DNA of 64,000 nt, taken from positions 62,001-126,000 of the forward strand of contig CANCJV010000004.1 of assembly GCA_947378425.1 (NCBI GenBank), given 5' to 3'. The number at the start of each line of letters is the position of its first letter. Within the stretch, counting starts at the first letter, position 1. Under the pieces are notes generated by a model. That model was not told the DNA's origin. It saw only the letters and a program-made list of their open reading frames with translations, and did not search any database. The position numbers and the translations under genes are program-made. Positions 1 through 64,000 of the stretch are shown here, in pieces. This stretch comes from Synechococcaceae cyanobacterium (GTDB lineage Bacteria > Cyanobacteriota > Cyanobacteriia > PCC-6307 > Cyanobiaceae).

Positions 1-21
1 TCCGCTGCCTCCAGAGCCCCA

Positions 22-288
22 GTGGGCTCAGACTCCGATCCCATGCCTGACCCCATGCCAACGCCAGCCCCGACCTCCATCAACCCACCATCGCGAGCGC
101 TGAGCCTGGCTCGTTTCACGGTGCGAGGCCTGCGCATCACCGCCAGCACGGTGGCTGTGGTGGCCTTGCTTCGCCAGCAGTGGCTGGCTGGATCCTGCTT
201 CTCCGTGGCCTGGCTGCTGATCCTGGTGGCACCTCGCTTCTTCCCCAGCCTGCAGGAAGCCATGCCGGCACCACCAAATGGTGAGTGA
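22..288 (+). CDS. small hypothetical membrane protein, possibly 5'-partial
   Basis: I do not recognise the family. The product is 88 residues if read from the GTG at 22. The frame stays open to the left edge of the window, so the true start may lie outside it; ATG codons at 43 and 55 are alternatives. The first 25 residues are Pro/Ser-rich. They are followed by a basic amphipathic stretch and two hydrophobic segments (about residues 42-50 and 58-74), which suggests a small membrane-anchored protein. Composition matches core cyanobacterial coding sequence. A function cannot be assigned. Confidence 0.45.
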   Translation: MGSDSDPMPDPMPTPAPTSINPPSRALSLARFTVRGLRITASTVAVVALLRQQWLAGSCFSVAWLLILVAPRFFPSLQEAMPAPPNGE

Positions 289-526
289 TCAGGTCGATGG
301 GTCGGATCGGCTGGCGGGCTTCAAGAGTGAAGGTGTTGAATCCAGGTGATGACGATCGGCATGTCCAGCCTCTCTAGCAACGGGCGGAACCTGTCGAATC
401 CGTGGCGATGGAGTTCTTTGCCCCCCTGAGCCTGGCAGGGAGGATTCCAGCCCCTGGCCCTCCTGGCTGCAGCGAAGCCAGGGATCATCTCAACGGATCA
501 GCGAACTGGACGCGTGCGGTTGCGAA

Positions 527-829
527 TCAGGAATTGGCGTGATGAGGTTCGTCGCAATCCTGTTCGTAGGCCAGGTCGAGGAGAGAACGCTGCGAATCCA
601 TCCACATCTCGGCCAGGTCTTCATTGGAGAGGCCGTTCTTCTGGGCTTCTTGCAATCGCTGATTTGACTGCGCTCTCACCGCAATACGACGCCAACCTTC
701 CAGCTGCAGATCGTGGATGAGGAGGTCGATGCAGGGATAACTTCTCAGAACATCGTCTGCAAATTCGAGACCCTGGAGAGCTTCCAGGCAACGAATGGCA
801 CGCGCTGTCTTTTCGCAGGGATACTCCAT
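527..829 (-). CDS. hypothetical protein, 100 aa
   Basis: The product is acidic, soluble and probably helical. It contains motifs such as CLEALQGLEF, IDLLIHDLQLEGW and LSNEDLAEMW and no membrane segment. The ATG start is followed by codon usage that looks coding, and no better frame exists on the other strand. A perfect 16-base inverted repeat lies 23 bases upstream of the start codon and may be an operator. I do not recognise the family. Small single genes of this size next to such a palindrome could be half of an antitoxin or regulator pair, but no partner with clear homology is present. Function unknown. Confidence 0.45.
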   Translation of the reverse strand: MEYPCEKTARAIRCLEALQGLEFADDVLRSYPCIDLLIHDLQLEGWRRIAVRAQSNQRLQEAQKNGLSNEDLAEMWMDSQRSLLDLAYEQDCDEPHHANS

Positions 830-851
830 GAAAAAGTAAAGCGGAGCATGA

Positions 852-867
852 ATGCTTTGTAAAGCAT
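852..867. promoter_or_regulatory. 16-base perfect inverted repeat (ATGCTTT-GT-AAAGCAT)
   Basis: Seven-base arms separated by GT lie just upstream of the minus-strand gene that starts at 829. The arms are AT-rich and no T-run follows on either strand, so an operator is more likely than a terminator. The regulator is unknown. Confidence 0.4.
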
Positions 868-2070
868 AGGTAAACCATAGCCTTCGGTGATCGCTTCCGG
901 CACCTTTGGATGTCGAAGTCTTTGTTAAGAGTCGGCCGCGGATTCGAGGAACGTGATCGCCAGGTCAACGGCCAACAGGACGAGTGCTTCATTGGCCCGG
1001 TAGGAATCGGCCCGACCTCCCGCACTGGCAGAGGCTCGGATCAGCAGATTCAACTCACAAAGCAACTGCAGCTGGCGACAGATAGGAGCCTGGGTCATCC
1101 GCAGCAGAAATCACCAGCGCCTTCACTGCCAAAGGCCGTCCGATGGTCAGGCCGAAGATCCACAGGCGTTTCGGCGTGCTGAGTCCTCAGAACAACCTGG
1201 AGAGAAGCTCAGCCCGGGAGACCAGGACGTCCGTGGCAGGAGATTCCAAAGCCTTGCACAATCTCAGGACCATCAAAGCATTAACCAGTTTCTTGCCAAT
1301 AAAAGTCATTGATCATTTGTTGGCTTGGACAGGGCTGAAAAACCAGCTTGATCGCCCCGCTCGGCCGGCTGCCTTTGGCACATGCAATTATGCCGCTCAA
1401 AGCTATGTTTGAGTAGGTATACATCGTTTTGACTGGCCTCTTTTTCGGTCAGTTCTCAACGCTTTCGAGTGATTTTAATTTCAGTTTGTCTGCCTGGATC
1501 CAAGCCCCTTCGCCCACACTCTGCTGCTGGTGCCACGTGCCTCTGGCTGGGCATCGACCCAGAACCGGCAAGGGGTTCTGCAACACCAGAGAGAGCGTGC
1601 CCCGCCGGCGGCTCAGGGCTGGAGAGGGGCCGGACGACCCACGGGTCGCTCCAGTCGCTGGCTGCAGACCATCTCAATCAGGCTGCCAGCACGAGATCGG
1701 CGGATCGAAGCCGTGGCTCTGGATTCTCCGAGACTCCCCTGGGCTCGACAGCGACTAGTGCGAACGACGTCGCATCGCCTCCGACGAGCAGCGACCTGCC
1801 AGCCGTCTTGCCTCTCGCCCATCTCCCTGGGACAACGAGGCGAACCACGGCAGTGCTGAGCGCATGGCGGAGATCCAGAGCGATGAACCAGGAGCCCCTG
1901 GCAGAGCAGCTCTGAAGGGCATCTGCTAGTCCCGGCCACGGATCTCCGCCAGGGCGGCCGCCGGTGGTCAGGCCTGGCAGGTCGGCAACTCCTGACAGGA
2001 CCGGCCCGACCCCTAGGGACCTTCACGATCTGTTACAGTGATTTCAAGTTTCGTAACCAACGAACGATCC
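868..2070. other. long stretch without a convincing gene; possible decayed coding DNA
   Basis: No full-length gene is convincing here. On the minus strand two short ATG frames (1096-1098 back to 925, 57 codons; 1307-1309 back to 1187, 40 codons) have protein-like composition. The stretch between them reads as plausible protein in another frame, as if an older gene had been broken by frameshifts. Nothing could be matched to a family. The part around 1260-1480 is noticeably AT-richer than the genome. The last 40 bases before 2071 should hold the hli promoter. Confidence 0.35.
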
Positions 2071-2214
2071 ATGACTGAATCCACTACCCGCTTCGGTTTC
2101 GTCGCCTTCGCTGAAACTTGGAATGGCCGCCTGGCCATGCTCGGTTTCGTCATCGGCCTGGCCACCGAGCTCCTCACCGGCCAGGGCATTCTCAGCCAGA
2201 TCGGCCTCGGCTGA
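2071..2214 (+). CDS. high-light-inducible protein (Hli/Scp, one-helix CAB-like)
   Basis: This 47-residue protein has a single membrane helix with the chlorophyll-binding signature of the CAB/ELIP/HLIP family. The core is AETWNGRLAMLGFVIGLATE, with the paired Glu and Asn/Arg ligands ExxNGRLAMLGF, and the tail is LTGQGILSQIGLG. Hlips bind chlorophyll and carotenoid in thylakoids, where they protect photosystem II assembly and quench excess energy under high light. The ATG at 2071 is the only suitable start. The gene stands alone and is followed at once by a strong intrinsic terminator, which fits the usual monocistronic, stress-induced expression of this family. The family call is very secure; the specific paralogue cannot be named. 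Confidence 0.93.
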   Translation: MTESTTRFGFVAFAETWNGRLAMLGFVIGLATELLTGQGILSQIGLG

Positions 2215-2240
2215 TTCGCCAGCTCCGCTGAAACCATTAC

Positions 2241-2276
2241 AAAACCCGGGTGGCCATGCCATCCGGGTTTTGTTGG
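2241..2276 (+). terminator. intrinsic terminator after hli
   Basis: AAAACCCGG at 2241-2249 pairs with CCGGGTTTT at 2263-2271. The stem is extended inward by a G-T wobble and TGG/CCA around a CCATG loop. The stem ends in a run of T followed by TGTTGG, so it is a near-perfect rho-independent hairpin. It begins 27 bases after the hli stop codon. Confidence 0.85.
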
Positions 2277-2306
2277 CAGGTAACTTCACCCGCACCGGGA
2301 TGGCCC

Positions 2307-3116
2307 ATGGCTTCGGCCCTCGTCTTCGTACTGGCTCCTGAAGAGCAGTTGCCCGCCGATGGGGCCAGCTGGAGTGAGCTGCTGCAGGCTCAGGCCGTAG
2401 GTCTGCGCAGCGGCATCACCTTGCGCATCTTTCCCGTTCCGGCCAACAGCGAAAATCCTCTCGACGGCCTGATCAGCCAGGGCCTGGCTGACATCCGCGG
2501 CGTCAATCCCTTCGGTGCCAAACAGGGCAGGACTCTCTGTGATGCCCTTGTACCCCACATTGAACCCCGCAGCCTCGGGCTCGGGGTCTACCAACTCAGT
2601 GATGCTGCCGACAGCGCCCCGGCAGGCCCCAACGCCCTGCCCGAACTGGCATCCGAGCCCGACTCCGCACCTGAGCACACAGCCAACCAGGGTCTGATCC
2701 ACCGTCCCTCGGGTTTGCCGATCCGAGCCATTCGCTGCCTGGATCGTTTTGCCCTGCGGGATGCCGAGAACGAGACGTGCTGGTTCTATCCCACCGAGGC
2801 AGGCAGCTATCTCAGCTGGGAAAATCGTTGCCGGCTGCGCAGCGAACCTGGCTTCCTGCCGGAGATTCCGCGCCAGGAAGCCACAAGCGACTACCGCCGT
2901 GACGACATCCATGTGCTCTGGTCACTGATGGCCGATGATCGAGCTCTCACCTGTGTCGGCCTGACCTACGCCAAGCGCAGGATTGAATGGCCGCTGGTGC
3001 TCAGCGAGTCTGAGGAGTGCGCCACCTGGACCGCCTTTCGCATCGACCCGATGGCCGAAGAGAGCTACGAAGAACTCAGCAGCATCAGTGTGTTCGGGGC
3101 GGAACCCAAGGCGTGA
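2307..3116 (+). CDS. conserved-looking cyanobacterial hypothetical protein
   Basis: The product is a 269-residue soluble protein with no signal peptide and no obvious membrane segment. The ATG at 2307 (start MASALVFVLAPEEQLP) is preferred because upstream in-frame sequence runs into the hli terminator. It is rich in Trp, Glu and Arg late in the chain (DDIHVLWSLMADDRALTCVG and a following TYAKRRIEWPLVLS segment), which looks like a folded domain, with a less ordered Ser/Pro-rich stretch around residues 115-135. I do not recognise a characterised family. Its 3' end overlaps the convergent methyltransferase gene by 32 bases. Confidence 0.7.
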   Translation: MASALVFVLAPEEQLPADGASWSELLQAQAVGLRSGITLRIFPVPANSENPLDGLISQGLADIRGVNPFGAKQGRTLCDALVPHIEPRSLGLGVYQLSDAADSAPAGPNALPELASEPDSAPEHTANQGLIHRPSGLPIRAIRCLDRFALRDAENETCWFYPTEAGSYLSWENRCRLRSEPGFLPEIPRQEATSDYRRDDIHVLWSLMADDRALTCVGLTYAKRRIEWPLVLSESEECATWTAFRIDPMAEESYEELSSISVFGAEPKA

Positions 3117-3771
3117 GCGGCCTGCTGGCCATCACTGCGAAGAACGGATCGCCCTTACCCCCCAGCCAGCCCAGCGGACCTTCGGCACGGGTGGTCTCGG
3201 CCAGGATCTCGGGTACGGGCCAACCTTGGGCGACCAGAACCTGCGCCACATAGTCCAGGTGGTCACGATCGCCGCCGTCGGTCCAGATCTGGGGTGCCTT
3301 CTGAAAGAACATCCGGTTGGAAAAGGCAATGATCAACTGCCCACCAGGACGGGTGATCCGCAGTAACTCAGCAGCGACGGCTTCCGGCTGCTGCAGGTAC
3401 TGCCAGCCAGCCACGATCAGGGTGACGTCAATGCTGGACTCGGCCAGGGGCAGCTGCTGATCGACATTGAGATTCTGAATCCAGTGCTGATCGAGGCGCG
3501 GATTGGCCGCCAGCTCCTGTTCATTCAGGCCATGGCCCAGCACCCGCTCATAGGAGACATCCCCCGGCAGGTGGCTCACCCAGCTGCTCATCAGATCAAG
3601 CACCACCGCGCAGGGGGGGATGCGCTGCCGATAGAGCGCCGTGAGCCGGGCCCGAAAGCCACCATCGAGATGGTGCACAAACCGGGGTTCGGCATAGAAC
3701 AGCGCGTCATCGGAGCGATCGAGTTTGAATCGCTGCTGATCCTCCAGCACCTGCACCACCATCGCGTCCAT
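3085..3771 (-). CDS. class I SAM-dependent methyltransferase-like protein
   Basis: The product is about 228 residues and carries a Methyltransf_11-type Rossmann core: AVVLDLMSSWVSHLP as motif I, the acidic patch around LPLAESSIDVTL, and LLRITRPGGQLIIAFSNRMF as the post-core strand. Such proteins transfer a methyl group from S-adenosylmethionine; the substrate is unknown. The ATG at 3771 (MDAMVVQVLED) is the most conservative start. Homologous sequence may extend a dozen or more residues upstream (WSANPGP precedes it), and the next in-frame ATG, 3918, would run into the divergent Rieske gene. The motif I glycines are less regular than usual, so catalytic activity is likely but not certain. Confidence 0.75.
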   Translation of the reverse strand: MDAMVVQVLEDQQRFKLDRSDDALFYAEPRFVHHLDGGFRARLTALYRQRIPPCAVVLDLMSSWVSHLPGDVSYERVLGHGLNEQELAANPRLDQHWIQNLNVDQQLPLAESSIDVTLIVAGWQYLQQPEAVAAELLRITRPGGQLIIAFSNRMFFQKAPQIWTDGGDRDHLDYVAQVLVAQGWPVPEILAETTRAEGPLGWLGGKGDPFFAVMASRPLTPWVPPRTH

Positions 3772-3916
3772 CGGCCCAGGATTGGCTGACCACTCTGGCA
3801 ACAAGGAACCGGAGCCTGGGCCCTCAGCCGCAATCCGATCCACCGGCCAGACCCTGCCCGCTCCATCAAGGCCGTGGGAGCATGGACCCGTCCTGCTGGG
3901 ATGACCCCGAACTGCC

Positions 3917-4348
3917 ATGCGCCGCCGTGTTTTCCTGGTGCTCTCCGGTGCAGGCGCCTTCCTGAGCCAGATTCTGGCCCCCTTGAGTGCCCGCTCAGGC
4001 CAGGCAACAGCCGTTGGCAAGAGAGCAGCCGTTGCCCGTGCCGTTGATGTGGCCAGCGTGGCCGAGCTGAGCAAGTCAGGCCAGGTGCTGGTTCGCACCA
4101 GCGCGCTGGGTCCGTTGCTGGTGATCCGGGATCCGGCCACCAAGCAACTGAAGGCCGTCAATCCAACCTGTCCCCATCGCGGTTGCCTAGTGGACTGGAT
4201 CGCTTCGGCCGACAACTTCCTCTGCCCCTGCCACCAAGCCCGCTTCAATGCCAGTGGCCGCTGGATCGGCGGCCAACCCGTCATACACCCCCTGGAGAGC
4301 TACAGGGTCACAGTCAGCAACGGCAGGATCCTCGTGAGCAAGGGCTGA
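3917..4348 (+). CDS. Rieske [2Fe-2S] domain protein, exported or membrane-anchored
   Basis: This 143-residue protein carries a C-terminal Rieske domain. The cluster ligands are visible as CPHRGC (about residues 87-92) and CPCHQARF (about 106-113), giving the two Cys and two His that hold the [2Fe-2S] cluster. The N-terminus (MRRRVFLVLSGAGAFL) is a twin-arginine-like or hydrophobic signal anchor, so the domain probably faces the lumen or periplasm. It is shorter than the cytochrome b6f PetC protein and is not next to petA, so it is better read as an accessory Rieske protein than as the main b6f subunit. It starts divergently from the methyltransferase gene. Confidence 0.82.
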   Translation: MRRRVFLVLSGAGAFLSQILAPLSARSGQATAVGKRAAVARAVDVASVAELSKSGQVLVRTSALGPLLVIRDPATKQLKAVNPTCPHRGCLVDWIASADNFLCPCHQARFNASGRWIGGQPVIHPLESYRVTVSNGRILVSKG

Positions 4349-4431
4349 ACGCGGCTGCACTGGGAAGGCGCGAACGTCCCCGGGCAGGGCTCCTACAGTC
4401 AAGTCGGGCGTGGTGGATCAGCGATAGCACG

Positions 4432-5517
4432 ATGGATCTGCTGGTCATCTCCCTGCTGGTGCGCTGGATCCTCGGCTGGCTGCTCTGTGTGCATCTGCCG
4501 CGTTTGCCTGAGGCTGGGCCGCTCCAGCAGTTCCCGGGTTTCTCGGTGTTGATTCCAGCCCGCAATGAGGAGAGCAGCCTGCCCCATCTGCTGGCGGCCC
4601 TGGAGCGCCAGAGCCTTCAACCCCTGGAGGTGATCGTGATCGACGATCACTCCAGCGACGGCACCGCCGCCTGTGCCAGGGCGGCCGGAGTTCAGCTGGT
4701 GCAACCGCCGCCGCTGCCGCCGGGATGGTGCGGCAAGACCTGGGCCCTGCACCACGGCAGCCACAGCAGCCGCGGCGAATTGCTGGTGTTTCTCGATGCC
4801 GACACCGAGCCGGGCCCCCAGTTTCTGGAACGGTTTGTCGCGGCCCAGCAGCGCTCGGGCGGGTTGGTGTCGGTGCAGCCGTTTCACCGCACCGAGCGGG
4901 CCTATGAACAACTGTCGCTGCTGTTCAACCTGGTGGGGCTGATGGCAGTGCCGCTCGGGGAGCAGGCGGCGGTGGCCTTCGGGCCGGCGATGGTCACCAG
5001 TCGCAGGGACTACGAGCTGGTGGGGGGCCATGGCGCCGTGGCAGACAAGGTGGTGGAGGACTGGTTTCTCGCCCATCTCTACGAGTCGGCCGGCCTGCCG
5101 GTGAGCGCGTATCTCGGCCAGGGACAGATCGCCTACCGCATGTATCCCGGCGGCCTTGGGGATCTGGTGGTGGGATTCGACAAGAACTTCGCCACCGCCG
5201 CCGGCGAGGTGCGCTGGCCCAGGATGCTGGCGGTGCTGCTGTGGCTGTCAGGGCTGTTCTGGACGGCCTGGGCCCTGCCCGCCTCCCTGCTCGGCTGGCC
5301 ACTGGTCGGGAACCCTGACCCCTGGATCAACCTGGCGATCTATGCAGCGTATGCGTTTCAGTTGTTGCTGCTCAGCCGGCAGGTGGGCCGTTTCAGCTGG
5401 ATCAATCTGGTGTTCCCCGTGCCGGTGTTGTTTTTCCTGGCCGTCTTCCTGCTGGCGATCGTCAACCTGGAGCGCGGCAGCGTCAGCTGGAAAGGTCGGC
5501 AGTTTCCCACCCGATGA
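4432..5517 (+). CDS. family 2 glycosyltransferase, CrtQ-like (carotenoid glycosylation)
   Basis: The GT-A glycosyltransferase has FSVLIPARNEE near residue 38, IDDHSSDGT, and the DXD-type LVFLDADTEPGP, with a later VVEDWFLAHLYES (D/E-D and WxxxL region). An N-terminal hydrophobic helix and three C-terminal membrane helices complete it. This arrangement resembles the 4,4'-diaponeurosporenoate glycosyltransferase CrtQ group. The ATG at 4432 removes an upstream extension that reads antisense to other features. The stop overlaps the next gene's start by 4 bases (ATGA), and that gene is CrtO-like, which strongly supports a role in making a glycosylated and acylated lipid or carotenoid. The exact acceptor is inferred, not shown. 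Confidence 0.82.
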   Translation: MDLLVISLLVRWILGWLLCVHLPRLPEAGPLQQFPGFSVLIPARNEESSLPHLLAALERQSLQPLEVIVIDDHSSDGTAACARAAGVQLVQPPPLPPGWCGKTWALHHGSHSSRGELLVFLDADTEPGPQFLERFVAAQQRSGGLVSVQPFHRTERAYEQLSLLFNLVGLMAVPLGEQAAVAFGPAMVTSRRDYELVGGHGAVADKVVEDWFLAHLYESAGLPVSAYLGQGQIAYRMYPGGLGDLVVGFDKNFATAAGEVRWPRMLAVLLWLSGLFWTAWALPASLLGWPLVGNPDPWINLAIYAAYAFQLLLLSRQVGRFSWINLVFPVPVLFFLAVFLLAIVNLERGSVSWKGRQFPTR

Positions 5518-6011
5518 GCGCCTCAGGTCTGCTCCTGGCGCCTGTGCTGGTCTGCGCCGGCGGCTGGTTCGGCTGGTCCCTGCTCATCGGTGGCCTGGCC
5601 AACCACCTGCCCCAGGCCTTCCTGCAGCGGGACAACGGGCTGACCCGGCTGCGGCCCTGGGAAGGACGCCACGGCTATGAACAGGGGCTGAAGATCCGCT
5701 CCTGGAAAGGCTGGCTGCCCGATGCTGGGCCGGCCCTGCCGGGTGGGGTCGCCAAGCGTGCGCTGGTGCGGCGCGATCGGCGGCGGCTGGAGCAACTGGT
5801 CCTTGAGACCCGACGGGCAGAACTGGTCCACTGGGCCCTCTGGCCCTTCTGGATCGTCAGCTGCCTGTGGCTGCCGCTCTCGGGAGTGCTGCTCAACCTG
5901 CTGTTCGCCACCCTGTTCAACCTGCCCTGCCTGGCGGTGCAGCGCTACAACCGGCTGCGGCTTCAGGCCAGCCTGGCCCGGTTCAGCGGGGAGTCCTGCC
6001 GCCAGGGATGA
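5514..6011 (+). CDS. glycosyl-4,4'-diaponeurosporenoate acyltransferase-like protein (CrtO-like)
   Basis: This 165-residue membrane protein has two pairs of hydrophobic segments (about residues 5-27 and 108-143) flanking a basic loop. The loop carries YEQGLKIRSWKGWLPDAG, which matches the K-x-R-x-W-K-x-x-L-P signature of the small CrtO acyltransferase family from staphyloxanthin synthesis. In that pathway CrtO esterifies the sugar added by CrtQ with a fatty acid. The 4-base overlap with the CrtQ-like gene implies translational coupling and a shared product, probably an acylated carotenoid glycoside or related glycolipid. The identification rests on the loop motif and context; confirmation needs a profile search. 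Confidence 0.7.
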   Translation: MSASGLLLAPVLVCAGGWFGWSLLIGGLANHLPQAFLQRDNGLTRLRPWEGRHGYEQGLKIRSWKGWLPDAGPALPGGVAKRALVRRDRRRLEQLVLETRRAELVHWALWPFWIVSCLWLPLSGVLLNLLFATLFNLPCLAVQRYNRLRLQASLARFSGESCRQG

Positions 6012-6069
6012 TCGGGGTGCAAGGGTGCGCCACCGGCTGAGCTCGCCAGGGAGCAGGGGGTGGAGCTGG

Positions 6070-7232
6070 CTAGGGCGCCAAGGCAACGGGACGGAGTCGG
6101 AACCCGGGAAACTGAGTGACCAGTGCCATGGCAACCAGAACGGCCGCGAAGGCGGTCAGACCGTGCCAATGCCATCGGGACCAGAACAGGGCCACGAGAC
6201 TCGAGGCAACCCCAGCCCCAAGATAGGCGCTGAAGAACAATAAACAACCAATACGACTGCGAGCCTCAGAATTGAAACTGAAAACACGAGTCTGGTTTGC
6301 CACGTAGGAGCTCTGGACGCCAAGATTCAGCAAAAAAAGCCGATACAGATAGCCAGCAGTGAGTGTTGGTTGCTGAACAGCACAGCCACACCTAGCAACG
6401 AGGCGAAGGTTGAGGCCACAACCAACCGGCGCGCACCGAACTGATCCACCAGGTGGCCGATGCCGGGAGCCGCCAGGATGCTGATGAGTCCCACCAGACC
6501 AAAAGCGCCGATCGAGGCCGATCCCATGCGCCAGGGGGGCTCTGCCAGATGCAGGGCAAGACCACTCCAGAATGCCATGAACGCACCGAATTGCAGGCCC
6601 TGCGACAGGCAGGCCTGGCGGAGTCCCGGGTAACGGCGCAGCAGCACGAGCTGGGACGACTGAAGGGCGAGATAGGCGATGGGTCTGACGTTCCGTTCCT
6701 GCGGCAACGACCTCCTGATCCACCAGGCGACAGCCACCATCAGCACGGCAGACACCAGGAAAATAGCTCGCCAGCCAAAATGCTGGCCCACCAAGCCACC
6801 GACGGATCGTGAGAGAAGCAGGCCTGTGAATTGACCACTCAAGATGATGCCCAGGGTCCGGCCGCGAAGGGCGTCAGGAACCAGGGACGAAATATAGGCG
6901 GGCAGAAGATAGGGCACCAGAGCAGCCAATCCAAGCCCAAAGAAGGCCAGCAGCAGCAGCTGAAAATTGGGCAAAACCCCGATGGCGAAACAAGCCACTC
7001 CCAAAGCCAGCGCTGTGGTGACCAGCATGCGGCGGCGATCCACCCCATCGCCCATGGGCAGGAGCAGCAGCAGACTGAGAGCTAGACCGATCTAGATCGC
7101 CATCGGGATCAGCAGCACCTCACCAGCCGACAGAGCCAGATCCCTGGCAATCTGAGGCAAGAGAGACTGAACGTAGTAGAGGTTGGCCACACTCAGACCG
7201 ACGATGATGGCAAGAATCGGTGCGGAACCCAT
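6070..7232 (-). pseudogene. broken MFS transporter (stop codon plus frameshift)
   Basis: Read from the ATG at 7232, the frame gives an MFS permease (YYVQSLLPQIARDLALS, then DRRRMLVTTALALG, GRTLGIILSGQFTGLLLSR). Two lesions break it. Codon 47 is TAG (7094-7092). A second break lies at a seven-base A run (6332-6338 on the plus strand); one extra base there would join GIGFF to LLNLGVQSSYVANQT in the next frame. Restored, the protein would be about 387 residues with the full MFS domain pair, including the GRTLG motif A-like loop and a late VATQT-like region. It lies at the edge of the P450/HemB-like island and was probably its exporter. Sequencing error could explain the homopolymer but not easily the stop codon as well. 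Confidence 0.8.
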
Positions 7233-7283
7233 GGGTCAACCAGCGTGGGCTAAATCGGAACTTAGTCCGTCGTGGTGAAATCC

Positions 7284-8633
7284 ATGGGCCAACCTTTTCG
7301 CCACCAACTGGCCGCCTTCCTGGCGGATCTGCGGCAACGCCTGGCCCAACCAGATCCGATGCTGCAGCGGCAGTTGCGGCTGGTGCTGCTGGATACGGCT
7401 GCCACGGCGATCGCCAATCTCTCGGCCCCTGAGCTGGTGGCCTTGCAGCAGCAGCACGGTCGCCTGTCGCCAGGGGAGCAGTGTCTGCCCGGTTTCTGCG
7501 CAGCCCTGACACCGGCAGGATCGGCGCTGGTGCTGGCGGCCTCCGCCTGCTGGGACGAACTGGTGGAGGGCTATGCCCCGGCCCACGGCCGGCCGGCCTT
7601 GCATGCGGTGCCTCTGTGCCTGAGCCTGGGCCACGCTCAGGGCGGCCGGCCGGCCTGCAGCCTGAACCGGACGCTGGAGGCCCTGCTGCTGGCCTATGAG
7701 CTTGGGGGCCGGTTGGGCGAATCGTACCGGGTTCCGCCGGGAGAGCATGTCGATGGCACCTGGGGCACCGCGGTCGCGGCCCTGACGGCGGCCGTGCTGC
7801 TGGAGATCGGTGCCAGCGCTGAGCTGGAGGCCGTCTGCAGCGCCCTCTGCCAGATGAGCCGCAGCCTATTTGCAGCGGTGCAGGAGGGGGCCAGCTGCCG
7901 ACTGCTCTATCCCGGCCTGGCGGCCAGTCGCGGGCTGGATCTGGCGATGGCCGCCGCAGCCGGCCTGCGCGGCCCCGCGGCCCTCGATCGCGATCCAGTG
8001 CTGCTGGCACTGGAGGCCATGCCGTTCGACCTGGCCCCGCGTCCCACCCTGGCGATCAGCAGCGGCTACGTGAAGTTGCTGCCCGGGGCACGCCATCTGC
8101 ACTACGCCGCTGCAGCGGCCCGGCTCTGGCGGCAGCGCTTTGGCGATGGCTTCGATCGGCAATCAGCGGCGTTATCCCATGACGGGACGGATCCGATCCA
8201 GCTGCGCACCTACCCGGAAGCGATCCAGTACTGCGGTCAGACTGAACCCTGCAATCGCATCCAGGCCCAGTTCAGCCTGGCTTTTGCGGCGGCGGCCAGC
8301 CTGCGCTGGGGCGAGCTGCGCCGTGAGTTGTTCACAACGGAGGCCCTCGGTGATGCCGGCCTGCGGGCTCTGATGCGGCGCATCCAGCTGGTGGCCGTAC
8401 CCGGAGTGGCGGGACGCTGGGCCGAGCTGGCGATGAGCGATGCCGAGGGGATCCTCCAGAGCGCCCGGGTGGACGGCCTGCCGGGGGATCCCGGTCAGCC
8501 GATCGCTGAAGAGGAGCGGCTGGCGAAGGCCAGGATTCTGCTGGAGCCGGTGCTCGGCGAGTCCGCCAGCGCCCGGCTGATCCACCATTGGCTGGACGCT
8601 GACGGCACCGCGCCGCTGTGGCCGCTCAGTTGA
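7284..8633 (+). CDS. MmgE/PrpD family protein
   Basis: This 449-residue protein has the MmgE/PrpD fold. An all-helical first domain (ALVLAASACWDELVEGYAPA, HVDGTWGTAVAALTAAVLLE) is followed by the capping domain with IQLRTYPEA and NRIQAQFSLAFAAAASL, which corresponds to the conserved IQAKFSLPYA-like segment of the family. Known members are 2-methylcitrate dehydratase and cis-aconitate decarboxylase; others act on small dicarboxylic or cyclic acids. The ATG at 7284 is chosen over a GTG four codons earlier. It is the only plus-strand gene of the island and ends 8 bases inside the isomerase-like gene coming the other way. The substrate is unknown. It is not beside prpB or prpC, so a 2-methylcitrate role is unlikely. 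Confidence 0.82.
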   Translation: MGQPFRHQLAAFLADLRQRLAQPDPMLQRQLRLVLLDTAATAIANLSAPELVALQQQHGRLSPGEQCLPGFCAALTPAGSALVLAASACWDELVEGYAPAHGRPALHAVPLCLSLGHAQGGRPACSLNRTLEALLLAYELGGRLGESYRVPPGEHVDGTWGTAVAALTAAVLLEIGASAELEAVCSALCQMSRSLFAAVQEGASCRLLYPGLAASRGLDLAMAAAAGLRGPAALDRDPVLLALEAMPFDLAPRPTLAISSGYVKLLPGARHLHYAAAAARLWRQRFGDGFDRQSAALSHDGTDPIQLRTYPEAIQYCGQTEPCNRIQAQFSLAFAAAASLRWGELRRELFTTEALGDAGLRALMRRIQLVAVPGVAGRWAELAMSDAEGILQSARVDGLPGDPGQPIAEEERLAKARILLEPVLGESASARLIHHWLDADGTAPLWPLS

Positions 8634-9423
8634 AAGCGCCGAAGGGATTGAACAGGTTGTCTGCCGCAGCCGCTTGCGGATCCGTGCTGAAGCACTGCAG
8701 CTTGGCGAGCAATTGGCGTTGCAGGTCGGTGCCACGGGCCTGCTGACTCCGGCCCAATAGCCACTGGGCGATGCAGAGATTGGACGACATCAGCGGCGCT
8801 GGATAGCTCTCAATCCGATCGGCCATGGCGGCGAGTGTGGGCATGCCAGTGCCGGAGAGGAGCACCACCGTGTCTGGGCCTGGCTGCAGCTGCAGCAGGT
8901 AGGCCTCCAATTCCTGATCGCTGATGCTGTAAGCACCCTCAGCCCCGATCTGATTCAAGATGCTGTGGTGAGCCACCACCTCAAGTCCTGCCGATTGCCA
9001 GTACGCCACGGCCTGCCGGATCAGCCAGTCAGGATAAGGAAGTTCCAGTTGGATCCTGCGGAATCCCAGGACCCGGATCATCTCCAGAACCGCCAGGCTC
9101 GCTGTGATCAACGGCACGCCGAGCTCGGCGGAGGCCAACTCGCAACGGCGCCGATCTTCCGTGGGACCAAGGCGATAGTTGGAGCCTGTGCAGCCGATGA
9201 TGATGCCCTGGAGCGGCAAGGTTCCGAAGCTGCGGGCCGCATCGAGATAGCTTTCGAGATAAAGCTCATTGCGGACCGCCAGATCTTCTGATGAGGAGTA
9301 AGGCAGCCTGGCGGTGTGGATGCGGGGGACGTGATCAACGAGGCTTTCAATTTCCTCCTCCAGGGTTGGATTGGATGGCGGTACGATCAGGCCAACGGCA
9401 TCACGACCTGGCGATGACTTCAT
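8626..9423 (-). CDS. maleate isomerase / arylmalonate decarboxylase-like enzyme (Asp/Glu racemase superfamily)
   Basis: This 265-residue protein begins GLIVPPSNPTLEEEIE, the N-terminal signature of the Amdase/maleate isomerase group. Both catalytic cysteine positions are filled: Cys78 in IIIGCTGSN and Cys217 in SSNLCIAQWLLG. In this superfamily two cysteines suggest an isomerase or racemase, while decarboxylases keep one. The enzyme would therefore probably isomerise or epimerise a small dicarboxylic acid by way of an enzyme-bound intermediate. It is the last gene of a minus-strand run (P450, HemB-like, FAD monooxygenase, this gene). Its 3' end overlaps the MmgE/PrpD gene by 8 bases, which ties the two into one locus. 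Confidence 0.8.
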   Translation of the reverse strand: MKSSPGRDAVGLIVPPSNPTLEEEIESLVDHVPRIHTARLPYSSSEDLAVRNELYLESYLDAARSFGTLPLQGIIIGCTGSNYRLGPTEDRRRCELASAELGVPLITASLAVLEMIRVLGFRRIQLELPYPDWLIRQAVAYWQSAGLEVVAHHSILNQIGAEGAYSISDQELEAYLLQLQPGPDTVVLLSGTGMPTLAAMADRIESYPAPLMSSNLCIAQWLLGRSQQARGTDLQRQLLAKLQCFSTDPQAAAADNLFNPFGAFN

Positions 9424-9514
9424 AGATTGTTGACGGCTTTGTGACTTGACATTGGAGTTAGGCTTGAATGATCTTTGTCAGTCGGATATTTTTTCAGCTC
9501 TTGTAGTGCAAGGA

Positions 9515-10714
9515 TCAGCCCTGGTTCAGATCAAGGAGGCAGGCCTTCCTCAGCAGCATGGAATCCTGTTCGGCCGGTGGATGGCCATCGCTGGGTTCAA
9601 ATGGCCTATGACCAGCGATCAATTGGGCAGTGCGCGACATTAACACCGCTGTGGTTCGCTTCTGCCAGCGCCGGGCCCAGCCGTCAACGGCCCGTTTCTG
9701 ATCGCGGGCCTGGCGATGGATCGAGCTGGCGAGGGTTTCGGCCAGCTCAAGACCTTCCAGCAGGCCGAAGTTCATGTTGAGGCCACCGCGGGTGTTGGTG
9801 ATGTGGGCCGCATCACCGATCAACAGGCAACGATCTTGTTGCCGTACGTGGACGCAACGCTGGCTGACACGGTAGTGATCCATGACCATCGGCAGGCTTT
9901 GCCAGGCGCTGAACTCACTGAAGCCTGCGAAGATCTGAGCCAGCCGCTGCCGGGCCCACCGGTCATCCGTCAGGGCCGGCTCGATGTCGGCGGCCGACGG
10001 ACGCAGGATCAGACGCCAATCGGTTCGCATGCGCAGGGCACTGAGCGAGCCGAAGGGATGGTGGATGTAGGTGAGTCCCGCCAATTGCTCACTGACCGCC
10101 TGGGGCAGCTGGGAGAGCATCAATCTCAGCACCGGCTCCGGCAGGTCGTGGCCGGCAAACGGCAGCTGCAGCCGATGGCGAACCGTGCTGTGGGCGCCAT
10201 CGGCTGCCACCAACCAGCGAGCGGTCAGCATGCGGGGCCGGGCCCCCTGCTGGGAGCCCAAGACCCAGGCCTCGATCGGCTCGTGGCGATCCGGGGCAGG
10301 ATTGTTGCCCAGGGCGACCAGCTGCTGGCCCCAGCACACCGCCGGCTGGGCTGAAGGCTGCAGCTGAGCCAATCGCTGCAACAGCAATGCGCAGAGCCAA
10401 TGCTGCTCCAGATGCAGGCGGAACGGATGCTGGGTGTGTCCCTGCAGGCAGGTGAAGGACAGATCGCGGCATTGACCGGAGGGCAGCTCAAGATGCCGCA
10501 GCAGCCCCACCTGGTGGCCCTGGGGGAGGAGCTGGCTCAGCAAGCCGAGACTGGCCAGGCGATCGAGGATTGCCGGCTGGAAGGTGGAGGCCCGGGAGGC
10601 CCGGGAGGGCTCCTGGCGCTGCTCAACCACCAGGCAGGACAAGCCCAGGCTTCGCAGGCGATAGGCCGTGAGCAGGCCGACGGGTCCCGCCCCCACGACC
10701 AACACATCCACCAT
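9515..10714 (-). CDS. FAD-dependent monooxygenase (PHBH/UbiH-type)
   Basis: This is a 399-residue protein of the FAD_binding_3 family. The Rossmann motif is VDVLVVGAGPVGLL at the start, the second FAD/NADPH motif is VAADGAHSTVRHRL, and the flavin ribityl motif is CLLIGDAAHITNTRGGLNMN. Such enzymes use NAD(P)H and O2 to hydroxylate or epoxidise aromatic or polyene substrates. The ATG at 10714 is preferred; a TTG at 10789 would add 25 residues of weak character. It lies 104 bases after the HemB-like gene in the same direction. The place in the cluster suggests it oxidises the product or intermediate of the HemB-like enzyme. Confidence 0.85.
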   Translation of the reverse strand: MVDVLVVGAGPVGLLTAYRLRSLGLSCLVVEQRQEPSRASRASTFQPAILDRLASLGLLSQLLPQGHQVGLLRHLELPSGQCRDLSFTCLQGHTQHPFRLHLEQHWLCALLLQRLAQLQPSAQPAVCWGQQLVALGNNPAPDRHEPIEAWVLGSQQGARPRMLTARWLVAADGAHSTVRHRLQLPFAGHDLPEPVLRLMLSQLPQAVSEQLAGLTYIHHPFGSLSALRMRTDWRLILRPSAADIEPALTDDRWARQRLAQIFAGFSEFSAWQSLPMVMDHYRVSQRCVHVRQQDRCLLIGDAAHITNTRGGLNMNFGLLEGLELAETLASSIHRQARDQKRAVDGWARRWQKRTTAVLMSRTAQLIAGHRPFEPSDGHPPAEQDSMLLRKACLLDLNQG

Positions 10715-10818
10715 CGGCTGGACTGGATCGTGGCTGCTGGCCAGACCGGAACCTGAACCAACCGCATCGCCAGCCGGGATCAGGTTCAAGGCGCTGGTTG
10801 GATCACGACGATCTGAGA

Positions 10819-11733
10819 TCAGGAGCTGTGTGGGTGTTGACGCAGAAAATGATCAGCGGCGTAGCCAATGATCCAGCGGGCGCCGCAGCGGCGGAAGGCG
10901 GCATGAATTTCATCGTAATAGTCGGCTTCGTTCAGCAGGCCAGCCTGGGCTGCCAGTCGGGCCATCATGAACTCGCCGCTGACGTGATACACGGCCACCG
11001 GCGCACTGGAGCGGCGCACTGTTTCGGCCAGAACATCGAGGTAGGGCAGGGCCGGCTTGACGATGGTGGCGATGGCACCCTGGCGTCGATCCTCCTCCAT
11101 CTGATCAATGGCTGCTGTCGTGTCGTTGAAATCGAACTGGTAGGTCTTGCGCACCGTTCCAAGTCTGGAACCGATGGCCTGACGATAGGGACCATAGAGC
11201 GAGGAGGAAAACTTGGTGCTGTAGGGAAACACCTCACAGGCGAGGTTGGCGGCATCCAGACCCTGACGAATGGCGCCGGTCTGCTGCGGCAGCGACAGGC
11301 AGGGGGCAACAGCATCGGCGCCTGAATGGGCAAAGCTGAGGGCCAGTTGCACCACGGCGCGATAGGAGGCGTCCTCGTCAATCAGCCCATCGTGATTGAT
11401 CACACTGTGACCGGAGTCCTGATATGGCGACAAGCCGACATCGGCAATCAGAGTGATCGCGCTGCCCCAGCGTCCGCGGGCCTGCAGCAGCACCTGACGC
11501 ACACAGAAGCTTTCAGCCTCTGCCAGCTCCAGCGCCGGTCTGGCATTGACGGCGATCACCAGCACATAGCGCAAGCCCTGGGCAAGGCGCCGCTCAAGAT
11601 GCTCCAGGGCCGAGGCCACACTGTGAATCCAGCAACCATCAATGGCAGCCCGGCGAGGGACGGGCCCGTCGTCGCTGACGAACAGGCATTCGATATAATC
11701 AAAACCACCGGACTGGAAGGGGAGCTGCGCCAT
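10819..11733 (-). CDS. divergent porphobilinogen-synthase (HemB)-like enzyme
   Basis: This 304-residue protein aligns clearly with 5-aminolevulinate dehydratase. Both Schiff-base lysines are present, Lys174 in YSTKFSSSLYGPYR and Lys226 in IVKPALPYLD. They are 52 residues apart, the same spacing as Lys195 and Lys247 of E. coli HemB. YHVSGEF also matches the family YxVSGEY. The metal site does not match: the zinc cysteines of DTCFCEYTSHGHC read DVGLSPYQDSGHS, and the usual MDG motif after APS is missing (APCLSLPQQTGAIR). The N-terminal arm is short. It is therefore unlikely to be the housekeeping haem or chlorophyll enzyme. It probably condenses other amino-ketones or keto-acids. It lies 5 bases after the P450 gene; an alternative TTG start would overlap that gene. 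Confidence 0.85.
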   Translation of the reverse strand: MAQLPFQSGGFDYIECLFVSDDGPVPRRAAIDGCWIHSVASALEHLERRLAQGLRYVLVIAVNARPALELAEAESFCVRQVLLQARGRWGSAITLIADVGLSPYQDSGHSVINHDGLIDEDASYRAVVQLALSFAHSGADAVAPCLSLPQQTGAIRQGLDAANLACEVFPYSTKFSSSLYGPYRQAIGSRLGTVRKTYQFDFNDTTAAIDQMEEDRRQGAIATIVKPALPYLDVLAETVRRSSAPVAVYHVSGEFMMARLAAQAGLLNEADYYDEIHAAFRRCGARWIIGYAADHFLRQHPHSS

Positions 11734-11738
11734 GGATT

Positions 11739-12947
11739 TCAACGATGCAGGATGAGTCGCTCATAGCCCCGAAAACGATCAGCAATCTGCAGCCTGGATT
11801 CGGCCTGAATACAATGCAGATTTTCAAATTGATCGCACAATACAGATAAAACCGCCGCGCCCTGCATGCGGGCCAGCTGTAAGCCCAGGCATTGATGCAA
11901 GCCAGGTGCAAAGCTCAGATGGGGATTGGGGGAACGATCGATCAGGAAAGCATCGGGTTGGTCAAAGGCCTCGGGATCGCGATTCGCCGCCCCGACCAGG
12001 GCTGTGATCGAATCCCCCGCCTTGATGGTCTGGCCGGCGATGACCAGGTCTTCCGTAGCTGCACTGGCATTGATGGCCTGGGCCGGTGGATCCCAGCGCA
12101 GGACTTCCTCGATGGCAGGGGTCAGTAAGGTGCGGTCGTTACGGATGCGTTGGTAGGTGGCTGGATGATGGGCCATCGCCCAGGCTATCGTGCCTATCAG
12201 CAGGCGCAGGGTATAAAGGCTGGCCGAATAAAAATTGCTGCTGATGATCAACAGGAGTTGGTCATCGGAGAGGTGAATACCCTCCTCTGGATCGGCAATC
12301 AGGCGACTGAGCAGATCCGTGCCTGGACCACCGCGGCGTTCGTGAATCAGGGGAAGAAAATACTGCCTGTACACATCAAGGGCCTCATTGCCACCAGAGG
12401 CGCTTTTCGCATCCTGGGTCAAGCCTCGAGCTCTGACAAAGGCATTCACCTGATTGGCCACAGCCAGCTGCTGACTGGGGGGGACCCCCATCAATTCGCT
12501 CACCACCATCACCGAGAGGTCATTGGCCAACAGAGCCACCAGGTCAAAGGATTCGTCTCCCTGGACGCGGGACAGGCGTTCGACGGCAAATCGGCTGGCG
12601 AATGCAGCCAGAGCTGCCATGTCGATGCCGCGGTAAGCCTTGCTGACATGCTGACGCATCTGGGCGTGCTGCTTGCCATCCATGTAGGGCAGGTCTTGCT
12701 TCTGATGCTCATAGATCTGGCCATTGTGGCCAAAGCGAGCAATCAGTTGATCAAGGTGATCCTGGCGGCTGAGACGTGGATCCCGCATCAACTCCACGGA
12801 CTCGCTGTAGCCAAGCACAACCCACATCTGCGGTCCTTCACACCAATGCACAGCAGATTCCTGCCGCAGGGCCGCATAAATTTCGTAGGGATTCGGATGC
12901 CCTGGCAGGCAGGGGTCCTGGCGAAACTGTTCGATTTGGAGCTGCAT
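11739..12947 (-). CDS. cytochrome P450 (bacterial soluble type)
   Basis: This 402-residue P450 has the ExxR of the K-helix at Glu281-Arg284 (EEVLRW) and the haem loop FAPGLHQCLG with ligand Cys353, followed by LQLARMQG. There is no membrane anchor, so it is a soluble class I enzyme needing ferredoxin and reductase. The I-helix is unusual. Where most P450s have an AG-[DE]-T group for oxygen activation, this one reads SNFYSASLYTLRLL (about residues 237-250), so the acidic residue appears to be lost. It may catalyse coupling, isomerisation or another atypical reaction. It is the first gene of the minus-strand run and is translated just ahead of the HemB-like gene. GC content is low for this genome (31/60 at 12241-12300). 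Confidence 0.93.
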   Translation of the reverse strand: MQLQIEQFRQDPCLPGHPNPYEIYAALRQESAVHWCEGPQMWVVLGYSESVELMRDPRLSRQDHLDQLIARFGHNGQIYEHQKQDLPYMDGKQHAQMRQHVSKAYRGIDMAALAAFASRFAVERLSRVQGDESFDLVALLANDLSVMVVSELMGVPPSQQLAVANQVNAFVRARGLTQDAKSASGGNEALDVYRQYFLPLIHERRGGPGTDLLSRLIADPEEGIHLSDDQLLLIISSNFYSASLYTLRLLIGTIAWAMAHHPATYQRIRNDRTLLTPAIEEVLRWDPPAQAINASAATEDLVIAGQTIKAGDSITALVGAANRDPEAFDQPDAFLIDRSPNPHLSFAPGLHQCLGLQLARMQGAAVLSVLCDQFENLHCIQAESRLQIADRFRGYERLILHR

Positions 12948-13548
12948 GCTGGCTTGGCACTTGGCGATGATTAATTGTCGTTCGGCAAAGCTGTTAGCAC
13001 GATGTCATGTTGCCGATGTCAGTGGCACAACTGGCACTACATCATAGCCTTAGTCATCAGACTGAAAGCAATCAGGCGTGGCCTTGAGAGCGATCGGCAG
13101 CGGGGCTGGAGCTCCGTACTTGAGTTGAAAAGAACCTGGCAATTTTTCGATCTATTTTCCATGCCCCATCTCACTCTCTCACCACGATACCAAGCCGGGG
13201 CTTCGTCCAGGGTGATGCTGGTTTGGCATAGGGATCTGCTCGAAGCGAAGGGGCAACAGTCGGAATCTCATTCCTTCGAGTTCTTGCGAACCTTGCCGCT
13301 GCCTGCCAGCGTGATTGCAGCTGACTGACGCGATCCGGGCGGCATGTCAGCCATCGTCAACGGCTGCAGACCCTGCTGCCGATGTTCTGCAGCCAGAACC
13401 CGGGGGCAGATTCGCTGCGGTCGGCAGTTCAGAACTCAAACAGCCCGTGGCGCTGATTCGCATTCCGTTCCAGGATCCGGGAGATGGGTTCAACGGCACC
13501 GGCTCGGGCTGCTGCTCAGGGTCGATCCCAGGTCGCCCATGGGACTGC
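12948..13548. other. intergenic region upstream of the P450 gene
   Basis: About 600 bases without a convincing gene. An open frame of about 117 codons exists at 12975-13328 on the plus strand, but it has no family resemblance and weak codon character. The first 150 bases are AT-richer and should hold the promoter of the P450 operon, including a repeated TGGCAC element at 13021-13038. Nothing recognisable is seen in 13100-13548. Confidence 0.4.
13021..13038. promoter_or_regulatory. possible operator: repeated TGGCAC, imperfect palindrome
   Basis: AGTGGCACAACTGGCACT contains two TGGCAC copies nine bases apart. It also reads as an imperfect dyad (outer four pairs match, AGTG/CACT). It lies about 75 bases upstream of the P450 start codon, a suitable place for a regulator of the minus-strand gene cluster. 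No regulator gene lies next to it. Confidence 0.35.
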
Positions 13549-14148
13549 TCACGGATTCAGGGCCTGCTCCATCCAGCCCGTCTGCGCTTGCCAGCGGCGG
13601 CGCCGGTGGGGATGGCCGGTGAGCTCCAGCAGCTCCACCTGCTCAAGCGCGATGCGCAACACCAGGAAGTCATCCGGCATCGGCGTGTCAGCCGAAAGCT
13701 CCCGGGGGAAAGAGGCCCCGGCCTCCAGTGGGGCACCGGGCCAAGGCCAGGCCCACAGGGCCCGCCCTGCGGCCGTGAGGGCCTGCCAATGGCGTTCGCG
13801 CTCCTGCAGCTCCTGCTCCGGCGGCAGGCTCTGCAGCCTTCCTCGCAGGCGAAACTGGGAGCGCGCCTTCGGCAGCAGCCAACAGAGCTCCACCGCCGGT
13901 TGCTGGGCCAATTCGGCCGGTTTGGCGCTGCGCCGATCGGTGAACAGATCCAGGGCCGCGGACCCAGCCCAGCCCCGGAACACCAGCGTGCGCACCCGGG
14001 GGGATCCATCGGCCGCCACCGTGGCCAGCTGCAGCCAGCGGGCCTGGGCTGAGCGCCCCTCCCGCTGGCGGGCGCCGCGGAGCAGAGGCCGCCAGGGGGG
14101 AAGTGAATCGGCCGGCCGTTGGTTCTGGGCGGCTGGAGGGTCGCTCAT
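13549..14148 (-). CDS. FMN-binding pyridoxamine-phosphate-oxidase-like protein (Npun_F5749/PPOX family)
   Basis: This 199-residue protein has the split-barrel flavin fold. Its signature includes WLQLATVAADGSPRVRTLVF followed by DLFTDRRSAKPAEL and ELCWLLPKARSQFRLRGR, the conserved strands that hold FMN in pyridoxamine 5'-phosphate oxidase-like proteins. The C-terminus (FLVLRIALEQVELLEL) is the second typical segment. The cyanobacterial group differs from the true PdxH, so vitamin B6 oxidation is not assured. The start overlaps the stop of the upstream exported-protein gene by 4 bases (ATGA), making an operon of two. Confidence 0.85.
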   Translation of the reverse strand: MSDPPAAQNQRPADSLPPWRPLLRGARQREGRSAQARWLQLATVAADGSPRVRTLVFRGWAGSAALDLFTDRRSAKPAELAQQPAVELCWLLPKARSQFRLRGRLQSLPPEQELQERERHWQALTAAGRALWAWPWPGAPLEAGASFPRELSADTPMPDDFLVLRIALEQVELLELTGHPHRRRRWQAQTGWMEQALNP

Positions 14149-14552
14149 GTGGCCTTCTCACAGACGAAGTCCTGAACATTCCCCAGGCCCTGCCGCAAGC
14201 GGAAGCGGGGATGGGCAGCGTCCTCAAGGCTCCACCACCACTTGCCGTCCGTGAAGCTGGCCGGACCCGCATTGTTGGTGCGGGGCAGCTGCAGGCTGAG
14301 GTCGCGCCAGTGCAGCACCACGAAGCCGCCGACCGGCACCGGGCCACGGCTCGGATCGGGAATGGTCGGATCATCCACGGCGCCGCTCACCAGCAGGGCT
14401 GTGAGCCGCGCACCGTCGCAGCGGTAGGCCACGGGCTCTGGGTCGGTGTCGGCCAGAGCTGATCCCGCCAGCGTGAGCAGAAGGATCACCAGAATGGCGA
14501 TGGCCCCTGCGGGGATTGAAAGCCTGCGCCATGGTGGGGTCTCAGCGGGCAT
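14145..14552 (-). CDS. small exported hypothetical protein
   Basis: Read from the ATG at 14552, it is 135 residues with a clear signal peptide (basic start, hydrophobic AIAILVILLLTLAG, cleavage near ALA-DT). The mature part has YRCDGARLTALLV early and a late WWWSLED and VQDFVCE, so two cysteines could form a disulphide. The overall plan, a small periplasmic beta protein with YxC near the start, recalls MliC-type lysozyme inhibitors, but this is only a resemblance. Longer ATG starts exist at 14567, 14582 and 14597, which run into the divergent DCC gene. It is co-transcribed with the PPOX-like gene. Confidence 0.65.
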   Translation of the reverse strand: MPAETPPWRRLSIPAGAIAILVILLLTLAGSALADTDPEPVAYRCDGARLTALLVSGAVDDPTIPDPSRGPVPVGGFVVLHWRDLSLQLPRTNNAGPASFTDGKWWWSLEDAAHPRFRLRQGLGNVQDFVCEKAT

Positions 14553-14595
14553 GGCAGGCAGACCCATGGCAGCGAGCTGCATGGCAGGTGTTGGC

Positions 14596-15030
14596 ATGGA
14601 ATCTGATTCTCCTGAACCGGTGACGCAGCCTGCCCTGACCCCGCCCGTCCTGGTGTTTGACGGCGGCTGCGTCTTCTGCCGCCACTTCGCCGAGCTCAGT
14701 GAGCTGCGCAGTGGCATCCCGGGTCTGCAGATCCGTGATGGCCGTGCCGATCAGGCGTTACGGCAAGAACTCCAACGGCGCGGCTATCGCCTGCGGGATG
14801 GCGCCATGGTGCTGGACGGGGAGAAGGTGCTGCATGGAGCCGAGGCGATTGCCTGGTTGTGCCAGCGGATGAGCGCCAGTGCGGCCTTGCTGCAACTCCT
14901 GGCGCCGCTGCTGGCAGACAGCCGCAGGTCCCAGGCGCTCTACCCCCTGCTGCTGTTCGCCCGCCGGCTGGCGTTGTCGGTGCGGGGTTTGCCGCTGGAT
15001 CCGGAGACAGCGCCTGAATCCAGCCGCTAG
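14596..15030 (+). CDS. DCC-family thiol-disulfide oxidoreductase (DUF393)
   Basis: The defining motif DGGCVFCRHF follows VLVFD near the N-terminus, giving the CxxC of a thioredoxin-like fold. The middle carries the family DGAMVLDGEKVLHGAEAIAWL and the end LLFARRLALSVRG. Such proteins are predicted thiol-disulphide exchange enzymes; their partners are mostly unknown. The ATG at 14596 gives 144 residues; an ATG at 14581 would add five. It is divergent from the exported-protein gene, so the two share a very short promoter region. Confidence 0.85.
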   Translation: MESDSPEPVTQPALTPPVLVFDGGCVFCRHFAELSELRSGIPGLQIRDGRADQALRQELQRRGYRLRDGAMVLDGEKVLHGAEAIAWLCQRMSASAALLQLLAPLLADSRRSQALYPLLLFARRLALSVRGLPLDPETAPESSR

Positions 15031-15356
15031 TCCCTCCACTCCGATCCTCTCCGGATTCAACGCCGCCGAGCTCTCCAGCCCGATCGCTGCCGTGGCCTCG
15101 TCGATCCCGCCAAAGCATGGACAAGATGGCCAGGGTTGGGGCTGTCCGGCACCCGGACGATCCAGGTTGGCGGCGTACTGGCCGGGACTGGTGCCCAAGC
15201 TCTGCAGACAGGACTGCACCGATTCCAGCGCTGCCCCGGGAGCGGGTGCCTGGTCGTTCGCTCTGTTGACTGGCTGGTCGATCGCCAGGGCTGGACTGCG
15301 CCGCCACAAGCACCAGCGAGGCGGCCGCTGACGCAGCTCTCAGCCGGTGCGGGCAT

Positions 15357-15620
15357 TCCCTGGTGGTGGGCCTGACGGAATTTCTGCCGATCAGCAGTTC
15401 CGCCCATCTGGCGGTGGTGCCGGTGCTGCTGGGCTGGGCCAGATCCGGGGCCAGGAGCCTGACGGCCGCCCTGCTGGCTCTGGCGGAATCGATCGGCAGC
15501 AGGCGCCGTTCCCTGGCCGAGCTCAGGGTGGTCGATGCTGGGCTGGTGGGCCTGGCTCAGGCCTTTGCCGTGGTCCAGGGCGAGGCGGGCGTGTTCGTTC
15601 AGGCGCTGCGGGGCAGCACG
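15357..15620 (+). pseudogene. decayed uppP (undecaprenyl-diphosphatase) remnant
   Basis: The frame reads VVGLTEFLPISSSAHLAVVPVLLGW, the first active-site motif of UppP/BacA (G-x-TEFLPISS-x-x-HL). It jumps directly to LLALAESIGSRRRSLAELRVVDAGLVGLAQAFAVVQG, which matches the start of the second half of the same protein (DGLLVGLAQALALVPG). About 100 residues between them are gone, the PGVSRSG motif is lost (VVQGEAGV), and the start and C-terminal half are missing. The reading frame happens to stay open into the antisense of the exonuclease gene. A working uppP must lie elsewhere because the enzyme is needed for wall synthesis. Confidence 0.72.
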
Positions 15621-16966
15621 CCCGCCCCAGGCTCCACCGGTTCCACGGCAAAGGCGAGCGCCCCGACCTCCCGATCGCTCAGGCGCCGGCTCCAGGCACC
15701 GCGGACCGGATCATTCCAGCGAAAGCCGGCCTCCTTGGCCCGATGGCGCTCGGCATAGCCGATCTGGGCCCGATAGAGGCGGCGGGGCTCCAGCGCCGCC
15801 TGCAGTAGCAGCTCCAGCTCGGGGCAACGCTCAAACACCTGCACCAGATAGATGCAGTCGGTGAGGGCTCGATGGGCCGCCCAGACGGGAATGCCGTAGG
15901 CCAGGGCCAGATCCCGCACCGAGGGTGTGGCGCGCAACTGGCGATCGGCGGGCCAGCGGATGTCCTCCATCGAGCAGATCCAGGGTTTGGTGAGATTCGG
16001 CAGCGGTGCCTGGCCGAACCACTGGCGATCGAAGGCGGCGTTGTGGGCGACCAGGGCATCGGCCGCCGCCACCATCGCCTCGAAACAGGCCAGGCCAGCC
16101 TGCCAGGGCTGGCTCAGCCGACTCACCGGGGCCGGGATGCCATTGATCGCTTGAGCCGGATTGCTGGGACAGGGCAACAGGAACGACACCTGCATCAGCA
16201 CCGCCCGGCTGCTGACGTGAAACAGCACCGCTCCCACCTCGATGCACTGTCCGTGCTCCACGCTGAGGGCCGTGGTTTCGGTGTCAAGCACCAGCAGCCG
16301 TTCCGGGCAGCTGGGCAGGGGGCGAGCTGCGGCCGGCGCCAGCGTCGGCAGGGACACCACGGCTGCGGTCGGGGTCGCCGTCAACGCCGGAACCGGTGGC
16401 TCAAGGGAGAGGGAGGGCGCTGGCAGGGAAGAGGCAGCCGGCCCGGCAGCAGCCACCGGCGCCGAGGCAGCCGTTTCGGAGTCCTCAGGAGCTGTTGGCG
16501 CTGGCTCCGATGCCGCTGAACCTGGGCCCGCCACCGGGGTGGATGGCGGTCGCGCCGCGGCTGCCGGCCTCGATGCCGACATGGCGGAAGGGGCTGGTTC
16601 CGATGGCATCAAGGCTGCTGGCGCGGAGTCCTGCGGAGCTGAGCCCAGCGAGCCGGGGTCAACCGGGGTGGCGTCAAGAGCGGCGGCGGCCACGGGGTCG
16701 ACGGCGAAGGCTTCAGTGGCGACGGTGTTCGCTGGAGCGGACTTCGCTGAAACGGTGTGAACCGAAACGGTGTGCGCCGTGACCGACGGTGGCGCATCGG
16801 CGTCCGCTGCGCCTGAGGGCGGAGGCTCCATGGACTGGGCCTGAGGTTGGGGGGTGGCCTGGGCCGGTGGCGTCCGGGGCGGCGGCGATGGCTCGACTGC
16901 CGGGACGGCTGGAGCGATCAGGGCCAGCAGGTCGCTTTGTTCCCAGAAGCTGGCTTGCTCCGTCAT
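15599..16966 (-). CDS. DEDDh 3'-5' exonuclease (DNA polymerase III epsilon-like)
   Basis: The C-terminal part is an exonuclease domain: LLVLDTETTALSVEHGQ (D-x-E), LVAHNAAFDRQWF (second Asp), and AAHRALTDC (His and final Asp). The chain then continues past the domain with a Trp/Arg-rich tail. The first 210 residues are a very Ala/Pro/Ser-rich low-complexity stretch after a short N-terminal element (TEQASFWEQSDLLALI) that may be a peptide binding another protein. The ATG at 16966 is preferred over one 14 codons earlier that would enter the divergent PrxQ promoter. It probably acts in proofreading or repair. The linker may tether the nuclease to a clamp or polymerase. Confidence 0.85.
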   Translation of the reverse strand: MTEQASFWEQSDLLALIAPAVPAVEPSPPPRTPPAQATPQPQAQSMEPPPSGAADADAPPSVTAHTVSVHTVSAKSAPANTVATEAFAVDPVAAAALDATPVDPGSLGSAPQDSAPAALMPSEPAPSAMSASRPAAAARPPSTPVAGPGSAASEPAPTAPEDSETAASAPVAAAGPAASSLPAPSLSLEPPVPALTATPTAAVVSLPTLAPAAARPLPSCPERLLVLDTETTALSVEHGQCIEVGAVLFHVSSRAVLMQVSFLLPCPSNPAQAINGIPAPVSRLSQPWQAGLACFEAMVAAADALVAHNAAFDRQWFGQAPLPNLTKPWICSMEDIRWPADRQLRATPSVRDLALAYGIPVWAAHRALTDCIYLVQVFERCPELELLLQAALEPRRLYRAQIGYAERHRAKEAGFRWNDPVRGAWSRRLSDREVGALAFAVEPVEPGAGVLPRSA

Positions 16967-17064
16967 GGCCCACCGCCGTACGCATCCCCATGCTCCCAGT
17001 CCATGCAAGACGCGTGCCGCCAGTGCCGGCCCCTTCTTAGGCTTGATCCTCCCGTCTCCATCCC

Positions 17065-17544
17065 ATGCCCAGCCCCCTGGCCAGCGGCGATCGCGCCCCC
17101 CAGATCGCCCTGGTCGATGCCCAGGGGGTGGAACGGCGCAGCGATGCCCTTGCCGGCAAGGCCCTGGTGCTGTTCTTCTATCCCAAGGACGACACCCCCG
17201 GCTGCACGGCCGAGGCCTGCGCCTTCCGCGACAGCTACAGCGATCTGCAGGCTCTGGGGGCCGAGGTCTGGGGGGTGAGCGGCGATGACGCCGCCAGCCA
17301 TCAACGCTTCGCCGCCAGGCACCAGCTGCCCTTCCCGCTGTTGGTGGACCGGGGCAACGGCCTGCGCAAGGCCTTCGGTGTGCCCAGCCTGCTCGGCCTG
17401 CTGCCGGGTCGGGTCACCTACGTGATCGACGGCTCCGGCGTGATTCGCCATGTGTTCAACAACCTGCTGGATGGCGCGGCCCATCGCCGCGAGGCCCTGG
17501 CGGTGCTCCGGCAGCTGCGCTCGGAGGAGGGCGCTGATGACTGA
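17065..17544 (+). CDS. bcp: PrxQ/Bcp thioredoxin-dependent peroxiredoxin
   Basis: The peroxidatic cysteine lies in FFYPKDDTPGCTAEACAFRD, with the resolving cysteine five residues later, as in PrxQ (CxxxxC). At 159 residues it is of family length. It reduces hydrogen peroxide and organic peroxides using thioredoxin, and in cyanobacteria it is soluble or thylakoid-associated. The start at 17065 follows 98 bases of intergenic DNA shared with the divergent exonuclease gene. The stop overlaps the next gene's start by 8 bases, so the two are coupled. Confidence 0.93.
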   Translation: MPSPLASGDRAPQIALVDAQGVERRSDALAGKALVLFFYPKDDTPGCTAEACAFRDSYSDLQALGAEVWGVSGDDAASHQRFAARHQLPFPLLVDRGNGLRKAFGVPSLLGLLPGRVTYVIDGSGVIRHVFNNLLDGAAHRREALAVLRQLRSEEGADD

Positions 17545-18322
17545 GGCTGCGGCCTGGACTCAGCGGGGTCCGCTCTGGTGCCTGGAACCGCCGGATCGGC
17601 ATCAGGGCGACTCCCCTGGCCGCGACCGGCTGGAGTTCATCGGCGGCAGCTATCTCGCCGCCACTCCCCAGCTGAGTTACCGGCGCCTGCTGGAGGCCTT
17701 CAGCCTGCAGGGCTGGAGTGTGCGCGCCTGGAGTTATGTGCCGGGCTTTGACCATCAGAGCCAGGCCAATGAGGCCTGGCGCAGCCTGCGCCGCGATCGC
17801 CAGCAGAGCGAGAGCTCCCAGCCGGGGACGCAGCGGCTGCTGCGGCTGGGCCACAGCCTGGGCTGCAAGCTGCAGCTGCTGGCCCCGGATGGCGGCCGGG
17901 GTTGCACGGCCCTGGCGGCCCTGAGTTTCAACAATTTCTCGGCCGAGCGTTCGGTGCCGCTGCTGGCGGAGATGGGTCAGCAATTCGGCTTTCGCAGTGA
18001 ATTCAGCCCTTCACCGCAGGAAACCCTGCGCCAGGTCGCCAGCGACTACCAGCAACCCCGCAACCTGCTGGTGCGCTTCCGCCGCGACGAGCTCGACCAG
18101 AGCCCCAGATTGCTGGAGGCCCTGGGGCGCCGCAGCCAGGACGCCAGCGAGCTGCTGGAGCTGCCCGGCGATCACCTCACCCCGGCCAGTGCCGGCCTGC
18201 GGCGCCAACTGCTGGGCAGCTGGGCGGACGATCCCTCCAGGCAGCGCCAGGTCGAACGGCTGGTGGAGACGATCAGCCGCTGGGGACGGGAGCAGCCCTG
18301 CCGCGAACCTTCATCGCTCTGA
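17537..18322 (+). CDS. DUF1350 family protein (alpha/beta-hydrolase-like)
   Basis: This 261-residue protein is typical of a family conserved in cyanobacteria and chloroplasts. Signs are FIGGSYLAATPQLSYRRLLE at the oxyanion side, RLGHSLGCKLQLL as the nucleophile elbow-like turn (G-H-S-L-G), and LALSFNNFSAERSVPL. The GHSLG suggests a serine hydrolase fold, but activity in this family is not known. It overlaps prxQ by 8 bases and ends just before a strong hairpin shared with the convergent acs gene. Confidence 0.85.
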   Translation: MTEAAAWTQRGPLWCLEPPDRHQGDSPGRDRLEFIGGSYLAATPQLSYRRLLEAFSLQGWSVRAWSYVPGFDHQSQANEAWRSLRRDRQQSESSQPGTQRLLRLGHSLGCKLQLLAPDGGRGCTALAALSFNNFSAERSVPLLAEMGQQFGFRSEFSPSPQETLRQVASDYQQPRNLLVRFRRDELDQSPRLLEALGRRSQDASELLELPGDHLTPASAGLRRQLLGSWADDPSRQRQVERLVETISRWGREQPCREPSSL

Positions 18323-18351
18323 TCCGTGCACAAGGCCACCCGATCAGCCCA

Positions 18352-18376
18352 CGGCAGTCCCGAACCGGGGCTGCCG
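18352..18376. terminator. hairpin between convergent DUF1350 and acs genes
   Basis: CGGCAGTCCCG pairs with CGGGGCTGCCG around an AAC loop, an 11-base stem with one T-G wobble. It lies between two convergent genes, where a bidirectional transcription stop is expected. There is no T-run, so rho-independent function is likely but not proven. Confidence 0.55.
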
Positions 18377-18428
18377 GAATCACGCGCCGTTCCTGTGGCT
18401 GAACCAGGCTGAAACGGCCCCTTGGACC

Positions 18429-20417
18429 TCACACCCGCAGGCTGTCCAGCACCGAGCGGTCCTCCAGGGTGGAGGTGTCGCCGCTCACCTCCTGGCCGGC
18501 CGCCAGGGAACGCAGGATGCGGCGCATGATCTTGCCACTGCGAGTCTTGGGCAGGGCATCGGTGAACCGGATCACATCGGGGCGGGCGATCGGACCGATC
18601 TCCGTGCCCACATGCTTCCGGAGTTCGGCCATCAGGGCCTCATCGCCGCTGCGGCCCGTTTCCAGGGTGACGAAGGCGACGATCCCCTCGCCCTTGAGCT
18701 CATCGGGCCGGCCGACCACGGCGGCCTCGGCCACTGCCGGATGGCTGACCAGGGCACTTTCGATCTCCATCGTGCCCAGCCGATGGCCTGAGACGTTGAT
18801 CACGTCATCGACGCGGCCCATCACCCAGAAGTAGCCGTCAGCGTCGCGGCGGGCGCCGTCGCCGGCGAAATAGAGCCAGCTGCCATCGGCGGGACGGATC
18901 TCCTCCCAGTAGCTCTTGCGGAAGCGCTCCGGATCGCCGTGCACCGTGCGCATCATCCCCGGCCAGGGCCGGCGGATCACCAGGTAGCCCCCCTGATCCG
19001 CTGCCTGGGAACGACCCTGGTGGTCGACCACGTCGGCGACGATGCCCGGCAGGGGCAGGGTGGCGGAACCGGGCTTGGTGGGGGTGGCACCGGGCAAGGG
19101 GCTGATCATCACGCCGCCGGTCTCCGTCTGCCACCAGGTGTCCACCACCGGGCAGCGATCAGCGCCGATCACGTCGCGATACCACATCCAGGCTTCGGGG
19201 TTGATCGGTTCACCGACGGTGCCGAGGATGCGCAAGGTGCTCATGTCGTACTGATCCGGCACCTCGCGACCGCTCTTCATGAAGGCGCGGATCGCCGTGG
19301 GTGCCGTGTAGAAGATCGTCACCCGATGCTTCTGGATCACCTCCCAGAAGGCTCCGGGTTTCGAGGGGCGCGGCGCCCCCTCGTACATCACCGTGGTGGC
19401 CCCGTTCGAGAGCGGCCCGTAGACGATGTAGCTGTGGCCGGTGATCCAGCCCACATCAGCCGTGCACCAGTGGATGTCGTCCTCGCGGATGTCAAAGATC
19501 CACTGGAAGGTGAGGTGAGCCCAGAGGTTGTAGCCGGCGGTGGTGTGCACCACCCCCTTGGGCTTGCCGGTGGAGCCGGAGGTGTAGAGCACGAACAGGC
19601 GGTCCTCGCTGGCCATCGGCTCGGCCGGGCAGTCAGCGCTCTGGCTCTCCACCAGCTCATGCCACCACTGGTCACGCCCGGCCGCCATGGTGATGGGCTC
19701 CTCGGTGCGCCGCACCACCAGCACGTGCTCCACGGTCGGGCAGGCACCATCGCGCAGGGCCGCATCCACGGCCGGTTTGAGCGCCACGGCCTTGTCCTTG
19801 CGGAAGCCACCATCGGCGGTGATCACGGCCTTCACCGCCCCATCGATCAAGCGATCGCGAAGGGCCTCGGCCGAAAAGCCGCCGAACACCACCGAGTGGG
19901 GGGCACCGATCCGGGCGCAGGCGAGCATGGCGATCGCCGCCTCCGGCACCATCGGCATGTAGAGGGCCACCAGATCGCCTTTGCCGAGGCCCAGGGCCTT
20001 GAGGGCATTGGCCGCCTTGCAGACCTCGGCGTGCAGCTGGCGGTAGGTGAAGCTGCGGCTGTCACCGGGCTCACCCTCCCAGATCAGGGCCGTCTTGTCG
20101 GCCCGGGGGCCCGCCAGATGGCGATCGAGGCAGTTGTAGGAGAGGTTGGTGCTGCCGCCTTCAAACCAGCGGGCGAAGGGTGGATGGCTCCAGTCCAGCA
20201 CCGTCTCGAAGGGCTCGAACCAGTGCAGCTCCCGGCGGGCCTGCTCACCCCAGAAGCCATCGGGATCGCTCTGCGCCAGCTCGGCCAGCTCCCGGTAGGC
20301 AGCCATGGAGGCAATGCGAGCCCCGGCCGCCAACTCCGCCGGAGGATCGAAACTGCGCTGCTCCTGCAGCACCGACTCGATCGTGGGGGCCGTATCGCCG
20401 CTCGGGGCCTGGGTCAT
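18429..20417 (-). CDS. acs: acetyl-CoA synthetase (AMP-forming)
   Basis: This 662-residue enzyme makes acetyl-CoA from acetate, ATP and CoA. The ATP-binding loop is [17 protein letters not shown], with [36 protein letters not shown] and the C-terminal lysine motif [13 protein letters not shown], whose Lys is the usual acetylation control site. Length and the whole motif order are standard for Acs. The ATG at 20417 ([10 protein letters not shown]) removes an upstream extension that reads antisense to the neighbouring gene. It stands alone on the minus strand. It may recycle acetate or feed fatty-acid synthesis. Confidence 0.97.
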
Positions 20418-20577
20418 GGGGGAAACGGAAGCCGAATCATTCAAACCCAGCCACCGGCTTCGGCCAAAGCCTGTCGCAAAGATCAGCAGCCCTGATGGAA
20501 GCGGCCGCGGAGCCGGCTTGGCAAGGCTGCGTGGCGGCATTAGCAGGGAGATACAGACGGTGGCTGAGGCGAACACC

Positions 20578-20889
20578 ATGACGAACAAGCCCGTCACTCC
20601 CCATGCAGGCCCCACCCTCGATGGTGATGGCCATCTCACCTACATCGGCGATGACGGTCGCCGTTATGTCGTCGGGCTGCCGCCGGAGATCGATGAAGAC
20701 AGCGTCGAGCGGGTGATGACGATGTTGCGCGGCAACAGTCCCCTGTTTCAGGACATCGAGCGGCTCTGCCATCGCTGGATCAAGGCGGTGAGCAGCGAGG
20801 AACTGGATGCCCAGGCGGCGCTGGTGCTGCTGCTCACCACCCTGGAGACAGCCCTGGAGGATGCCTACCCGGACATCAGCGCTGACTAG
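20578..20889 (+). CDS. conserved small hypothetical protein, 103 aa
   Basis: This is an acidic soluble protein with a beta-rich start ([24 protein letters not shown]) and a long helical second half ([20 protein letters not shown], then [20 protein letters not shown]). It starts at an ATG after a short untranslated region and is divergent from acs. The pattern looks like a cyanobacteria-restricted small family, but I cannot name it. The HAD gene follows after 35 bases in the same direction, so they are probably co-transcribed. Confidence 0.68.
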
Positions 20890-20924
20890 CTCCCTGCCAG
20901 GGGCCGTTAGGGCAGGCTGGAGCC

Positions 20925-21578
20925 ATGCATCGCCCCGCCGCCTGCCTCTTCGACCTCGACGGTCTGCTGCTGGACACCGAGCCCAGCCATGCCGAGGCCT
21001 GGAGCCAGGCGGCGGCCCACTTCGGCCTGCAGCTCAGCTCCCCGCAGCTGCTGCAGCTGCGGGGACGCCGGCGGCTCGACTGTGCCCGCATGGTTCAGGC
21101 CTGGATCGAAGCCGACGGCTCGCGCCTGGTGGCCAGCGACGAGCTGCTGGCGCTGCGCCAACCGATCGCCGAGACCCTGCTGGCCCAGGCGCCGGCGATG
21201 CCTGGGGCCGAGACCCTGATCGGTCGCTGCCAGGAGCTGGGGATTCCGATGGCCCTGGCCACCAGCAGCAGCCGCGAAGCGGTGTCCCTCAAGGCCGCTC
21301 CCCATCCCTGGCTGGCGGCGATCCAGACCCGCGTCCACGGCGATGATCCCCAGCTGCAGCTGGGCAAGCCGGCGCCGGATGTGTTTCTGCTGGCGGCCGA
21401 GCGGCTCGGGGTGGAGGCCCGCCAGTGCTGGGCCTTCGAGGATTCACCGGCTGGCGCCGAGGCGGCCCGAGCGGCCGGCTGTCAGGTGCACGTGCTGCGG
21501 CCCGAAGCGATCGCACCAGCGCTGTACCCGCCCGGGGTGCTCTGGATCAACTCCCTGGAGGCCGTGACCCTGGGCTGA
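20925..21578 (+). CDS. HAD-superfamily phosphatase/phosphoglucomutase-like protein
   Basis: This is a 217-residue haloacid dehalogenase fold: motif I CLFDLDGLLLDTEP with the nucleophilic Asp, motif II ALATSSSREAV, motif III with KPAPDVFLLAAERLG, and motif IV FEDSPAGAEAARAAG. The cap domain between motifs I and II is helical, as in the beta-phosphoglucomutase/sugar-phosphatase group (subfamily IA). The substrate is probably a small phosphosugar but cannot be chosen from the sequence. It follows the small conserved gene by 35 bases. Confidence 0.88.
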   Translation: MHRPAACLFDLDGLLLDTEPSHAEAWSQAAAHFGLQLSSPQLLQLRGRRRLDCARMVQAWIEADGSRLVASDELLALRQPIAETLLAQAPAMPGAETLIGRCQELGIPMALATSSSREAVSLKAAPHPWLAAIQTRVHGDDPQLQLGKPAPDVFLLAAERLGVEARQCWAFEDSPAGAEAARAAGCQVHVLRPEAIAPALYPPGVLWINSLEAVTLG

Positions 21579-21635
21579 GCCCAAAGGCTGAGAGCAAGGG
21601 TGGCCAACCACCAGCGCTTCAGAACGATGTCCAGC

Positions 21636-22607
21636 TCAGTAGAGGCGACTGAGCACGAACTCCGGCAGCGCGCGCAGGGCACTGCGCGGTTCGGAAGCAG
21701 GCAACCATTCGATCGAGCCATGGGCTTCGCGGGCAAATCCCTCCGCCAGGGCGCGCGAGCGGGGGATCGCTTCGCAGCCCCGGACCAGGGCCAGGGCCTG
21801 CTCCAGATCACCGACTTCGCAGAACTCCCGTTCGATCAGGCCGGCCAGGGCAGGACGCTCCTCCAGCGCATAGAGCACCGGTGCGGTGAGATAGCCCGAG
21901 GCCAGATCGCTGGCGGCGGGCTTGCCCAGCTGCTGATCACTGCCGGTGAAGTCGAGGATGTCGTCCACCACCTGAAAGGCCAGCCCCAGTTGGCGACCAA
22001 AGCGGTAGAGATCGTCGAGATGGGACTCGGGCTGGCCGGAGAGCACCCCTGCCGCCCGGGCGCTGTTGGCAATCAGGGAGGCGGTCTTGCAGTAGCTCTT
22101 CTCGAGATAGGTCTCGAAGCTCTGGCCGGTGTCGTAGCGGAACAGACCCTGCTTGACCTCGCCATCGGCGAGATCCATGATCACGCGCGAGAGCAGTTTC
22201 ACCACCTGCAGATCGTCCAGGTTGGCGAGATGCCAGCTGGCCTGGGCAAACAGAAAATCACCGGCCAGAACCGCCACCCGATGGTTGAAGCGGCTGTGCA
22301 CCGTGGCCACACCGCGGCGGGTATCGGCGCCGTCGACCACATCGTCGTGGACCAGGGAGGCGGTGTGGATCATCTCGGTGATCTCCGCCAGGCGCCGATG
22401 GCGTGGGCTCAGTTCACCGGCCGGGTCCATCGCCCGCGATAACAGCAGCACGATGCCGGGCCGCAGCCGTTTGCCTCCGGCAGCGAACAGGTGTTCTGCT
22501 GCCGCCTGGAGAATGGGATGACCGGCGCCGATCAGACTGCGCAGATCTGCCAGCAGGGCATCGAGGTCGGCCTCGACCGGCTGGAGCAACTCTGCGACCG
22601 TCGACAC
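21636..22607 (-). CDS. sds: solanesyl diphosphate synthase (long-chain polyprenyl synthetase)
   Basis: Both aspartate-rich motifs of all-trans polyprenyl synthetases are present: SLVHDDVVDGADTRRG (DDxxD) and FQVVDDILDFTGS. The lysine/arginine IPP site GGKRLRPGIVLL is near the N-terminus. At 323 residues it matches cyanobacterial Sds. It extends a short prenyl diphosphate with IPP to make the C45 chain of plastoquinone-9. It follows murI and the amidase in the same direction, with 24 bases between it and murI, so they form a three-gene run. Confidence 0.93.
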   Translation of the reverse strand: MSTVAELLQPVEADLDALLADLRSLIGAGHPILQAAAEHLFAAGGKRLRPGIVLLLSRAMDPAGELSPRHRRLAEITEMIHTASLVHDDVVDGADTRRGVATVHSRFNHRVAVLAGDFLFAQASWHLANLDDLQVVKLLSRVIMDLADGEVKQGLFRYDTGQSFETYLEKSYCKTASLIANSARAAGVLSGQPESHLDDLYRFGRQLGLAFQVVDDILDFTGSDQQLGKPAASDLASGYLTAPVLYALEERPALAGLIEREFCEVGDLEQALALVRGCEAIPRSRALAEGFAREAHGSIEWLPASEPRSALRALPEFVLSRLY

Positions 22608-22631
22608 GAGACCTCCTTGATGACGTGGATC

Positions 22632-23516
22632 CTAGGAGGGTCGCGGCGGCGATTGCAGGCTGGGGGGCGATTGCAGGCGGGGGGGCGAGAGCTCGCCAGC
22701 GCTGCCGCAGTGCCGCTGCCAGGGAATCGAGCAGCTGGCGGTTTCCAGCGCAATCAGCAGCTGGGCATCGCGATCGAACTGCTCCGCCGCGCCGGTGGTG
22801 AAGAAGCGATGGCTGGCGCCGCCCGGCGGAGCCTCCATGGCGTAGTGATGCAGCAGGGAGCCGAGATGGCGGGCCACCGCCGGCGCCGGATCGATCACGG
22901 CCACATCGGGCCCCACCAGACGCCGGATCGCCTCGATCACGAAGGGATAGTGGGTGCAGCCCAGCACGATCGTGTCAGCCCCTGCGGCCAGCATCGGCTC
23001 GAGGAAGCTCAGCAGCAGGGCATCGGTGCGGGCACCGTCGAGGGCCCCCGCCTCCACCAGATCGGCCAGGCCCAGGCACACCTGCTCCACCACCTGGACA
23101 CTGGCGGCATGGCGACCCACGGTGGCCCGATACAGCCGGCCCTGGAAGGTGGCGGGGGTGGCCATCACGCCGACCACACCGCTGCGGGTGATCGCCACCG
23201 CCGGTTTGACCGCGGGCTCCAGGCCCAGGATCAGGGAGTCGGGGAATCGCTCGCGCAGATGGTGCAGGGCCACTGCGGAGGCGGTGTTGCAGGCCACCAC
23301 GATCACCTTGCAGCCAACCTCGCTGAGGGCCAGGCAGATGCCCTCGCTGTAGGCGCGGATCTCCTGGGGCTGGCGGCAGCCATAGGGCACATGGGCCCGG
23401 TCGGCGAAATAGACGGTGGATTCATCGGGCAACAGCTGCACGATCTGCCGCCAGACGCTCAGCCCGCCCAGGCCGGAGTCGAAGATGCCGATCGGCGCTG
23501 GCGAGCCCTGGATCAT
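22632..23516 (-). CDS. murI: glutamate racemase
   Basis: This 294-residue enzyme converts L-glutamate to D-glutamate for peptidoglycan. The two catalytic cysteines lie in VVACNTASAVALHHL and LGCTHYPFVIEAIRRL, and the N-terminus has GIFDSGLGGLSVWRQI. These are standard MurI motifs in the right order. It starts 4 bases inside the end of the amidase gene (ATGA), so the two cell-wall genes are translationally coupled. A cluster of a wall precursor enzyme with a wall hydrolase is common in cyanobacteria. Confidence 0.97.
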   Translation of the reverse strand: MIQGSPAPIGIFDSGLGGLSVWRQIVQLLPDESTVYFADRAHVPYGCRQPQEIRAYSEGICLALSEVGCKVIVVACNTASAVALHHLRERFPDSLILGLEPAVKPAVAITRSGVVGVMATPATFQGRLYRATVGRHAASVQVVEQVCLGLADLVEAGALDGARTDALLLSFLEPMLAAGADTIVLGCTHYPFVIEAIRRLVGPDVAVIDPAPAVARHLGSLLHHYAMEAPPGGASHRFFTTGAAEQFDRDAQLLIALETASCSIPWQRHCGSAGELSPPRLQSPPSLQSPPRPS

Positions 23517-24652
23517 CGGTTCAGATAGGCCAGGATGCCGCCGGTCACCGCCTGGGCCAGGCGGCGGCGGAAGTTGGGATCCGCCAGCCTGGGGGCATCG
23601 ATCCGGCCGGTGACGAACCCCATTTCGGTGAGCACCGAGGGCATGGTGGTGCGGCGGATCACATAAAAACGGCCGGGCCGGGCGCCCCGGTCAGGCGTGC
23701 CGGGCGAGATGGCCATGACGTGATCCTGAATGATCACCGCCAGCTCCCGGGAGCTGCCGCCCTCGAAAAAGAAGGTCTCCACCCCATTCACATCCGGTCT
23801 GTCCATGCTCAGGGCATTGGCATGGAGGCTGACGAACACATTGGCACCGATGCCGTTGGCCAGATTGACCCGGGGGGGGAGATCCACGTCCACCTCCGAG
23901 GTGCGGGTCATCGACACGCTGACACCACGGGCCTGGAGCAGCTGGGCCACCTGCAGGCCGACATCGAGCACCACATCCGTCTCCCTGAGGCCATCGATCC
24001 CCACGGCGCCCGGGTCCGGCCCGCCATGGCCCGGATCGATCACCACCCGATAGCGGCCCCGGGGCACTTCCGGCAGGCCCTCGGGACTGAGGGGGCGCCT
24101 GGAGGTGGTGCGACCACTGCTGGCGTAATCGGAGCCGAAGCTGCGGGGACTCCAGCGGCTCATGGCGATCGCCGGGGCCGCATCGATGTCCCCCTCGCCC
24201 ACGGCCTGCAGGTAGCCGGGAGCGACACCGGTGAGTTCCATGCGCCAGCGATCGCGGGCGGTGCCGACCAGGCGCAGCTGGGCTGGATCCAGACGCGTGC
24301 CGGGCTGGAACTCCAGCACCAGGCGCGTGGTGCCCGGGTCGGGCTTGCCGATGCGCACCTCCCGCACCGCACCGCCCGCCGGCACCACCCGCGCCCGTGA
24401 CGGCGCTCCAGGCAGATCCACCCACACCCGGGGCCCGCGGCCATCGCGGCCCTCCTCAAAAAAGGCCTGCACCTGGATGCCGGGGTTGGTGCGCAATTCG
24501 AGGTTGCCATCCCGGCTGATGCGCCAGGCCGTGAGGCTGCTGCCGGCCCAGGAGGGCAGCTCGGCCGCCACCACCAAGCCGAGGGCCAGCAGAGCGCGGC
24601 AAGCCTGGCTGAGCAGCCGGGCGTGAAGAGCAGAGGAGCGAAAACCCATCAA
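23513..24652 (-). CDS. N-acetylmuramoyl-L-alanine amidase with AMIN domain (AmiC-like)
   Basis: A signal peptide (residues 1-36, ending SWA-GSS) is followed by an AMIN-type beta domain and then an Amidase_3 catalytic domain. The zinc ligands appear as VVIDPGHGGPDPGA (His), the Glu in LRETDVVLDVG, and the third ligand and catalytic Glu in VFVSLHANAL and VLTEMGFVTG. It cleaves the amide bond between muramic acid and stem peptide for daughter-cell separation in the periplasm. The AMIN domain targets it to peptidoglycan at the septum. Overlap with murI by 4 bases marks an operon. Confidence 0.93.
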   Translation of the reverse strand: MMGFRSSALHARLLSQACRALLALGLVVAAELPSWAGSSLTAWRISRDGNLELRTNPGIQVQAFFEEGRDGRGPRVWVDLPGAPSRARVVPAGGAVREVRIGKPDPGTTRLVLEFQPGTRLDPAQLRLVGTARDRWRMELTGVAPGYLQAVGEGDIDAAPAIAMSRWSPRSFGSDYASSGRTTSRRPLSPEGLPEVPRGRYRVVIDPGHGGPDPGAVGIDGLRETDVVLDVGLQVAQLLQARGVSVSMTRTSEVDVDLPPRVNLANGIGANVFVSLHANALSMDRPDVNGVETFFFEGGSSRELAVIIQDHVMAISPGTPDRGARPGRFYVIRRTTMPSVLTEMGFVTGRIDAPRLADPNFRRRLAQAVTGGILAYLNR

Positions 24653-24657
24653 GTCGC

Positions 24658-25476
24658 TCAGAACAGGGCCGGGCGCCGATGCTGCAGGCTCGGCATCTGG
24701 CTGCGGACGCGCTGGCCATGGCCATGGTCCACCGGGGCCATGGCCAGGCCCGGGCCCTGACCCGCGTCGGCCAGCACCGTGCCCCAGGGATCAATCACCA
24801 GGGCATGGCCGTGGGTCTGGCGGCGGCCGTAGTGCAGGCCCGTCTGGGCCGGAGCCACCACATAGGAGGTGTTCTCGATCGCCCGGGCCTGCAGCAACAC
24901 CTGCCAGTGGTCCTTGCCGGTGTAGGCCGTGAAGGCGGCCGGCACCATCAGCAGTTCAGCTCCGGCCGCCGCCAGGTAGCGATAGAGCTCGGGGAAGCGC
25001 ACGTCGTAGCAGATCGACAGGCCGATGCGGCAGAGGCCGGGCACATCGACCACGGGCGGCAATTGCTGACCCGGTTGCACGGTGGCCGATTCCCGGTAGG
25101 TCGTGCCGTCGGGGATGTCGACATCGAACAGGTGGATCTTGTCGTAGCGGGCCAGCAGCTGGCCCTCGACCCCGACCAGTTCGGCGCGGTTGTACGTGAG
25201 GGATTCTCCCGCCGGCACCGGAAAACCACCGCCCAACAGGGTGACCTGGTAGCGACGGGCCATGGTCACCAGGAAGCGACTGCAGCGCTCGGCCAGGCTG
25301 GGGGCCAGCTCGATGCGGCGCAGATCTTCGCCCATGAAGGCGAAGTTCTCCGGCAGCCCCACCAACTCCGCCCCGCGCCGGGCCGCCAGCTCAATCTGCT
25401 CTTCGGCTGCCGTGAAGTTGACGTCCGGATCCGAGGTGCTGGTCAGTTGCAGGGCTGCCGCCAAAAAACTGCTCAC
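24658..25476 (-). CDS. carbon-nitrogen hydrolase (nitrilase superfamily, Nit1/Nit2-like)
   Basis: This 272-residue protein has the Glu-Lys-Cys triad of the family: Glu43 in VGLPENF, Lys113 in YDKIHLFDVD and Cys156 in LSICYDVRFPELYR. The RFPELYR and YDKIHLFDVDIP motifs point to the Nit1/Nit2 branch (omega-amidase or deaminated-glutathione amidase) rather than a true nitrilase. The start is a GTG at 25476; a longer upstream frame is not supported. It is in the same direction as the amidase gene and 5 bases from it, so it probably belongs to the same transcript. Confidence 0.9.
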   Translation of the reverse strand: MSSFLAAALQLTSTSDPDVNFTAAEEQIELAARRGAELVGLPENFAFMGEDLRRIELAPSLAERCSRFLVTMARRYQVTLLGGGFPVPAGESLTYNRAELVGVEGQLLARYDKIHLFDVDIPDGTTYRESATVQPGQQLPPVVDVPGLCRIGLSICYDVRFPELYRYLAAAGAELLMVPAAFTAYTGKDHWQVLLQARAIENTSYVVAPAQTGLHYGRRQTHGHALVIDPWGTVLADAGQGPGLAMAPVDHGHGQRVRSQMPSLQHRRPALF

Positions 25477-25546
25477 TGACCCACCGGAAGCGACGGCCGA
25501 ACTGTAAGGGGAGGGGTACGGGGCGGCCAGGGGGTGGCCAGGCCGA

Positions 25547-26302
25547 TCAGCTGGCCCGCAGCACCCCGGGCTCGGCCTGGATCGGCACGATCTCGAGGCT
25601 GTCGACGGCGGCGCAGCAGGCGAAATCGGCGTCGTGATCGCCCAGAGCCAGCAGCCGCTGGCCATGGCTGGCGGCCCGCAGGCAGGTCTCGGTGTCCAGG
25701 CGCCACCGTTGCCAGAGCGCCAGGGCCGCCAGCATCTCGTCGTTGCCGCAGCTCACGCCCACATGGGGAGCCACGGCCAGTTCCATCGCCGCCGAGGCCA
25801 CGGCCCCCGCCGCCAGGCTGTCCTCCAGCGAGTAGTCCCCCTCCCAGCCGCTGCCGACGATCCAGACCCGTTCACAGCCGCGCTCCAGCAGCCGCCGGGC
25901 CACGGCCGAGCGGTTGGGCAGGGCCGCCGTGACCAGCAGCGGCACCTGACGCACCGCCGCCAGGGAGCGGGTGCCGTTGGTGGTGCTCATAAAGATGCGC
26001 TTGCCCCCCACCAGTTCCGGGGTCACGGCCAGGGGGGAGTTGCCCAGGTCGTAGCCCGCCACCCGCTGGCCACCGCGCTCCCCGGCCCGCAACCGCTGCT
26101 GGGCCGGCCAGGCGGCGGCGGCGGCCTCCAGGGAGTCCAGGTCGGCGAAGGCCTCGATGGCCTCGGCGCCGTTCTGCAGCGACCAGGCGATCGTGGTGGT
26201 GGCCCGCAGCACATCGATCACCACCGCCGCATCGGCCCCCCCCTCCGCCGGACCACGCACCGCAGGAACGGCTTCGGAGGTGTGGAAGTAGGAGATCAGC
26301 AC
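25547..26302 (-). CDS. comB: ComB-type 2-phosphosulfolactate phosphatase
   Basis: This 251-residue protein carries the family motif [21 protein letters not shown] and later [15 protein letters not shown]. ComB removes phosphate from 2-phosphosulfolactate in coenzyme M synthesis in archaea. In cyanobacteria, which do not make coenzyme M, the partner is probably sulfolactate or another organosulfonate, so the in vivo role is unclear. It is divergent from the ubiD gene with a short shared promoter. Confidence 0.9.
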
Positions 26303-26361
26303 GGGACGCGGCCAGCGAAGAGGTGCGTCACAGTAGGCAGCACCAGGTGGACCAAGGCGCG

Positions 26362-27966
26362 GTGGCGACCAGCAGCACAGGTGCAGGCGACCCGATCGCC
26401 CCGAATCCCGCCAGGTCAGGGCGCCAGCGCGACCTGCGCGATTTTCTGCGATTGCTGGAGCAGCGCGGCCAGCTGCGCCGCATCACCGCCCCGGTGGATC
26501 CGGACCTGGAGCTGGCCGCGATCGCCGACCGGGTGCTGGGCCTGGGCGGACCGGCCCTGCTGTTCGAGAACGTGATCGGCTCGCCGATGCCGGTGGCCGT
26601 CAACCTGCTGGGCACGGTGGAGCGGGTGGTCTGGAGCATGGGCATGGAGCGCCCCGAGGAGCTTGAAGGCCTGGGGGAACGGCTGGCCCTGCTGCAGCAG
26701 CCCCGCCCCCCGAAAGGCCTGGGCGAGCTCAAGATGTTCGCCGGCGTGCTCTGGGATCTGGTCAAAGCCCGGCCCGACCGGGACCTCACCCCCCCCTGTC
26801 ACCAGGTGGTGCTCAAGGACGACCAGGTGAACCTCGAGGCCCTGCCCCTGCTGCGGCCCTGGCCGGCGGATGCGGGCGGCGTGATCACCCTGGGCCTGGT
26901 GATCACCAAGGACCCCGAAACCGGCGTGCCCAATGTGGGCGTGTACCGCCTGCAGCGGCAGTCGGCCCAGACGATGACGGTGCACTGGCTGAGCGTGCGT
27001 GGTGGCGCCCGCCATCTGCGCAAGGCGGCGGCTCTGGGCAAAAAGCTGGAGATCGCCATTGCCATCGGCGTCCATCCGCTGCTGATCATGGCGGCGGCGA
27101 CGCCGATCCCGGTGCAGCTGAGTGAATGGCTGTTCGCCGGGCTCTATGCCGGCGAGGGGGTGCGACTGGTGAAGTGCAAGACGCTGGACCTGGAGGTGCC
27201 CAGCCACAGCGAGATGGTGCTGGAGGGCACGATCACCCCCGGCGAGCAGCTGGCCGATGGCCCCTTCGGCGATCACATGGGCTTCTACGGCAACGCCGAG
27301 GAGTCCCCCCTGGTGCGCTTCCACTGCATCACCCACCGCCGCGACCCGGTGTTTCTGACCACCTTCAGCGGCCGGCCTCCCAAAGAGGAAGCGATGCTCG
27401 CCATCGCCCTCAACCGCATCTACACGCCGATCCTGCGTCAGCAGATCCCGGAGATCGTCGATTTCTTCCTGCCGATGGAGGCCCTCAGCTACAAGCTGGC
27501 AGTGATCGCCATCGACAAGGCGTACCCGGGCCAGGCCAAACGGGCGGCGATGGCGTTCTGGAGTGCCTTGCCCCAGTTCACCTACACCAAGTTCGTCGTC
27601 GTGGTGGACAGGGCGATCAACATCCGCGATCCCCGCCAGGTGATCTGGGCCCTGAGCGCCCAGGTCGATCCCCAGCGCGATCTGTTCGTGCTCGAGGACA
27701 CCCCCTTCGATTCCCTTGATTTCGCCAGCGAGCGGCTGGGGCTGGGGGGGCGGCTGGCGATCGATGCCACCACCAAGATCGGTCCGGAGAAACGCCACGA
27801 CTGGGGAGAACCCCTGAGCCGGCCCGCTGACCTCGAAGCCCGCGTCGATCAGCGCTGGGGCGAACTGGGCCTGGCGGATCTCGGCCAGGGGGAACCGGAT
27901 CCGGCCCTGTTCGGCTACACCCTCGAGGCCCTGCTGGCCAGGCTGGCGGCCGGGGCCAGGGGCTGA
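26362..27966 (+). CDS. UbiD-family decarboxylase
   Basis: This 534-residue protein has the UbiD fold. Examples are [19 protein letters not shown] at the start, [20 protein letters not shown] in the prenylated-FMN site, and the region [14 protein letters not shown] (Glu-rich catalytic triad) before [10 protein letters not shown]. UbiD enzymes use prenylated flavin to decarboxylate aromatic acids. In cyanobacteria the homologue is thought to act in plastoquinone ring formation, which fits the nearby sds gene. The GTG at 26362 is chosen; another GTG lies 13 codons earlier. It is followed by a probable Rrf2-type regulator gene after 14 bases. Confidence 0.9.
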
Positions 27967-27980
27967 GCGACCCTGTCCCG

Positions 27981-28514
27981 ATGCTGGGCCGCAGCGCCAT
28001 TCACGCCATCCGGGCCCTGCTGGAGCTGGCCGAGGCGCCCCAACGCTGGCGCTCGGTGCGGGACCTGGCCGAAGCCCAGCAGTTGCCGGAACCGCTGCTC
28101 GAGCAGCTGATGCTGCGGCTGCGCCGGGCCGGCTTGCTGGAGGCCCGCCGTGGTCGTCACGGGGGCTACCGCCTGGCCAGGCCCGCCGCGGCGCTGCCCC
28201 TGGCCACCATCCTCGACGCCCTGGCCAGGAGCGGAGCCCCGTCCCCGGACACGCCGATCGCAGCAGGCAGCGGGACGGCCCCGGGGCTCCTGGAAGCCGG
28301 CAACCGGAGTGCCGTTCTGGCGGCGGCACTGGTCGGCCCTGAACCCGAGCTGGCCAGCGCCGATGCCGCCAGCCGGGTGACGGCAGCCCTGGAGCGCCGC
28401 CTGCGGCAGGCCCTGGAGCGGGAACTGGCCCGCTGCAGCCTCGAAGACCTCCACCACGATCTGCGCAGCGCCCGGGCTGCCCTCAGCGAGGACGGCGGCT
28501 TGCTGCTGGGCTGA
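27981..28514 (+). CDS. Rrf2-family transcriptional regulator
   Basis: This 177-residue protein begins with a winged helix-turn-helix of Rrf2 type (AIHAIRALLELAEAPQRW, then VRDLAEAQQLPEPLLEQLML and LLEARRGRHGGYRLARPA). The RGGYxLAR wing matches the family. There is no cluster of three cysteines in the middle, only one Cys in RCSLEDLHHD, so it probably does not sense through an iron-sulphur cluster. The C-terminal half is a helical dimer region rich in Ala and Leu. It lies 14 bases after ubiD and may regulate it. Targets are unknown. Confidence 0.8.
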   Translation: MLGRSAIHAIRALLELAEAPQRWRSVRDLAEAQQLPEPLLEQLMLRLRRAGLLEARRGRHGGYRLARPAAALPLATILDALARSGAPSPDTPIAAGSGTAPGLLEAGNRSAVLAAALVGPEPELASADAASRVTAALERRLRQALERELARCSLEDLHHDLRSARAALSEDGGLLLG

Positions 28515-28627
28515 GCCAGGCGCGCCCGGGTCGCTGGGCGAGTTCCCGCAGCCGCTGGATGGGCGGGAGTCCCGCCGGCCACATCTGCGGGCCGAACCAC
28601 CCCCTGGGAAATCCCTAGAGTCGGTCC

Positions 28628-28975
28628 ATGACTGCCGGCACCCCCACCCCCGACTCCGCCGGAGACCTGCTGGATCAGGTGCTCAATCCCCTGCTGGACG
28701 ATTTCGCCGCCTCCTTCGAGCGCGGACTGCTGTTGCTGCAGGATTGTCCGGAGAGCTTGTTATCGCTGGCGGCCCAGCTGAGCCTGGAGGGTCGCCTGCT
28801 GGAGGCGCGGGCCGAGCTGCGGGCCGCCCGGGCCCTGCGGGCCGCCACGCCGGCACCCATGGCCCTGGACATGGCCACGATCGCCCCCTGGCATCAACTG
28901 CTGGTGGAGGTGTGGTCTCTCTCGAGCAGCCTGCGGGCCGCCGGCATCACCCCCGGCCGCCAGCTCAACGGCTGA
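28628..28975 (+). CDS. DUF2605-like cyanobacterial protein
   Basis: This 115-residue helical protein has [20 protein letters not shown] near the start and a late [20 protein letters not shown]. The second motif (a MPWHQL-type segment) and the helix pattern match the cyanobacterial DUF2605 group as I recall it. No catalytic motif or membrane helix is seen. It is a single gene between the Rrf2-like gene and aroA. The role is not known. Confidence 0.75.
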
Positions 28976-29090
28976 GCATCGGGCCCTGCGGCTGGAGTCC
29001 GCCCAGTCCAGGCCTGCACGCAGCCCACTCCCGGGACCGGCGGGTTGGAACCGGCTCCATAGGATCGGGGTTCTCCCTGCCGCTGCCGGC

Positions 29091-30461
29091 GTGCCCAGCC
29101 CTGAGATTGTGCTTCCAGGCCCGACGTCCGCTGCCGGCAGCGGCGGCTCCCTGCTGACACCCGAGCTGCGGCTGCCGGCGGGATCGAGCCTGCGGGGCAG
29201 CGTCCGGGTGCCGGGGGACAAGTCGATCTCGCACCGGGCCCTGCTGTTCGGCGCCATCGCCGAGGGTGAGACCCGCATTGAAGGCCTGCTGCCGGCGGAG
29301 GATCCCCTCAGCACCGCCGCCTGCCTGCGGGCGATGGGGGTGGAGGTCTCGGCGATCGAGGCGGATCAGCCCGTGCTGGTGCAGGGGGTGGGCCTCGATG
29401 GCTTCCAGGAGCCAGCCGACATCCTCGACTGCGGCAACTCGGGCACCACCATGCGGCTGATGCTGGGCCTGCTGGCCGGTCGCCGGGATCGCCATTTCGT
29501 GCTCAGCGGCGATGGCTCCCTGCGGCGGCGGCCGATGCGGCGGGTCGCCGACCCGTTGGCCCAGATGGGCGCCACGATCGCCGGGCGCCGCGGCGGTGAA
29601 CTGGCGCCGCTGGCGATCCAGGGCCGGGCCCTGCAGGGCGCCACGATTCGCACGCCGGTGGCCTCCGCCCAGGTGAAAAGCGCCCTGCTGCTGGCCGCTC
29701 TCACCGCCGCTGGACCCACCACGGTGATCGAACCGGCCCTCTCCCGCGACCACAGCGAGCGCATGCTGCAGGCCTTCGGCGCCGATCTCAGCGTTCACGG
29801 CCCCGGGGGTACCGAGGTGACGGTGCGGCCCGGCTCCCAGCTGCGCGGCCAGGCGGTGACCGTACCGGGAGACATCAGTTCGGCCGCCTTCTGGCTGGTG
29901 GCGGCCGCCATCACCCCGGGGGCGGAGCTGACGGTGCGGAACGTCGGCCTCAATCCCAGTCGCACCGGCATCCTTGAGGTGCTCGAGAGCATGGGGGCCC
30001 GCCTGGAAGTGCTGGATCGCCGCCATGTGGCCGGTGAGCCGGTGGGGGATCTGCGGGTCTGCCATGGGCCCCTGCGGGCCTTCTCGATCGGCGGCGATCT
30101 GATTCCAAGGCTCGTCGATGAAATCCCTGTGCTGGCGGTGGCGGCCTGCTGCGCTGAGGGGGTCAGTCAGATCCGCGGCGCCGAGGAGCTGAGGGTCAAG
30201 GAGACCGACCGGCTGGCGGTGATGGCCCGCCAGCTCGGCGCCATGGGGGCCCAGCTGCAGGAACACGCCGACGGCCTGACGATCGCCGGTGGGGTCTCCC
30301 TGCACGGCGCCACCGTCAACAGCGAAACCGACCACCGGGTGGCGATGAGCCTGGCGGTGGCCTCCCTGGTGGCCCGCGGTGACACCTGGCTGCTGGATCC
30401 GGAGGCGGCGGCGGTCTCCTATCCGGGCTTCTGGGCGGACCTGGCACGGCTGCGGGCCTGA
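29091..30461 (+). CDS. aroA: 3-phosphoshikimate 1-carboxyvinyltransferase (EPSP synthase)
   Basis: This 456-residue enzyme adds PEP to shikimate-3-phosphate in aromatic amino-acid synthesis. Visible motifs are [38 protein letters not shown] with the substrate-binding [17 protein letters not shown], and [19 protein letters not shown] with the catalytic KET. The start is a GTG at 29091; the next codons already lie in the conserved frame. It is followed 13 bases later by an mnmD-like gene and then glmU, all in the same direction. Confidence 0.97.
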
Positions 30462-30474
30462 ACCGGAGCCCGAG

Positions 30475-31497
30475 ATGACGGTGCCAGAGCGCAGGGACGA
30501 GCTGGTGCCACGCCGCAGCCGCGATGGCAGCTTCAGCCTCTACAGCTCGGCCTTCGGCGAGGGCTTCCACTGCGCCGACGGTGCCCTGGCCGAAGCCCGC
30601 CGCGTGTTCGTGGCGCCGGCCCAGCTGGAGCGCTTCCCCCCCGGCAGTCGCCTGCGGGTGCTGGAGGTGGCCGTCGGGACGGGCACCAACACAGCCGCCC
30701 TGCTGCAGGCCTGCCAGGAGCGGGGTCTGGAGCTGGATTGGTGGGGTCTGGAACTGGATCCCCTGCCCCTGCAGCTGGCCCTGGCCGATGAGGGTTTTCG
30801 CTGCCAGTGGCCCGACCCTGTGCTGGCAGAGCTGGACACTCTCACCAGTTCTGAGCGGCTGCTCTGGGGAGATGGCCGCACCCACCTGCCCCAGTTGCTG
30901 GGTCGCCTCGGAGGTCGCTGCGACCTGGTGCTGCTCGATGCCTTCTCGCCGCGCCACTGCCCCCAGCTCTGGTCGCTGGAGTTTCTGACGGACCTGGCCG
31001 GCCTGCTGAATGGCCAGGGACGGCTGCTCACCTATTGCTCGGCGGCAGCGGTGCGCCGGGCCCTGGCGCTCTGCCATCTGCACCTGGCGGCCGTCACCGG
31101 CCCAGCTCCAGCGATCGGCACGAACCCCGAACCGATGACGGAGGTGACGAGCGAGCCGACGAGCGTCGCGGCCCCCGCCACGAGCCAGGGGATCTGGAGT
31201 GCCGGCACCGTGGCCAGCCCCACAGCGCTGCCACCAGGGGACGTGCTGAGGCCCCTCAGCCCGATGGAGCTGGAGCATCTGGCCTGCCGGGCCGGCGAGC
31301 CCTACCGGGATCCAGCCCGCAACGGCACGGCCGCCGAAATCCTGGAGCGACGCCAGCGGGACCAGAGCCTCAGCAGCGCCGAACCCAGCAGTCACTGGCA
31401 ACGCCGCTGGGGCCTGGCGCGCCGCCATCGCCCGCTGCCGGCGGCCGAACCAGGCCAGAACCGCGGCGAGCCGGCTCGCGCCGATCGGGCCCGGTAG
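30475..31497 (+). CDS. MnmD-type tRNA methyltransferase domain protein (DUF752)
   Basis: This 340-residue protein carries the Methyltransf_30 domain found in MnmC. It has [21 protein letters not shown] at the start, [15 protein letters not shown] as the SAM loop (G-x-G-x-G), [16 protein letters not shown] with the catalytic region, and [14 protein letters not shown]. It is the methyltransferase half only, with no FAD oxidase half, so it resembles MnmD, which finishes mnm5(s2)U at the wobble position of tRNA. A Pro/Thr-rich insert of about 50 residues follows the core (about residues 205-255). It lies between aroA and glmU in one run. Confidence 0.85.
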
Positions 31498-31525
31498 ATT
31501 CCGCCCCAGCCATCCCCGCTCGCCG

Positions 31526-32866
31526 ATGCTCGCCGTTGCCGTCCTGGCTGCCGGAAAGGGAACCCGGATGAAGAGCGACCTGCCGAAGGTGCTGCAGCCC
31601 CTGGCGGGCTCCACCCTGGTGGAGCGGGTGCTGGCCAGCTGCGAACACCTGCAGCCCGAGCGGCGGCTGCTGATCGTCGGCCATCAGGCCGAACGGGTGG
31701 AGCGCACCCTGGCGGCTCATCGCGGGCTGGAATTCGTGCTGCAGCAACCCCAGCACGGCACCGGCCACGCCGTGCAACAACTGCTGGAGCCCCTGCAGGG
31801 GTTCACGGGCCAGCTGCTGGTGCTCAACGGCGATGTGCCGCTGTTACGCCCGGAAACCCTCGAGCTCCTGCTGGACCAGCACCGCAGCAGCGGCGCCGCC
31901 GTCACCCTGCTCAGCGCCCGCCTGAGCGACCCCAGCGGCTACGGCCGGGTGGTCGCCGATCCGAGCGGTGCTGTCAGCGCCATCGTCGAGCATCGCGACT
32001 GCAGTGAGGAGCAGCGCCGCAACACCCTCACCAACGCCGGCATCTACTGCTTCGACTGGCCGAAGCTGGCGGCGGTGCTGCCGCTGCTGGCCACCGACAA
32101 CGACCAGGGGGAGCTCTATCTGACCGACACCGTCGCGATGCTCAGCCCCGCCATGCACCTGGAGGTGGCCGATGCCGATGAAATCAACGGCATCAACGAC
32201 CGGCTGCAGCTGGCCCAGTGCGAAGCGGTGCTGCAGGAACGGCTCCGCCGGCACTGGATGGCGGAAGGGGTCAGCTTCAGCGATCCGCTCAGCTGCACCC
32301 TCAGCGAGGGCACCCGCTTCGGCCGCGATGTGGTGGTCGAACCCCAGTGCCATTTCCGCGGTGACAACCAGATCGCCTCCGGTTGCCGCATCGGCCCGGG
32401 CAGCCTGATCGAGAACAGCCGTCTCGGTGAGGCGGTGGAGGTGCTGTTCTCGGTGCTGCGGGATGTGGAGGTGGAGCAGGGTTGCGTGATCGGCCCCTAT
32501 GCCCAGCTGCGGGCCGGAGCCCACCTCGGTGCCGGCAGCCGCATCGGCAACTTCGTCGAAGTCAAGAACAGCCGCCTGGGCGAGGGCGTCAAGGCCAACC
32601 ATCTCAGCTACCTGGGCGATGCCGATCTCGGCGCGGGCGTCAACGTCGGCGCCGGCACGGTCACCGCCAACTTCGACGGCGTACGCAAACACCGCACCGA
32701 AATCGGCGCCGGCAGCAAGACCGGCGCCAACTCCACCCTGGTGGCCCCCATCCGCCTCGGCGAGCGGGTGACCGTGGCGGCGGGCTCCACCCTCACCGAG
32801 GACGTGCCGGCCGGAGCCCTGGCCTTCGGCCGGGCGCGCCAGGTGGTGAAGGAAGGGCGGGGCTGA
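31526..32866 (+). CDS. glmU: bifunctional UDP-N-acetylglucosamine pyrophosphorylase / glucosamine-1-phosphate N-acetyltransferase
   Basis: This is a 446-residue enzyme with two domains. The N-terminal domain has [20 protein letters not shown], and the LNGDVPLL and [10 protein letters not shown] segments of the uridylyltransferase. From about residue 250 a left-handed beta helix of hexapeptide repeats forms the acetyltransferase ([21 protein letters not shown] near the end). It makes UDP-GlcNAc for peptidoglycan and lipid A from glucosamine-1-phosphate. The ATG at 31526 follows the mnmD-like gene by 28 bases. Both halves look complete. Confidence 0.97.
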
Positions 32867-33445
32867 GGAGCCAGGGGGAAGGAGACCCGCAATGGCACTG
32901 CAGATCGCCCCCAGCTCCGACTCCGAGTGTCGACACAGCACCGATGTAGGCGCCGGAGACGAAACGATCCAGGCAACCGTCCGCCAATTGCATCCGTGCC
33001 CAACGACTGGTCCCTTTCCACACAGCTCCAACAGGGCGTGCTGCCGTTGGGGTTCGTGGCTCGAGTTGATGAGAAATCCCAGCTACCAAAGCCCGCCAAT
33101 CGGCGCTAAGGCAAGCGGATTGGATTATCTTATCTCCACAATGAAATCCAGCCGAAAACAACTCCCGGAAGATCACACACTCTCCGAAAAGTCCGTATTC
33201 ATGACAGCAAATAACATCACCCAGAAAGTCATCATCGCATCGGAAGACTTCTTGAAAGTGCTAGACAGCAGATCAACGCTTTAGCCACCTTGCGTCTCGC
33301 GTCTCCGTTTTCGCGCCGCAGTTTCGACAGCGGCAGCAGCCAGGGGGGGGGCACCGGCCCCGGCGCACGGATGCAGCATCCACGCCCCTAACTTGCTGAG
33401 ATCATCGACGGCCCCGTCGAGTTTCCCAGCCCTGCTGCAGCTTCA
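32867..33445. other. intergenic region with an AT-rich island
   Basis: No convincing gene lies between glmU and the desaturase. An open frame at 32892-33284 exists. Its last part from the ATG at 33141 (MKSSRKQLPEDHTLSEK and on) could be a 47-residue peptide, but codon use is unlike its neighbours. The segment 33110-33290 is markedly AT-rich for this genome, which could mean foreign DNA or a promoter region. The final 150 bases should include the desaturase promoter. Confidence 0.35.
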
Positions 33446-34609
33446 TTGATCCGCCCTGCCTCCCTGCCCGCCTGCGCCCCGGCGCTGCCCTCCCCGTCCA
33501 CTGCCCCCTTCCCCAGTAAGGCCGAGCTGCTGGCCTGCCTTCCTCCCCAGCTGCTCCGGATCGATCCGGCCAAGTCCTGGGGAAGCCTGGGCCTGTCGCT
33601 CGGCCTGTCCCTGGTGGCCTACGGCCTGGGCACCCAGATTCCCCTGACAGCCCTCGCCGCCCCGCTCTGGTTGCTCTACGCCGTGGTCACGGGCACCGTG
33701 GCCACCGGTTGCTGGGTCCTGGCCCACGAGTGCGGTCACGGCGCCTTCCATCCCAACCGTCGGGTCGAGGCCGTGGTGGGTTTCACGTTGCACAGCCTGC
33801 TGCTGGTGCCCTACTTCGCCTGGCAGCGCAGCCATGCGGTGCATCACGCCAACTGCAACCACCTGGAAGGTGGCGAAACCCATGTGCCGCCGCGCTCAGA
33901 CTCGCCCGCGGGCCAGTCGGTGGCGGCCCTGAGCGGCTGGTTAGGGCCCAGGCTCTACGGAATCCAGTCCCTGTTCACCCATCTGGTACTGGGTTGGCCG
34001 CTCTACCTGCTGTTCGGGGTGGCAGGCGGTGAGGACTACGGCGCTCCCACCTCCCACTTCTGGACCGGTGCACCTTTTCGCAACGGCAGCCGGGCCCTGT
34101 TCCCGGACTCCTTGCGTCGCCCGATGCTGGTCTCCAGTCTCGGGGTGCTGGCGATGCTTCTGGCCCTGGCGCTGGCCTCCATTCAGTTCTCCCTGCTGCG
34201 GGTGCTGTGCGTCTACGGCTTGCCCTACCTGGTGGTCAATGCCTGGCTGGTGGCCTACACCTGGATGCAGCACACCGACACCAACATTCCCCATTTCTCC
34301 ACCGGAGAGTGGACCTGGGCCAAGGGAGCCCTGCAGACGGTGGATCGTCCCTACGGGCCGCTGCTGAACCTGCTCCACCACGGCATCGGCTCCACCCACG
34401 TCTGCCATCACATCAACCCCCGCATCCCCCACTACAACGCCTGGCACGCCACCAAGCTGCTCAAGCAGCGCTTTCCCGAACTGGTCCGCCATGACCCCAC
34501 CCCGATCCATCGGGCCCTGTGGCGCGTGGCCAGCCGCTGTGCGGTGGTGCGCCAGGAGACTGACGGTGCTGGGTACTTCTATCAACCGCAGGAGATGCAG
34601 GGGCCCTGA
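33446..34609 (+). CDS. acyl-lipid fatty-acid desaturase (DesA/delta-12-like)
   Basis: This 387-residue membrane enzyme shows the three histidine boxes that hold the diiron centre: HECGH at 94-98, HAVHH at 130-134 and HVCHH at 318-322. Four or more membrane helices lie between them. It inserts double bonds into membrane lipid acyl chains using ferredoxin and O2, and in cyanobacteria this controls membrane fluidity and cold tolerance. Order and spacing fit the delta-12 type, but delta-9 cannot be excluded. The start is a TTG at 33446; no ATG suits. A block of tandem 14-base repeats follows the stop codon. Confidence 0.9.
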   Translation: MIRPASLPACAPALPSPSTAPFPSKAELLACLPPQLLRIDPAKSWGSLGLSLGLSLVAYGLGTQIPLTALAAPLWLLYAVVTGTVATGCWVLAHECGHGAFHPNRRVEAVVGFTLHSLLLVPYFAWQRSHAVHHANCNHLEGGETHVPPRSDSPAGQSVAALSGWLGPRLYGIQSLFTHLVLGWPLYLLFGVAGGEDYGAPTSHFWTGAPFRNGSRALFPDSLRRPMLVSSLGVLAMLLALALASIQFSLLRVLCVYGLPYLVVNAWLVAYTWMQHTDTNIPHFSTGEWTWAKGALQTVDRPYGPLLNLLHHGIGSTHVCHHINPRIPHYNAWHATKLLKQRFPELVRHDPTPIHRALWRVASRCAVVRQETDGAGYFYQPQEMQGP

Positions 34610-34938
34610 GGCTCTGAACTGCTTTGTTGACACCATGAATGGCATGGAATAAATGGCATGGATTAGTTGGCATGGAGTTGATGGATCCCTTCAGCTCAAT
34701 GCGTCACCGATCCATGCGTGACCGAGTCCGTGCACCCTGGAGCAGGTTCTCGAGAACGAATCGATCCGATCAGCCGTAGAGCATCGCGGGGCCCAATTGA
34801 ACGGGGCTCTGCAGTGGGTACTGGATGCAGATGGCCATGTGTTCCGTGTCAGCTGCGATCGGCGTCCCAGGTCTGGGAGCTGTCCTGGAGCCATGATGCC
34901 CATCGATCGGCTCCCCAGACTCAGCTCCGCTGCGCCCC
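34610..34938. other. intergenic region with a small tandem-repeat array
   Basis: There is no supported gene. The first part holds the 14-base repeats (34639-34680). A protein-like open stretch around 34736-34935 on the plus strand lacks a start codon and reads like a short leftover (LEQVLENESIRSAVEHRG). Nothing else is recognised. Confidence 0.35.
34639..34680. repeat. tandem 14-base repeats, three copies
   Basis: ATGGCATGGAATAA, ATGGCATGGATTAG and TTGGCATGGAGTTG follow one another exactly, with a partial fourth start (ATGGATCC). The ten-base core (A/T)TGGCATGGA is perfect apart from the first base. The array begins 30 bases after the desaturase stop codon. It could be a regulator-binding array or a replication-slippage product. 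Confidence 0.6.
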
Positions 34939-35175
34939 ATGTCCAACCGCCGTCAGCGCATCCATGAATTGGTGCTGGCCCTGCTGGCCCAGCAGAGTGA
35001 TCTGGAGTTGCTCGATGGCGATGCCACCGGGCCGGCTTCGCTCTCCGGCCTCTCAGCCCGGGATCCCGGCAGTTGGCTGGAGCGCAACCGGCGGGTGGTG
35101 CAGCGCTATCAGTCCCTGGTGCGCTCGGCGCTCACCCTCGATGCGCTGGTCGATCAGGAAGTCGGCTCCGACTGA
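34939..35175 (+). CDS. conserved small hypothetical protein, 78 aa
   Basis: The start MSNRRQRIHELVLALLAQQS is followed by a long helical region with an Arg/Gln-rich middle (LERNRRVVQRYQSLVRSALT). No signal peptide, membrane helix or metal motif is seen. The codon bias is that of a core gene and the frame is clean. It lies 54 bases upstream of the GH116 gene and may be on the same transcript. I do not recognise a characterised family. Confidence 0.6.
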   Translation: MSNRRQRIHELVLALLAQQSDLELLDGDATGPASLSGLSARDPGSWLERNRRVVQRYQSLVRSALTLDALVDQEVGSD

Positions 35176-35229
35176 GCCCGCCCTCTCCCGGCGATTCTGA
35201 CAAGCTGGCTCGAACAGATTGCGGCGTCG

Positions 35230-37773
35230 ATGCCCCCGTTCGGCTTTTCTTCCCTCGCTTCCCGCCTGATGGGGGGCGGCCAGCCCTCCACCCCCCTGCT
35301 TCCCTGCAGCTGGCAGCGCCCCTTCGGCCTGGGCTGGGACACGCCCTACACGGTGCGCTATGCCAGCAACCTCGATGACGGCCCCAATCACGGCGCACCC
35401 CTGGGTGGCTTCGGTGCCGGCTGCATCGGCCGCGGCCCCGACGGTCGTTTCAATCTCTGGCATCTCGATGGCGGCGAGCACTGGTTCGGCGAGATCCCTG
35501 ACTGCCAGTTCGCTCTGTACGAAAGTGATGGCAGCACCAGCCGTGCCCATGCCCTGGCGGTGAAGCCCACGGCCGATGCCTCCCGCTCCGAAGCGGGCGA
35601 ACCGCTGCCGGCCTGGAGCTGGTATCCCGCCAGCGACAGCCAGCGCTGCACCGGCACCTACGCGGCCCTCTATCCGCTCAGCGGCACCGAGTACAGCGGC
35701 GTGTTTCAGGCGGCCGTGAGCTGCGAGGCCTTCAGCCCGATCCTCCCCGGCGACTACCAGCGCACCAGCTATCCGCTGGCGGTCTTCGTCTGGACTCTGC
35801 AGAACCCGAGCGATCAGCCGCTCACCGTCTCACTGTTGCTGAGCTGGCGCAACATGGTGGGCTGGTTCACCAACACCGATCCGACAGCAGCGGTCACGTT
35901 CCGCGATGACGGCAGCCCCGAGCACAATTACGTGCCGGCGATCGGCCGCAGCCGGGGGCAGCGCAATCGCCAGGTGGAGGCCCCGGGCCTCAAGGGCATC
36001 GTGCTGGAGGGCGAGCGCAGTGAGCCCCTGGCTGAGGGCCAGGGCCAGTGGTGCCTGGCGGTGCCCGATGAGGCCGGCCTGGCCCATGCGGGCGTGGAGA
36101 TCTTCCGCTGCAGCCGCTGGGACAGCTCCGGCGATGGCGCTGAGATCTGGAGCCCATTCGCCACCCATGGCTCGATCCCCGACAGCGACAACGATCGCCG
36201 CAGCGGCGACTCCGACAGCGCCAGCGCCGCCCTGGCGGTGCGCGTCACCCTGGCTCCGGGGGAAAGCCTGGAGATTCCGGTGGTGATCGCCTGGGATCTG
36301 CCGGTCACCAGCTTTGCCACCGGCACCCGCAGCCTGCGGCGTTACAGCGATTTCTTTGGCAGCAGCGGTGACAACGCCGTCGCCATCGCCGCCGAGGCCC
36401 TGCGGGACTGGCGCAGCTGGCGGCAGGCGATCGAAGCCTGGCAGGCGCCGGTGCTGGCACGCACCGACCTGCCGGAAGCCTTGCGCATGGCGCTGCTCAA
36501 TGAGCTCTATGACCTGGCCAGTGGCGGCAGCCTCTGGACCGCCGCCGGGCCGCAGGATCCAGTGGGCCGCTTCGGCGTGCTCGAGTGCCTCGATTACGCC
36601 TGGTACGAGAGCCTCGATGTGCGGCTCTACGGCTCCTTTGCCCTGCTGCAGCTCTGGCCCGAACTCGACAAGGCAGTGCTGCGGGACTTCGCCCGGGCCA
36701 TCCCCGCCGCCGATCCCACGCCTCGGCCAATCGGCTGGTATTTCACCCAGGGCCGCGGCCGGGTCGAGGCGGCCCGCAAGGTCGCCGGTGCCACCCCCCA
36801 CGATCTCGGCGCCCCGAACGAACGGCCGTTTGACGCCACCAACTACACCGCCTATCAGGACTGCAACCTCTGGAAGGATCTCGCCAGTGATTTCGTGCTG
36901 CAGGTGTGGCGCTGCTTCCGCCTGGCCCCCTCCGGCGAAGACCTGCGCTTCCTGGCGGACTGCTGGCCGGCGGCGGTCACGGCCCTGCGCTACCTCAAGC
37001 AGTTCGATGCCAACGACGACGGCTTGCCCGACAACGGCGGCGCCCCGGACCAGACCTTCGATGACTGGCCCCTGCAGGGGGTGAGTGCCTACTGCGGCGC
37101 CCTCTGGATCGCCGCCCTGGAGGCGGCCCTGGCCATGGGCCAGCGGCTGCAGCTGGAGCTGGGTCTGGACACCAGTGCCGAGCAGCGCGAGTTCGGCGGC
37201 TGGCTGGAGCAGAGCCGTGACAACTTCGATGCCCTGCTCTGGAACGGCGAGTACTACAACATCGACGCCGACAGCGGCACGCCGGTGGTGATGGCGGATC
37301 AGCTCTGCGGTGATTTCTACGCCCGCCTGCTGGGCCTGCCGCCGGTGGTGGCGGACGAGCGGGCTCGCTCCTCGCTCCAGGCCGTCAAGGAGGCCTGCTT
37401 TGAGGGTTTCCAGGGCGGAAAACTCGGTGTCGCCAATGGTCTGCGCCGCGATGGCACGCCGCTTGATCCCAACGGCACCCACCCCCTGGAGGTGTGGACC
37501 GGCATCAACTTCGGCCTGGCCGCCTACTACCGGCTGATGGGCGAGACCGGCACCGCCCTGGCGATCACCGGCGCCGTGGTGCAACAGGTGTACACGGGGG
37601 GGCTTCAGTTCCGCACCCCCGAGGCGATCACGGCCGTCAACACCTTCCGCGCCTGCCATTACCTGCGGGCGATGGCGATCTGGGCCCTGTGGGCCACCCA
37701 CACCGATTGGCAGCCGATACCCGGTGCCGAACGCCCACCGGCTGCCGAACGCGAACTGGGGGCCGCAGCATGA
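35230..37773 (+). CDS. GH116-type glucosylceramidase/beta-glucosidase-like protein
   Basis: This 847-residue protein resembles the non-lysosomal glucosylceramidase (GBA2/DUF608) family. An N-terminal beta-sandwich begins near NHGAPLGGFGAGCIGRGPDGRFN. A helical barrel follows with LECLDYAWYESLDVRLYGSF and DQTFDDWPLQGVSAYCG. The Asp in DQTFDDW (about residue 607) matches the acid/base of the family as I recall it. No signal peptide is seen, so the protein is probably cytoplasmic. It likely cleaves beta-glucosides from glycolipids or small glucosides; the natural substrate is unknown. The stop overlaps the next gene's start by 4 bases. Confidence 0.88.
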   Translation: MPPFGFSSLASRLMGGGQPSTPLLPCSWQRPFGLGWDTPYTVRYASNLDDGPNHGAPLGGFGAGCIGRGPDGRFNLWHLDGGEHWFGEIPDCQFALYESDGSTSRAHALAVKPTADASRSEAGEPLPAWSWYPASDSQRCTGTYAALYPLSGTEYSGVFQAAVSCEAFSPILPGDYQRTSYPLAVFVWTLQNPSDQPLTVSLLLSWRNMVGWFTNTDPTAAVTFRDDGSPEHNYVPAIGRSRGQRNRQVEAPGLKGIVLEGERSEPLAEGQGQWCLAVPDEAGLAHAGVEIFRCSRWDSSGDGAEIWSPFATHGSIPDSDNDRRSGDSDSASAALAVRVTLAPGESLEIPVVIAWDLPVTSFATGTRSLRRYSDFFGSSGDNAVAIAAEALRDWRSWRQAIEAWQAPVLARTDLPEALRMALLNELYDLASGGSLWTAAGPQDPVGRFGVLECLDYAWYESLDVRLYGSFALLQLWPELDKAVLRDFARAIPAADPTPRPIGWYFTQGRGRVEAARKVAGATPHDLGAPNERPFDATNYTAYQDCNLWKDLASDFVLQVWRCFRLAPSGEDLRFLADCWPAAVTALRYLKQFDANDDGLPDNGGAPDQTFDDWPLQGVSAYCGALWIAALEAALAMGQRLQLELGLDTSAEQREFGGWLEQSRDNFDALLWNGEYYNIDADSGTPVVMADQLCGDFYARLLGLPPVVADERARSSLQAVKEACFEGFQGGKLGVANGLRRDGTPLDPNGTHPLEVWTGINFGLAAYYRLMGETGTALAITGAVVQQVYTGGLQFRTPEAITAVNTFRACHYLRAMAIWALWATHTDWQPIPGAERPPAAERELGAAA

Positions 37774-38276
37774 GCCAGCCGCGTCCTACCAGCCTGGTGG
37801 CCTTGCTGCTCACCCTGCTGCTGCTGCTTGGCTTCCCCGCCGGAGCCCTGGCCCAGATCCAGGCCAGCCCGGACGAGACTGGCACCGGCCTGGTGCGCAG
37901 CCTCGAGAGCCTGCGTGACCTCGACTACCAGAGCTGGCAGGTGGTGGCCTACCGCCCCGGTCCGGCCGGGCCGGACGCCACGGTGGTGCTGCGGATTGTC
38001 AGTTATCCAGGGCGGGTGCGGCTCGATCACCCGACGTCCCTGCAGGTGCGCGCCGGGCGGCGCCAGTGGCGCCTGGAGGACATCACCCTGGCCAGCCCCA
38101 AGCTCGCCAGCGATAACCGGGCCGCCGCCGCCGAGTTCGACCTGACGCCGCTGCTGGCCGATCTGCGCCTGAACCGACCGCTACGGCTGGCGCTGCCGGG
38201 GGTGTTCGTGGAGCTGCCGGTGCCGCCCTATGTGGTGGCGGAATGGCGGAGTCTGCCGGATGAGCCCTCGACCTGA
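37770..38276 (+). CDS. DUF3122-like exported protein
   Basis: This 168-residue protein has a Leu-rich signal peptide (LVALLLTLLLLLGFPAGALAQ, with cleavage after ALA). The mature part is beta-rich, with YQSWQVVAYRPGP and a late LPGVFVELPVPPYVVAEWRS. It matches the small cyanobacterial DUF3122 group in layout. It is exported to the periplasm or thylakoid lumen. The start overlaps the GH116 stop by 4 bases (ATGA), so the pair is coupled, although one product is cytoplasmic and the other exported. Confidence 0.78.
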   Translation: MSQPRPTSLVALLLTLLLLLGFPAGALAQIQASPDETGTGLVRSLESLRDLDYQSWQVVAYRPGPAGPDATVVLRIVSYPGRVRLDHPTSLQVRAGRRQWRLEDITLASPKLASDNRAAAAEFDLTPLLADLRLNRPLRLALPGVFVELPVPPYVVAEWRSLPDEPST

Positions 38277-38326
38277 GAGTCCTCTCAGTCAATGAGATCC
38301 TGACGGGCTGCAGCCTGATCAGGTCT

Positions 38327-38818
38327 TCAGTCGAGTCCGCCGTATTCGCGCAGTAGAGCGAGACAGTCGTTCAGTCCGGCTCGGTTGGTGGCGGTGTCGT
38401 TGAGTTGGAAGGCGAAGGATCGGGCGGCGCAGCGTATTTGGAGTCGAACTCCTTGAGTCGCTCGTCGAACTTCTTCCAGCGTTCGTCTTCGATTTTCTGC
38501 TGTTCGTCTTCGAGACGCTGTTGCTCGTCTTCGATTTGCTGCTGCTCGTCTTCGATCCTGTTCTGCTCGTCTTCCCGCTTCCATTTCTCGTGTAGCCCAG
38601 CGATCTCGAGCTCGAGCTCGACGGTGCCACTCAACGCCGAGATCAGCCAGGAGAGCCGCTGACGCCACGACAAAGGCGGCGAGGCTCCAACCCAGCAGGG
38701 TGTCCTCGAAGCTGGCAGATCGTGCAGCTGGGTCATGGCCGTAGAAACGAATCAGGGCCGCCAGGGCGAACAGGAAGGTGGTGAGCCCCCGGGGCAGGAG
38801 CGCCAGCAATTCCAGCAC
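38327..38818 (-). CDS. membrane-anchored coiled-coil protein encoded by 21-base repeats
   Basis: This 163-residue protein starts at an ATG with two hydrophobic segments (LLALLPRGLTTFLFALAALI and LLGWSLAAFVVASAALLADL). A highly charged helix of seven-residue repeats follows (EQDRRRAAANRRRATASRRR and so on), and then a conserved-looking tail (NDCLALLREYGGLD). The repeat region is a tandem array of 21 bases. For that reason the other two frames also stay open there, and frame +1 gives an acidic heptad helix of EDEQQ units. The full-length frame is preferred because it has both membrane segments and a sensible end. Function unknown; a tether or stalk is possible. Confidence 0.6.
   Translation of the reverse strand: MLELLALLPRGLTTFLFALAALIRFYGHDPAARSASFEDTLLGWSLAAFVVASAALLADLGVEWHRRARARDRWATREMEAGRRAEQDRRRAAANRRRATASRRRTAENRRRTLEEVRRATQGVRLQIRCAARSFAFQLNDTATNRAGLNDCLALLREYGGLD
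38460..38585. repeat. 21-base tandem repeats, six units
   Basis: Units beginning near G(T/C)TCGTCTTCGA recur every 21 bases (38481, 38502, 38523, 38544, 38565), with degenerate copies at 38460 and 38565. Twenty-one bases is seven codons, so each unit codes one heptad of a coiled coil on the minus strand. The repeats sit wholly inside the gene at 38327-38818. Confidence 0.75.
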
Positions 38819-39037
38819 GATTCACCGTAGCGAGATTCAACAGTTCGTTAGTGCCACCACCTGTCTCCCGCGGCCTGCTGAGCCTCATTCGCACCAGCCT
38901 GATGTCCGGCCCGTCAGGCCTGACCCACCAGCAAGACGCCGGCAGCGCTTGCCAGGAGGATCGCCTGCGGCCCATGGTTGGCGGGCTGCGCGCCCGCTGA
39001 GGCCATCGCGCCTGGCTTGTCCTATCCCCTGGGCCTG

Positions 39038-40162
39038 ATGCCTGCCGCCTGCTCCCCCTGGCTCCCCTGGATGCGCCGCGCTTTGCAGCTCGCTGCCCTG
39101 GGGGCCGGGCACACCAGCCCCAATCCCCTGGTGGGCGCCGTGGTGCTCGATGCCGCCGGCCAGCTGGTGGGCGAGGGATACCACGCCCGCGCCGGCGAAC
39201 CCCACGCCGAGGTGGGGGCCCTGGCCCAGGCGGGGGAGCGGGCCCGCGGCGGCACCCTGGTGGTGACGCTCGAGCCCTGTTGCCACCACGGCCGCACGCC
39301 GCCCTGCAGTCAGGCGGTGATCGCGGCGGGGGTGGCGCGGGTGGTGGTGGCAATGGCTGATCCCAATCCCCTGGTGGCCGGAGCTGGCCTGGAGCAACTG
39401 CGGCTGTCCGGCATCGAGGTGATCACGGGGGTGGCTCAGGCGGAGGCCGTGGCCCTGAATCGCGCCTTCGTCCATCGCATCCGCACCGGCAGGCCCCTGG
39501 GGCTGCTCAAGTGGGCGATGAGCCTCGATGGCCGCACCGCCCTGCCCAATGGCGCCAGCCAGTGGATCAGCGGCCCCGCCGGCCGCGCCTGGGTGCACCG
39601 GCTGCGGGCCCGCTGCGATGCGGTGATCGTCGGGGGCGGCACCTTGCGGGCGGATGATCCCCTGCTCACCAGCCGCGGCCGGCGCCATCCCGAGCCGTTG
39701 CGGGTGGTGGTCAGCCGCAGCCTGGATCTGCCGGCAGCAGCCCAGCTCTGGAACACCGCCGTGGCCCCCACCCTGGTGGCCCATGGGCCGGAGGCTTCGG
39801 TTGAGGCCTGCGAGCGCCTCGATCGGCTGGGGGTGGAGCGCCTGCCCCTGACCGCCTGCGAACCGTTGCTCCTGCTGGAGGCCCTGGCTCAGCGCGGCTG
39901 CAATCAGGTGCTGTGGGAATGCGGCCCGGAGCTGGCGGCCGCAGCCCTGAACCAGGGCTGTGTGCAGCAGCTCGCCGCCGTGATCGCCCCCAAGCTGCTG
40001 GGGGGGGTGGCGGCCCGCACGCCGCTGGGGGATCTGGGGCTGACGGCAATGGCCCAGGTTGTCCCCTGGACAGACGCCGGCCTCAGCCGGCTGGGCCCCG
40101 ATCTGCTCTGGCAGCTCCTTGCACCTGCCGTCAGCGAGAACCCCGGCCCACCCCGTTCCTGA
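39038..40162 (+). CDS. ribD: riboflavin biosynthesis bifunctional deaminase/reductase
   Basis: The N-terminal deaminase has the zinc motif of cytidine deaminase-like folds: GEPHAEVGAL and LEPCCHHGRTPPCSQAV. The C-terminal reductase domain has LLKWAMSLDGRTALPNGASQ and DAVIVGGGTLRADDPLLTSR. Together they carry out two early steps from the GTP-derived pyrimidine to the reduced amino sugar in riboflavin synthesis. The ATG at 39038 is chosen over one 20 codons upstream because the conserved domain starts just after it. At 374 residues it is of family length. Confidence 0.95.
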   Translation: MPAACSPWLPWMRRALQLAALGAGHTSPNPLVGAVVLDAAGQLVGEGYHARAGEPHAEVGALAQAGERARGGTLVVTLEPCCHHGRTPPCSQAVIAAGVARVVVAMADPNPLVAGAGLEQLRLSGIEVITGVAQAEAVALNRAFVHRIRTGRPLGLLKWAMSLDGRTALPNGASQWISGPAGRAWVHRLRARCDAVIVGGGTLRADDPLLTSRGRRHPEPLRVVVSRSLDLPAAAQLWNTAVAPTLVAHGPEASVEACERLDRLGVERLPLTACEPLLLLEALAQRGCNQVLWECGPELAAAALNQGCVQQLAAVIAPKLLGGVAARTPLGDLGLTAMAQVVPWTDAGLSRLGPDLLWQLLAPAVSENPGPPRS

Positions 40163-40184
40163 GGAACGAGCTCCAACCCCCGGC

Positions 40185-40757
40185 TCAGACGAGTTCCGGA
40201 TGCAGCGGATCCCCCTTGAAGGGCCCCTCCAGCTCGGCGGTGATCCAGCCGCCGTAGAAGCCGCCGGGCTGGGGGATCACCCGTTCGCCATCCAGCCAGC
40301 AGCCATCCATCAGCCCCGGATAGAGGGCATACCAACCGGTCAGGGCGGCGTAGGCCGGGGCCGGTTCGGGGTACTGCCACACCGCCCGACTCAGGCGTCT
40401 GGGCAGGCCATCGGCCCCCGGCACCATCACATCGAAATAGCGGGCCACCCCCTTCCACTCGCAGAAGCTGTGGCCCGGGGCCGGCTGCAGCAGGGCCAGC
40501 TCGATCCCCTCGGGCGGCAGATAGAAGGTCGGTGGATGGAAGGTCTCCAGCAGCCGCAGCGAGCGGTCCGTGTCGACCAGCACCCGGCCCAGGGCCTCCA
40601 CCCGCACATGGCGGGCGCAGGGCTCGAGCGCCGGCGGTCGCGGATAGGCGTCCACCCGCTCACGGCCCCCCGGCAGTTGCCACGCCGCCCGGCTGGCCAC
40701 AGCCTCCGCGGCAGCGGCAGGAGCGGAGGAAGCAGCTGGATCGGGGGGAGCGGGCAT
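40185..40757 (-). CDS. DUF427 family protein
   Basis: This 190-residue protein has the DUF427 core: VRVEALGRVLVDTDRSLRLLE, then FYLPPEGIELALL and HSFCEWKGVARYFDV, and a repeat-like second half (YPGLMDGCWLDGERVIPQPG). The family is widespread in bacteria, and one structure shows a beta-barrel tentatively linked to small-ligand binding. A role is not established. It is convergent with ribD and is followed in the same direction by the Nif11-like gene upstream. Confidence 0.88.
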   Translation of the reverse strand: MPAPPDPAASSAPAAAAEAVASRAAWQLPGGRERVDAYPRPPALEPCARHVRVEALGRVLVDTDRSLRLLETFHPPTFYLPPEGIELALLQPAPGHSFCEWKGVARYFDVMVPGADGLPRRLSRAVWQYPEPAPAYAALTGWYALYPGLMDGCWLDGERVIPQPGGFYGGWITAELEGPFKGDPLHPELV

Positions 40758-40794
40758 GGGGCGCGATGGGGAGCGTCAGGTGAAAAGCCGGGCT

Positions 40795-41040
40795 TCAACC
40801 GGGGATGAAATGGCGCAACCTGCGCGCCTCCTCTCCCGCTCGCCGCTGCAGCTCCTCATCGCTGAGGGTCTGCTCCGCCCGCTGCTGCGCGGCGATCACA
40901 TCGTTTTCGTCGACGTCGAAGCCGGCGCCACGGGCCAGGGCCAGGAACTCGGCCAGTTCCTTCGGTTCATGCAGCTGGCGATCGAGCGCCGGATCGCCGT
41001 GGGCATGGGCGAGGAAGGCATCGAGTTGGTCCAGGCTCAT
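40795..41040 (-). CDS. Nif11-like domain peptide
   Basis: This 81-residue protein begins MSLDQLDAFLAHAHGDPALDRQ and continues FLALARGAGFDVDENDV, which fits the Nif11 pattern (SxexLxaFLexvxxDpxLqexL...aGFxftxedl). Nif11 domains occur either alone or as leader peptides of ribosomal natural products. Here no double-Gly core and no modification enzyme gene is near, so it is either a stand-alone Nif11-like protein or an orphan precursor. The last residues (LRRHFIPG-like, rich in Arg) do not look like a typical core. Confidence 0.75.
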   Translation of the reverse strand: MSLDQLDAFLAHAHGDPALDRQLHEPKELAEFLALARGAGFDVDENDVIAAQQRAEQTLSDEELQRRAGEEARRLRHFIPG

Positions 41041-41140
41041 GGTCGCGATCGCTTGGCGGTGGCTCCTGTTTAACCGCGGAACGAGACCCTTGGCGCCCTG
41101 GCTGCGCCGCAGATTGTTCTCAACTCCAGGCCCCGGGCCT

Positions 41141-41926
41141 TCAGCCGAGCAGGTTCAGCTGCTGGGCTGATGGGCTGCCACCGGCCGTGCTTCCTGGGGC
41201 AGGACCGCCAGCGGCAGGGCCGCGAGCGGCGGAGCCGCCGGAGCCGGAGCCGCCCGAGGCGGAGCCAGCGGTGGGGGTGGCGATCTCCAGCTTCACCGCC
41301 TCCCAGGCGGCTGGATCCCATGGCGCCATCAGCGGTTCGAGGGCCCGCAGCCCCGGCCCATCCGCCGCTTCCAGCCAGGCCTGCTCCAGGCCATCGGGGA
41401 TCACCACCGGCATGCGGTCATGGACCCGCCGCAGCAGATCGTTGGGGGCCGTGGTCAGCACGCAGCAGCTTTCCAGTTCGCCGCCATCGGCGCCGATCCA
41501 ACGCTCCCACAGCCCGCCGAGCCAGAAGGGGGCGCGATCGCGGCGGCGGAACAACCAGGGCTGCTTGTAGGGGCGGCCGCTGCTCGGATCCGTGCGGCTC
41601 TGCCATTCGAAGAAGCCATCGGCGGGCACCAGGGCGCGGCGATGGCGCCAGGCGGCACGAAAAAAGGGCTTCTCAGCCACGCTTTCGCTGCGGGCGTTGA
41701 TCGGCCGCCGCATCCCCAGCGGATCCTTGCTCCACTCGGGCAGGAAGCCCCACAGGGCCAGGCCCACCTGCAGGCGGCCGTGCTCCTGGCGCTGCAGCAG
41801 CACCGGCTCCCCGGGCCGCACCTGCGGGCGCGGGGCGTAGTGCTGCGTCAGTCCCGGCGGCAGGGGCCCCTTCAGCCGTGGCAGCAGCTGGTCGATCGCG
41901 GTGGTGAGGCTGTAGCGACCACACAT
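41141..41926 (-). CDS. SRAP/YedK-family protein (abasic-site DNA-protein crosslink, SOS-associated)
   Basis: The protein opens MCGRYSLTTA, where Cys2 is the catalytic residue that bonds to abasic sites after Met removal. It continues with YAPRPQVRPGEPVLLQ, GFLPEWSKDP, NARSESVAEKPFF, and CCVLTTAPNDLLRRVHDRMP, all in the family order. SRAP proteins protect single-stranded DNA at abasic sites during replication. The C-terminal 40 residues are a Gly/Ser-rich low-complexity tail. It is divergent from ftsH by about 115 bases. Confidence 0.92.
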   Translation of the reverse strand: MCGRYSLTTAIDQLLPRLKGPLPPGLTQHYAPRPQVRPGEPVLLQRQEHGRLQVGLALWGFLPEWSKDPLGMRRPINARSESVAEKPFFRAAWRHRRALVPADGFFEWQSRTDPSSGRPYKQPWLFRRRDRAPFWLGGLWERWIGADGGELESCCVLTTAPNDLLRRVHDRMPVVIPDGLEQAWLEAADGPGLRALEPLMAPWDPAAWEAVKLEIATPTAGSASGGSGSGGSAARGPAAGGPAPGSTAGGSPSAQQLNLLG

Positions 41927-42040
41927 GGGCGCAGGGCAGGGAGGATGGAGGGCTCTGGTGGCATTCGGTTCTCCCCACAGGCGGGCGATCCGGCGGGTGG
42001 CACACAGGCCTAGCCTGGCGCCACGATCGCCCCACGCTGT

Positions 42041-43933
42041 ATGGCCATTCGCCAGGACGACAATCGCCCCAGCCGGCGCTTTGGAATCATCAACCTTTTA
42101 TTGATCGGTTTCGGTGTGCTGCTGCTGGTCAGCAATTTCCTGCCGAATCCAGCCAATCAGGTGCCGAGGGTGCCCTACTCCCTGTTCATCGGCCAGGTGG
42201 ATGCCGACAACGTCAAGCGCGCCTACATCACCTCCGACCAGATCCGCTACGAACTCAAGGAGGCTCCGGCTGAAGACGCCCCGACGGTGCTGGCCACCAC
42301 GCCGATCTTCGACATGGAGCTGCCCCAGCGGCTCGAGCAGCACGGCGTCGAGTTCGCCGCCGCGCCACCGCGCAAACCCAGCTTCATCACCACGGCCCTC
42401 AGCTGGATCGTGCCGCCGCTGATTTTCATTGTCGTGCTGCAGTTCTTCGCCCGCCGCAGTGGCATGGGCGGTGCCCAGGGAGCCCTGAGCTTCACCAAGA
42501 GCAAGGCCAAGGTGTACGTGCCCGATGAGGAATCGCGGGTCACCTTCGCCGACGTCGCCGGCGTCGATGAGGCCAAGACCGAACTCACCGAAATCGTCGA
42601 TTTCCTCAAGACCCCGGAGCGCTACACCGCCATCGGCGCCCGCATTCCCAAGGGCGTGCTGCTGGTGGGCCCTCCCGGCACCGGCAAGACCCTGCTGTCC
42701 AAGGCGGTGGCCGGCGAAGCCGGTGTGCCGTTCTTCATCATCAGCGGCTCTGAATTCGTCGAGCTGTTCGTCGGCGCCGGTGCCGCCCGGGTGCGCGATC
42801 TGTTTGAAGAGGCCAAGAAGAAGGCGCCCTGCATCATCTTCATCGATGAACTCGATGCCATCGGCAAGAGCCGCGCCGGCTCGATGGGCATGATGGGCGG
42901 CAACGATGAACGGGAGCAGACCCTCAATCAGCTGCTCACCGAAATGGATGGCTTCGCCGCCCAGGACAAGCCGGTGATCGTGCTGGCGGCCACCAACCAG
43001 CCGGAGGTGCTCGATGCGGCTCTGCTGCGGCCGGGCCGTTTCGATCGCCAGGTGCTGGTCGATCGGCCCGATCTCTCCGGTCGCCGCATGATCCTGGGGA
43101 TCTACGCCAAGAAGGTGAAACTCTCCGACGGCGTCGATCTCGATCGCATTGCCCAGGCCACCAGCGGCTTCGCCGGCGCTGACCTGGCCAACCTGGTCAA
43201 CGAGGCGGCCCTGCTGGCCGCCCGCGCCATGCGCACCACCGTCGACCAGGGCGATCTCAACGAAGCGATCGAACGGGTGGTGGCGGGCCTCGAGAAGAAG
43301 AGCCGGGTGCTGCAGCCCGACGAGAAGAAAGTCGTGGCCTATCACGAGGTCGGCCACGCCATCGTCGGCCATCTGATGCCGGGTGGCAGCAAGGTGGCGA
43401 AGATCTCGATCGTGCCCCGCGGCATGGCGGCCCTGGGTTACACCCTGCAACTGCCCACCGAGGAGCGCTTCCTCAATTCCAAGGAGGATCTCGAAGGCCA
43501 GATCGCCACCCTGCTGGGCGGTCGCAGCGCCGAGGAGATCATCTTCGGGGAAGTGACCACCGGCGCCGCCAACGATCTGCAGCGGGCCACCGACATCGCC
43601 GAGCAGATGGTCGGCACCTACGGCATGAGCGACACCCTCGGCCCCCTGGCCTACGACAAGCAGGGCGGCGGCCGCTTCCTTGGGGGCGGCAACAACCCCC
43701 GCCGCGTCGTCAGCGATGCCACCGCCCAGGCGATCGATCGTGAGGTGCGTGCTCTGGTGGACCGGGCCCACGACCGGGCCCTGACGATCCTGCGCCACAA
43801 CGGTTCGCTGCTCGAATCGATCTCCCAGAAGATCCTTGAGAAGGAGGTGATCGAGGGCGATGAGCTCAAGGATCTGCTGGCCTCCAGCGTCCTGCCCGAG
43901 GACGCCGCCCTGCCCGCCCCGGCCCTGGCCTGA
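42041..43933 (+). CDS. ftsH: ATP-dependent zinc metalloprotease FtsH
   Basis: This 630-residue protein has two N-terminal membrane segments around a lumenal loop. The AAA+ module has Walker A GPPGTGKT (about residue 206) and Walker [15 protein letters not shown]. The zinc site is HEVGH near residue 435, and the third zinc ligand lies in the C-terminal protease domain. Cyanobacterial FtsH complexes remove damaged D1 protein from photosystem II and other membrane proteins. It is one of several paralogues usually present. The start ATG at 42041 is clear, and argF follows after 84 bases. Confidence 0.97.
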
Positions 43934-44017
43934 CCTGTCTCAGGGGTCAGTCCTGATGGCCTCTCCCCTTGACGCAGGGGCCTGTGATCCCGGATAAGGG
44001 TTCTTTGTAGCGGCTCC

Positions 44018-44977
44018 ATGGAGTCCACCTCCGCCTCCTCAGCGGCCTGCCCCCCCGCCGGGCTCGCAGGCCGCGATCTGCTCTCCTCAGCTGATCTGAG
44101 TGCCTCGGAAACCCGGCAGCTGCTGGTTCTGGCGGCAGAACTCAAGGCTGGCCGCTGCCAGATCGACCTCGGCGGCAAGGTGCTGGGCCTGATCTTCAGC
44201 AAGGCCTCCACCCGCACCAGGGTGAGTTTCACGGTGGCGATGGCCCGGCTCGGCGGCCAGACCCTCGATCTCAATCCCAGCGTCACCCAGGTGGGCCGCG
44301 GCGAGCCGATCGCCGACACGGCCCGGGTGCTGAGCCGCTACTGCGATGCTCTGGCGATTCGCACCTTCGCCCAGGCGGAACTCGCCGACTATGCCCACTG
44401 GGCTTCGATTCCGGTGATCAATGCCCTCACCGACCTCGAGCATCCCTGTCAGGCCCTGGCCGATTACCTCACCCTGCAGGAGGCCTTCGGCGCCGTTGAG
44501 GGGCTGACCCTCAGCTATGTGGGCGATGGCAACAATGTGGCCCATTCACTGATGCTCTGCGGCGCGCTTCTGGGGGTGAATGTCCGGATCGGCTGTCCGG
44601 TCGGATTCGAGCCCAGCGCTGCGGTGCTCGAGCAATCCCGCCGCCTCGCGGCCACCCACGGGGCCAGTGTGGAGGTGCTGCATGAACCGGTGGCGGCCGT
44701 GCGTGGCGCCCACGCCCTCTACACCGATGTCTGGGCCTCCATGGGCCAGGAAGAGGAGAAGGCGGTCCGGGAGCAGGCCTTTACGGGCTGGTGCCTCGAC
44801 GAGGAGCTGATGGCGGAGGCGGACCCGCGGGCGATCGTGCTGCACTGCCTACCCGCCTACCGGGGGCTGGAGATCAGCGCCGGTGCCATGGAGGGCAGTT
44901 CCAGCCGCATCTTTGATCAGGCCGAAAACCGACTGCATGTGCAGCAAGCGTTGCTGGCGGCCCTGCTGGGGGGCTGA
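44018..44977 (+). CDS. argF: ornithine carbamoyltransferase
   Basis: This 319-residue enzyme makes citrulline from ornithine and carbamoyl phosphate in arginine synthesis. The phosphate motif STRTRVSF (in SKASTRTRVSF), the LEHPCQALADYLTL segment and the catalytic HCLPAYRG loop are all present. It has the usual length and domain order. It lies downstream of ftsH but probably has its own promoter in the 84-base gap. Confidence 0.97.
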   Translation: MESTSASSAACPPAGLAGRDLLSSADLSASETRQLLVLAAELKAGRCQIDLGGKVLGLIFSKASTRTRVSFTVAMARLGGQTLDLNPSVTQVGRGEPIADTARVLSRYCDALAIRTFAQAELADYAHWASIPVINALTDLEHPCQALADYLTLQEAFGAVEGLTLSYVGDGNNVAHSLMLCGALLGVNVRIGCPVGFEPSAAVLEQSRRLAATHGASVEVLHEPVAAVRGAHALYTDVWASMGQEEEKAVREQAFTGWCLDEELMAEADPRAIVLHCLPAYRGLEISAGAMEGSSSRIFDQAENRLHVQQALLAALLGG

Positions 44978-45178
44978 GGGGCCAGCCGCCGCTCGGAGCC
45001 GCAGCCTTCCGTAGCCTTGTGATCGCAGGGCCGGAGCCGCGAGAGCTGCGGCCGCAGCGTCGATCCCGTTCGATCAGGAAGGCAAGAACGCCTGTCCGTG
45101 CCGCCAGCCCTGCCGGCGGCTTTACCAGAGGGGGGGGGAGCCCTGCCCGGCCGACCTGACATTGCCTAGCCTGAGCCG

Positions 45179-46417
45179 ATGGTGAGCAGACGCTGGACCC
45201 ACCGGCTGATTCTGGTCCTGTTGCTGGCGGCCCAGCTGCCATCCGGCCATCCCGGCCGCGCCCAGCAGACCCCTGTACCGAGCCCTGTGCAGCCACCTGT
45301 GCAGCGGACGGAACTGCGGGGCGTGTGGCTCACCGCCAACGACATGCCGGTGCTGCGCGATCGCAGCCGCATGCAGGTCACGGTGAATCAACTGGCCGAT
45401 CTGAAGTTCAACCGGCTCTACGTGGTGGTCTGGAACGGCGGCATGGCCTACTACCCCAGCCGTGTCAGTGAGCAGCGCCAACTCCAGGACTTCACCTTCA
45501 CGGGGCTGCAGGGGCAGGACATCCTCGCGGAGCTGATCGCCGCCGGGCGCCGCCGCGGCTTGATGGTGGTGCCCTGGTTTGAATTCGGCTTCATGGCGCC
45601 GCCGGACTCGCCGCTGGCGAAGAACCATCGCGACTGGCTCACGAACAGGCGGGATGGCGGGCTCACTTCGATCAGTGCTGCCGGCGAGGTGGTGTGGCTC
45701 AATCCCTTCCGGCCGGAGGTGCAGCAACTGATCACCGACCTGGTGCTGGAGGTGGTGAGCCAGTACGACGCTGACGGCATTCAGTTCGATGACCACATGA
45801 GCCTGCCGCGGGAGTTCGGCTACGACCCCTACACCGTGACCCTCTACCGCAAGGAGACGGGCCGTGAACCACCGGCCGATGCCGAGGACGGTGTCTGGGT
45901 GAAGTGGCGAGCCGATCGCCTCACCGCCTTCATGGAGCGCCTGGCCGCTGCGGTGCGCAGGACACGGCCAGGAACGATCCTCTCAATCTCGCCCAACTAC
46001 TACGCCTTCGCCTACAAGATGCAGCTGCAGGACTGGAGAGCCTGGGTGCAGCGCGGCATCGCCGATGAGGTGCTGATCCAGATCTATCGGTCGGATCTGG
46101 AGAGCTATCTGCCCCAGCTCAGCCGGCCGGAGGTCCAGGAAACCCAGCGCCGCATCCCCACCGCGATTGCCGTGATGAGCGGCCTGCGCAACCGTCCCAA
46201 TCCGATGGCGCTGATCCGCCAGAAGGTGCAGGCCAACCGTGAGCTGGGTCTTGGGGTGGCCTTCTTCTACCTGGAGAGCCTCTGGAGCCTGGGTCCGGAG
46301 CCGTCTGCCGAGCGCATCGCCACCCTGGCCGAGCTGTTCGGCGCTGGCATGGTGCCCACCACGGGCCTGCCCCGCCAGGCTCCGCCGCCCTTGCCGCCCC
46401 TGGCGCCGTACCCCTGA
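45179..46417 (+). CDS. GHL10-type glycoside hydrolase (family 10-like, exported)
   Basis: This 412-residue protein has a signal peptide (LILVLLLAAQLPSGHPGRA) and a TIM-barrel of the GHL10/DUF187 type. It starts with LRGVWLTANDMPVLRDRSRM and continues with LYVVVWNGGMAYYPS, VVPWFEFGFM and DGIQFDDHMSLPREFGYDP. Such enzymes are found in peptidoglycan or exopolysaccharide metabolism; the substrate is not defined. The start ATG at 45179 follows a poly-G stretch. It stands apart from its neighbours. Confidence 0.86.
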   Translation: MVSRRWTHRLILVLLLAAQLPSGHPGRAQQTPVPSPVQPPVQRTELRGVWLTANDMPVLRDRSRMQVTVNQLADLKFNRLYVVVWNGGMAYYPSRVSEQRQLQDFTFTGLQGQDILAELIAAGRRRGLMVVPWFEFGFMAPPDSPLAKNHRDWLTNRRDGGLTSISAAGEVVWLNPFRPEVQQLITDLVLEVVSQYDADGIQFDDHMSLPREFGYDPYTVTLYRKETGREPPADAEDGVWVKWRADRLTAFMERLAAAVRRTRPGTILSISPNYYAFAYKMQLQDWRAWVQRGIADEVLIQIYRSDLESYLPQLSRPEVQETQRRIPTAIAVMSGLRNRPNPMALIRQKVQANRELGLGVAFFYLESLWSLGPEPSAERIATLAELFGAGMVPTTGLPRQAPPPLPPLAPYP

Positions 46418-46460
46418 AGGGCCGCCACCCCCCCGGAACTGGACAAAGTCACGACAAAGC

Positions 46461-46474
46461 GGTACATCTGTATC
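46461..46474. promoter_or_regulatory. probable LexA-binding (SOS) box
   Basis: GGTACATCTGTATC matches the cyanobacterial LexA consensus RGTACNNNDGTWCB at all but one position (GTATC in place of GTWCB). It lies 27 bases upstream of the lexA start, where an autoregulatory box is expected. Confidence 0.6.
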
Positions 46475-46500
46475 AGAGCTTCCCTCAGCCTGATCCGCCC

Positions 46501-47115
46501 ATGTCCGAACCCCAGGAGCTCACCAGCGCCCAGCAGGAGTTATACGACTGGCTGGATGGCTACATCGGCAACCATCGCCACAGCCCCTCAATTCGCCAGA
46601 TGATGGAGGCTATGGGCCTGCGATCGCCGGCGCCGATCCAGAGCCGCCTGCGCCATCTGCAGCAGAAGGGCTGGATCACCTGGCAGGAGGGCCAGGCCCG
46701 CACCATGCAGTTGCTGGGCGGCGCCCGCAGCACGGGGATTCCGGTGCTTGGGGCAGTGGCGGCGGGGGGCCTGGTGGAAACCTTCGACGACGTCCAGGAG
46801 CGGGTGGATCTCACCCCGGTGCTGGACACCCGGGGTCTGTTTGCCCTCACGGTCAACGGTGATTCGATGGTGGAGGCCCACATCGCCGATGGCGATCTGG
46901 TGTTGATGGAGCCCGTCAGCGATCCGAGCCGTCTGCGCAACGGCACCATCGTCAGTGCTCTGGTGGCCGGCAGCGGCACCACCCTCAAGCACTTCCAGCG
47001 CCAGGGCAGCACCGTCACCCTGGAGGCGGCGAACCCGGCCTACGCCCCGATCGTTCTGCCCGCCGACCAGGTCACGGTGCAGGGTCGCCTGGTGGCCGTC
47101 TGGCGCCAGGTCTGA
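46501..47115 (+). CDS. lexA: LexA repressor
   Basis: This 204-residue protein has an N-terminal winged helix (SPSIRQMMEAMGLRSPAPIQSRL) and a C-terminal S24 peptidase. The self-cleavage site is Ala88-Gly89 in AVAAGG, the catalytic Ser122 is in NGDSMVEA and the Lys163 is in TTLKHF. All three are intact, so SOS-type cleavage is possible. In cyanobacteria LexA often also controls carbon and redox genes. A likely LexA box precedes the gene. It is followed by a tRNA gene in the same direction. Confidence 0.93.
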   Translation: MSEPQELTSAQQELYDWLDGYIGNHRHSPSIRQMMEAMGLRSPAPIQSRLRHLQQKGWITWQEGQARTMQLLGGARSTGIPVLGAVAAGGLVETFDDVQERVDLTPVLDTRGLFALTVNGDSMVEAHIADGDLVLMEPVSDPSRLRNGTIVSALVAGSGTTLKHFQRQGSTVTLEAANPAYAPIVLPADQVTVQGRLVAVWRQV

Positions 47116-47229
47116 GGTGCGACCCTCCACGTTGTAAGGTGGCTGCGCGCCAGACAAGGCCTTCGGGCCCTGCAGCTCTCGAGCCGCAGCACGGGAACCT
47201 CCAGCGGTCACCCTGTCAAGCGTCCTAAT

Positions 47230-47302
47230 GGGGCCATAGCTCAGCTGGTAGAGCACCTGCATGGCATGCAGGGGGTCAGCGGTTCGAATCCGCTTGGCTC
47301 CA
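47230..47302 (+). tRNA. tRNA-Ala (anticodon GGC)
   Basis: The 73-base sequence folds into a full cloverleaf. Acceptor GGGGCCA pairs with TGGCTCC. The D-arm is TAGCTCAGCTGGTAGAGCA, the anticodon stem-loop is CCTGC-ATGGCAT-GCAGG, and the T-arm carries GGTTCGAATCC. The anticodon is GGC, reading GCC/GCU alanine codons. CCA is not encoded. Confidence 0.97.
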
Positions 47303-47316
47303 TTCATATTTCAGAC

Positions 47317-47356
47317 CCAGATTCCCAAGGCTGAAACCTCAGGGATCTGGTTTTTT
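47317..47356 (+). terminator. intrinsic terminator after tRNA-Ala
   Basis: CCAGATTCCC pairs with GGGATCTGG across a 15-base loop with a one-base bulge, followed by TTTTTT. It lies 15 bases after the tRNA. Confidence 0.8.
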
Positions 47357-47546
47357 AGTCACTGTTCATTGGATCACCGCGGCAAGGCGGTTTCGGCTGT
47401 TTTCAAGTTACAATTGGTTTTAATGAATTGTTGCGTGCCTTGACAACCATCCAGGCCTGTGCAGGTATTCCCCGATTGGATGGGCCCCTACCTCGAAGGC
47501 CCCGTCCTGGGGTTGCTGGGCACCTCCAAGCCATGGGAATCGGTTG

Positions 47547-47927
47547 ATGGCCGCCGCTCCGCCCAGTCTTGAGCAGTTGCGCCAGGGTGACCGCCCCTTT
47601 GTGTTGGCCGATCACAACGGCATCATCGTCGCGATCAACGCCGCCTTTGAACAGGCCTACGGCTGGAGCGACGAACAGCTCCGCGGCCAGCCCCTGGGTG
47701 TGATCCTGCCGGAGGCCTTTCGCATGTCCCACCAGTTGGGCTTTTCCCGCTTCCAGGCCACGGAGAGCTCTTCGATCCTGGCCCATCCTCTGCGCCTCAA
47801 GACCATCTGTCAGGACGGCTCCGAAGTGGTCTCCGAGCACTTCATCGTCGCCGAGAAACAGCACGAATTCTGGCTGTTCGGAGCCACCTTGACCCCCTTG
47901 CCCCCCGGCACCCCGGCTGAGGCATGA
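47547..47927 (+). CDS. single PAS-domain protein
   Basis: This 126-residue protein is one PAS domain: LADHNGIIVAINAAFEQAYG, then WSDEQLRGQPLGVILPEAFR and a C-terminal beta-sheet with QDGSEVVSEHFIV. There is no output domain. The start ATG at 47547 is preferred over a TTG one codon earlier. It overlaps the next gene by 4 bases (ATGA). The following protein has GGDEF and EAL domains, so this is probably a separately encoded sensor that partners it. The ligand is unknown. Confidence 0.85.
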   Translation: MAAAPPSLEQLRQGDRPFVLADHNGIIVAINAAFEQAYGWSDEQLRGQPLGVILPEAFRMSHQLGFSRFQATESSSILAHPLRLKTICQDGSEVVSEHFIVAEKQHEFWLFGATLTPLPPGTPAEA

Positions 47928-49753
47928 GGGACCCGGGCCCGCAGTTGCCTTCGATCGTTCCGGATCTGAACCTGCAGCCGATGCTCCTGGAGCTGCGCCG
48001 CACCCTCGGACGCCTGGAGATCGCCCTCAGCGCCATCAGTGATGCCCTCGTCATCACCGATGACCAGGGCATCGTGCTGTGGAGCAACCGTTCCTTCGAT
48101 CAGTTCATCGACCGGCCTCGGATGCTCAGCCTCGGGCGTCCGATCCTGCCCCTGTTGCCCCTGGATCATCGCGGCGCTCCTCTGCTGGCCGAAGCCATGC
48201 TGGCCGGCGCCGCCAAGACCCCTGGCTCCACCACCGTGTTGCTGCAACGCCAGCCCCTGAAGGCCTGCGAGATCGAATGGCGGCCAGTGGAAACCGAGCA
48301 GCCTGCCCCGGTGATCTTTTGTTTTCGAGACATCAGCACCCGCATCTCCAACCAGGAATTGCAGGCCAGGGCCGAGCACATCGAACAGCAGCGCCTGCAC
48401 AGTGATCGGCTCAACCAGGAGCTGCAGCAACAACAGTTGGCCCTGGCCAATCTGGTGCGTGAGTGCCCGGTCACCGGACTGCCGAATCGCCGTGGCCTGC
48501 GCGAGCGGCTTGAGCTGGCGCTGGAACAGCTGAGGGAACAAGGCGGTCAGATCGCCGTTCTGTTCTGCGATCTTGACCATTTCAAGGACATCAATGACAT
48601 GCACGGCCATCAGGTCGGCGATGAATTGTTGATTGAGATCAGCCGGCGCCTGCAGGAGGACCTGCCGACTGAAGCCACGGTCTCCCGCCTGGGGGGCGAT
48701 GAGTTCGTGGTGCTGACCGGCTGGATCCGCGATCACAGCGAAGCCATCGCCATCGCCCGCAGGCTGCAGCAGCGGATCGGCGCTCCCTGGCTGATGCATG
48801 GTCAATGCTTCGCTCCGGCGATGAGTGTCGGGATCACGGTGACCAGCGATCCGGAGGCCGTTGCTGAGGAGCTGTTGCGCCAGGCCGATGTGGCCATGTA
48901 TCACGCCAAACGCAGCCCAGGCGAATCGATCGCCCTGCATGACGCCTCGATTGAAGCCCGGTTTCGCTCCAGCCTCAGGGTGCATCAGGAGCTGCGCCTG
49001 GCGATCCTGAACCGCAATCTCAGCCTGGCCTATCAGCCGATTGTCTGCCTCAGGGGCAGCTCTCCCCGGGGCGATGACCCTGACGGCCATCCCGCCAGCG
49101 GCGGCGCGCGAATCCTGGGGCACGAAGCCCTGGTGCGGCTGCAACCCGAACAAGGTCTGCCGATTGACTCCGAGCAGTTGATCCTCGAAGCCGAGCGCAC
49201 GGGCATGGTGCTCGAACTGGGCAGCTGGGTGATCAACGAGGCCCTGCGTCAGCTGCAACAGCATCCCCAGCGCCCCGATCACTGGACCCTGGCGATCAAC
49301 ATCAGTCCGCTGCAGCTGGAGCAGACGGGATTTGCCAACGATCTCTTACGGCGTATCGAGGCCCTGGCGATCGATCCCCAGCGGCTGGTGATCGAACTGA
49401 CCGAGACCAGAATCCTCACGGAGACCAGTGTCGGTGCCCAGGCGCTGACGACCCTGCGCCATCACGGTGTTCGCGTTCACCTCGATGATTTCGGCACGGG
49501 TTATGCCAGTTTTTCCTGGCTCGCCGAGTTGCCGATTGATGGCATCAAGATTGACCGTGCGTTCATCGCTGCCCTCGGCTGCGACAGCCGCCGCGAACGC
49601 ATGATCGCCTCGATGATCCGCCTGGGTCTCGATCTCGGCCTCGAGGTCGTGGCCGAAGGGATTGAACGCGAGAGCCAACGTCTTGCCCTGCTGGCGATGG
49701 GCTGTCTCCGGGGCCAGGGTCACCTGTTCGGCCGCCCGGGTCAGCTGCCCTGA
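47924..49753 (+). CDS. PAS-GGDEF-EAL cyclic-di-GMP enzyme
   Basis: This 609-residue protein begins with a PAS-like sensor (about residues 35-145). A coiled linker and a GGDEF domain with intact SRLGGDEFVVL (about residue 257) follow, and then an EAL domain. The EAL core is GHEALVRL (about 400), with ELTET, HLDDFGTGYASF, IKIDRAF and VVAEGIER. Both active sites look intact, so it could make or break c-di-GMP depending on the sensor. It overlaps the PAS gene by 4 bases and is convergent with the second GGDEF-EAL gene. Confidence 0.93.
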   Translation: MRDPGPQLPSIVPDLNLQPMLLELRRTLGRLEIALSAISDALVITDDQGIVLWSNRSFDQFIDRPRMLSLGRPILPLLPLDHRGAPLLAEAMLAGAAKTPGSTTVLLQRQPLKACEIEWRPVETEQPAPVIFCFRDISTRISNQELQARAEHIEQQRLHSDRLNQELQQQQLALANLVRECPVTGLPNRRGLRERLELALEQLREQGGQIAVLFCDLDHFKDINDMHGHQVGDELLIEISRRLQEDLPTEATVSRLGGDEFVVLTGWIRDHSEAIAIARRLQQRIGAPWLMHGQCFAPAMSVGITVTSDPEAVAEELLRQADVAMYHAKRSPGESIALHDASIEARFRSSLRVHQELRLAILNRNLSLAYQPIVCLRGSSPRGDDPDGHPASGGARILGHEALVRLQPEQGLPIDSEQLILEAERTGMVLELGSWVINEALRQLQQHPQRPDHWTLAINISPLQLEQTGFANDLLRRIEALAIDPQRLVIELTETRILTETSVGAQALTTLRHHGVRVHLDDFGTGYASFSWLAELPIDGIKIDRAFIAALGCDSRRERMIASMIRLGLDLGLEVVAEGIERESQRLALLAMGCLRGQGHLFGRPGQLP

Positions 49754-49793
49754 GGCTCGGCCAGGCCATGGGATCGCAGCAACCGAGCCAGAC

Positions 49794-51521
49794 TCAGCTG
49801 CCCGAACTGGCCAGGGCTCCTCGGGTATCCAGCAGCGCTTCAGCCGCACTGGCATCACAGGGCCTGCCAAACAGATAGCCCTGCACATAATCGCAACCCA
49901 GGTCCACCAGCATCTCCAACTGACGCTCGGTTTCCACCCCTTCCGCCACCAGATCGATGTCAAGGGCCCGGGCCACGCCGATCACCGCCTTGACGATCAC
50001 TTCGTCCTCGCGATCCACTCCCAGCCCGTCGATGAAGGAGCGATCGATCTTGAGAATGCCCACCGGGAAGCGCTTGAGATACAGCAACGAGGAGTACCCA
50101 GTACCGAAGTCGTCGATCGCCAGCCGCACCCCGAGCTGTTTGAGTCGTTCCACCACCTGGGTGGTCGAGTCGATGTCCTCCACCAACATCGTTTCCGTGA
50201 TTTCGATGTAGAGGCTGTCGGCATCCAGGCCGGAGGACTGCAGAGCCCGTGCCACGTGATCGGGCAGGGAGGGATCGACAAAGGTGCGCCCCGAGACATT
50301 CACGGACAACTGCAGGCGTTGCTCGGGATGGTGAAGGCGCCAGCCACCGATGATGGCGCACGCTTGCTTGAGGATCAGCGTGTCAATATCGACAATCAGG
50401 CCGGTATCCTCCGCCACGCCGATGAACTCACTCGGGGCCAACAGCCCGCGCAGCGGATGTTGCCAGCGCGCCAGGGCCTCGAATCCGATCAGGCGTCGAT
50501 CCGGCAGGGTGACGATCGGCTGGAGGTAAGGCTGGATCTCACCCAGCCTCACGCCGCGGCGCAGATCGGCCTCGATGGCGGCCCGGTGCTGGGCGTCCAG
50601 CCGCATGCTCGGGTCGTAACAGGCATAACAACCACGGCCGCGATCCTTGGCGCGATACATCGCCAGGTCGGCGTTCTCGATCACGGTCTCGGCAGTGTCA
50701 CCAGCCATCGCAAAGGCGATGCCGACGGAGGGGGAATGGCTCACCAACTTTCCGCCCAGCAGCAGGGGCCGGCTGACCTGTTGGATGATGCGGGCCGCCA
50801 GGGTTTCGGCGTCCTGGCGCGTGGCGGTGCTGGTGACGACGACGAACTCATCACCGGACAGGCGACCGACCAGGTCGCCACAGCGCACGACCCTTTTCAG
50901 CACATCGGCCACGGCGATCAGGAACTGGTCACCGGAGGCATGGCCATGGACATCATTGATCTGCTTGAAGCGGTCAATGTCGACGAACAGCACCGTCGCC
51001 ACCTGATCGCCGGCGACGGTGCTGGACAGGATGGTCTCCAGTCGCGCCAGCACCAGGGAGCGGCTGGGCAGACCGGTCATCGCATCGTGGGTGGCCTGGA
51101 GCAGCGCCGCATCCTTGGCAGCGCGCTCGGCGGTCAGGGCTTGCAGCACCTGGGCACTGAGCTGGATGCTGCGTCCCATCGCCCGCAGCAGCGAGCGTTC
51201 CTCGAAGTTGAAGGCCTCACGGAGGCGGCCCACCACCAGCAGCGCTCCTTCACCCATGGGGGCCCAGTAGGTGTACAGACGGCCTGAGGCCAGCTCGATG
51301 CTGGCGGGATGGTCGTGGGCATGGGCGATCAACAACGGCTGCTCGGCGACAGAAAGCCCGATGGAGAGGCTGATCGTGCCCTGCCGGAGGATCGCCACCA
51401 CTTCCGCATCCACCGCCTCGGCGACTCGGTTGATGACGTTGCGCAGGGTATGGGGATCGTCCACCGAGAAGGCGGCCAACACTTCCGACAGCAGATGCAG
51501 CGACCAGGGAACCTCGTTCAT
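49794..51521 (-). CDS. GAF-like-GGDEF-EAL cyclic-di-GMP enzyme
   Basis: This 575-residue protein has an N-terminal GAF-like sensor (about residues 15-130). A GGDEF domain with GRLSGDEFVVV (about 222-226, an S in place of the first Gly) and an EAL domain with GFEALARWQHP (about 346), ITETML, IDDFGTGYSSL and VAEGVETE follow. SGDEF can still be active, and the EAL site is complete. It overlaps the FIST gene by 4 bases, so the FIST protein is probably its sensor partner. It faces the PAS-GGDEF-EAL gene tail to tail. Confidence 0.93.
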   Translation of the reverse strand: MNEVPWSLHLLSEVLAAFSVDDPHTLRNVINRVAEAVDAEVVAILRQGTISLSIGLSVAEQPLLIAHAHDHPASIELASGRLYTYWAPMGEGALLVVGRLREAFNFEERSLLRAMGRSIQLSAQVLQALTAERAAKDAALLQATHDAMTGLPSRSLVLARLETILSSTVAGDQVATVLFVDIDRFKQINDVHGHASGDQFLIAVADVLKRVVRCGDLVGRLSGDEFVVVTSTATRQDAETLAARIIQQVSRPLLLGGKLVSHSPSVGIAFAMAGDTAETVIENADLAMYRAKDRGRGCYACYDPSMRLDAQHRAAIEADLRRGVRLGEIQPYLQPIVTLPDRRLIGFEALARWQHPLRGLLAPSEFIGVAEDTGLIVDIDTLILKQACAIIGGWRLHHPEQRLQLSVNVSGRTFVDPSLPDHVARALQSSGLDADSLYIEITETMLVEDIDSTTQVVERLKQLGVRLAIDDFGTGYSSLLYLKRFPVGILKIDRSFIDGLGVDREDEVIVKAVIGVARALDIDLVAEGVETERQLEMLVDLGCDYVQGYLFGRPCDASAAEALLDTRGALASSGS

Positions 51522-52879
51522 GCCAGGGCCAGGGCCACCAGGGTCTGGTTGTGGAAGCCGCCGGCCCCTTTGGTGCGGGCGATCTCGCCATAGGTGTAGA
51601 AGCCGCCGACCGGCAGATCACCGCGCACGGCGTTGATGAGTCTGATCTCCTCCGAGATGCGCTCGTCCTGGAGCACGGAGCGTCGTGCCACGCAGTCGAA
51701 CAGCAACATGCCCCGCAGTGGCGCCCCCTGCAGAGCGTCGCAGGCCATCTTGCAGGCCATGTGGGTGGCCTCCAGCACCGAGTGGGAATCGCCCTGCATC
51801 AGAAACGCCAGCCCCCCCTGGGGCACCTCGGCGATCGTCAGCAGTTTGCGGGCCTCGAAGTCACCGCCGGAGACATAGCGGATCTCGATGCGATCGCGGC
51901 GGCGGAGGCCCAGGGGACGGGTGGTGGCCCAGGTGGCGAACAACTGGGGATCGCTGCGCACGTCTTCGGGTGCATCGAAGGCGTCGAGATAGACATCCAG
52001 GGCGGGCCGATCTTCGAGGGTGGAGACCGAGGTTCCGTCGCTGCTCGTCACCAGCATCGGCTCCCCCAGGGGCTCCCAGCAGTGGGAGACGCCGATCCCC
52101 AGGGGTGCGTCGGAGCTGATCGCCGCCGCCACCACGGCGTTGCTCAGGACGCGGCGACCGAAGATCTGCTGGGTGGCCTGCATGGCCATGTCGTCGCCGG
52201 CGCACCCCCCCACCAGCGGCACGTCCACACCGGCCACGTCGTAGGCCCCCCGCACCACCTCCATCTGGTCACCACAGAGCCCGTCGGCGAGCAACACCAG
52301 CACGGTGTGGGCGCGGCGCTCCAGGCCATCGAGGCAATGGGCGGCATCGCTGGCTGCCTGGCGCAGACCACCGGCACCGCCCTGGCCCAGGCCGGTCGAG
52401 ACCCTGAAGCCATCGCCGCCGAGGGCCCAGATCGTGATGCCTCCTCCGCTGGAGCGATCCGGAGCCAATTCCCCGGCCGTGGAGCAACCGATCAAGCCGG
52501 CCGCACCGATCTGATCGGCCACCAGAGCCGCCGCCAGTGCCAGATCGTGGCTGGGGGAACAGAACAACAACACCAGCTTCGGCTGACCGCTGGCAACAAT
52601 CGGTGCCAGGGCCTCCCGCACCGCCTCGGCGCTGTCGGGCAGGATCGAACTGCCCACCTGGATCCAGCGCTCGGAGGTGGATTGCCCCAGGACGTCAAGC
52701 GTGGGGCTGGCCGTTGTATCGGCCGTGGGACTGATCGGGGCGATTGCATCGGCCACCGGAGCGACTTGCCCCCTGGCCAGGGACTCAACGCGTTCATTGG
52801 CCTGGGAATCACCTATGGCTTTGGCTCGTGCCTCGGCACCTGCAGCCGCCACTGGATCGACGAGGGGATCGGCGGGCAT
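51518..52879 (-). CDS. FIST domain sensor protein
   Basis: This 453-residue protein has a disordered N-terminal 70 residues. The FIST_N domain follows, with VLLFCSPSHDLALAAALVAD and LIGCSTAGELAPDRSSGGGI, and then the FIST_C domain with GGAFLMQGDSHSVLEATHM-like and LLFDCVARRSVL segments. FIST domains are predicted extracellular or periplasmic-type small-molecule sensors, often linked to GGDEF or histidine kinases. The start overlaps the downstream GGDEF-EAL gene by 4 bases in the same direction, making a two-gene signal module. No signal peptide or membrane helix is seen, so it is probably cytoplasmic. Confidence 0.85.
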   Translation of the reverse strand: MPADPLVDPVAAAGAEARAKAIGDSQANERVESLARGQVAPVADAIAPISPTADTTASPTLDVLGQSTSERWIQVGSSILPDSAEAVREALAPIVASGQPKLVLLFCSPSHDLALAAALVADQIGAAGLIGCSTAGELAPDRSSGGGITIWALGGDGFRVSTGLGQGGAGGLRQAASDAAHCLDGLERRAHTVLVLLADGLCGDQMEVVRGAYDVAGVDVPLVGGCAGDDMAMQATQQIFGRRVLSNAVVAAAISSDAPLGIGVSHCWEPLGEPMLVTSSDGTSVSTLEDRPALDVYLDAFDAPEDVRSDPQLFATWATTRPLGLRRRDRIEIRYVSGGDFEARKLLTIAEVPQGGLAFLMQGDSHSVLEATHMACKMACDALQGAPLRGMLLFDCVARRSVLQDERISEEIRLINAVRGDLPVGGFYTYGEIARTKGAGGFHNQTLVALALA

Positions 52880-52950
52880 CGGCGATCGGGCGACTGGGCA
52901 AGGGCGGGACTAGCCGCCGGCCCTTCAGGTCATGGTAGTCAGCGCTTTGG

Positions 52951-55857
52951 TCAGCAACCGAGGGTGAGCGGGGCCACGGGCTCGATCTGCGGATGCTCGC
53001 CGCCCAGTTGGTTGGCACGCAGCACCAGGGCCGAGGCGCCATGGCGCAGAAACACCTTCATCACGGTGTCGCTGGCCAGCCTGGGCAGCAGGGCTCGCCA
53101 GCTGCCCAGGCCCCGCAGCAGGTTGTCCAGGGGCTGATCCTCCAGGCTGATCCCCAGACCTTCGCTCTGGTGCTGCCAGTCGGGCCGCAGACCCGCGAAG
53201 GGCAGCAGGGCGCGGCGCAACTCCCGCTCCAGTCGCAGCAGCTGCTGCAACCGCCGGGCCTGGGCCGGATCCTGCTGCTGCCAGGCTCGGAGCGCCCGAT
53301 GATCCAGTTGCCGCAGCTCCTGCTGCAGCCCCTGGATGGCGGCGAACAGGGCCTGGTTGGAATCCTGGGAACAGTTGTTGGCCGGCCCGACGAAGGTGGC
53401 ACCGGTGCCGTCGCCGAGCCGATAGCGGGCCGTCATCACCGCCAGCTGGCGCTCGAAATCCCGCAGCAGTGATCGTTCCTGGCCCTGCACCTCGTAGCTG
53501 GCCGTCAGTGGTGGGAAGCGCACGAGGATGTCGGCCACCGGGCGCGTGCCCAGCCAGCCCCATTGGCGATCGCCCAGATAGCGCCAGCGATCCTGGGCGC
53601 CGGCGATGATGCCGTCCGGGTTGTGGGCATAGACCTGGCGGTAGGTCAGCGCCAGGCCGAGCTCCCCTGAGAGCGGCTCTCTCTCCAGGGTGGCGACGCC
53701 GTAGGCGAAATGGCCCGTGCAGATGCCGCTGGCCAGGGCCGATTCGCGCTGCTGGCCGCCGATGCCCCCGAAGACATGCAGCACCAGCAGGCGATCGCCG
53801 GGCTGCCATTCCGCCAGGGCCTCCTGCTCGCCCAGGGGCCGACCCGTCACCAGCACGGCACTGGCGCTGCCGGCCTGGGGACGAAGCCAGGCCTGACGCT
53901 TGACGTACTCCCAGGCCTGGCGCTGGCCGCTGATCACCCGCTCCGGGGCGAAGCGCTGCAGGCTGCGGGGCAGCATCGACTGCACCACGAAGCCCCCGTC
54001 ACCGTCAGGCACCCCACTGATGAACCAGCCAGCGCGGTTGGTGGCAGCGCTCTCCAGGCCACGGCTGGTGGCGGGGGCGATGCCCTCGCTGTTGGCGACC
54101 GGGGGGGGCAGCCGCAGCCGCAGGCGTGCGCCATCAAAACGGCCCGTGTGGGCATCGAACGCCACCCCAGTCCACGGCCAGGCGGGGGACTCCTGCTCCT
54201 GGCAGGGTTCGGAGCGGACGGCTGGGACGGTCTCGCCGGCGTTGGCTGGGGCTTCAAAGCGCACCAGGGCCACGGCCGTGCCGGTGGTCTGCACGGGTTC
54301 ATCGTGGATCAGCAGCCGCGGACCCTCGGCGGCCCCTGCCCCTCGGCCCTGGGCGCTCGGCAGCACCCGTACCGGGGCGCTCAGGCGCACCAGCTGGTCG
54401 TCCTGGGGACGGGCGCCGGCCAGGGATTCCAGTGGTGTGACCTGGCGCCAGTGGTTGAGCCGCAGGGGATGGACGCCGCCATCAGCGACACTCTGCAGCG
54501 CCTCATCGCTGAAATGCACGTCCATGGCCTGGCAGGCCAGCAGGGGATCGTGCCAATCGAGCCGCAGCCGCTGGCCCCGCAGCTGGCTCCAGCCCTCGGG
54601 CGCGTGGATCACCTCAAACCACACTCCCCCCCAGCGCTGATCGGCCAGCGGCAGGATCAGGCGGCCGACCCAGTCGTCCAGGGGTCGCAGGGCCGGGGAT
54701 GGCAGGGGGCCGCCATCCCGGCCTGGCTCGAGCCGATGCCAGGAATTGGCCTGGTAGCGCAGGTAATTGTTCGGTTCCCGGGGGCCCCGCAGCTCCGCCG
54801 GCTTCACCTCGGTGAGGATCGCGCTCACCCGATCGATGGTCTGCTGCAGATGGCTGCGGCCATCGCTGAGGAAGGCCGCGGCATCGAGAATGCCTCCCGG
54901 CAGCTCATGGCCCACCGGCCCGAGCGAGATCAGGCTGACCTTGCCGCGCCGCCGCGCCCGGTTCCAGTAAGAGAGCGGCTGCAGGCGCCAGCGGCCGGGA
55001 AAGGCCAGCGGGCCGAGGCGCTCCACCCGATCCCGCTCCCCCACCAGATGGAAGAGATGCTCGGCGGCCAGGATCTGGTTGCTGCCGGCGAAGACGCCAC
55101 CGAGGGAGATCACCTCCACCGGCGCCTGCAGCACCCGGCGCAGGTGGGGCAGGGCCCCGAGCGAGATCTGACCGCCACCACTGAAGCCCAGCAGGGTCAC
55201 GGGCGTGCCACTGCCGGGGGCATAGCCATTGGCCAGCAGGCTGTCGGTGATCACCTGGGCCATGCCCTGGTTGAAGATCGGGCCGTAGCGCTGGTCCGCC
55301 GACACCGCCACCACCAGGATGTTGCGCAGATTGATCACCGCCCCGAGCAGGGCCTGGGGATGGCGGATGCGCAGCCGATCCACCCAGCGCCAGAACTGAC
55401 CGAGCCAGCGGCTCTCGGTCAAGGGCTGGTTGACCACCGAGTAGGGCATGATCCCGCGCACGATGGCGAAGTCCGGCGGCAGCCGCTCGCCCAGTTGGCG
55501 CAGGAAGTCCTCCCCCTCCGGCAGGGCCTGCATCGAGGCCTGGCCGATGCCATCGAGATAGACCACCCAGCGCCGGATCGGCTGATCGCCGCTCAGCGGT
55601 GTCGCCAGCGCACCAAGACTGTCGGGGGGGCGCAGCTCCTCACCGAACCAGCCGGCCCACCAGCCGAGGGCCTCCAGGGGAGCGAAGAAGGCGCTCACCA
55701 GGAACAGCAGCAGGCCCACCGAGATCAGATCGACCGCGAGGCCGAAGCTGTGGTGCAGGGCGCTGTAGGCCAGGTGCAGCAGCAGGCCGGCCCCGGGCAG
55801 CAGGGCCAGCAGCAACAGAGCCAGGAGCAAGAGCAGCAGGCGAGGGCGACGCGGCAT
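52951..55857 (-). CDS. large membrane protein with a lipase-like hydrolase domain
   Basis: This 968-residue protein starts at an ATG at 55857 with a Leu-rich membrane segment. A second membrane segment (about residues 40-60) follows, and then a domain with VVYLDGIGQASMQALPEGEDF. The nucleophile-like motif is LLGFSGGGQISLGALP, with Ser226 in G-F-S-G-G. The long C-terminal part (about 400-968) is beta-rich, with two domains and no recognised motif. The GFSGG suggests a serine hydrolase, but no known family is evident. It is the last gene of a run that follows the smaller membrane protein and precedes FIST. Confidence 0.7.
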   Translation of the reverse strand: MPRRPRLLLLLLALLLLALLPGAGLLLHLAYSALHHSFGLAVDLISVGLLLFLVSAFFAPLEALGWWAGWFGEELRPPDSLGALATPLSGDQPIRRWVVYLDGIGQASMQALPEGEDFLRQLGERLPPDFAIVRGIMPYSVVNQPLTESRWLGQFWRWVDRLRIRHPQALLGAVINLRNILVVAVSADQRYGPIFNQGMAQVITDSLLANGYAPGSGTPVTLLGFSGGGQISLGALPHLRRVLQAPVEVISLGGVFAGSNQILAAEHLFHLVGERDRVERLGPLAFPGRWRLQPLSYWNRARRRGKVSLISLGPVGHELPGGILDAAAFLSDGRSHLQQTIDRVSAILTEVKPAELRGPREPNNYLRYQANSWHRLEPGRDGGPLPSPALRPLDDWVGRLILPLADQRWGGVWFEVIHAPEGWSQLRGQRLRLDWHDPLLACQAMDVHFSDEALQSVADGGVHPLRLNHWRQVTPLESLAGARPQDDQLVRLSAPVRVLPSAQGRGAGAAEGPRLLIHDEPVQTTGTAVALVRFEAPANAGETVPAVRSEPCQEQESPAWPWTGVAFDAHTGRFDGARLRLRLPPPVANSEGIAPATSRGLESAATNRAGWFISGVPDGDGGFVVQSMLPRSLQRFAPERVISGQRQAWEYVKRQAWLRPQAGSASAVLVTGRPLGEQEALAEWQPGDRLLVLHVFGGIGGQQRESALASGICTGHFAYGVATLEREPLSGELGLALTYRQVYAHNPDGIIAGAQDRWRYLGDRQWGWLGTRPVADILVRFPPLTASYEVQGQERSLLRDFERQLAVMTARYRLGDGTGATFVGPANNCSQDSNQALFAAIQGLQQELRQLDHRALRAWQQQDPAQARRLQQLLRLERELRRALLPFAGLRPDWQHQSEGLGISLEDQPLDNLLRGLGSWRALLPRLASDTVMKVFLRHGASALVLRANQLGGEHPQIEPVAPLTLGC

Positions 55858-55861
55858 CGGC

Positions 55862-56533
55862 TCAGGGGCGACCGGATCGGTCCAGGGGCCGGGGGGGCAC
55901 CCGATCGGGGCCGATCTGACCGCTGCGCAGCATCTGCTCAAGGGCGCGGCCATCGTTGATCAGCGGCACTCCGGCGGCCCGATCCAGCAGGGAGCGACCC
56001 AGGGCCATCACCGGTTGGCCGGCGGTGCGTTGCAGGGCATTGGTGAGCCACCAGCCCACCACCAGGCTGCCGAAGGCCGCCCAGACCGACAGGTCACTGA
56101 CGGCAACAAGGCCGACCACAAAGCCGATAGCGGTCCACAGGGACAGCAGGGTCAGGATCGGGACGCCGAGGTAGGGAAGGGCGCCGAGGAAGGCGAGCAG
56201 CTGGGGCGCATGGGCGATGCCGAGGGCCCGGATCAGCAGCGGCAGCGGCAGCCTGGCGCCGAACACCAGCCAGGCCACCAGCCAGGTGGTGGTGGCCCAG
56301 ACGAGAAAGCCACTCAGGAACAGCAGGGCCTCCACCACCAGGCTGATGGCGAAGCGCAGCGGCCGCACCTGGTTGACAAACAGGATGAAGGCCTGACCGA
56401 TCGCTTGCGACAGGCCCGCCAGCAGGGCGATCCAGATGCCGATGCGGCTCAGCGGACCGCTGGCTGCGGCGTAGAGGTAGGCGTCGGCATCCAAGCGCAG
56501 GGCTCCGGTGATCACCTCCAGCGCTTCTGTCAT
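55862..56533 (-). CDS. multi-pass membrane protein, Yip1-like layout
   Basis: This 223-residue protein has four to five hydrophobic segments (about residues 30-55, 60-80, 95-125, 130-155) with short loops and a polar C-terminal tail (INDGRALEQMLRSGQIGPDR). The layout recalls Yip1-type membrane proteins, but I see no decisive motif. It is separated by 4 bases from the next gene (the large hydrolase-like protein), so they are probably co-transcribed. The upstream ATGs lie in GC-rich, Pro-rich sequence and are less likely starts. Confidence 0.7.
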   Translation of the reverse strand: MTEALEVITGALRLDADAYLYAAASGPLSRIGIWIALLAGLSQAIGQAFILFVNQVRPLRFAISLVVEALLFLSGFLVWATTTWLVAWLVFGARLPLPLLIRALGIAHAPQLLAFLGALPYLGVPILTLLSLWTAIGFVVGLVAVSDLSVWAAFGSLVVGWWLTNALQRTAGQPVMALGRSLLDRAAGVPLINDGRALEQMLRSGQIGPDRVPPRPLDRSGRP

Positions 56534-56618
56534 CTCGCCGCCGCTCAGCCTTGCAGGGGTTCTAGCGGCAGTCAGGTCCTGCGGCTGCGTCAGGGTCCTG
56601 CGCGGCCGGCGGTCGCCG

Positions 56619-58421
56619 TCACGGTTCTGCCTGAGCGGCGGTCGCTGGTTTGGGCTGCGTCGTCGTGGTGGTTGAGCGGGGACGGCGACGCTCAACCAGG
56701 CGCGCGCTCACCGCAGCCAGCAACAGCAACAGCAGCGGCCCCTCGCCCCAGCGGTCGTAGGGCGTCAGAGCCGAGAGTCGGTGCAGCTCCATCAGGCCCG
56801 TGCGCCGCAAGCCGGGCGGCAACTGATCGAGCAGGCGGCCGCGGGCATCGATGAGCACGCTGGGGCCGGTGTTGGCGGCACTGACCAGCCAGCGGCCGGT
56901 CTCGATCGCCCGCAGCTGGGCCAAGGCCTTGAACTGGTTCTGCAACAGCAGTGGATAGGGATCGAGGTTGGCGCTGGCCAGCAGCCAGCCAGCGCCTGCG
57001 CGGCTGGCGGCGGCCAGGGCCGTCCCATCGGAGAGCTCGTAGCAGATGGCCACCGCCACGGATCCGGCCGGTCGGGCCAGCAGGCGGGAAGCGGGGCCAG
57101 CTTGGAGGCCTCCCACCGCCGAGAGCCCGCTCCAGCGCCAGAGGTCAGCCAGGGGCACCCATTCCCCCAGGGGCACCAGCCGATGCTTGTCCACCCAGCC
57201 GCTGGCCAGCAGGTCGCCGCGATCGAAGCGCAGCAGGCTGCTGCGCTGGTCGAGGCCCTGTTGGCGGAAGCCACCACTCAGCACTTCCACGTCGGCCGGC
57301 TCGGGCAAGGGCTGGCCCAGGGCGAGGGAGCCCTCCGGCAGCACCAGGCTGGTGGTTCCCTCAGCGGCGGCCCTCTGGACAGTGCCCCGCCGATCAGCGT
57401 GCCCTCGATCAGCGGCAGCGGGAAGCGTCGCCTCGCCGACCGTGGCAGCCGCGAGCGGGACGGCCTTGAGAACCGGGTCCTGGCCCCTGACACCCGGGTC
57501 CTTCGTCTCCTGAGCAGCGGCCCCCTGACCAGCCTCCTCCTGGCCTGGGGAGTTCCGGTCCCTGGCGTTCGGCCCCCGGGAGTGTTCGTCAGTGGCGCCG
57601 GGCGAGGCGGCCCAGCGGCTGGCCTCTGCGGCCGTGCGCCGCTGGGCCGCCGCCAGAAATTGCAACAGGGCCTGCTGTTGCCTTGGCTCGAACTTGTGGC
57701 GGGTGGGAATCGCCGGTTGCAGCACCAGCAGCCGTTCCGGTGTCCCCGCCTGGGGCGCGATCGCCGCCAGAGCAGCGGCGCCGGCGAGATGGGAGGCCGC
57801 CACCAGGGCCAGCCCCGCCAGCAGCCAGCGGCGCCGGCCGGGGGCTGGGGCCAGGGCCCGCCACAGACACCAGGCGATCAGCAGCTGCAGGCTGGCCACG
57901 GCGCCGGCCCCCGCCAGGGCCGCCACGCCCGCCAAGATTCGGTCTCCGGGCAGGGCCGAGGAGCCCAGGCCGAACCAGAACAGGGGGCCGCGGGCCAGCT
58001 GCACCTCCGCCAGCCCCCACAGCAGCGAGCCGATCAGGGCGGTGCTCCCTCGAGCTGGGTCGAATCGGCGCATCAAGGCCAGCCACAGGGTGACCAGAGC
58101 GCCGCCGAGCAGGCCGCAACCCAGCCAGATGGCCAGGCAGATCGGCAGGCTCAGGGGTGGTGGCACCCCGATCCAGTCGAGGGGATGGAGCCACAGCAAC
58201 CAGCGATGGCTCACCAGCACCGCCGCCAGTCCCCAGAGGCCGGCGGCAACGAGGGGGCCGCGGCCGCGCCCCAGGCCAGCAGGCGGCGAACCGGCCAGGG
58301 CCCAGAGCAGGGCGAGGGCCGGCCAGAGCAGCAGCGGCGCACCCAGCGGCGCCAGGGCCAGGCCCGCCAGCAGCCCGGCGCCAGCGATGGTGAGTCCCCA
58401 GAGGCGCCGGTCATTGCCCAT
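56619..58421 (-). CDS. lnt: apolipoprotein N-acyltransferase
   Basis: This 600-residue protein has six hydrophobic segments and a nitrilase-like periplasmic domain. The catalytic triad is Glu363 in LVLPEGSL, Lys412 in VDKHRLVPLGE and Cys460 in AICYELSDG, with spacing close to the E. coli enzyme. It transfers an acyl chain to the N-terminal Cys of lipoproteins. A low-complexity insert of about 80 residues (around 265-350) rich in Ala, Gly, Asp and Arg is unusual. The gene ends 85 bases upstream of the multi-pass membrane protein gene. Confidence 0.92.
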   Translation of the reverse strand: MGNDRRLWGLTIAGAGLLAGLALAPLGAPLLLWPALALLWALAGSPPAGLGRGRGPLVAAGLWGLAAVLVSHRWLLWLHPLDWIGVPPPLSLPICLAIWLGCGLLGGALVTLWLALMRRFDPARGSTALIGSLLWGLAEVQLARGPLFWFGLGSSALPGDRILAGVAALAGAGAVASLQLLIAWCLWRALAPAPGRRRWLLAGLALVAASHLAGAAALAAIAPQAGTPERLLVLQPAIPTRHKFEPRQQQALLQFLAAAQRRTAAEASRWAASPGATDEHSRGPNARDRNSPGQEEAGQGAAAQETKDPGVRGQDPVLKAVPLAAATVGEATLPAAADRGHADRRGTVQRAAAEGTTSLVLPEGSLALGQPLPEPADVEVLSGGFRQQGLDQRSSLLRFDRGDLLASGWVDKHRLVPLGEWVPLADLWRWSGLSAVGGLQAGPASRLLARPAGSVAVAICYELSDGTALAAASRAGAGWLLASANLDPYPLLLQNQFKALAQLRAIETGRWLVSAANTGPSVLIDARGRLLDQLPPGLRRTGLMELHRLSALTPYDRWGEGPLLLLLLAAVSARLVERRRPRSTTTTTQPKPATAAQAEP

Positions 58422-58506
58422 GGCCGCAGAGCCTAGGAAGCGCCAACCTCAAGGGACTGCCCGTCGGGGCAATCACCCACATCGGCTTCCCGGAGGACTC
58501 CAGGCC

Positions 58507-58887
58507 ATGGATCAGAGCAATCTGCTGCAGATGCTGGTGCTGCGCGGCCTCGGCACCACCTCCCTGGTGGCCGATCGCCTGCGCTACGTGAGCCAGGAAT
58601 GGGTCAGCAGCGGCAAGGTGGATCCCAGCCATGCCGCGCTCCTCGTCGATGACGTGCTCAAGGCGCTTCGCGGCGACAGCCCGGAGCTGGAGCAGCAGGC
58701 GGAGCGCCAGCTGGAGCGCAACCGCGATGACCTGTTGCAGGATCTGGGTCTGGCACGGCAACGGGAAGTGGATGAGTTGCGGGGGCGGCTGGACCGGCTG
58801 GAGCGACTGGTGCGCCAGCGCAATGGCCAGGGCTCGGCCGATGGCTCGATCCCCGGAGTCTCCGATGAAGACCTGCCTCCTGACTGA
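58507..58887 (+). CDS. phasin-like helical protein
   Basis: This 126-residue protein has a hydrophobic helical start (MDQSNLLQMLVLRGLGTTSLV), then DRLRYVSQEWVSSGKVDP and a long coiled helix rich in Leu, Arg and Glu (QREVDELRGRLDRLERLVRQ). The order and the VDELRGRLDRLE signature resemble phasin-family proteins, which coat storage granules or act as membrane-associated coiled coils. In cyanobacteria without polyhydroxybutyrate such proteins have been tied to other membrane assemblies. It is divergent from lnt. Confidence 0.7.
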   Translation: MDQSNLLQMLVLRGLGTTSLVADRLRYVSQEWVSSGKVDPSHAALLVDDVLKALRGDSPELEQQAERQLERNRDDLLQDLGLARQREVDELRGRLDRLERLVRQRNGQGSADGSIPGVSDEDLPPD

Positions 58888-58950
58888 ACCGACCGCTCGG
58901 CTGGCCCCTTCCCCGGGGCTGGCAGAATCGCTCCCAGCTGTGCTGCGGCC

Positions 58951-59634
58951 ATGCGCGACATCCTGATCAGTTCGGTGGTCTGTCTGGCTTGCCTGGTGGT
59001 GGCGTTCGTCAGCCAACTGGTGGCGCCATCGGCGCTGCTGGAGGCCGCGGAGGCCTCCGGCTCCACCCCCACCGCGATCGCCCGCCCGGCGGGCCCCACC
59101 AACGGCGAACAGCTGAGCGCCTCCGCCCCAGCCGCCGGCTCCACCACGTTTGCAGCGGTGGCGGCGCCGCTGGAACTCGACCCTGACGACGCCAACCCCA
59201 GTCTTTTCACCATGGCCTCCACGATTGAAAGCAACGGCGATGTGATCGCCCAAGGCGGCGCTTCCGCACTTGGAGGGGCCATGGACGCCCCCAAGGAAAC
59301 GGTCACCGCCAGCGGCCTGCGCATCACGGACCTGGTCGTGGGCAGCGGCGCCGAGGCGGTCAGCGGTCAGGCGGTGTCGGTGAACTACCGGGGCACGCTC
59401 ACCAACGGCAAGGAATTCGACAGCAGCTACGGCCGCGGTCCCTTCAGCTTTCCTCTCGGGGGCGGTCGGGTGATCCGGGGCTGGGATGAGGGCGTGGCCG
59501 GCATGAAGGTGGGCGGCAAGCGCAAGCTGGTGATCCCCCCCGATCTGGCCTACGGCGAGCGCGGTGCCGGGGGCGTCATCCCCCCCAACGCCACCTTGAT
59601 CTTTGAGGTGGAGCTGCTGGGCGTCGGCAACTGA
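58951..59634 (+). CDS. FKBP-type peptidyl-prolyl isomerase
   Basis: This 227-residue protein has an N-terminal membrane anchor or signal ([17 protein letters not shown]). A low-complexity Ala/Ser/Thr linker follows, with a C-terminal FKBP domain from about residue 115. Core motifs are [40 protein letters not shown], and the conserved [24 protein letters not shown]. It speeds proline isomerisation in proteins of the periplasm or lumen. A long linker suggests a tethered enzyme. It follows the phasin-like gene after 63 bases. Confidence 0.93.
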
Positions 59635-59881
59635 AGCGCAGCCCCCGGGGCCTGGCCGCTGCCGCCATCGTTAAGATCACGACGCAAGGATCGGCCCCTG
59701 GCCGGTCAGTCCCTGAAGCCCAGGTCCGTCTTGCCAGTGGCTCCCTGTTCCACGAGGCCATGGAGTCCATGAGCAAGCTGCCGATGGCAGGTTCGCTGAT
59801 GGCCGTGTTTGCCTGCGATCACCTGCTGCCTGCGGCATCAGGTCAACCCATTCCACCCCAGTACGCCGCTCTTCCTCCCCC

Positions 59882-60481
59882 ATGGCTCACCAGCTGCCCG
59901 CGCTGCCCTACGACCTCGACGCGCTCGAGCCCCATATCTCCCGCGCCACCCTCGAGTTTCACCACGGCAAGCACCATGCCGCCTACGTGACCAACCTCAA
60001 CAATCTGGTGGCCGGCACCGATCTCGAGAGCAAGAGTCTCGAGGAGACGATCACCGCCGTGGCCGGTGATACCGCCAAGGCCGGCGTCTTCAACAACGCC
60101 GCCCAGGTCTGGAACCACAGCTTCTACTGGCAGTGCATCAAGCCCGCCGGTGGCGGGGCCCCCAGCGGTGATCTGGCCGCCAAGATCGACGCCGACTTCG
60201 GCAGCTTCGACGCCTTCAAGGAGCAGTTCAAGACGGCCGGCGCCACCCAGTTCGGCAGTGGCTGGGCCTGGCTGGTGCTCGATGGCGGCACGCTCAAGGT
60301 CACCAAGACCGCCAATGCCGATCTTCCCCTGGCCCATGGCCAGAAGGCCCTGCTGACCATGGACGTCTGGGAGCACGCCTACTACCTCGACTACCAGAAT
60401 CGCCGTCCCGACTACATGAGCACCTTCCTCGACAAGCTGGTCAACTGGGACTTCGTCGCCGCCAACCTGGCTGCCGCCTGA
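59882..60481 (+). CDS. sodB: superoxide dismutase [Fe]
   Basis: This 199-residue protein has the Fe/Mn SOD metal ligands His27 (LEFHHGKHH), His79 (WNHSFYW), Asp161 and His165 (DVWEHAYYLD). Gln75 in NNAAQVWNH marks the iron type, since manganese enzymes place the key Gln elsewhere. It converts superoxide to oxygen and peroxide, mostly in the cytoplasm. It is followed by a clear terminator, so it is probably monocistronic. Confidence 0.97.
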   Translation: MAHQLPALPYDLDALEPHISRATLEFHHGKHHAAYVTNLNNLVAGTDLESKSLEETITAVAGDTAKAGVFNNAAQVWNHSFYWQCIKPAGGGAPSGDLAAKIDADFGSFDAFKEQFKTAGATQFGSGWAWLVLDGGTLKVTKTANADLPLAHGQKALLTMDVWEHAYYLDYQNRRPDYMSTFLDKLVNWDFVAANLAAA

Positions 60482-60519
60482 TCCAGCCCCATCGGAACGG
60501 CCACTGCGGCTTGCCACCA

Positions 60520-60547
60520 GCCCTGGACCCTCAAGGTCCGGGGCTTT
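60520..60547 (+). terminator. intrinsic terminator after sodB
   Basis: GCCCTGGACC pairs with GGTCCGGGGC around a CTCAA loop (one T-G wobble), followed by TTT. It lies 39 bases after the sodB stop codon. Confidence 0.75.
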
Positions 60548-60591
60548 CCGTTGGCGGGCCTGGGGCTTGAGCGACCCAGGCCGGCAAGACG

Positions 60592-60726
60592 GTCTTGCCA
60601 ACTCAGGGATTGTCACGCCGAGGATCGCCACACCCCGGTTTCCCACGCCCTGGCTGGGTAAGCCCCAGCTCGTCAAGCCCCTGGCTGCCCATACCGTGCT
60701 TGCCACGCTCCGGCCTGAGCCGTCCC
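60592..60726. repeat. degenerate 15-base periodic repeat, about nine units
   Basis: Units such as GGATTGTCACGCCGA, GGATCGCCACACCCC and GGTTTCCCACGCCCT recur every 15 bases. In the plus frame they read as five-residue units of the type xIxTP/xLxKP. The frame opens at 60567 but overlaps the phosphopantetheinyl transferase start, so it may be an unexpressed repeat. I count about nine units from 60592, the outer ones degenerate. Confidence 0.5.
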
Positions 60727-60748
60727 TGCCTGAAATGCCGCCCCCGCC

Positions 60749-61495
60749 ATGCCGCTGACGCCCTGCCGCTGGCCCCTGGCTGAGGGCGCGGCCAGCGCGG
60801 CCCCGTTCCCGGCGGTGCCTGTGGCGGCGCCGATTCCAACCCTGCTGCTCGTGGACCGGCGTGATGCCGCCATCAGCGCCGAGTGGCGCCGCCGGCTGGA
60901 GGCGAGCCTCTCGCCCGGGGAGCTGGAGCGGCTGCGGGGCTTTCGGCTGCCGAAGGATGCCGATCGCTTTCTGCTGGGCCGGGGCCTGATGCGCTGCTGG
61001 CTGGCCCAGTTGCTGCACTGCCCTGGCCGCGAGCTGCCGATCACGGCCTCAGCCCATGGCAAACCGGTGCTGGCCGGTGCGCCCCACTTCAACGTCTCCC
61101 ATTCCGGCGATCTGATCCTGCTGGGTGTGCATCGCCAGCGGGCCGTGGGTGTGGATCTGGAACGGGACAGGGAGCGCCTCGCGTGGCAGGCGATCGCCCG
61201 GCGCTATCTCGGTGAAGCGGTGCTGCAGCGGCTCCAGCATGACCACGCCGACGCGCAGGCTCAGCGGCAGGCCTTTCTGCTGGAGTGGTGCTGCCTGGAG
61301 GCCCGCCTCAAGGCCGATGGCCGTGGTCTCAGCGGGCTGGACGCCCGCGGTGACGGCACCGCTTCCCCCTGGACGGGGCCCTGCTGGCCCCTGCAGTTGC
61401 CCCCTGGCTATCAGGGCGCCGCCGCGCTGCTGCCGGCTTCAGGCCTGGCCGAGGCCAGCACCGCCTCGGGCGGAATCCACATGGCATCGCCATAG
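60749..61495 (+). CDS. 4'-phosphopantetheinyl transferase (Sfp/HetI-like)
   Basis: This 248-residue enzyme has [17 protein letters not shown], then [13 protein letters not shown] and [19 protein letters not shown]. These are the substrate and magnesium-binding motifs of the Sfp superfamily (the usual KEAxxK is here EARLK). It moves phosphopantetheine from coenzyme A to a carrier protein, needed for fatty-acid and any polyketide or peptide synthases. The first 30 residues are Ala/Pro-rich. The last 85 bases overlap queA tail to tail. Confidence 0.87.
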
Positions 61496-62652
61496 GAGAA
61501 GAAGCGGTAGTCGGCGGCGATGGCTTCGGCGTAGAGGTTCAGCAGGCGCTGGCGGCCGATCAGGGCGCTGACCAGCAGCAGCAGCGAGCTCTTCGGCAGG
61601 TGGAAGTTGGTGAGCAGCCCCTGCACCACGGCGAAGCGAAAGCCGGGCTGGATCACCAGATTCACCGGACCCCGATGGGGCTGCAGCTGGCCACCATGCA
61701 GCGCCGCCACCGCTTCAAGGCTGCGCACGCTGGTCGTGCCCACGGCGATCACCCGGCCGCCGCCGGCCCTGCAGGCGTTCACCGCTGCCACCAGCTCTTC
61801 GTTCACCTCCACCCATTCGCTGTGCAGCTGCAGCCCGCTGAGGTCGTCGATCTCCAGGGGCCGGAAGGTGCCCAGGCCCACATGCAGGGTGACATGGGCC
61901 AGAGCGACACCGCGCTGCTGCAGAGCGGCCAGCAGCTCATCGCTGAGATGGAGCCCCGCCGTCGGCGCCGCCACCGCCCCGGGCCTGGCGGCGAAGCGGG
62001 TCTGGTAGCGATCGTTGTCGCTGGCCTCGTGCTCCTTGATGTAGGGAGGCAGGGGGATCGTGCCGTAGCGCTGCAGCAGCGCTTCAATCGTTTCGGCACT
62101 GGTGCAGTGCGGCGGAAAACGCAGCACCCGTCCACCGGTGTCCCCGTCGGCGGCCACCACCTCCAGTGCCAGCGGCGGCAGGGTGTCCTGCTCCAGATGC
62201 AGCACCTCACCGGGCCGCAGCCGCTTGGCGGGGCGGGCCAGGCACAGCCAGTCGCTGGCGCCGGGACGGAAGCCGGCGGCCAGGGGGGTGGCCAGGCCGG
62301 CGGGCTCCAGCAGCAGCAACTCGACGGCACCGCCGCTGGCACGCCGGGCCTTCAGGCGAGCCCGCAGCACCCGGGTGTCGTTGACGACCAGCAGATCGCC
62401 GGGCCGCAGCTCCTGCTGCAGCTCCCAGACGCTCCCGTGGCGGGCCTGGACCAGTGGATCGGGACCCTGGCCAGCGGGGAGTCCGCTCAAGCCCGCCAGA
62501 CCCTCAACCAAGAACTGCGGCGTCGCTCCAGGCCCGGGCTCCACCATCAGCAGGCGAGCGGCATGGCGGGGCTCCACCGGCCGCTGGGCGATCAGCCGTT
62601 CCGGCAGCTCGAACCCATAGCTGGACAGGCGCTGATCCTCAGGCTCGCTCAT
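61411..62652 (-). CDS. queA: S-adenosylmethionine:tRNA ribosyltransferase-isomerase
   Basis: This 413-residue enzyme has [18 protein letters not shown] at the start, [31 protein letters not shown]-type (here [16 protein letters not shown]) and the end [13 protein letters not shown]. It makes epoxyqueuosine in tRNA. The last region, which overlaps the convergent phosphopantetheinyl transferase gene by 85 bases, extends a little beyond most QueA proteins. The start overlaps a small upstream ORF by 4 bases. Confidence 0.95.
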
Positions 62653-62834
62653 GCCGGCGGCTCAAACCCGACGAGGTTACGGACGCCCAGCGACGGGGCG
62701 GCGACGGGGATGCGCCAGGAGCCGCTCGGCGTGATCAGCTCGGCAGGGGGCAGCTTCAGCGGAGGATCAGCCGGGATCGTTCGCCGCCCGAACCAACGAC
62801 AGCCGATGAAGCGAGTCAAGGCCCTCGGGGCCAT
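62649..62834 (-). CDS. small basic protein, possible coupled leader of queA
   Basis: This 61-residue ORF starts at an ATG 12 bases after the permease stop and overlaps the queA start by 4 bases. It contains [20 protein letters not shown] and no domain I know. Basic and Pro-rich, it could be a real small protein or just a translation link between the permease gene and queA. Evidence is position only. Confidence 0.35.
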
Positions 62835-62846
62835 GACCGGCAGGGT

Positions 62847-64000
62847 TCAGACCGGCAGATAGTGGCGGTAGCGGGTGAACAGGCGCGAGCGCCCATCGGC
62901 CAGAGCCGACGACACCACATCAATGCTCTGGTTGAGCAGGTAGCGATCAAACCAGCGGTTGCCGATCACCTCGGGCATCATCACGGTCAACCGTTGATCG
63001 GGCTCCTCCCGTTCCACCGCCTGCACCAGGCTCACCAGGGGATCGATGAAGGAGGCGTAAGGGCTGGGGCTCAGGCTGAGTTCAAGTCCCGGCTGCCCTG
63101 CGAACAGGCGATTCCAGTCGGCCTGGATCCTGGCGGGATCGTGGTGCTCGCCGTAGACGAACAGCACCCGCACGTTGCGCGACATGCTCACGGCCTGACG
63201 CACGGCGGCGACCGCGGCGCGATCGAAACTCTCCAGACAGACCAGGATCGGTCCGCATCCCGGATCCAGGGGCGGAAGGCTCGGTTCACCGCGGCCGGCA
63301 GCTTCAGCCGCAGCCGGCAGGCCGGCGAGGTCGAGGGCCTGATCCAGCAGGCGATAACGACGGCGGATCCAGGCCAGGCCGAGCACCAGCAGCGGGATCA
63401 GCAACACCACCAGCCAGGCCCCGGAGCTGAACTTGCTGACGACGATGACCAGCAGCACCAGGGAGGTGAACAGGGCGCCAAAGCCGTTCATCAGGGCCCG
63501 CTGAGGCCACCTCGCCCCCTTGTGGCGCAGCCAGTAGCGCACCATGCCCGCCTGGGAGAGGCTGAAGGCCAGAAACACGCCGACGGCATAGAGATTGATC
63601 GCCATCGTGGTGTCGCCACCGCAGAAGACGATGATCAGCCCTGCCAGGGCAATCAGCACCAGGATGCCGTTCTGGAACACCAGCCGATCACCGCGGAAGG
63701 CCAGCAGCCGCGGCAGATGACCATCCACCGCCAGCAGGGCACCGAGGCGGGGAAAATCGGCGAAGGCGGTGTTGGCCGCCAGCATCAGGATCAACAGGGT
63801 GGCCAGCTGCAGGACGGGATAGAGAGGATTCCGCGCCCCGAAGATGCGCTCGCCGAGGATCGCCATGCTGGTCTGGCTGGAGGAGGGGTCGACGCCGTAC
63901 ATCCAGGCCAGCAGGCTGATACCGAGGAACATCAGCGACAGGATCACGCCCATCGTCGCCATCGTGGCCCGGGCGTTCGCATCCGAGGGTTCGCGGAACA
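62847..64000 (-). CDS. KimA-like potassium permease (APC/KUP superfamily), partial
   Basis: The gene runs off the right edge, so the N-terminus (first helices) is missing. Visible are several membrane helices (MGVILSLMFLGISLLAWMYG, LVLIALAGLIIVFCGG, MAINLYAVGVFLAFSLSQAG) and the cytosolic C-terminal domain. The latter has the KimA-like segments SPYASFIDPLVSL, EEPDQRLTVMMPEV, WFDRYLLNQ and a YRHYLPV end. KimA imports potassium using the proton gradient and in Bacillus is controlled by c-di-AMP. The frame continues upstream through FREPSDANARAT before the window ends. Confidence 0.75.
   Translation of the reverse strand, partial: FREPSDANARATMATMGVILSLMFLGISLLAWMYGVDPSSSQTSMAILGERIFGARNPLYPVLQLATLLILMLAANTAFADFPRLGALLAVDGHLPRLLAFRGDRLVFQNGILVLIALAGLIIVFCGGDTTMAINLYAVGVFLAFSLSQAGMVRYWLRHKGARWPQRALMNGFGALFTSLVLLVIVVSKFSSGAWLVVLLIPLLVLGLAWIRRRYRLLDQALDLAGLPAAAEAAGRGEPSLPPLDPGCGPILVCLESFDRAAVAAVRQAVSMSRNVRVLFVYGEHHDPARIQADWNRLFAGQPGLELSLSPSPYASFIDPLVSLVQAVEREEPDQRLTVMMPEVIGNRWFDRYLLNQSIDVVSSALADGRSRLFTRYRHYLPV

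Follow-up and report, generated by a model that had tools for sequence, protein, structure and literature searches.

Apparently recent loss of an MFS transporter gene at the edge of a conserved HemB-paralogue cluster in a Synechococcaceae cyanobacterium

Introduction

Transporter genes of cyanobacterial peptide clusters are described as evolving together with the cluster, as one functional unit (PMC2739229). The reference list of that paper includes a study on mcyH inactivation and the resulting loss of microcystin production; the sentence concerned names mcyJ, and the title cited there names mcyH. A second described case is that of the tolyporphin clusters BGC-1 and BGC-2 of HT-58-2, which, according to PMC10459692, contain an extra hemB, P450 genes and a gene for an FAD-binding protein.

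Here, we analysed a stretch of 64,000 nucleotides (the window) from a Synechococcaceae cyanobacterium (assembly GCA_947378425.1, contig CANCJV010000004.1, positions 62,001 to 126,000), which contains a six-gene cluster with a disrupted transporter gene of the major facilitator superfamily (MFS) at its edge. As with mcyH in the microcystin cluster, the transporter gene belongs to the cluster (PMC2739229). Microcystin-type clusters, however, have ABC transporters and peptide synthetases, whereas the window combines an MFS transporter with a P450, a HemB-like protein, an FAD enzyme, a decarboxylase-like protein and a PrpD-like protein; unlike the inactivation of mcyH, the mutation of the window's MFS gene is natural. 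The tolyporphin clusters are likewise cyanobacterial and likewise carry an extra hemB together with P450 and FAD genes, but they hold several further hem genes (PMC10459692). In the window, none of the ten proteins scanned, comprising those of the cluster genes and of three flanking genes, is encoded by a further hem gene such as hemC, hemE or hemF.

Cluster composition and distribution

The coordinates of the cluster genes and of the two lesions are given in Table 1. The minus-strand enzyme genes are transcribed in the order P450, HemB-like, FAD monooxygenase and arylmalonate-decarboxylase-like, and the PrpD-like gene faces them. This gene order recurs in relatives of the window's genome.

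Table 1. Features of the cluster and of the disrupted transporter gene (window coordinates)
Feature	Position	Strand	Basis
MFS transporter pseudogene	6070..7232	-	frames, PF07690 match and DNA alignment
In-frame TAG, codon 47 of MFS gene	7092..7094	-	sense codon in 4/4 aligned relatives
A7 run (plus strand; T7 on coding strand), frameshift site in MFS gene	6332..6338	-	
MmgE/PrpD-like gene, divergent from MFS	7272..8633	+	PF03972 72.1 bits, PF19305 65.8 bits
Arylmalonate-decarboxylase-like gene	8626..9423	-	PF17645 36 bits; NCBIfam EutA and arylmalonate decarboxylase below cut-off
FAD-dependent monooxygenase gene	9515..10789	-	PF01494 128.2 bits
HemB-like gene (porphobilinogen synthase paralogue)	10819..11742	-	PF00490 207.6 bits
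Cytochrome P450 gene	11739..12947	-	PF00067 64.9 bits

The HemB-like gene was found in 5 of 42 genomes of the genus, the window's own counted, and in 13 of 400 family genomes, both samples holding one genome per species. Four contigs (L009, L010, L011 and L012) were matched to G051, G227, G234 and G281, respectively, by their identical lengths and hit coordinates, and each was counted once. Among 386 genomes sampled across the phylum, a search at E 1e-60 found the gene in the window's own genome and in none of the other 385. The preliminary description had placed the pseudogene at the edge of a cluster, and this placement holds: the cluster is conserved, with its HemB-like gene recurring in the 13 family genomes. 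No description of a cluster built on a second HemB was found among the matches listed in the open-licence literature. We consider this rare HemB-paralogue cluster to be the more interesting part of the locus and the one worth following.

The window's genome encodes a separate, canonical HemB on contig 17. The cluster protein resembles porphobilinogen synthase in its match to PF00490 and in two lysines, conserved in all 13 cluster copies, whose positions correspond in the alignment to lysines of solved porphobilinogen synthases; we take these two positions to be the catalytic lysines of the enzyme. It differs from porphobilinogen synthase in falling below the NCBIfam equivalog cut-offs, scoring 201.4 bits against a cut-off of 297 for PRK09283.1 and 159.4 bits against a cut-off of 507 for PRK13384.1. 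It differs further in that the stretch PSDMMDGR of the genome's canonical HemB is replaced by PCLSLPxQT in 13/13 cluster copies. The HemB-like protein may, as a fair inference, have changed substrate.

Lesions in the transporter gene

Read from 7232 to 6070 on the minus strand, the MFS gene meets a TAG stop at codon 47 (7094-7092). Its frame is lost at the A7 run, where the original frame closes at a TGA (6329-6327), and the remainder of the protein, 3′ of the run, is read in another frame down to 6070. The middle fragment scores 83.5 bits against Pfam MFS_1 (PF07690; curated cut-off 33.4), which places the protein in the superfamily. All four same-genus carriers aligned with it (G163, G218, G224 and G227) have a full-length MFS gene; their open frames are 396 to 440 residues long and 74 to 87% identical to the window's 242-residue fragment. 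In the DNA alignment, codon 47 is a sense codon in each of the four, the window's register is offset from theirs by one base at the A7 run, and the run of seven itself is absent from all four. The in-frame TAG and the frameshift at the A7 run, both reported in the preliminary description, were thus recovered, and the window's gene, disrupted in frame while its same-genus relatives are intact, is classed as a pseudogene.

Either lesion alone should abolish the transporter. The TAG alone would do so because a restart at 7055 would lack approximately the first 59 residues, and the frameshift alone because it removes approximately the last 90 residues. We considered programmed recoding, by read-through of the stop combined with slippage on the T7 run, but rejected it: two rare events would be needed in one message, and neither feature occurs in any of the four aligned relatives.

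Errors of sequencing or assembly at both positions, leaving an intact transporter in the organism, would explain the same observations. The assembly is a draft in 84 contigs, one lesion sits in a homopolymer, where errors commonly arise, and outside the lesions the MFS protein is as conserved as the product of a working gene. Against this explanation, two errors of different kinds would be needed within one gene, the TAG lies away from the homopolymer, and the adjoining enzyme frames are full length; moreover, none of the four aligned relatives has the run of seven. Profile scans of the whole genome served as controls: of the 17 rows matching PF07690, internal stops (one TGA and one TAG) occur only in the row of the pseudogene and in none of the other 16, and none of the 57 rows matching PF00005 has one. 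Given these clean controls, two errors in this one MFS gene are unlikely, and we judge an intact transporter hidden by faulty sequence to be quite improbable. Strain-level polymorphism at the lesions is possible.

Age of the loss

Amino-acid changes in the MFS gene were assigned to a lineage where three outgroups agree, which gave 10 changes on the branch of the window and 9 on that of G163, its nearest relative; single outgroups gave similar counts (11 and 10, 10 and 10, and 12 and 9, respectively). The ratio dN/dS of the MFS gene between the window and G163 is 0.146 (381 codons, excluding the stop codon and those adjoining the A7 run). This value lies within the range of the cluster enzymes, namely 0.089 for the P450, 0.131 for the HemB-like protein, 0.198 for the decarboxylase-like protein, 0.200 for the FAD enzyme and 0.221 for the PrpD-like protein, the value for the FAD enzyme referring to its C-terminal part, as the gene of G163 is split over two contigs.

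We simulated the expected numbers of changes for a gene that was free of constraint for part of the branch. With the gene free for 15% of the branch, 3.6% of runs gave counts as low as those observed; with 20%, 0.8% did. The simulation is rough, assuming equal branch lengths and a transition bias of 2 and taking its detection fraction from the same data; with that qualification, it speaks against a loss that predates roughly the final 15% of the branch. In the protein tree, the branch of the window's MFS protein is longer than that of G163 (0.071 vs 0.039), which counts against recency. An old pseudogene is not supported, there being no excess of assigned amino-acid changes, and the longer branch is the sole result on its side.

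The loss of the MFS gene is therefore recent, or else the lesions are assembly errors. Subject to that alternative, the changes assigned (10 vs 9) and the simulation uphold the earlier proposal that the rest of the protein is well preserved and its inactivation recent. The reading that we favour, with a probability of roughly 0.85, is that a nonsense codon and a one-base frameshift inactivated a conserved cluster transporter very recently, with the five enzyme genes remaining intact.

Function of the MFS protein

The preliminary description had called the gene an exporter gene. Membership in the MFS is well founded, but the export role is unproven from the sequence. NCBIfam matches of the window's fragment and of the G163 copy include importers as well as efflux pumps, and every one of them falls far short of its cut-off. 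Among solved proteins, the G163 copy matches a sugar efflux transporter best (E 7.1e-7). Motif C of drug:proton antiporters, which we take to lie in helix 5 and to contain Gly-Pro, is unmatched in all 16 aligned MFS sequences, the window's included, which have Ser-Arg or Ala-Arg at that place. Three consequences of the loss had been suggested, namely that the cluster product is no longer exported, that it is used inside the cell, or that the cluster is decaying; none of them is established.

Transporter state in the other carriers

Ten of the 13 carriers (G163, G218, G224, G227, G069, G259, G278, G281, G335 and G358) have a full-length MFS frame next to PrpD on one contig. A demonstrable intact cluster transporter is missing in three, namely the window's genome (G000), G051 and G234. 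Both G051 and G234 appear to lack the MFS gene, as judged from drafts in which the relevant positions lie at contig ends or beside repeats. In G051, no transporter was found beside PrpD, and a transposase gene (PF05598, PF01609) starts approximately 400 bases upstream of PrpD. In G234, the contig ends inside an element that is 84% identical over 128 bases to that of G051, approximately 30 bases from a possible PrpD start; a search of this genome at E 1e-25 detected no relative of the transporter.

Transposase-bearing elements thus adjoin PrpD in two carriers (L047:1-128 and L009:5577-6773). A search for transporter remnants in the first 8400 bases of L009 gave only weak matches, the best E value being 0.048 when the window's pieces were used and 0.007 when the copy of a relative was used; between PrpD and the transposase, no transporter match was better than E 1. 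In the stretch tried around the L009 transposase, no inverted repeats of at least 10 bases were found.

The enzyme frames are full length in 5/5 cases in the window, 5/5 in G234 and 4/5 in G051. The last of these genomes, Cyanobium sp. Morenito 9A2, has the cluster P450 in pieces at the contig start (L009:1-708), with residues 6-50 matched on the opposite strand and residues 347-402 in place; these fragments reflect either a rearrangement or an assembly fault.

Fate of the cluster and of its substrate

The suggestion that the cluster itself may be decaying is not supported by the present evidence because all five enzyme frames of the window are full length. The whole cluster could nevertheless be in the course of being lost from the window's lineage, the transporter being merely the first gene to go. 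The patchy distribution of the cluster, with its HemB-like gene in few genomes of the genus and of the family, is compatible with such a course, as is G051, in which both edge genes are affected, with no MFS gene beside PrpD and a fragmentary P450 at the contig end. Set against it are the full-length enzyme genes of the window with their dN/dS values relative to G163, although the history that these values record mostly predates the loss, and the case of G234, in which all five enzyme frames are full length and no MFS relative was detected at E 1e-25. A decay begun with so recent a loss could not yet show. On balance, we regard progressive loss of the cluster as doubtful.

On the favoured reading of a recent inactivation, the broken MFS protein would no longer move its substrate, which would most likely be moved by another carrier, or else the transport step would be dispensable. 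The candidate carrier is an intact second MFS protein of the same group, encoded on contig 6 of the window's genome with a 398-residue frame and 54% identical. In the tree, this paralogue falls outside the cluster transporters and groups with the G051, G069, G175 and G062 copies; both it and the G062 copy form long branches. A paralogue-type MFS gene directly follows a P450 gene related to that of the cluster in G069, and in G062 it follows a P450 gene and a gene for an EF-hand protein. Upstream of the window's paralogue are genes for a Coq4-like protein and for a similar EF-hand protein, and no such P450.

That the loss is tolerated because the paralogue carries the same substrate is suggested by the presence of this intact relative, by the cluster-like P450 genes adjoining its relatives in G069 and G062, and by the distribution of paralogue-type copies, which occur in two of the three carriers that have no intact cluster MFS gene (G000 and G051) and in one of the ten that have one (G069). 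The association is weak, however (P = 0.11, uncorrected for relatedness), G234 has neither a cluster MFS gene nor the paralogue, and the window's paralogue is a long, diverged branch with no cluster-like P450 beside it. We consider substitution by the paralogue rather unlikely on these data; the paralogue could be a substitute and is a lead only.

Paralogous modules that combine an MFS gene of the same group with a related P450 gene lie at L037:6275-9435 and L054:5261-7649. The MFS gene is accompanied by an EF-hand protein gene at L035:8954-11508 and again at L037:6275-9435, and L035 also has the Coq4-like gene.

A more speculative picture, which we hold to be less probable still, would join these observations as follows. 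The transporter would be the expendable part of a HemB-paralogue cluster making a small molecule, perhaps a pyrrole, and would have been lost in 3 of the 13 carriers by at least two routes: point lesions would account for one carrier, and the other two have a transposase-bearing element next to PrpD. Four enzyme genes (HemB-like, FAD, decarboxylase-like and PrpD-like) would have stayed intact because the product acts within the cell or leaves through the paralogous transporter that belongs with the related P450.

The MFS pseudogene is in itself an ordinary kind of gene loss beside a small cluster. As a natural transporter-minus variant next to closely related transporter-plus genomes, it could serve to ask whether such clusters need their transporter.

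Beyond the cluster, the MFS pseudogene is flanked by a glycosyltransferase-like gene and a CrtO-type acyltransferase-like gene (PF18927), at 4183-6011 of the window. The contig of G224 ends within the first of the two, and the glycosyltransferase comparison was made without that genome, which has only 34 residues there. The pair keeps its place in G163, G218 and G227.
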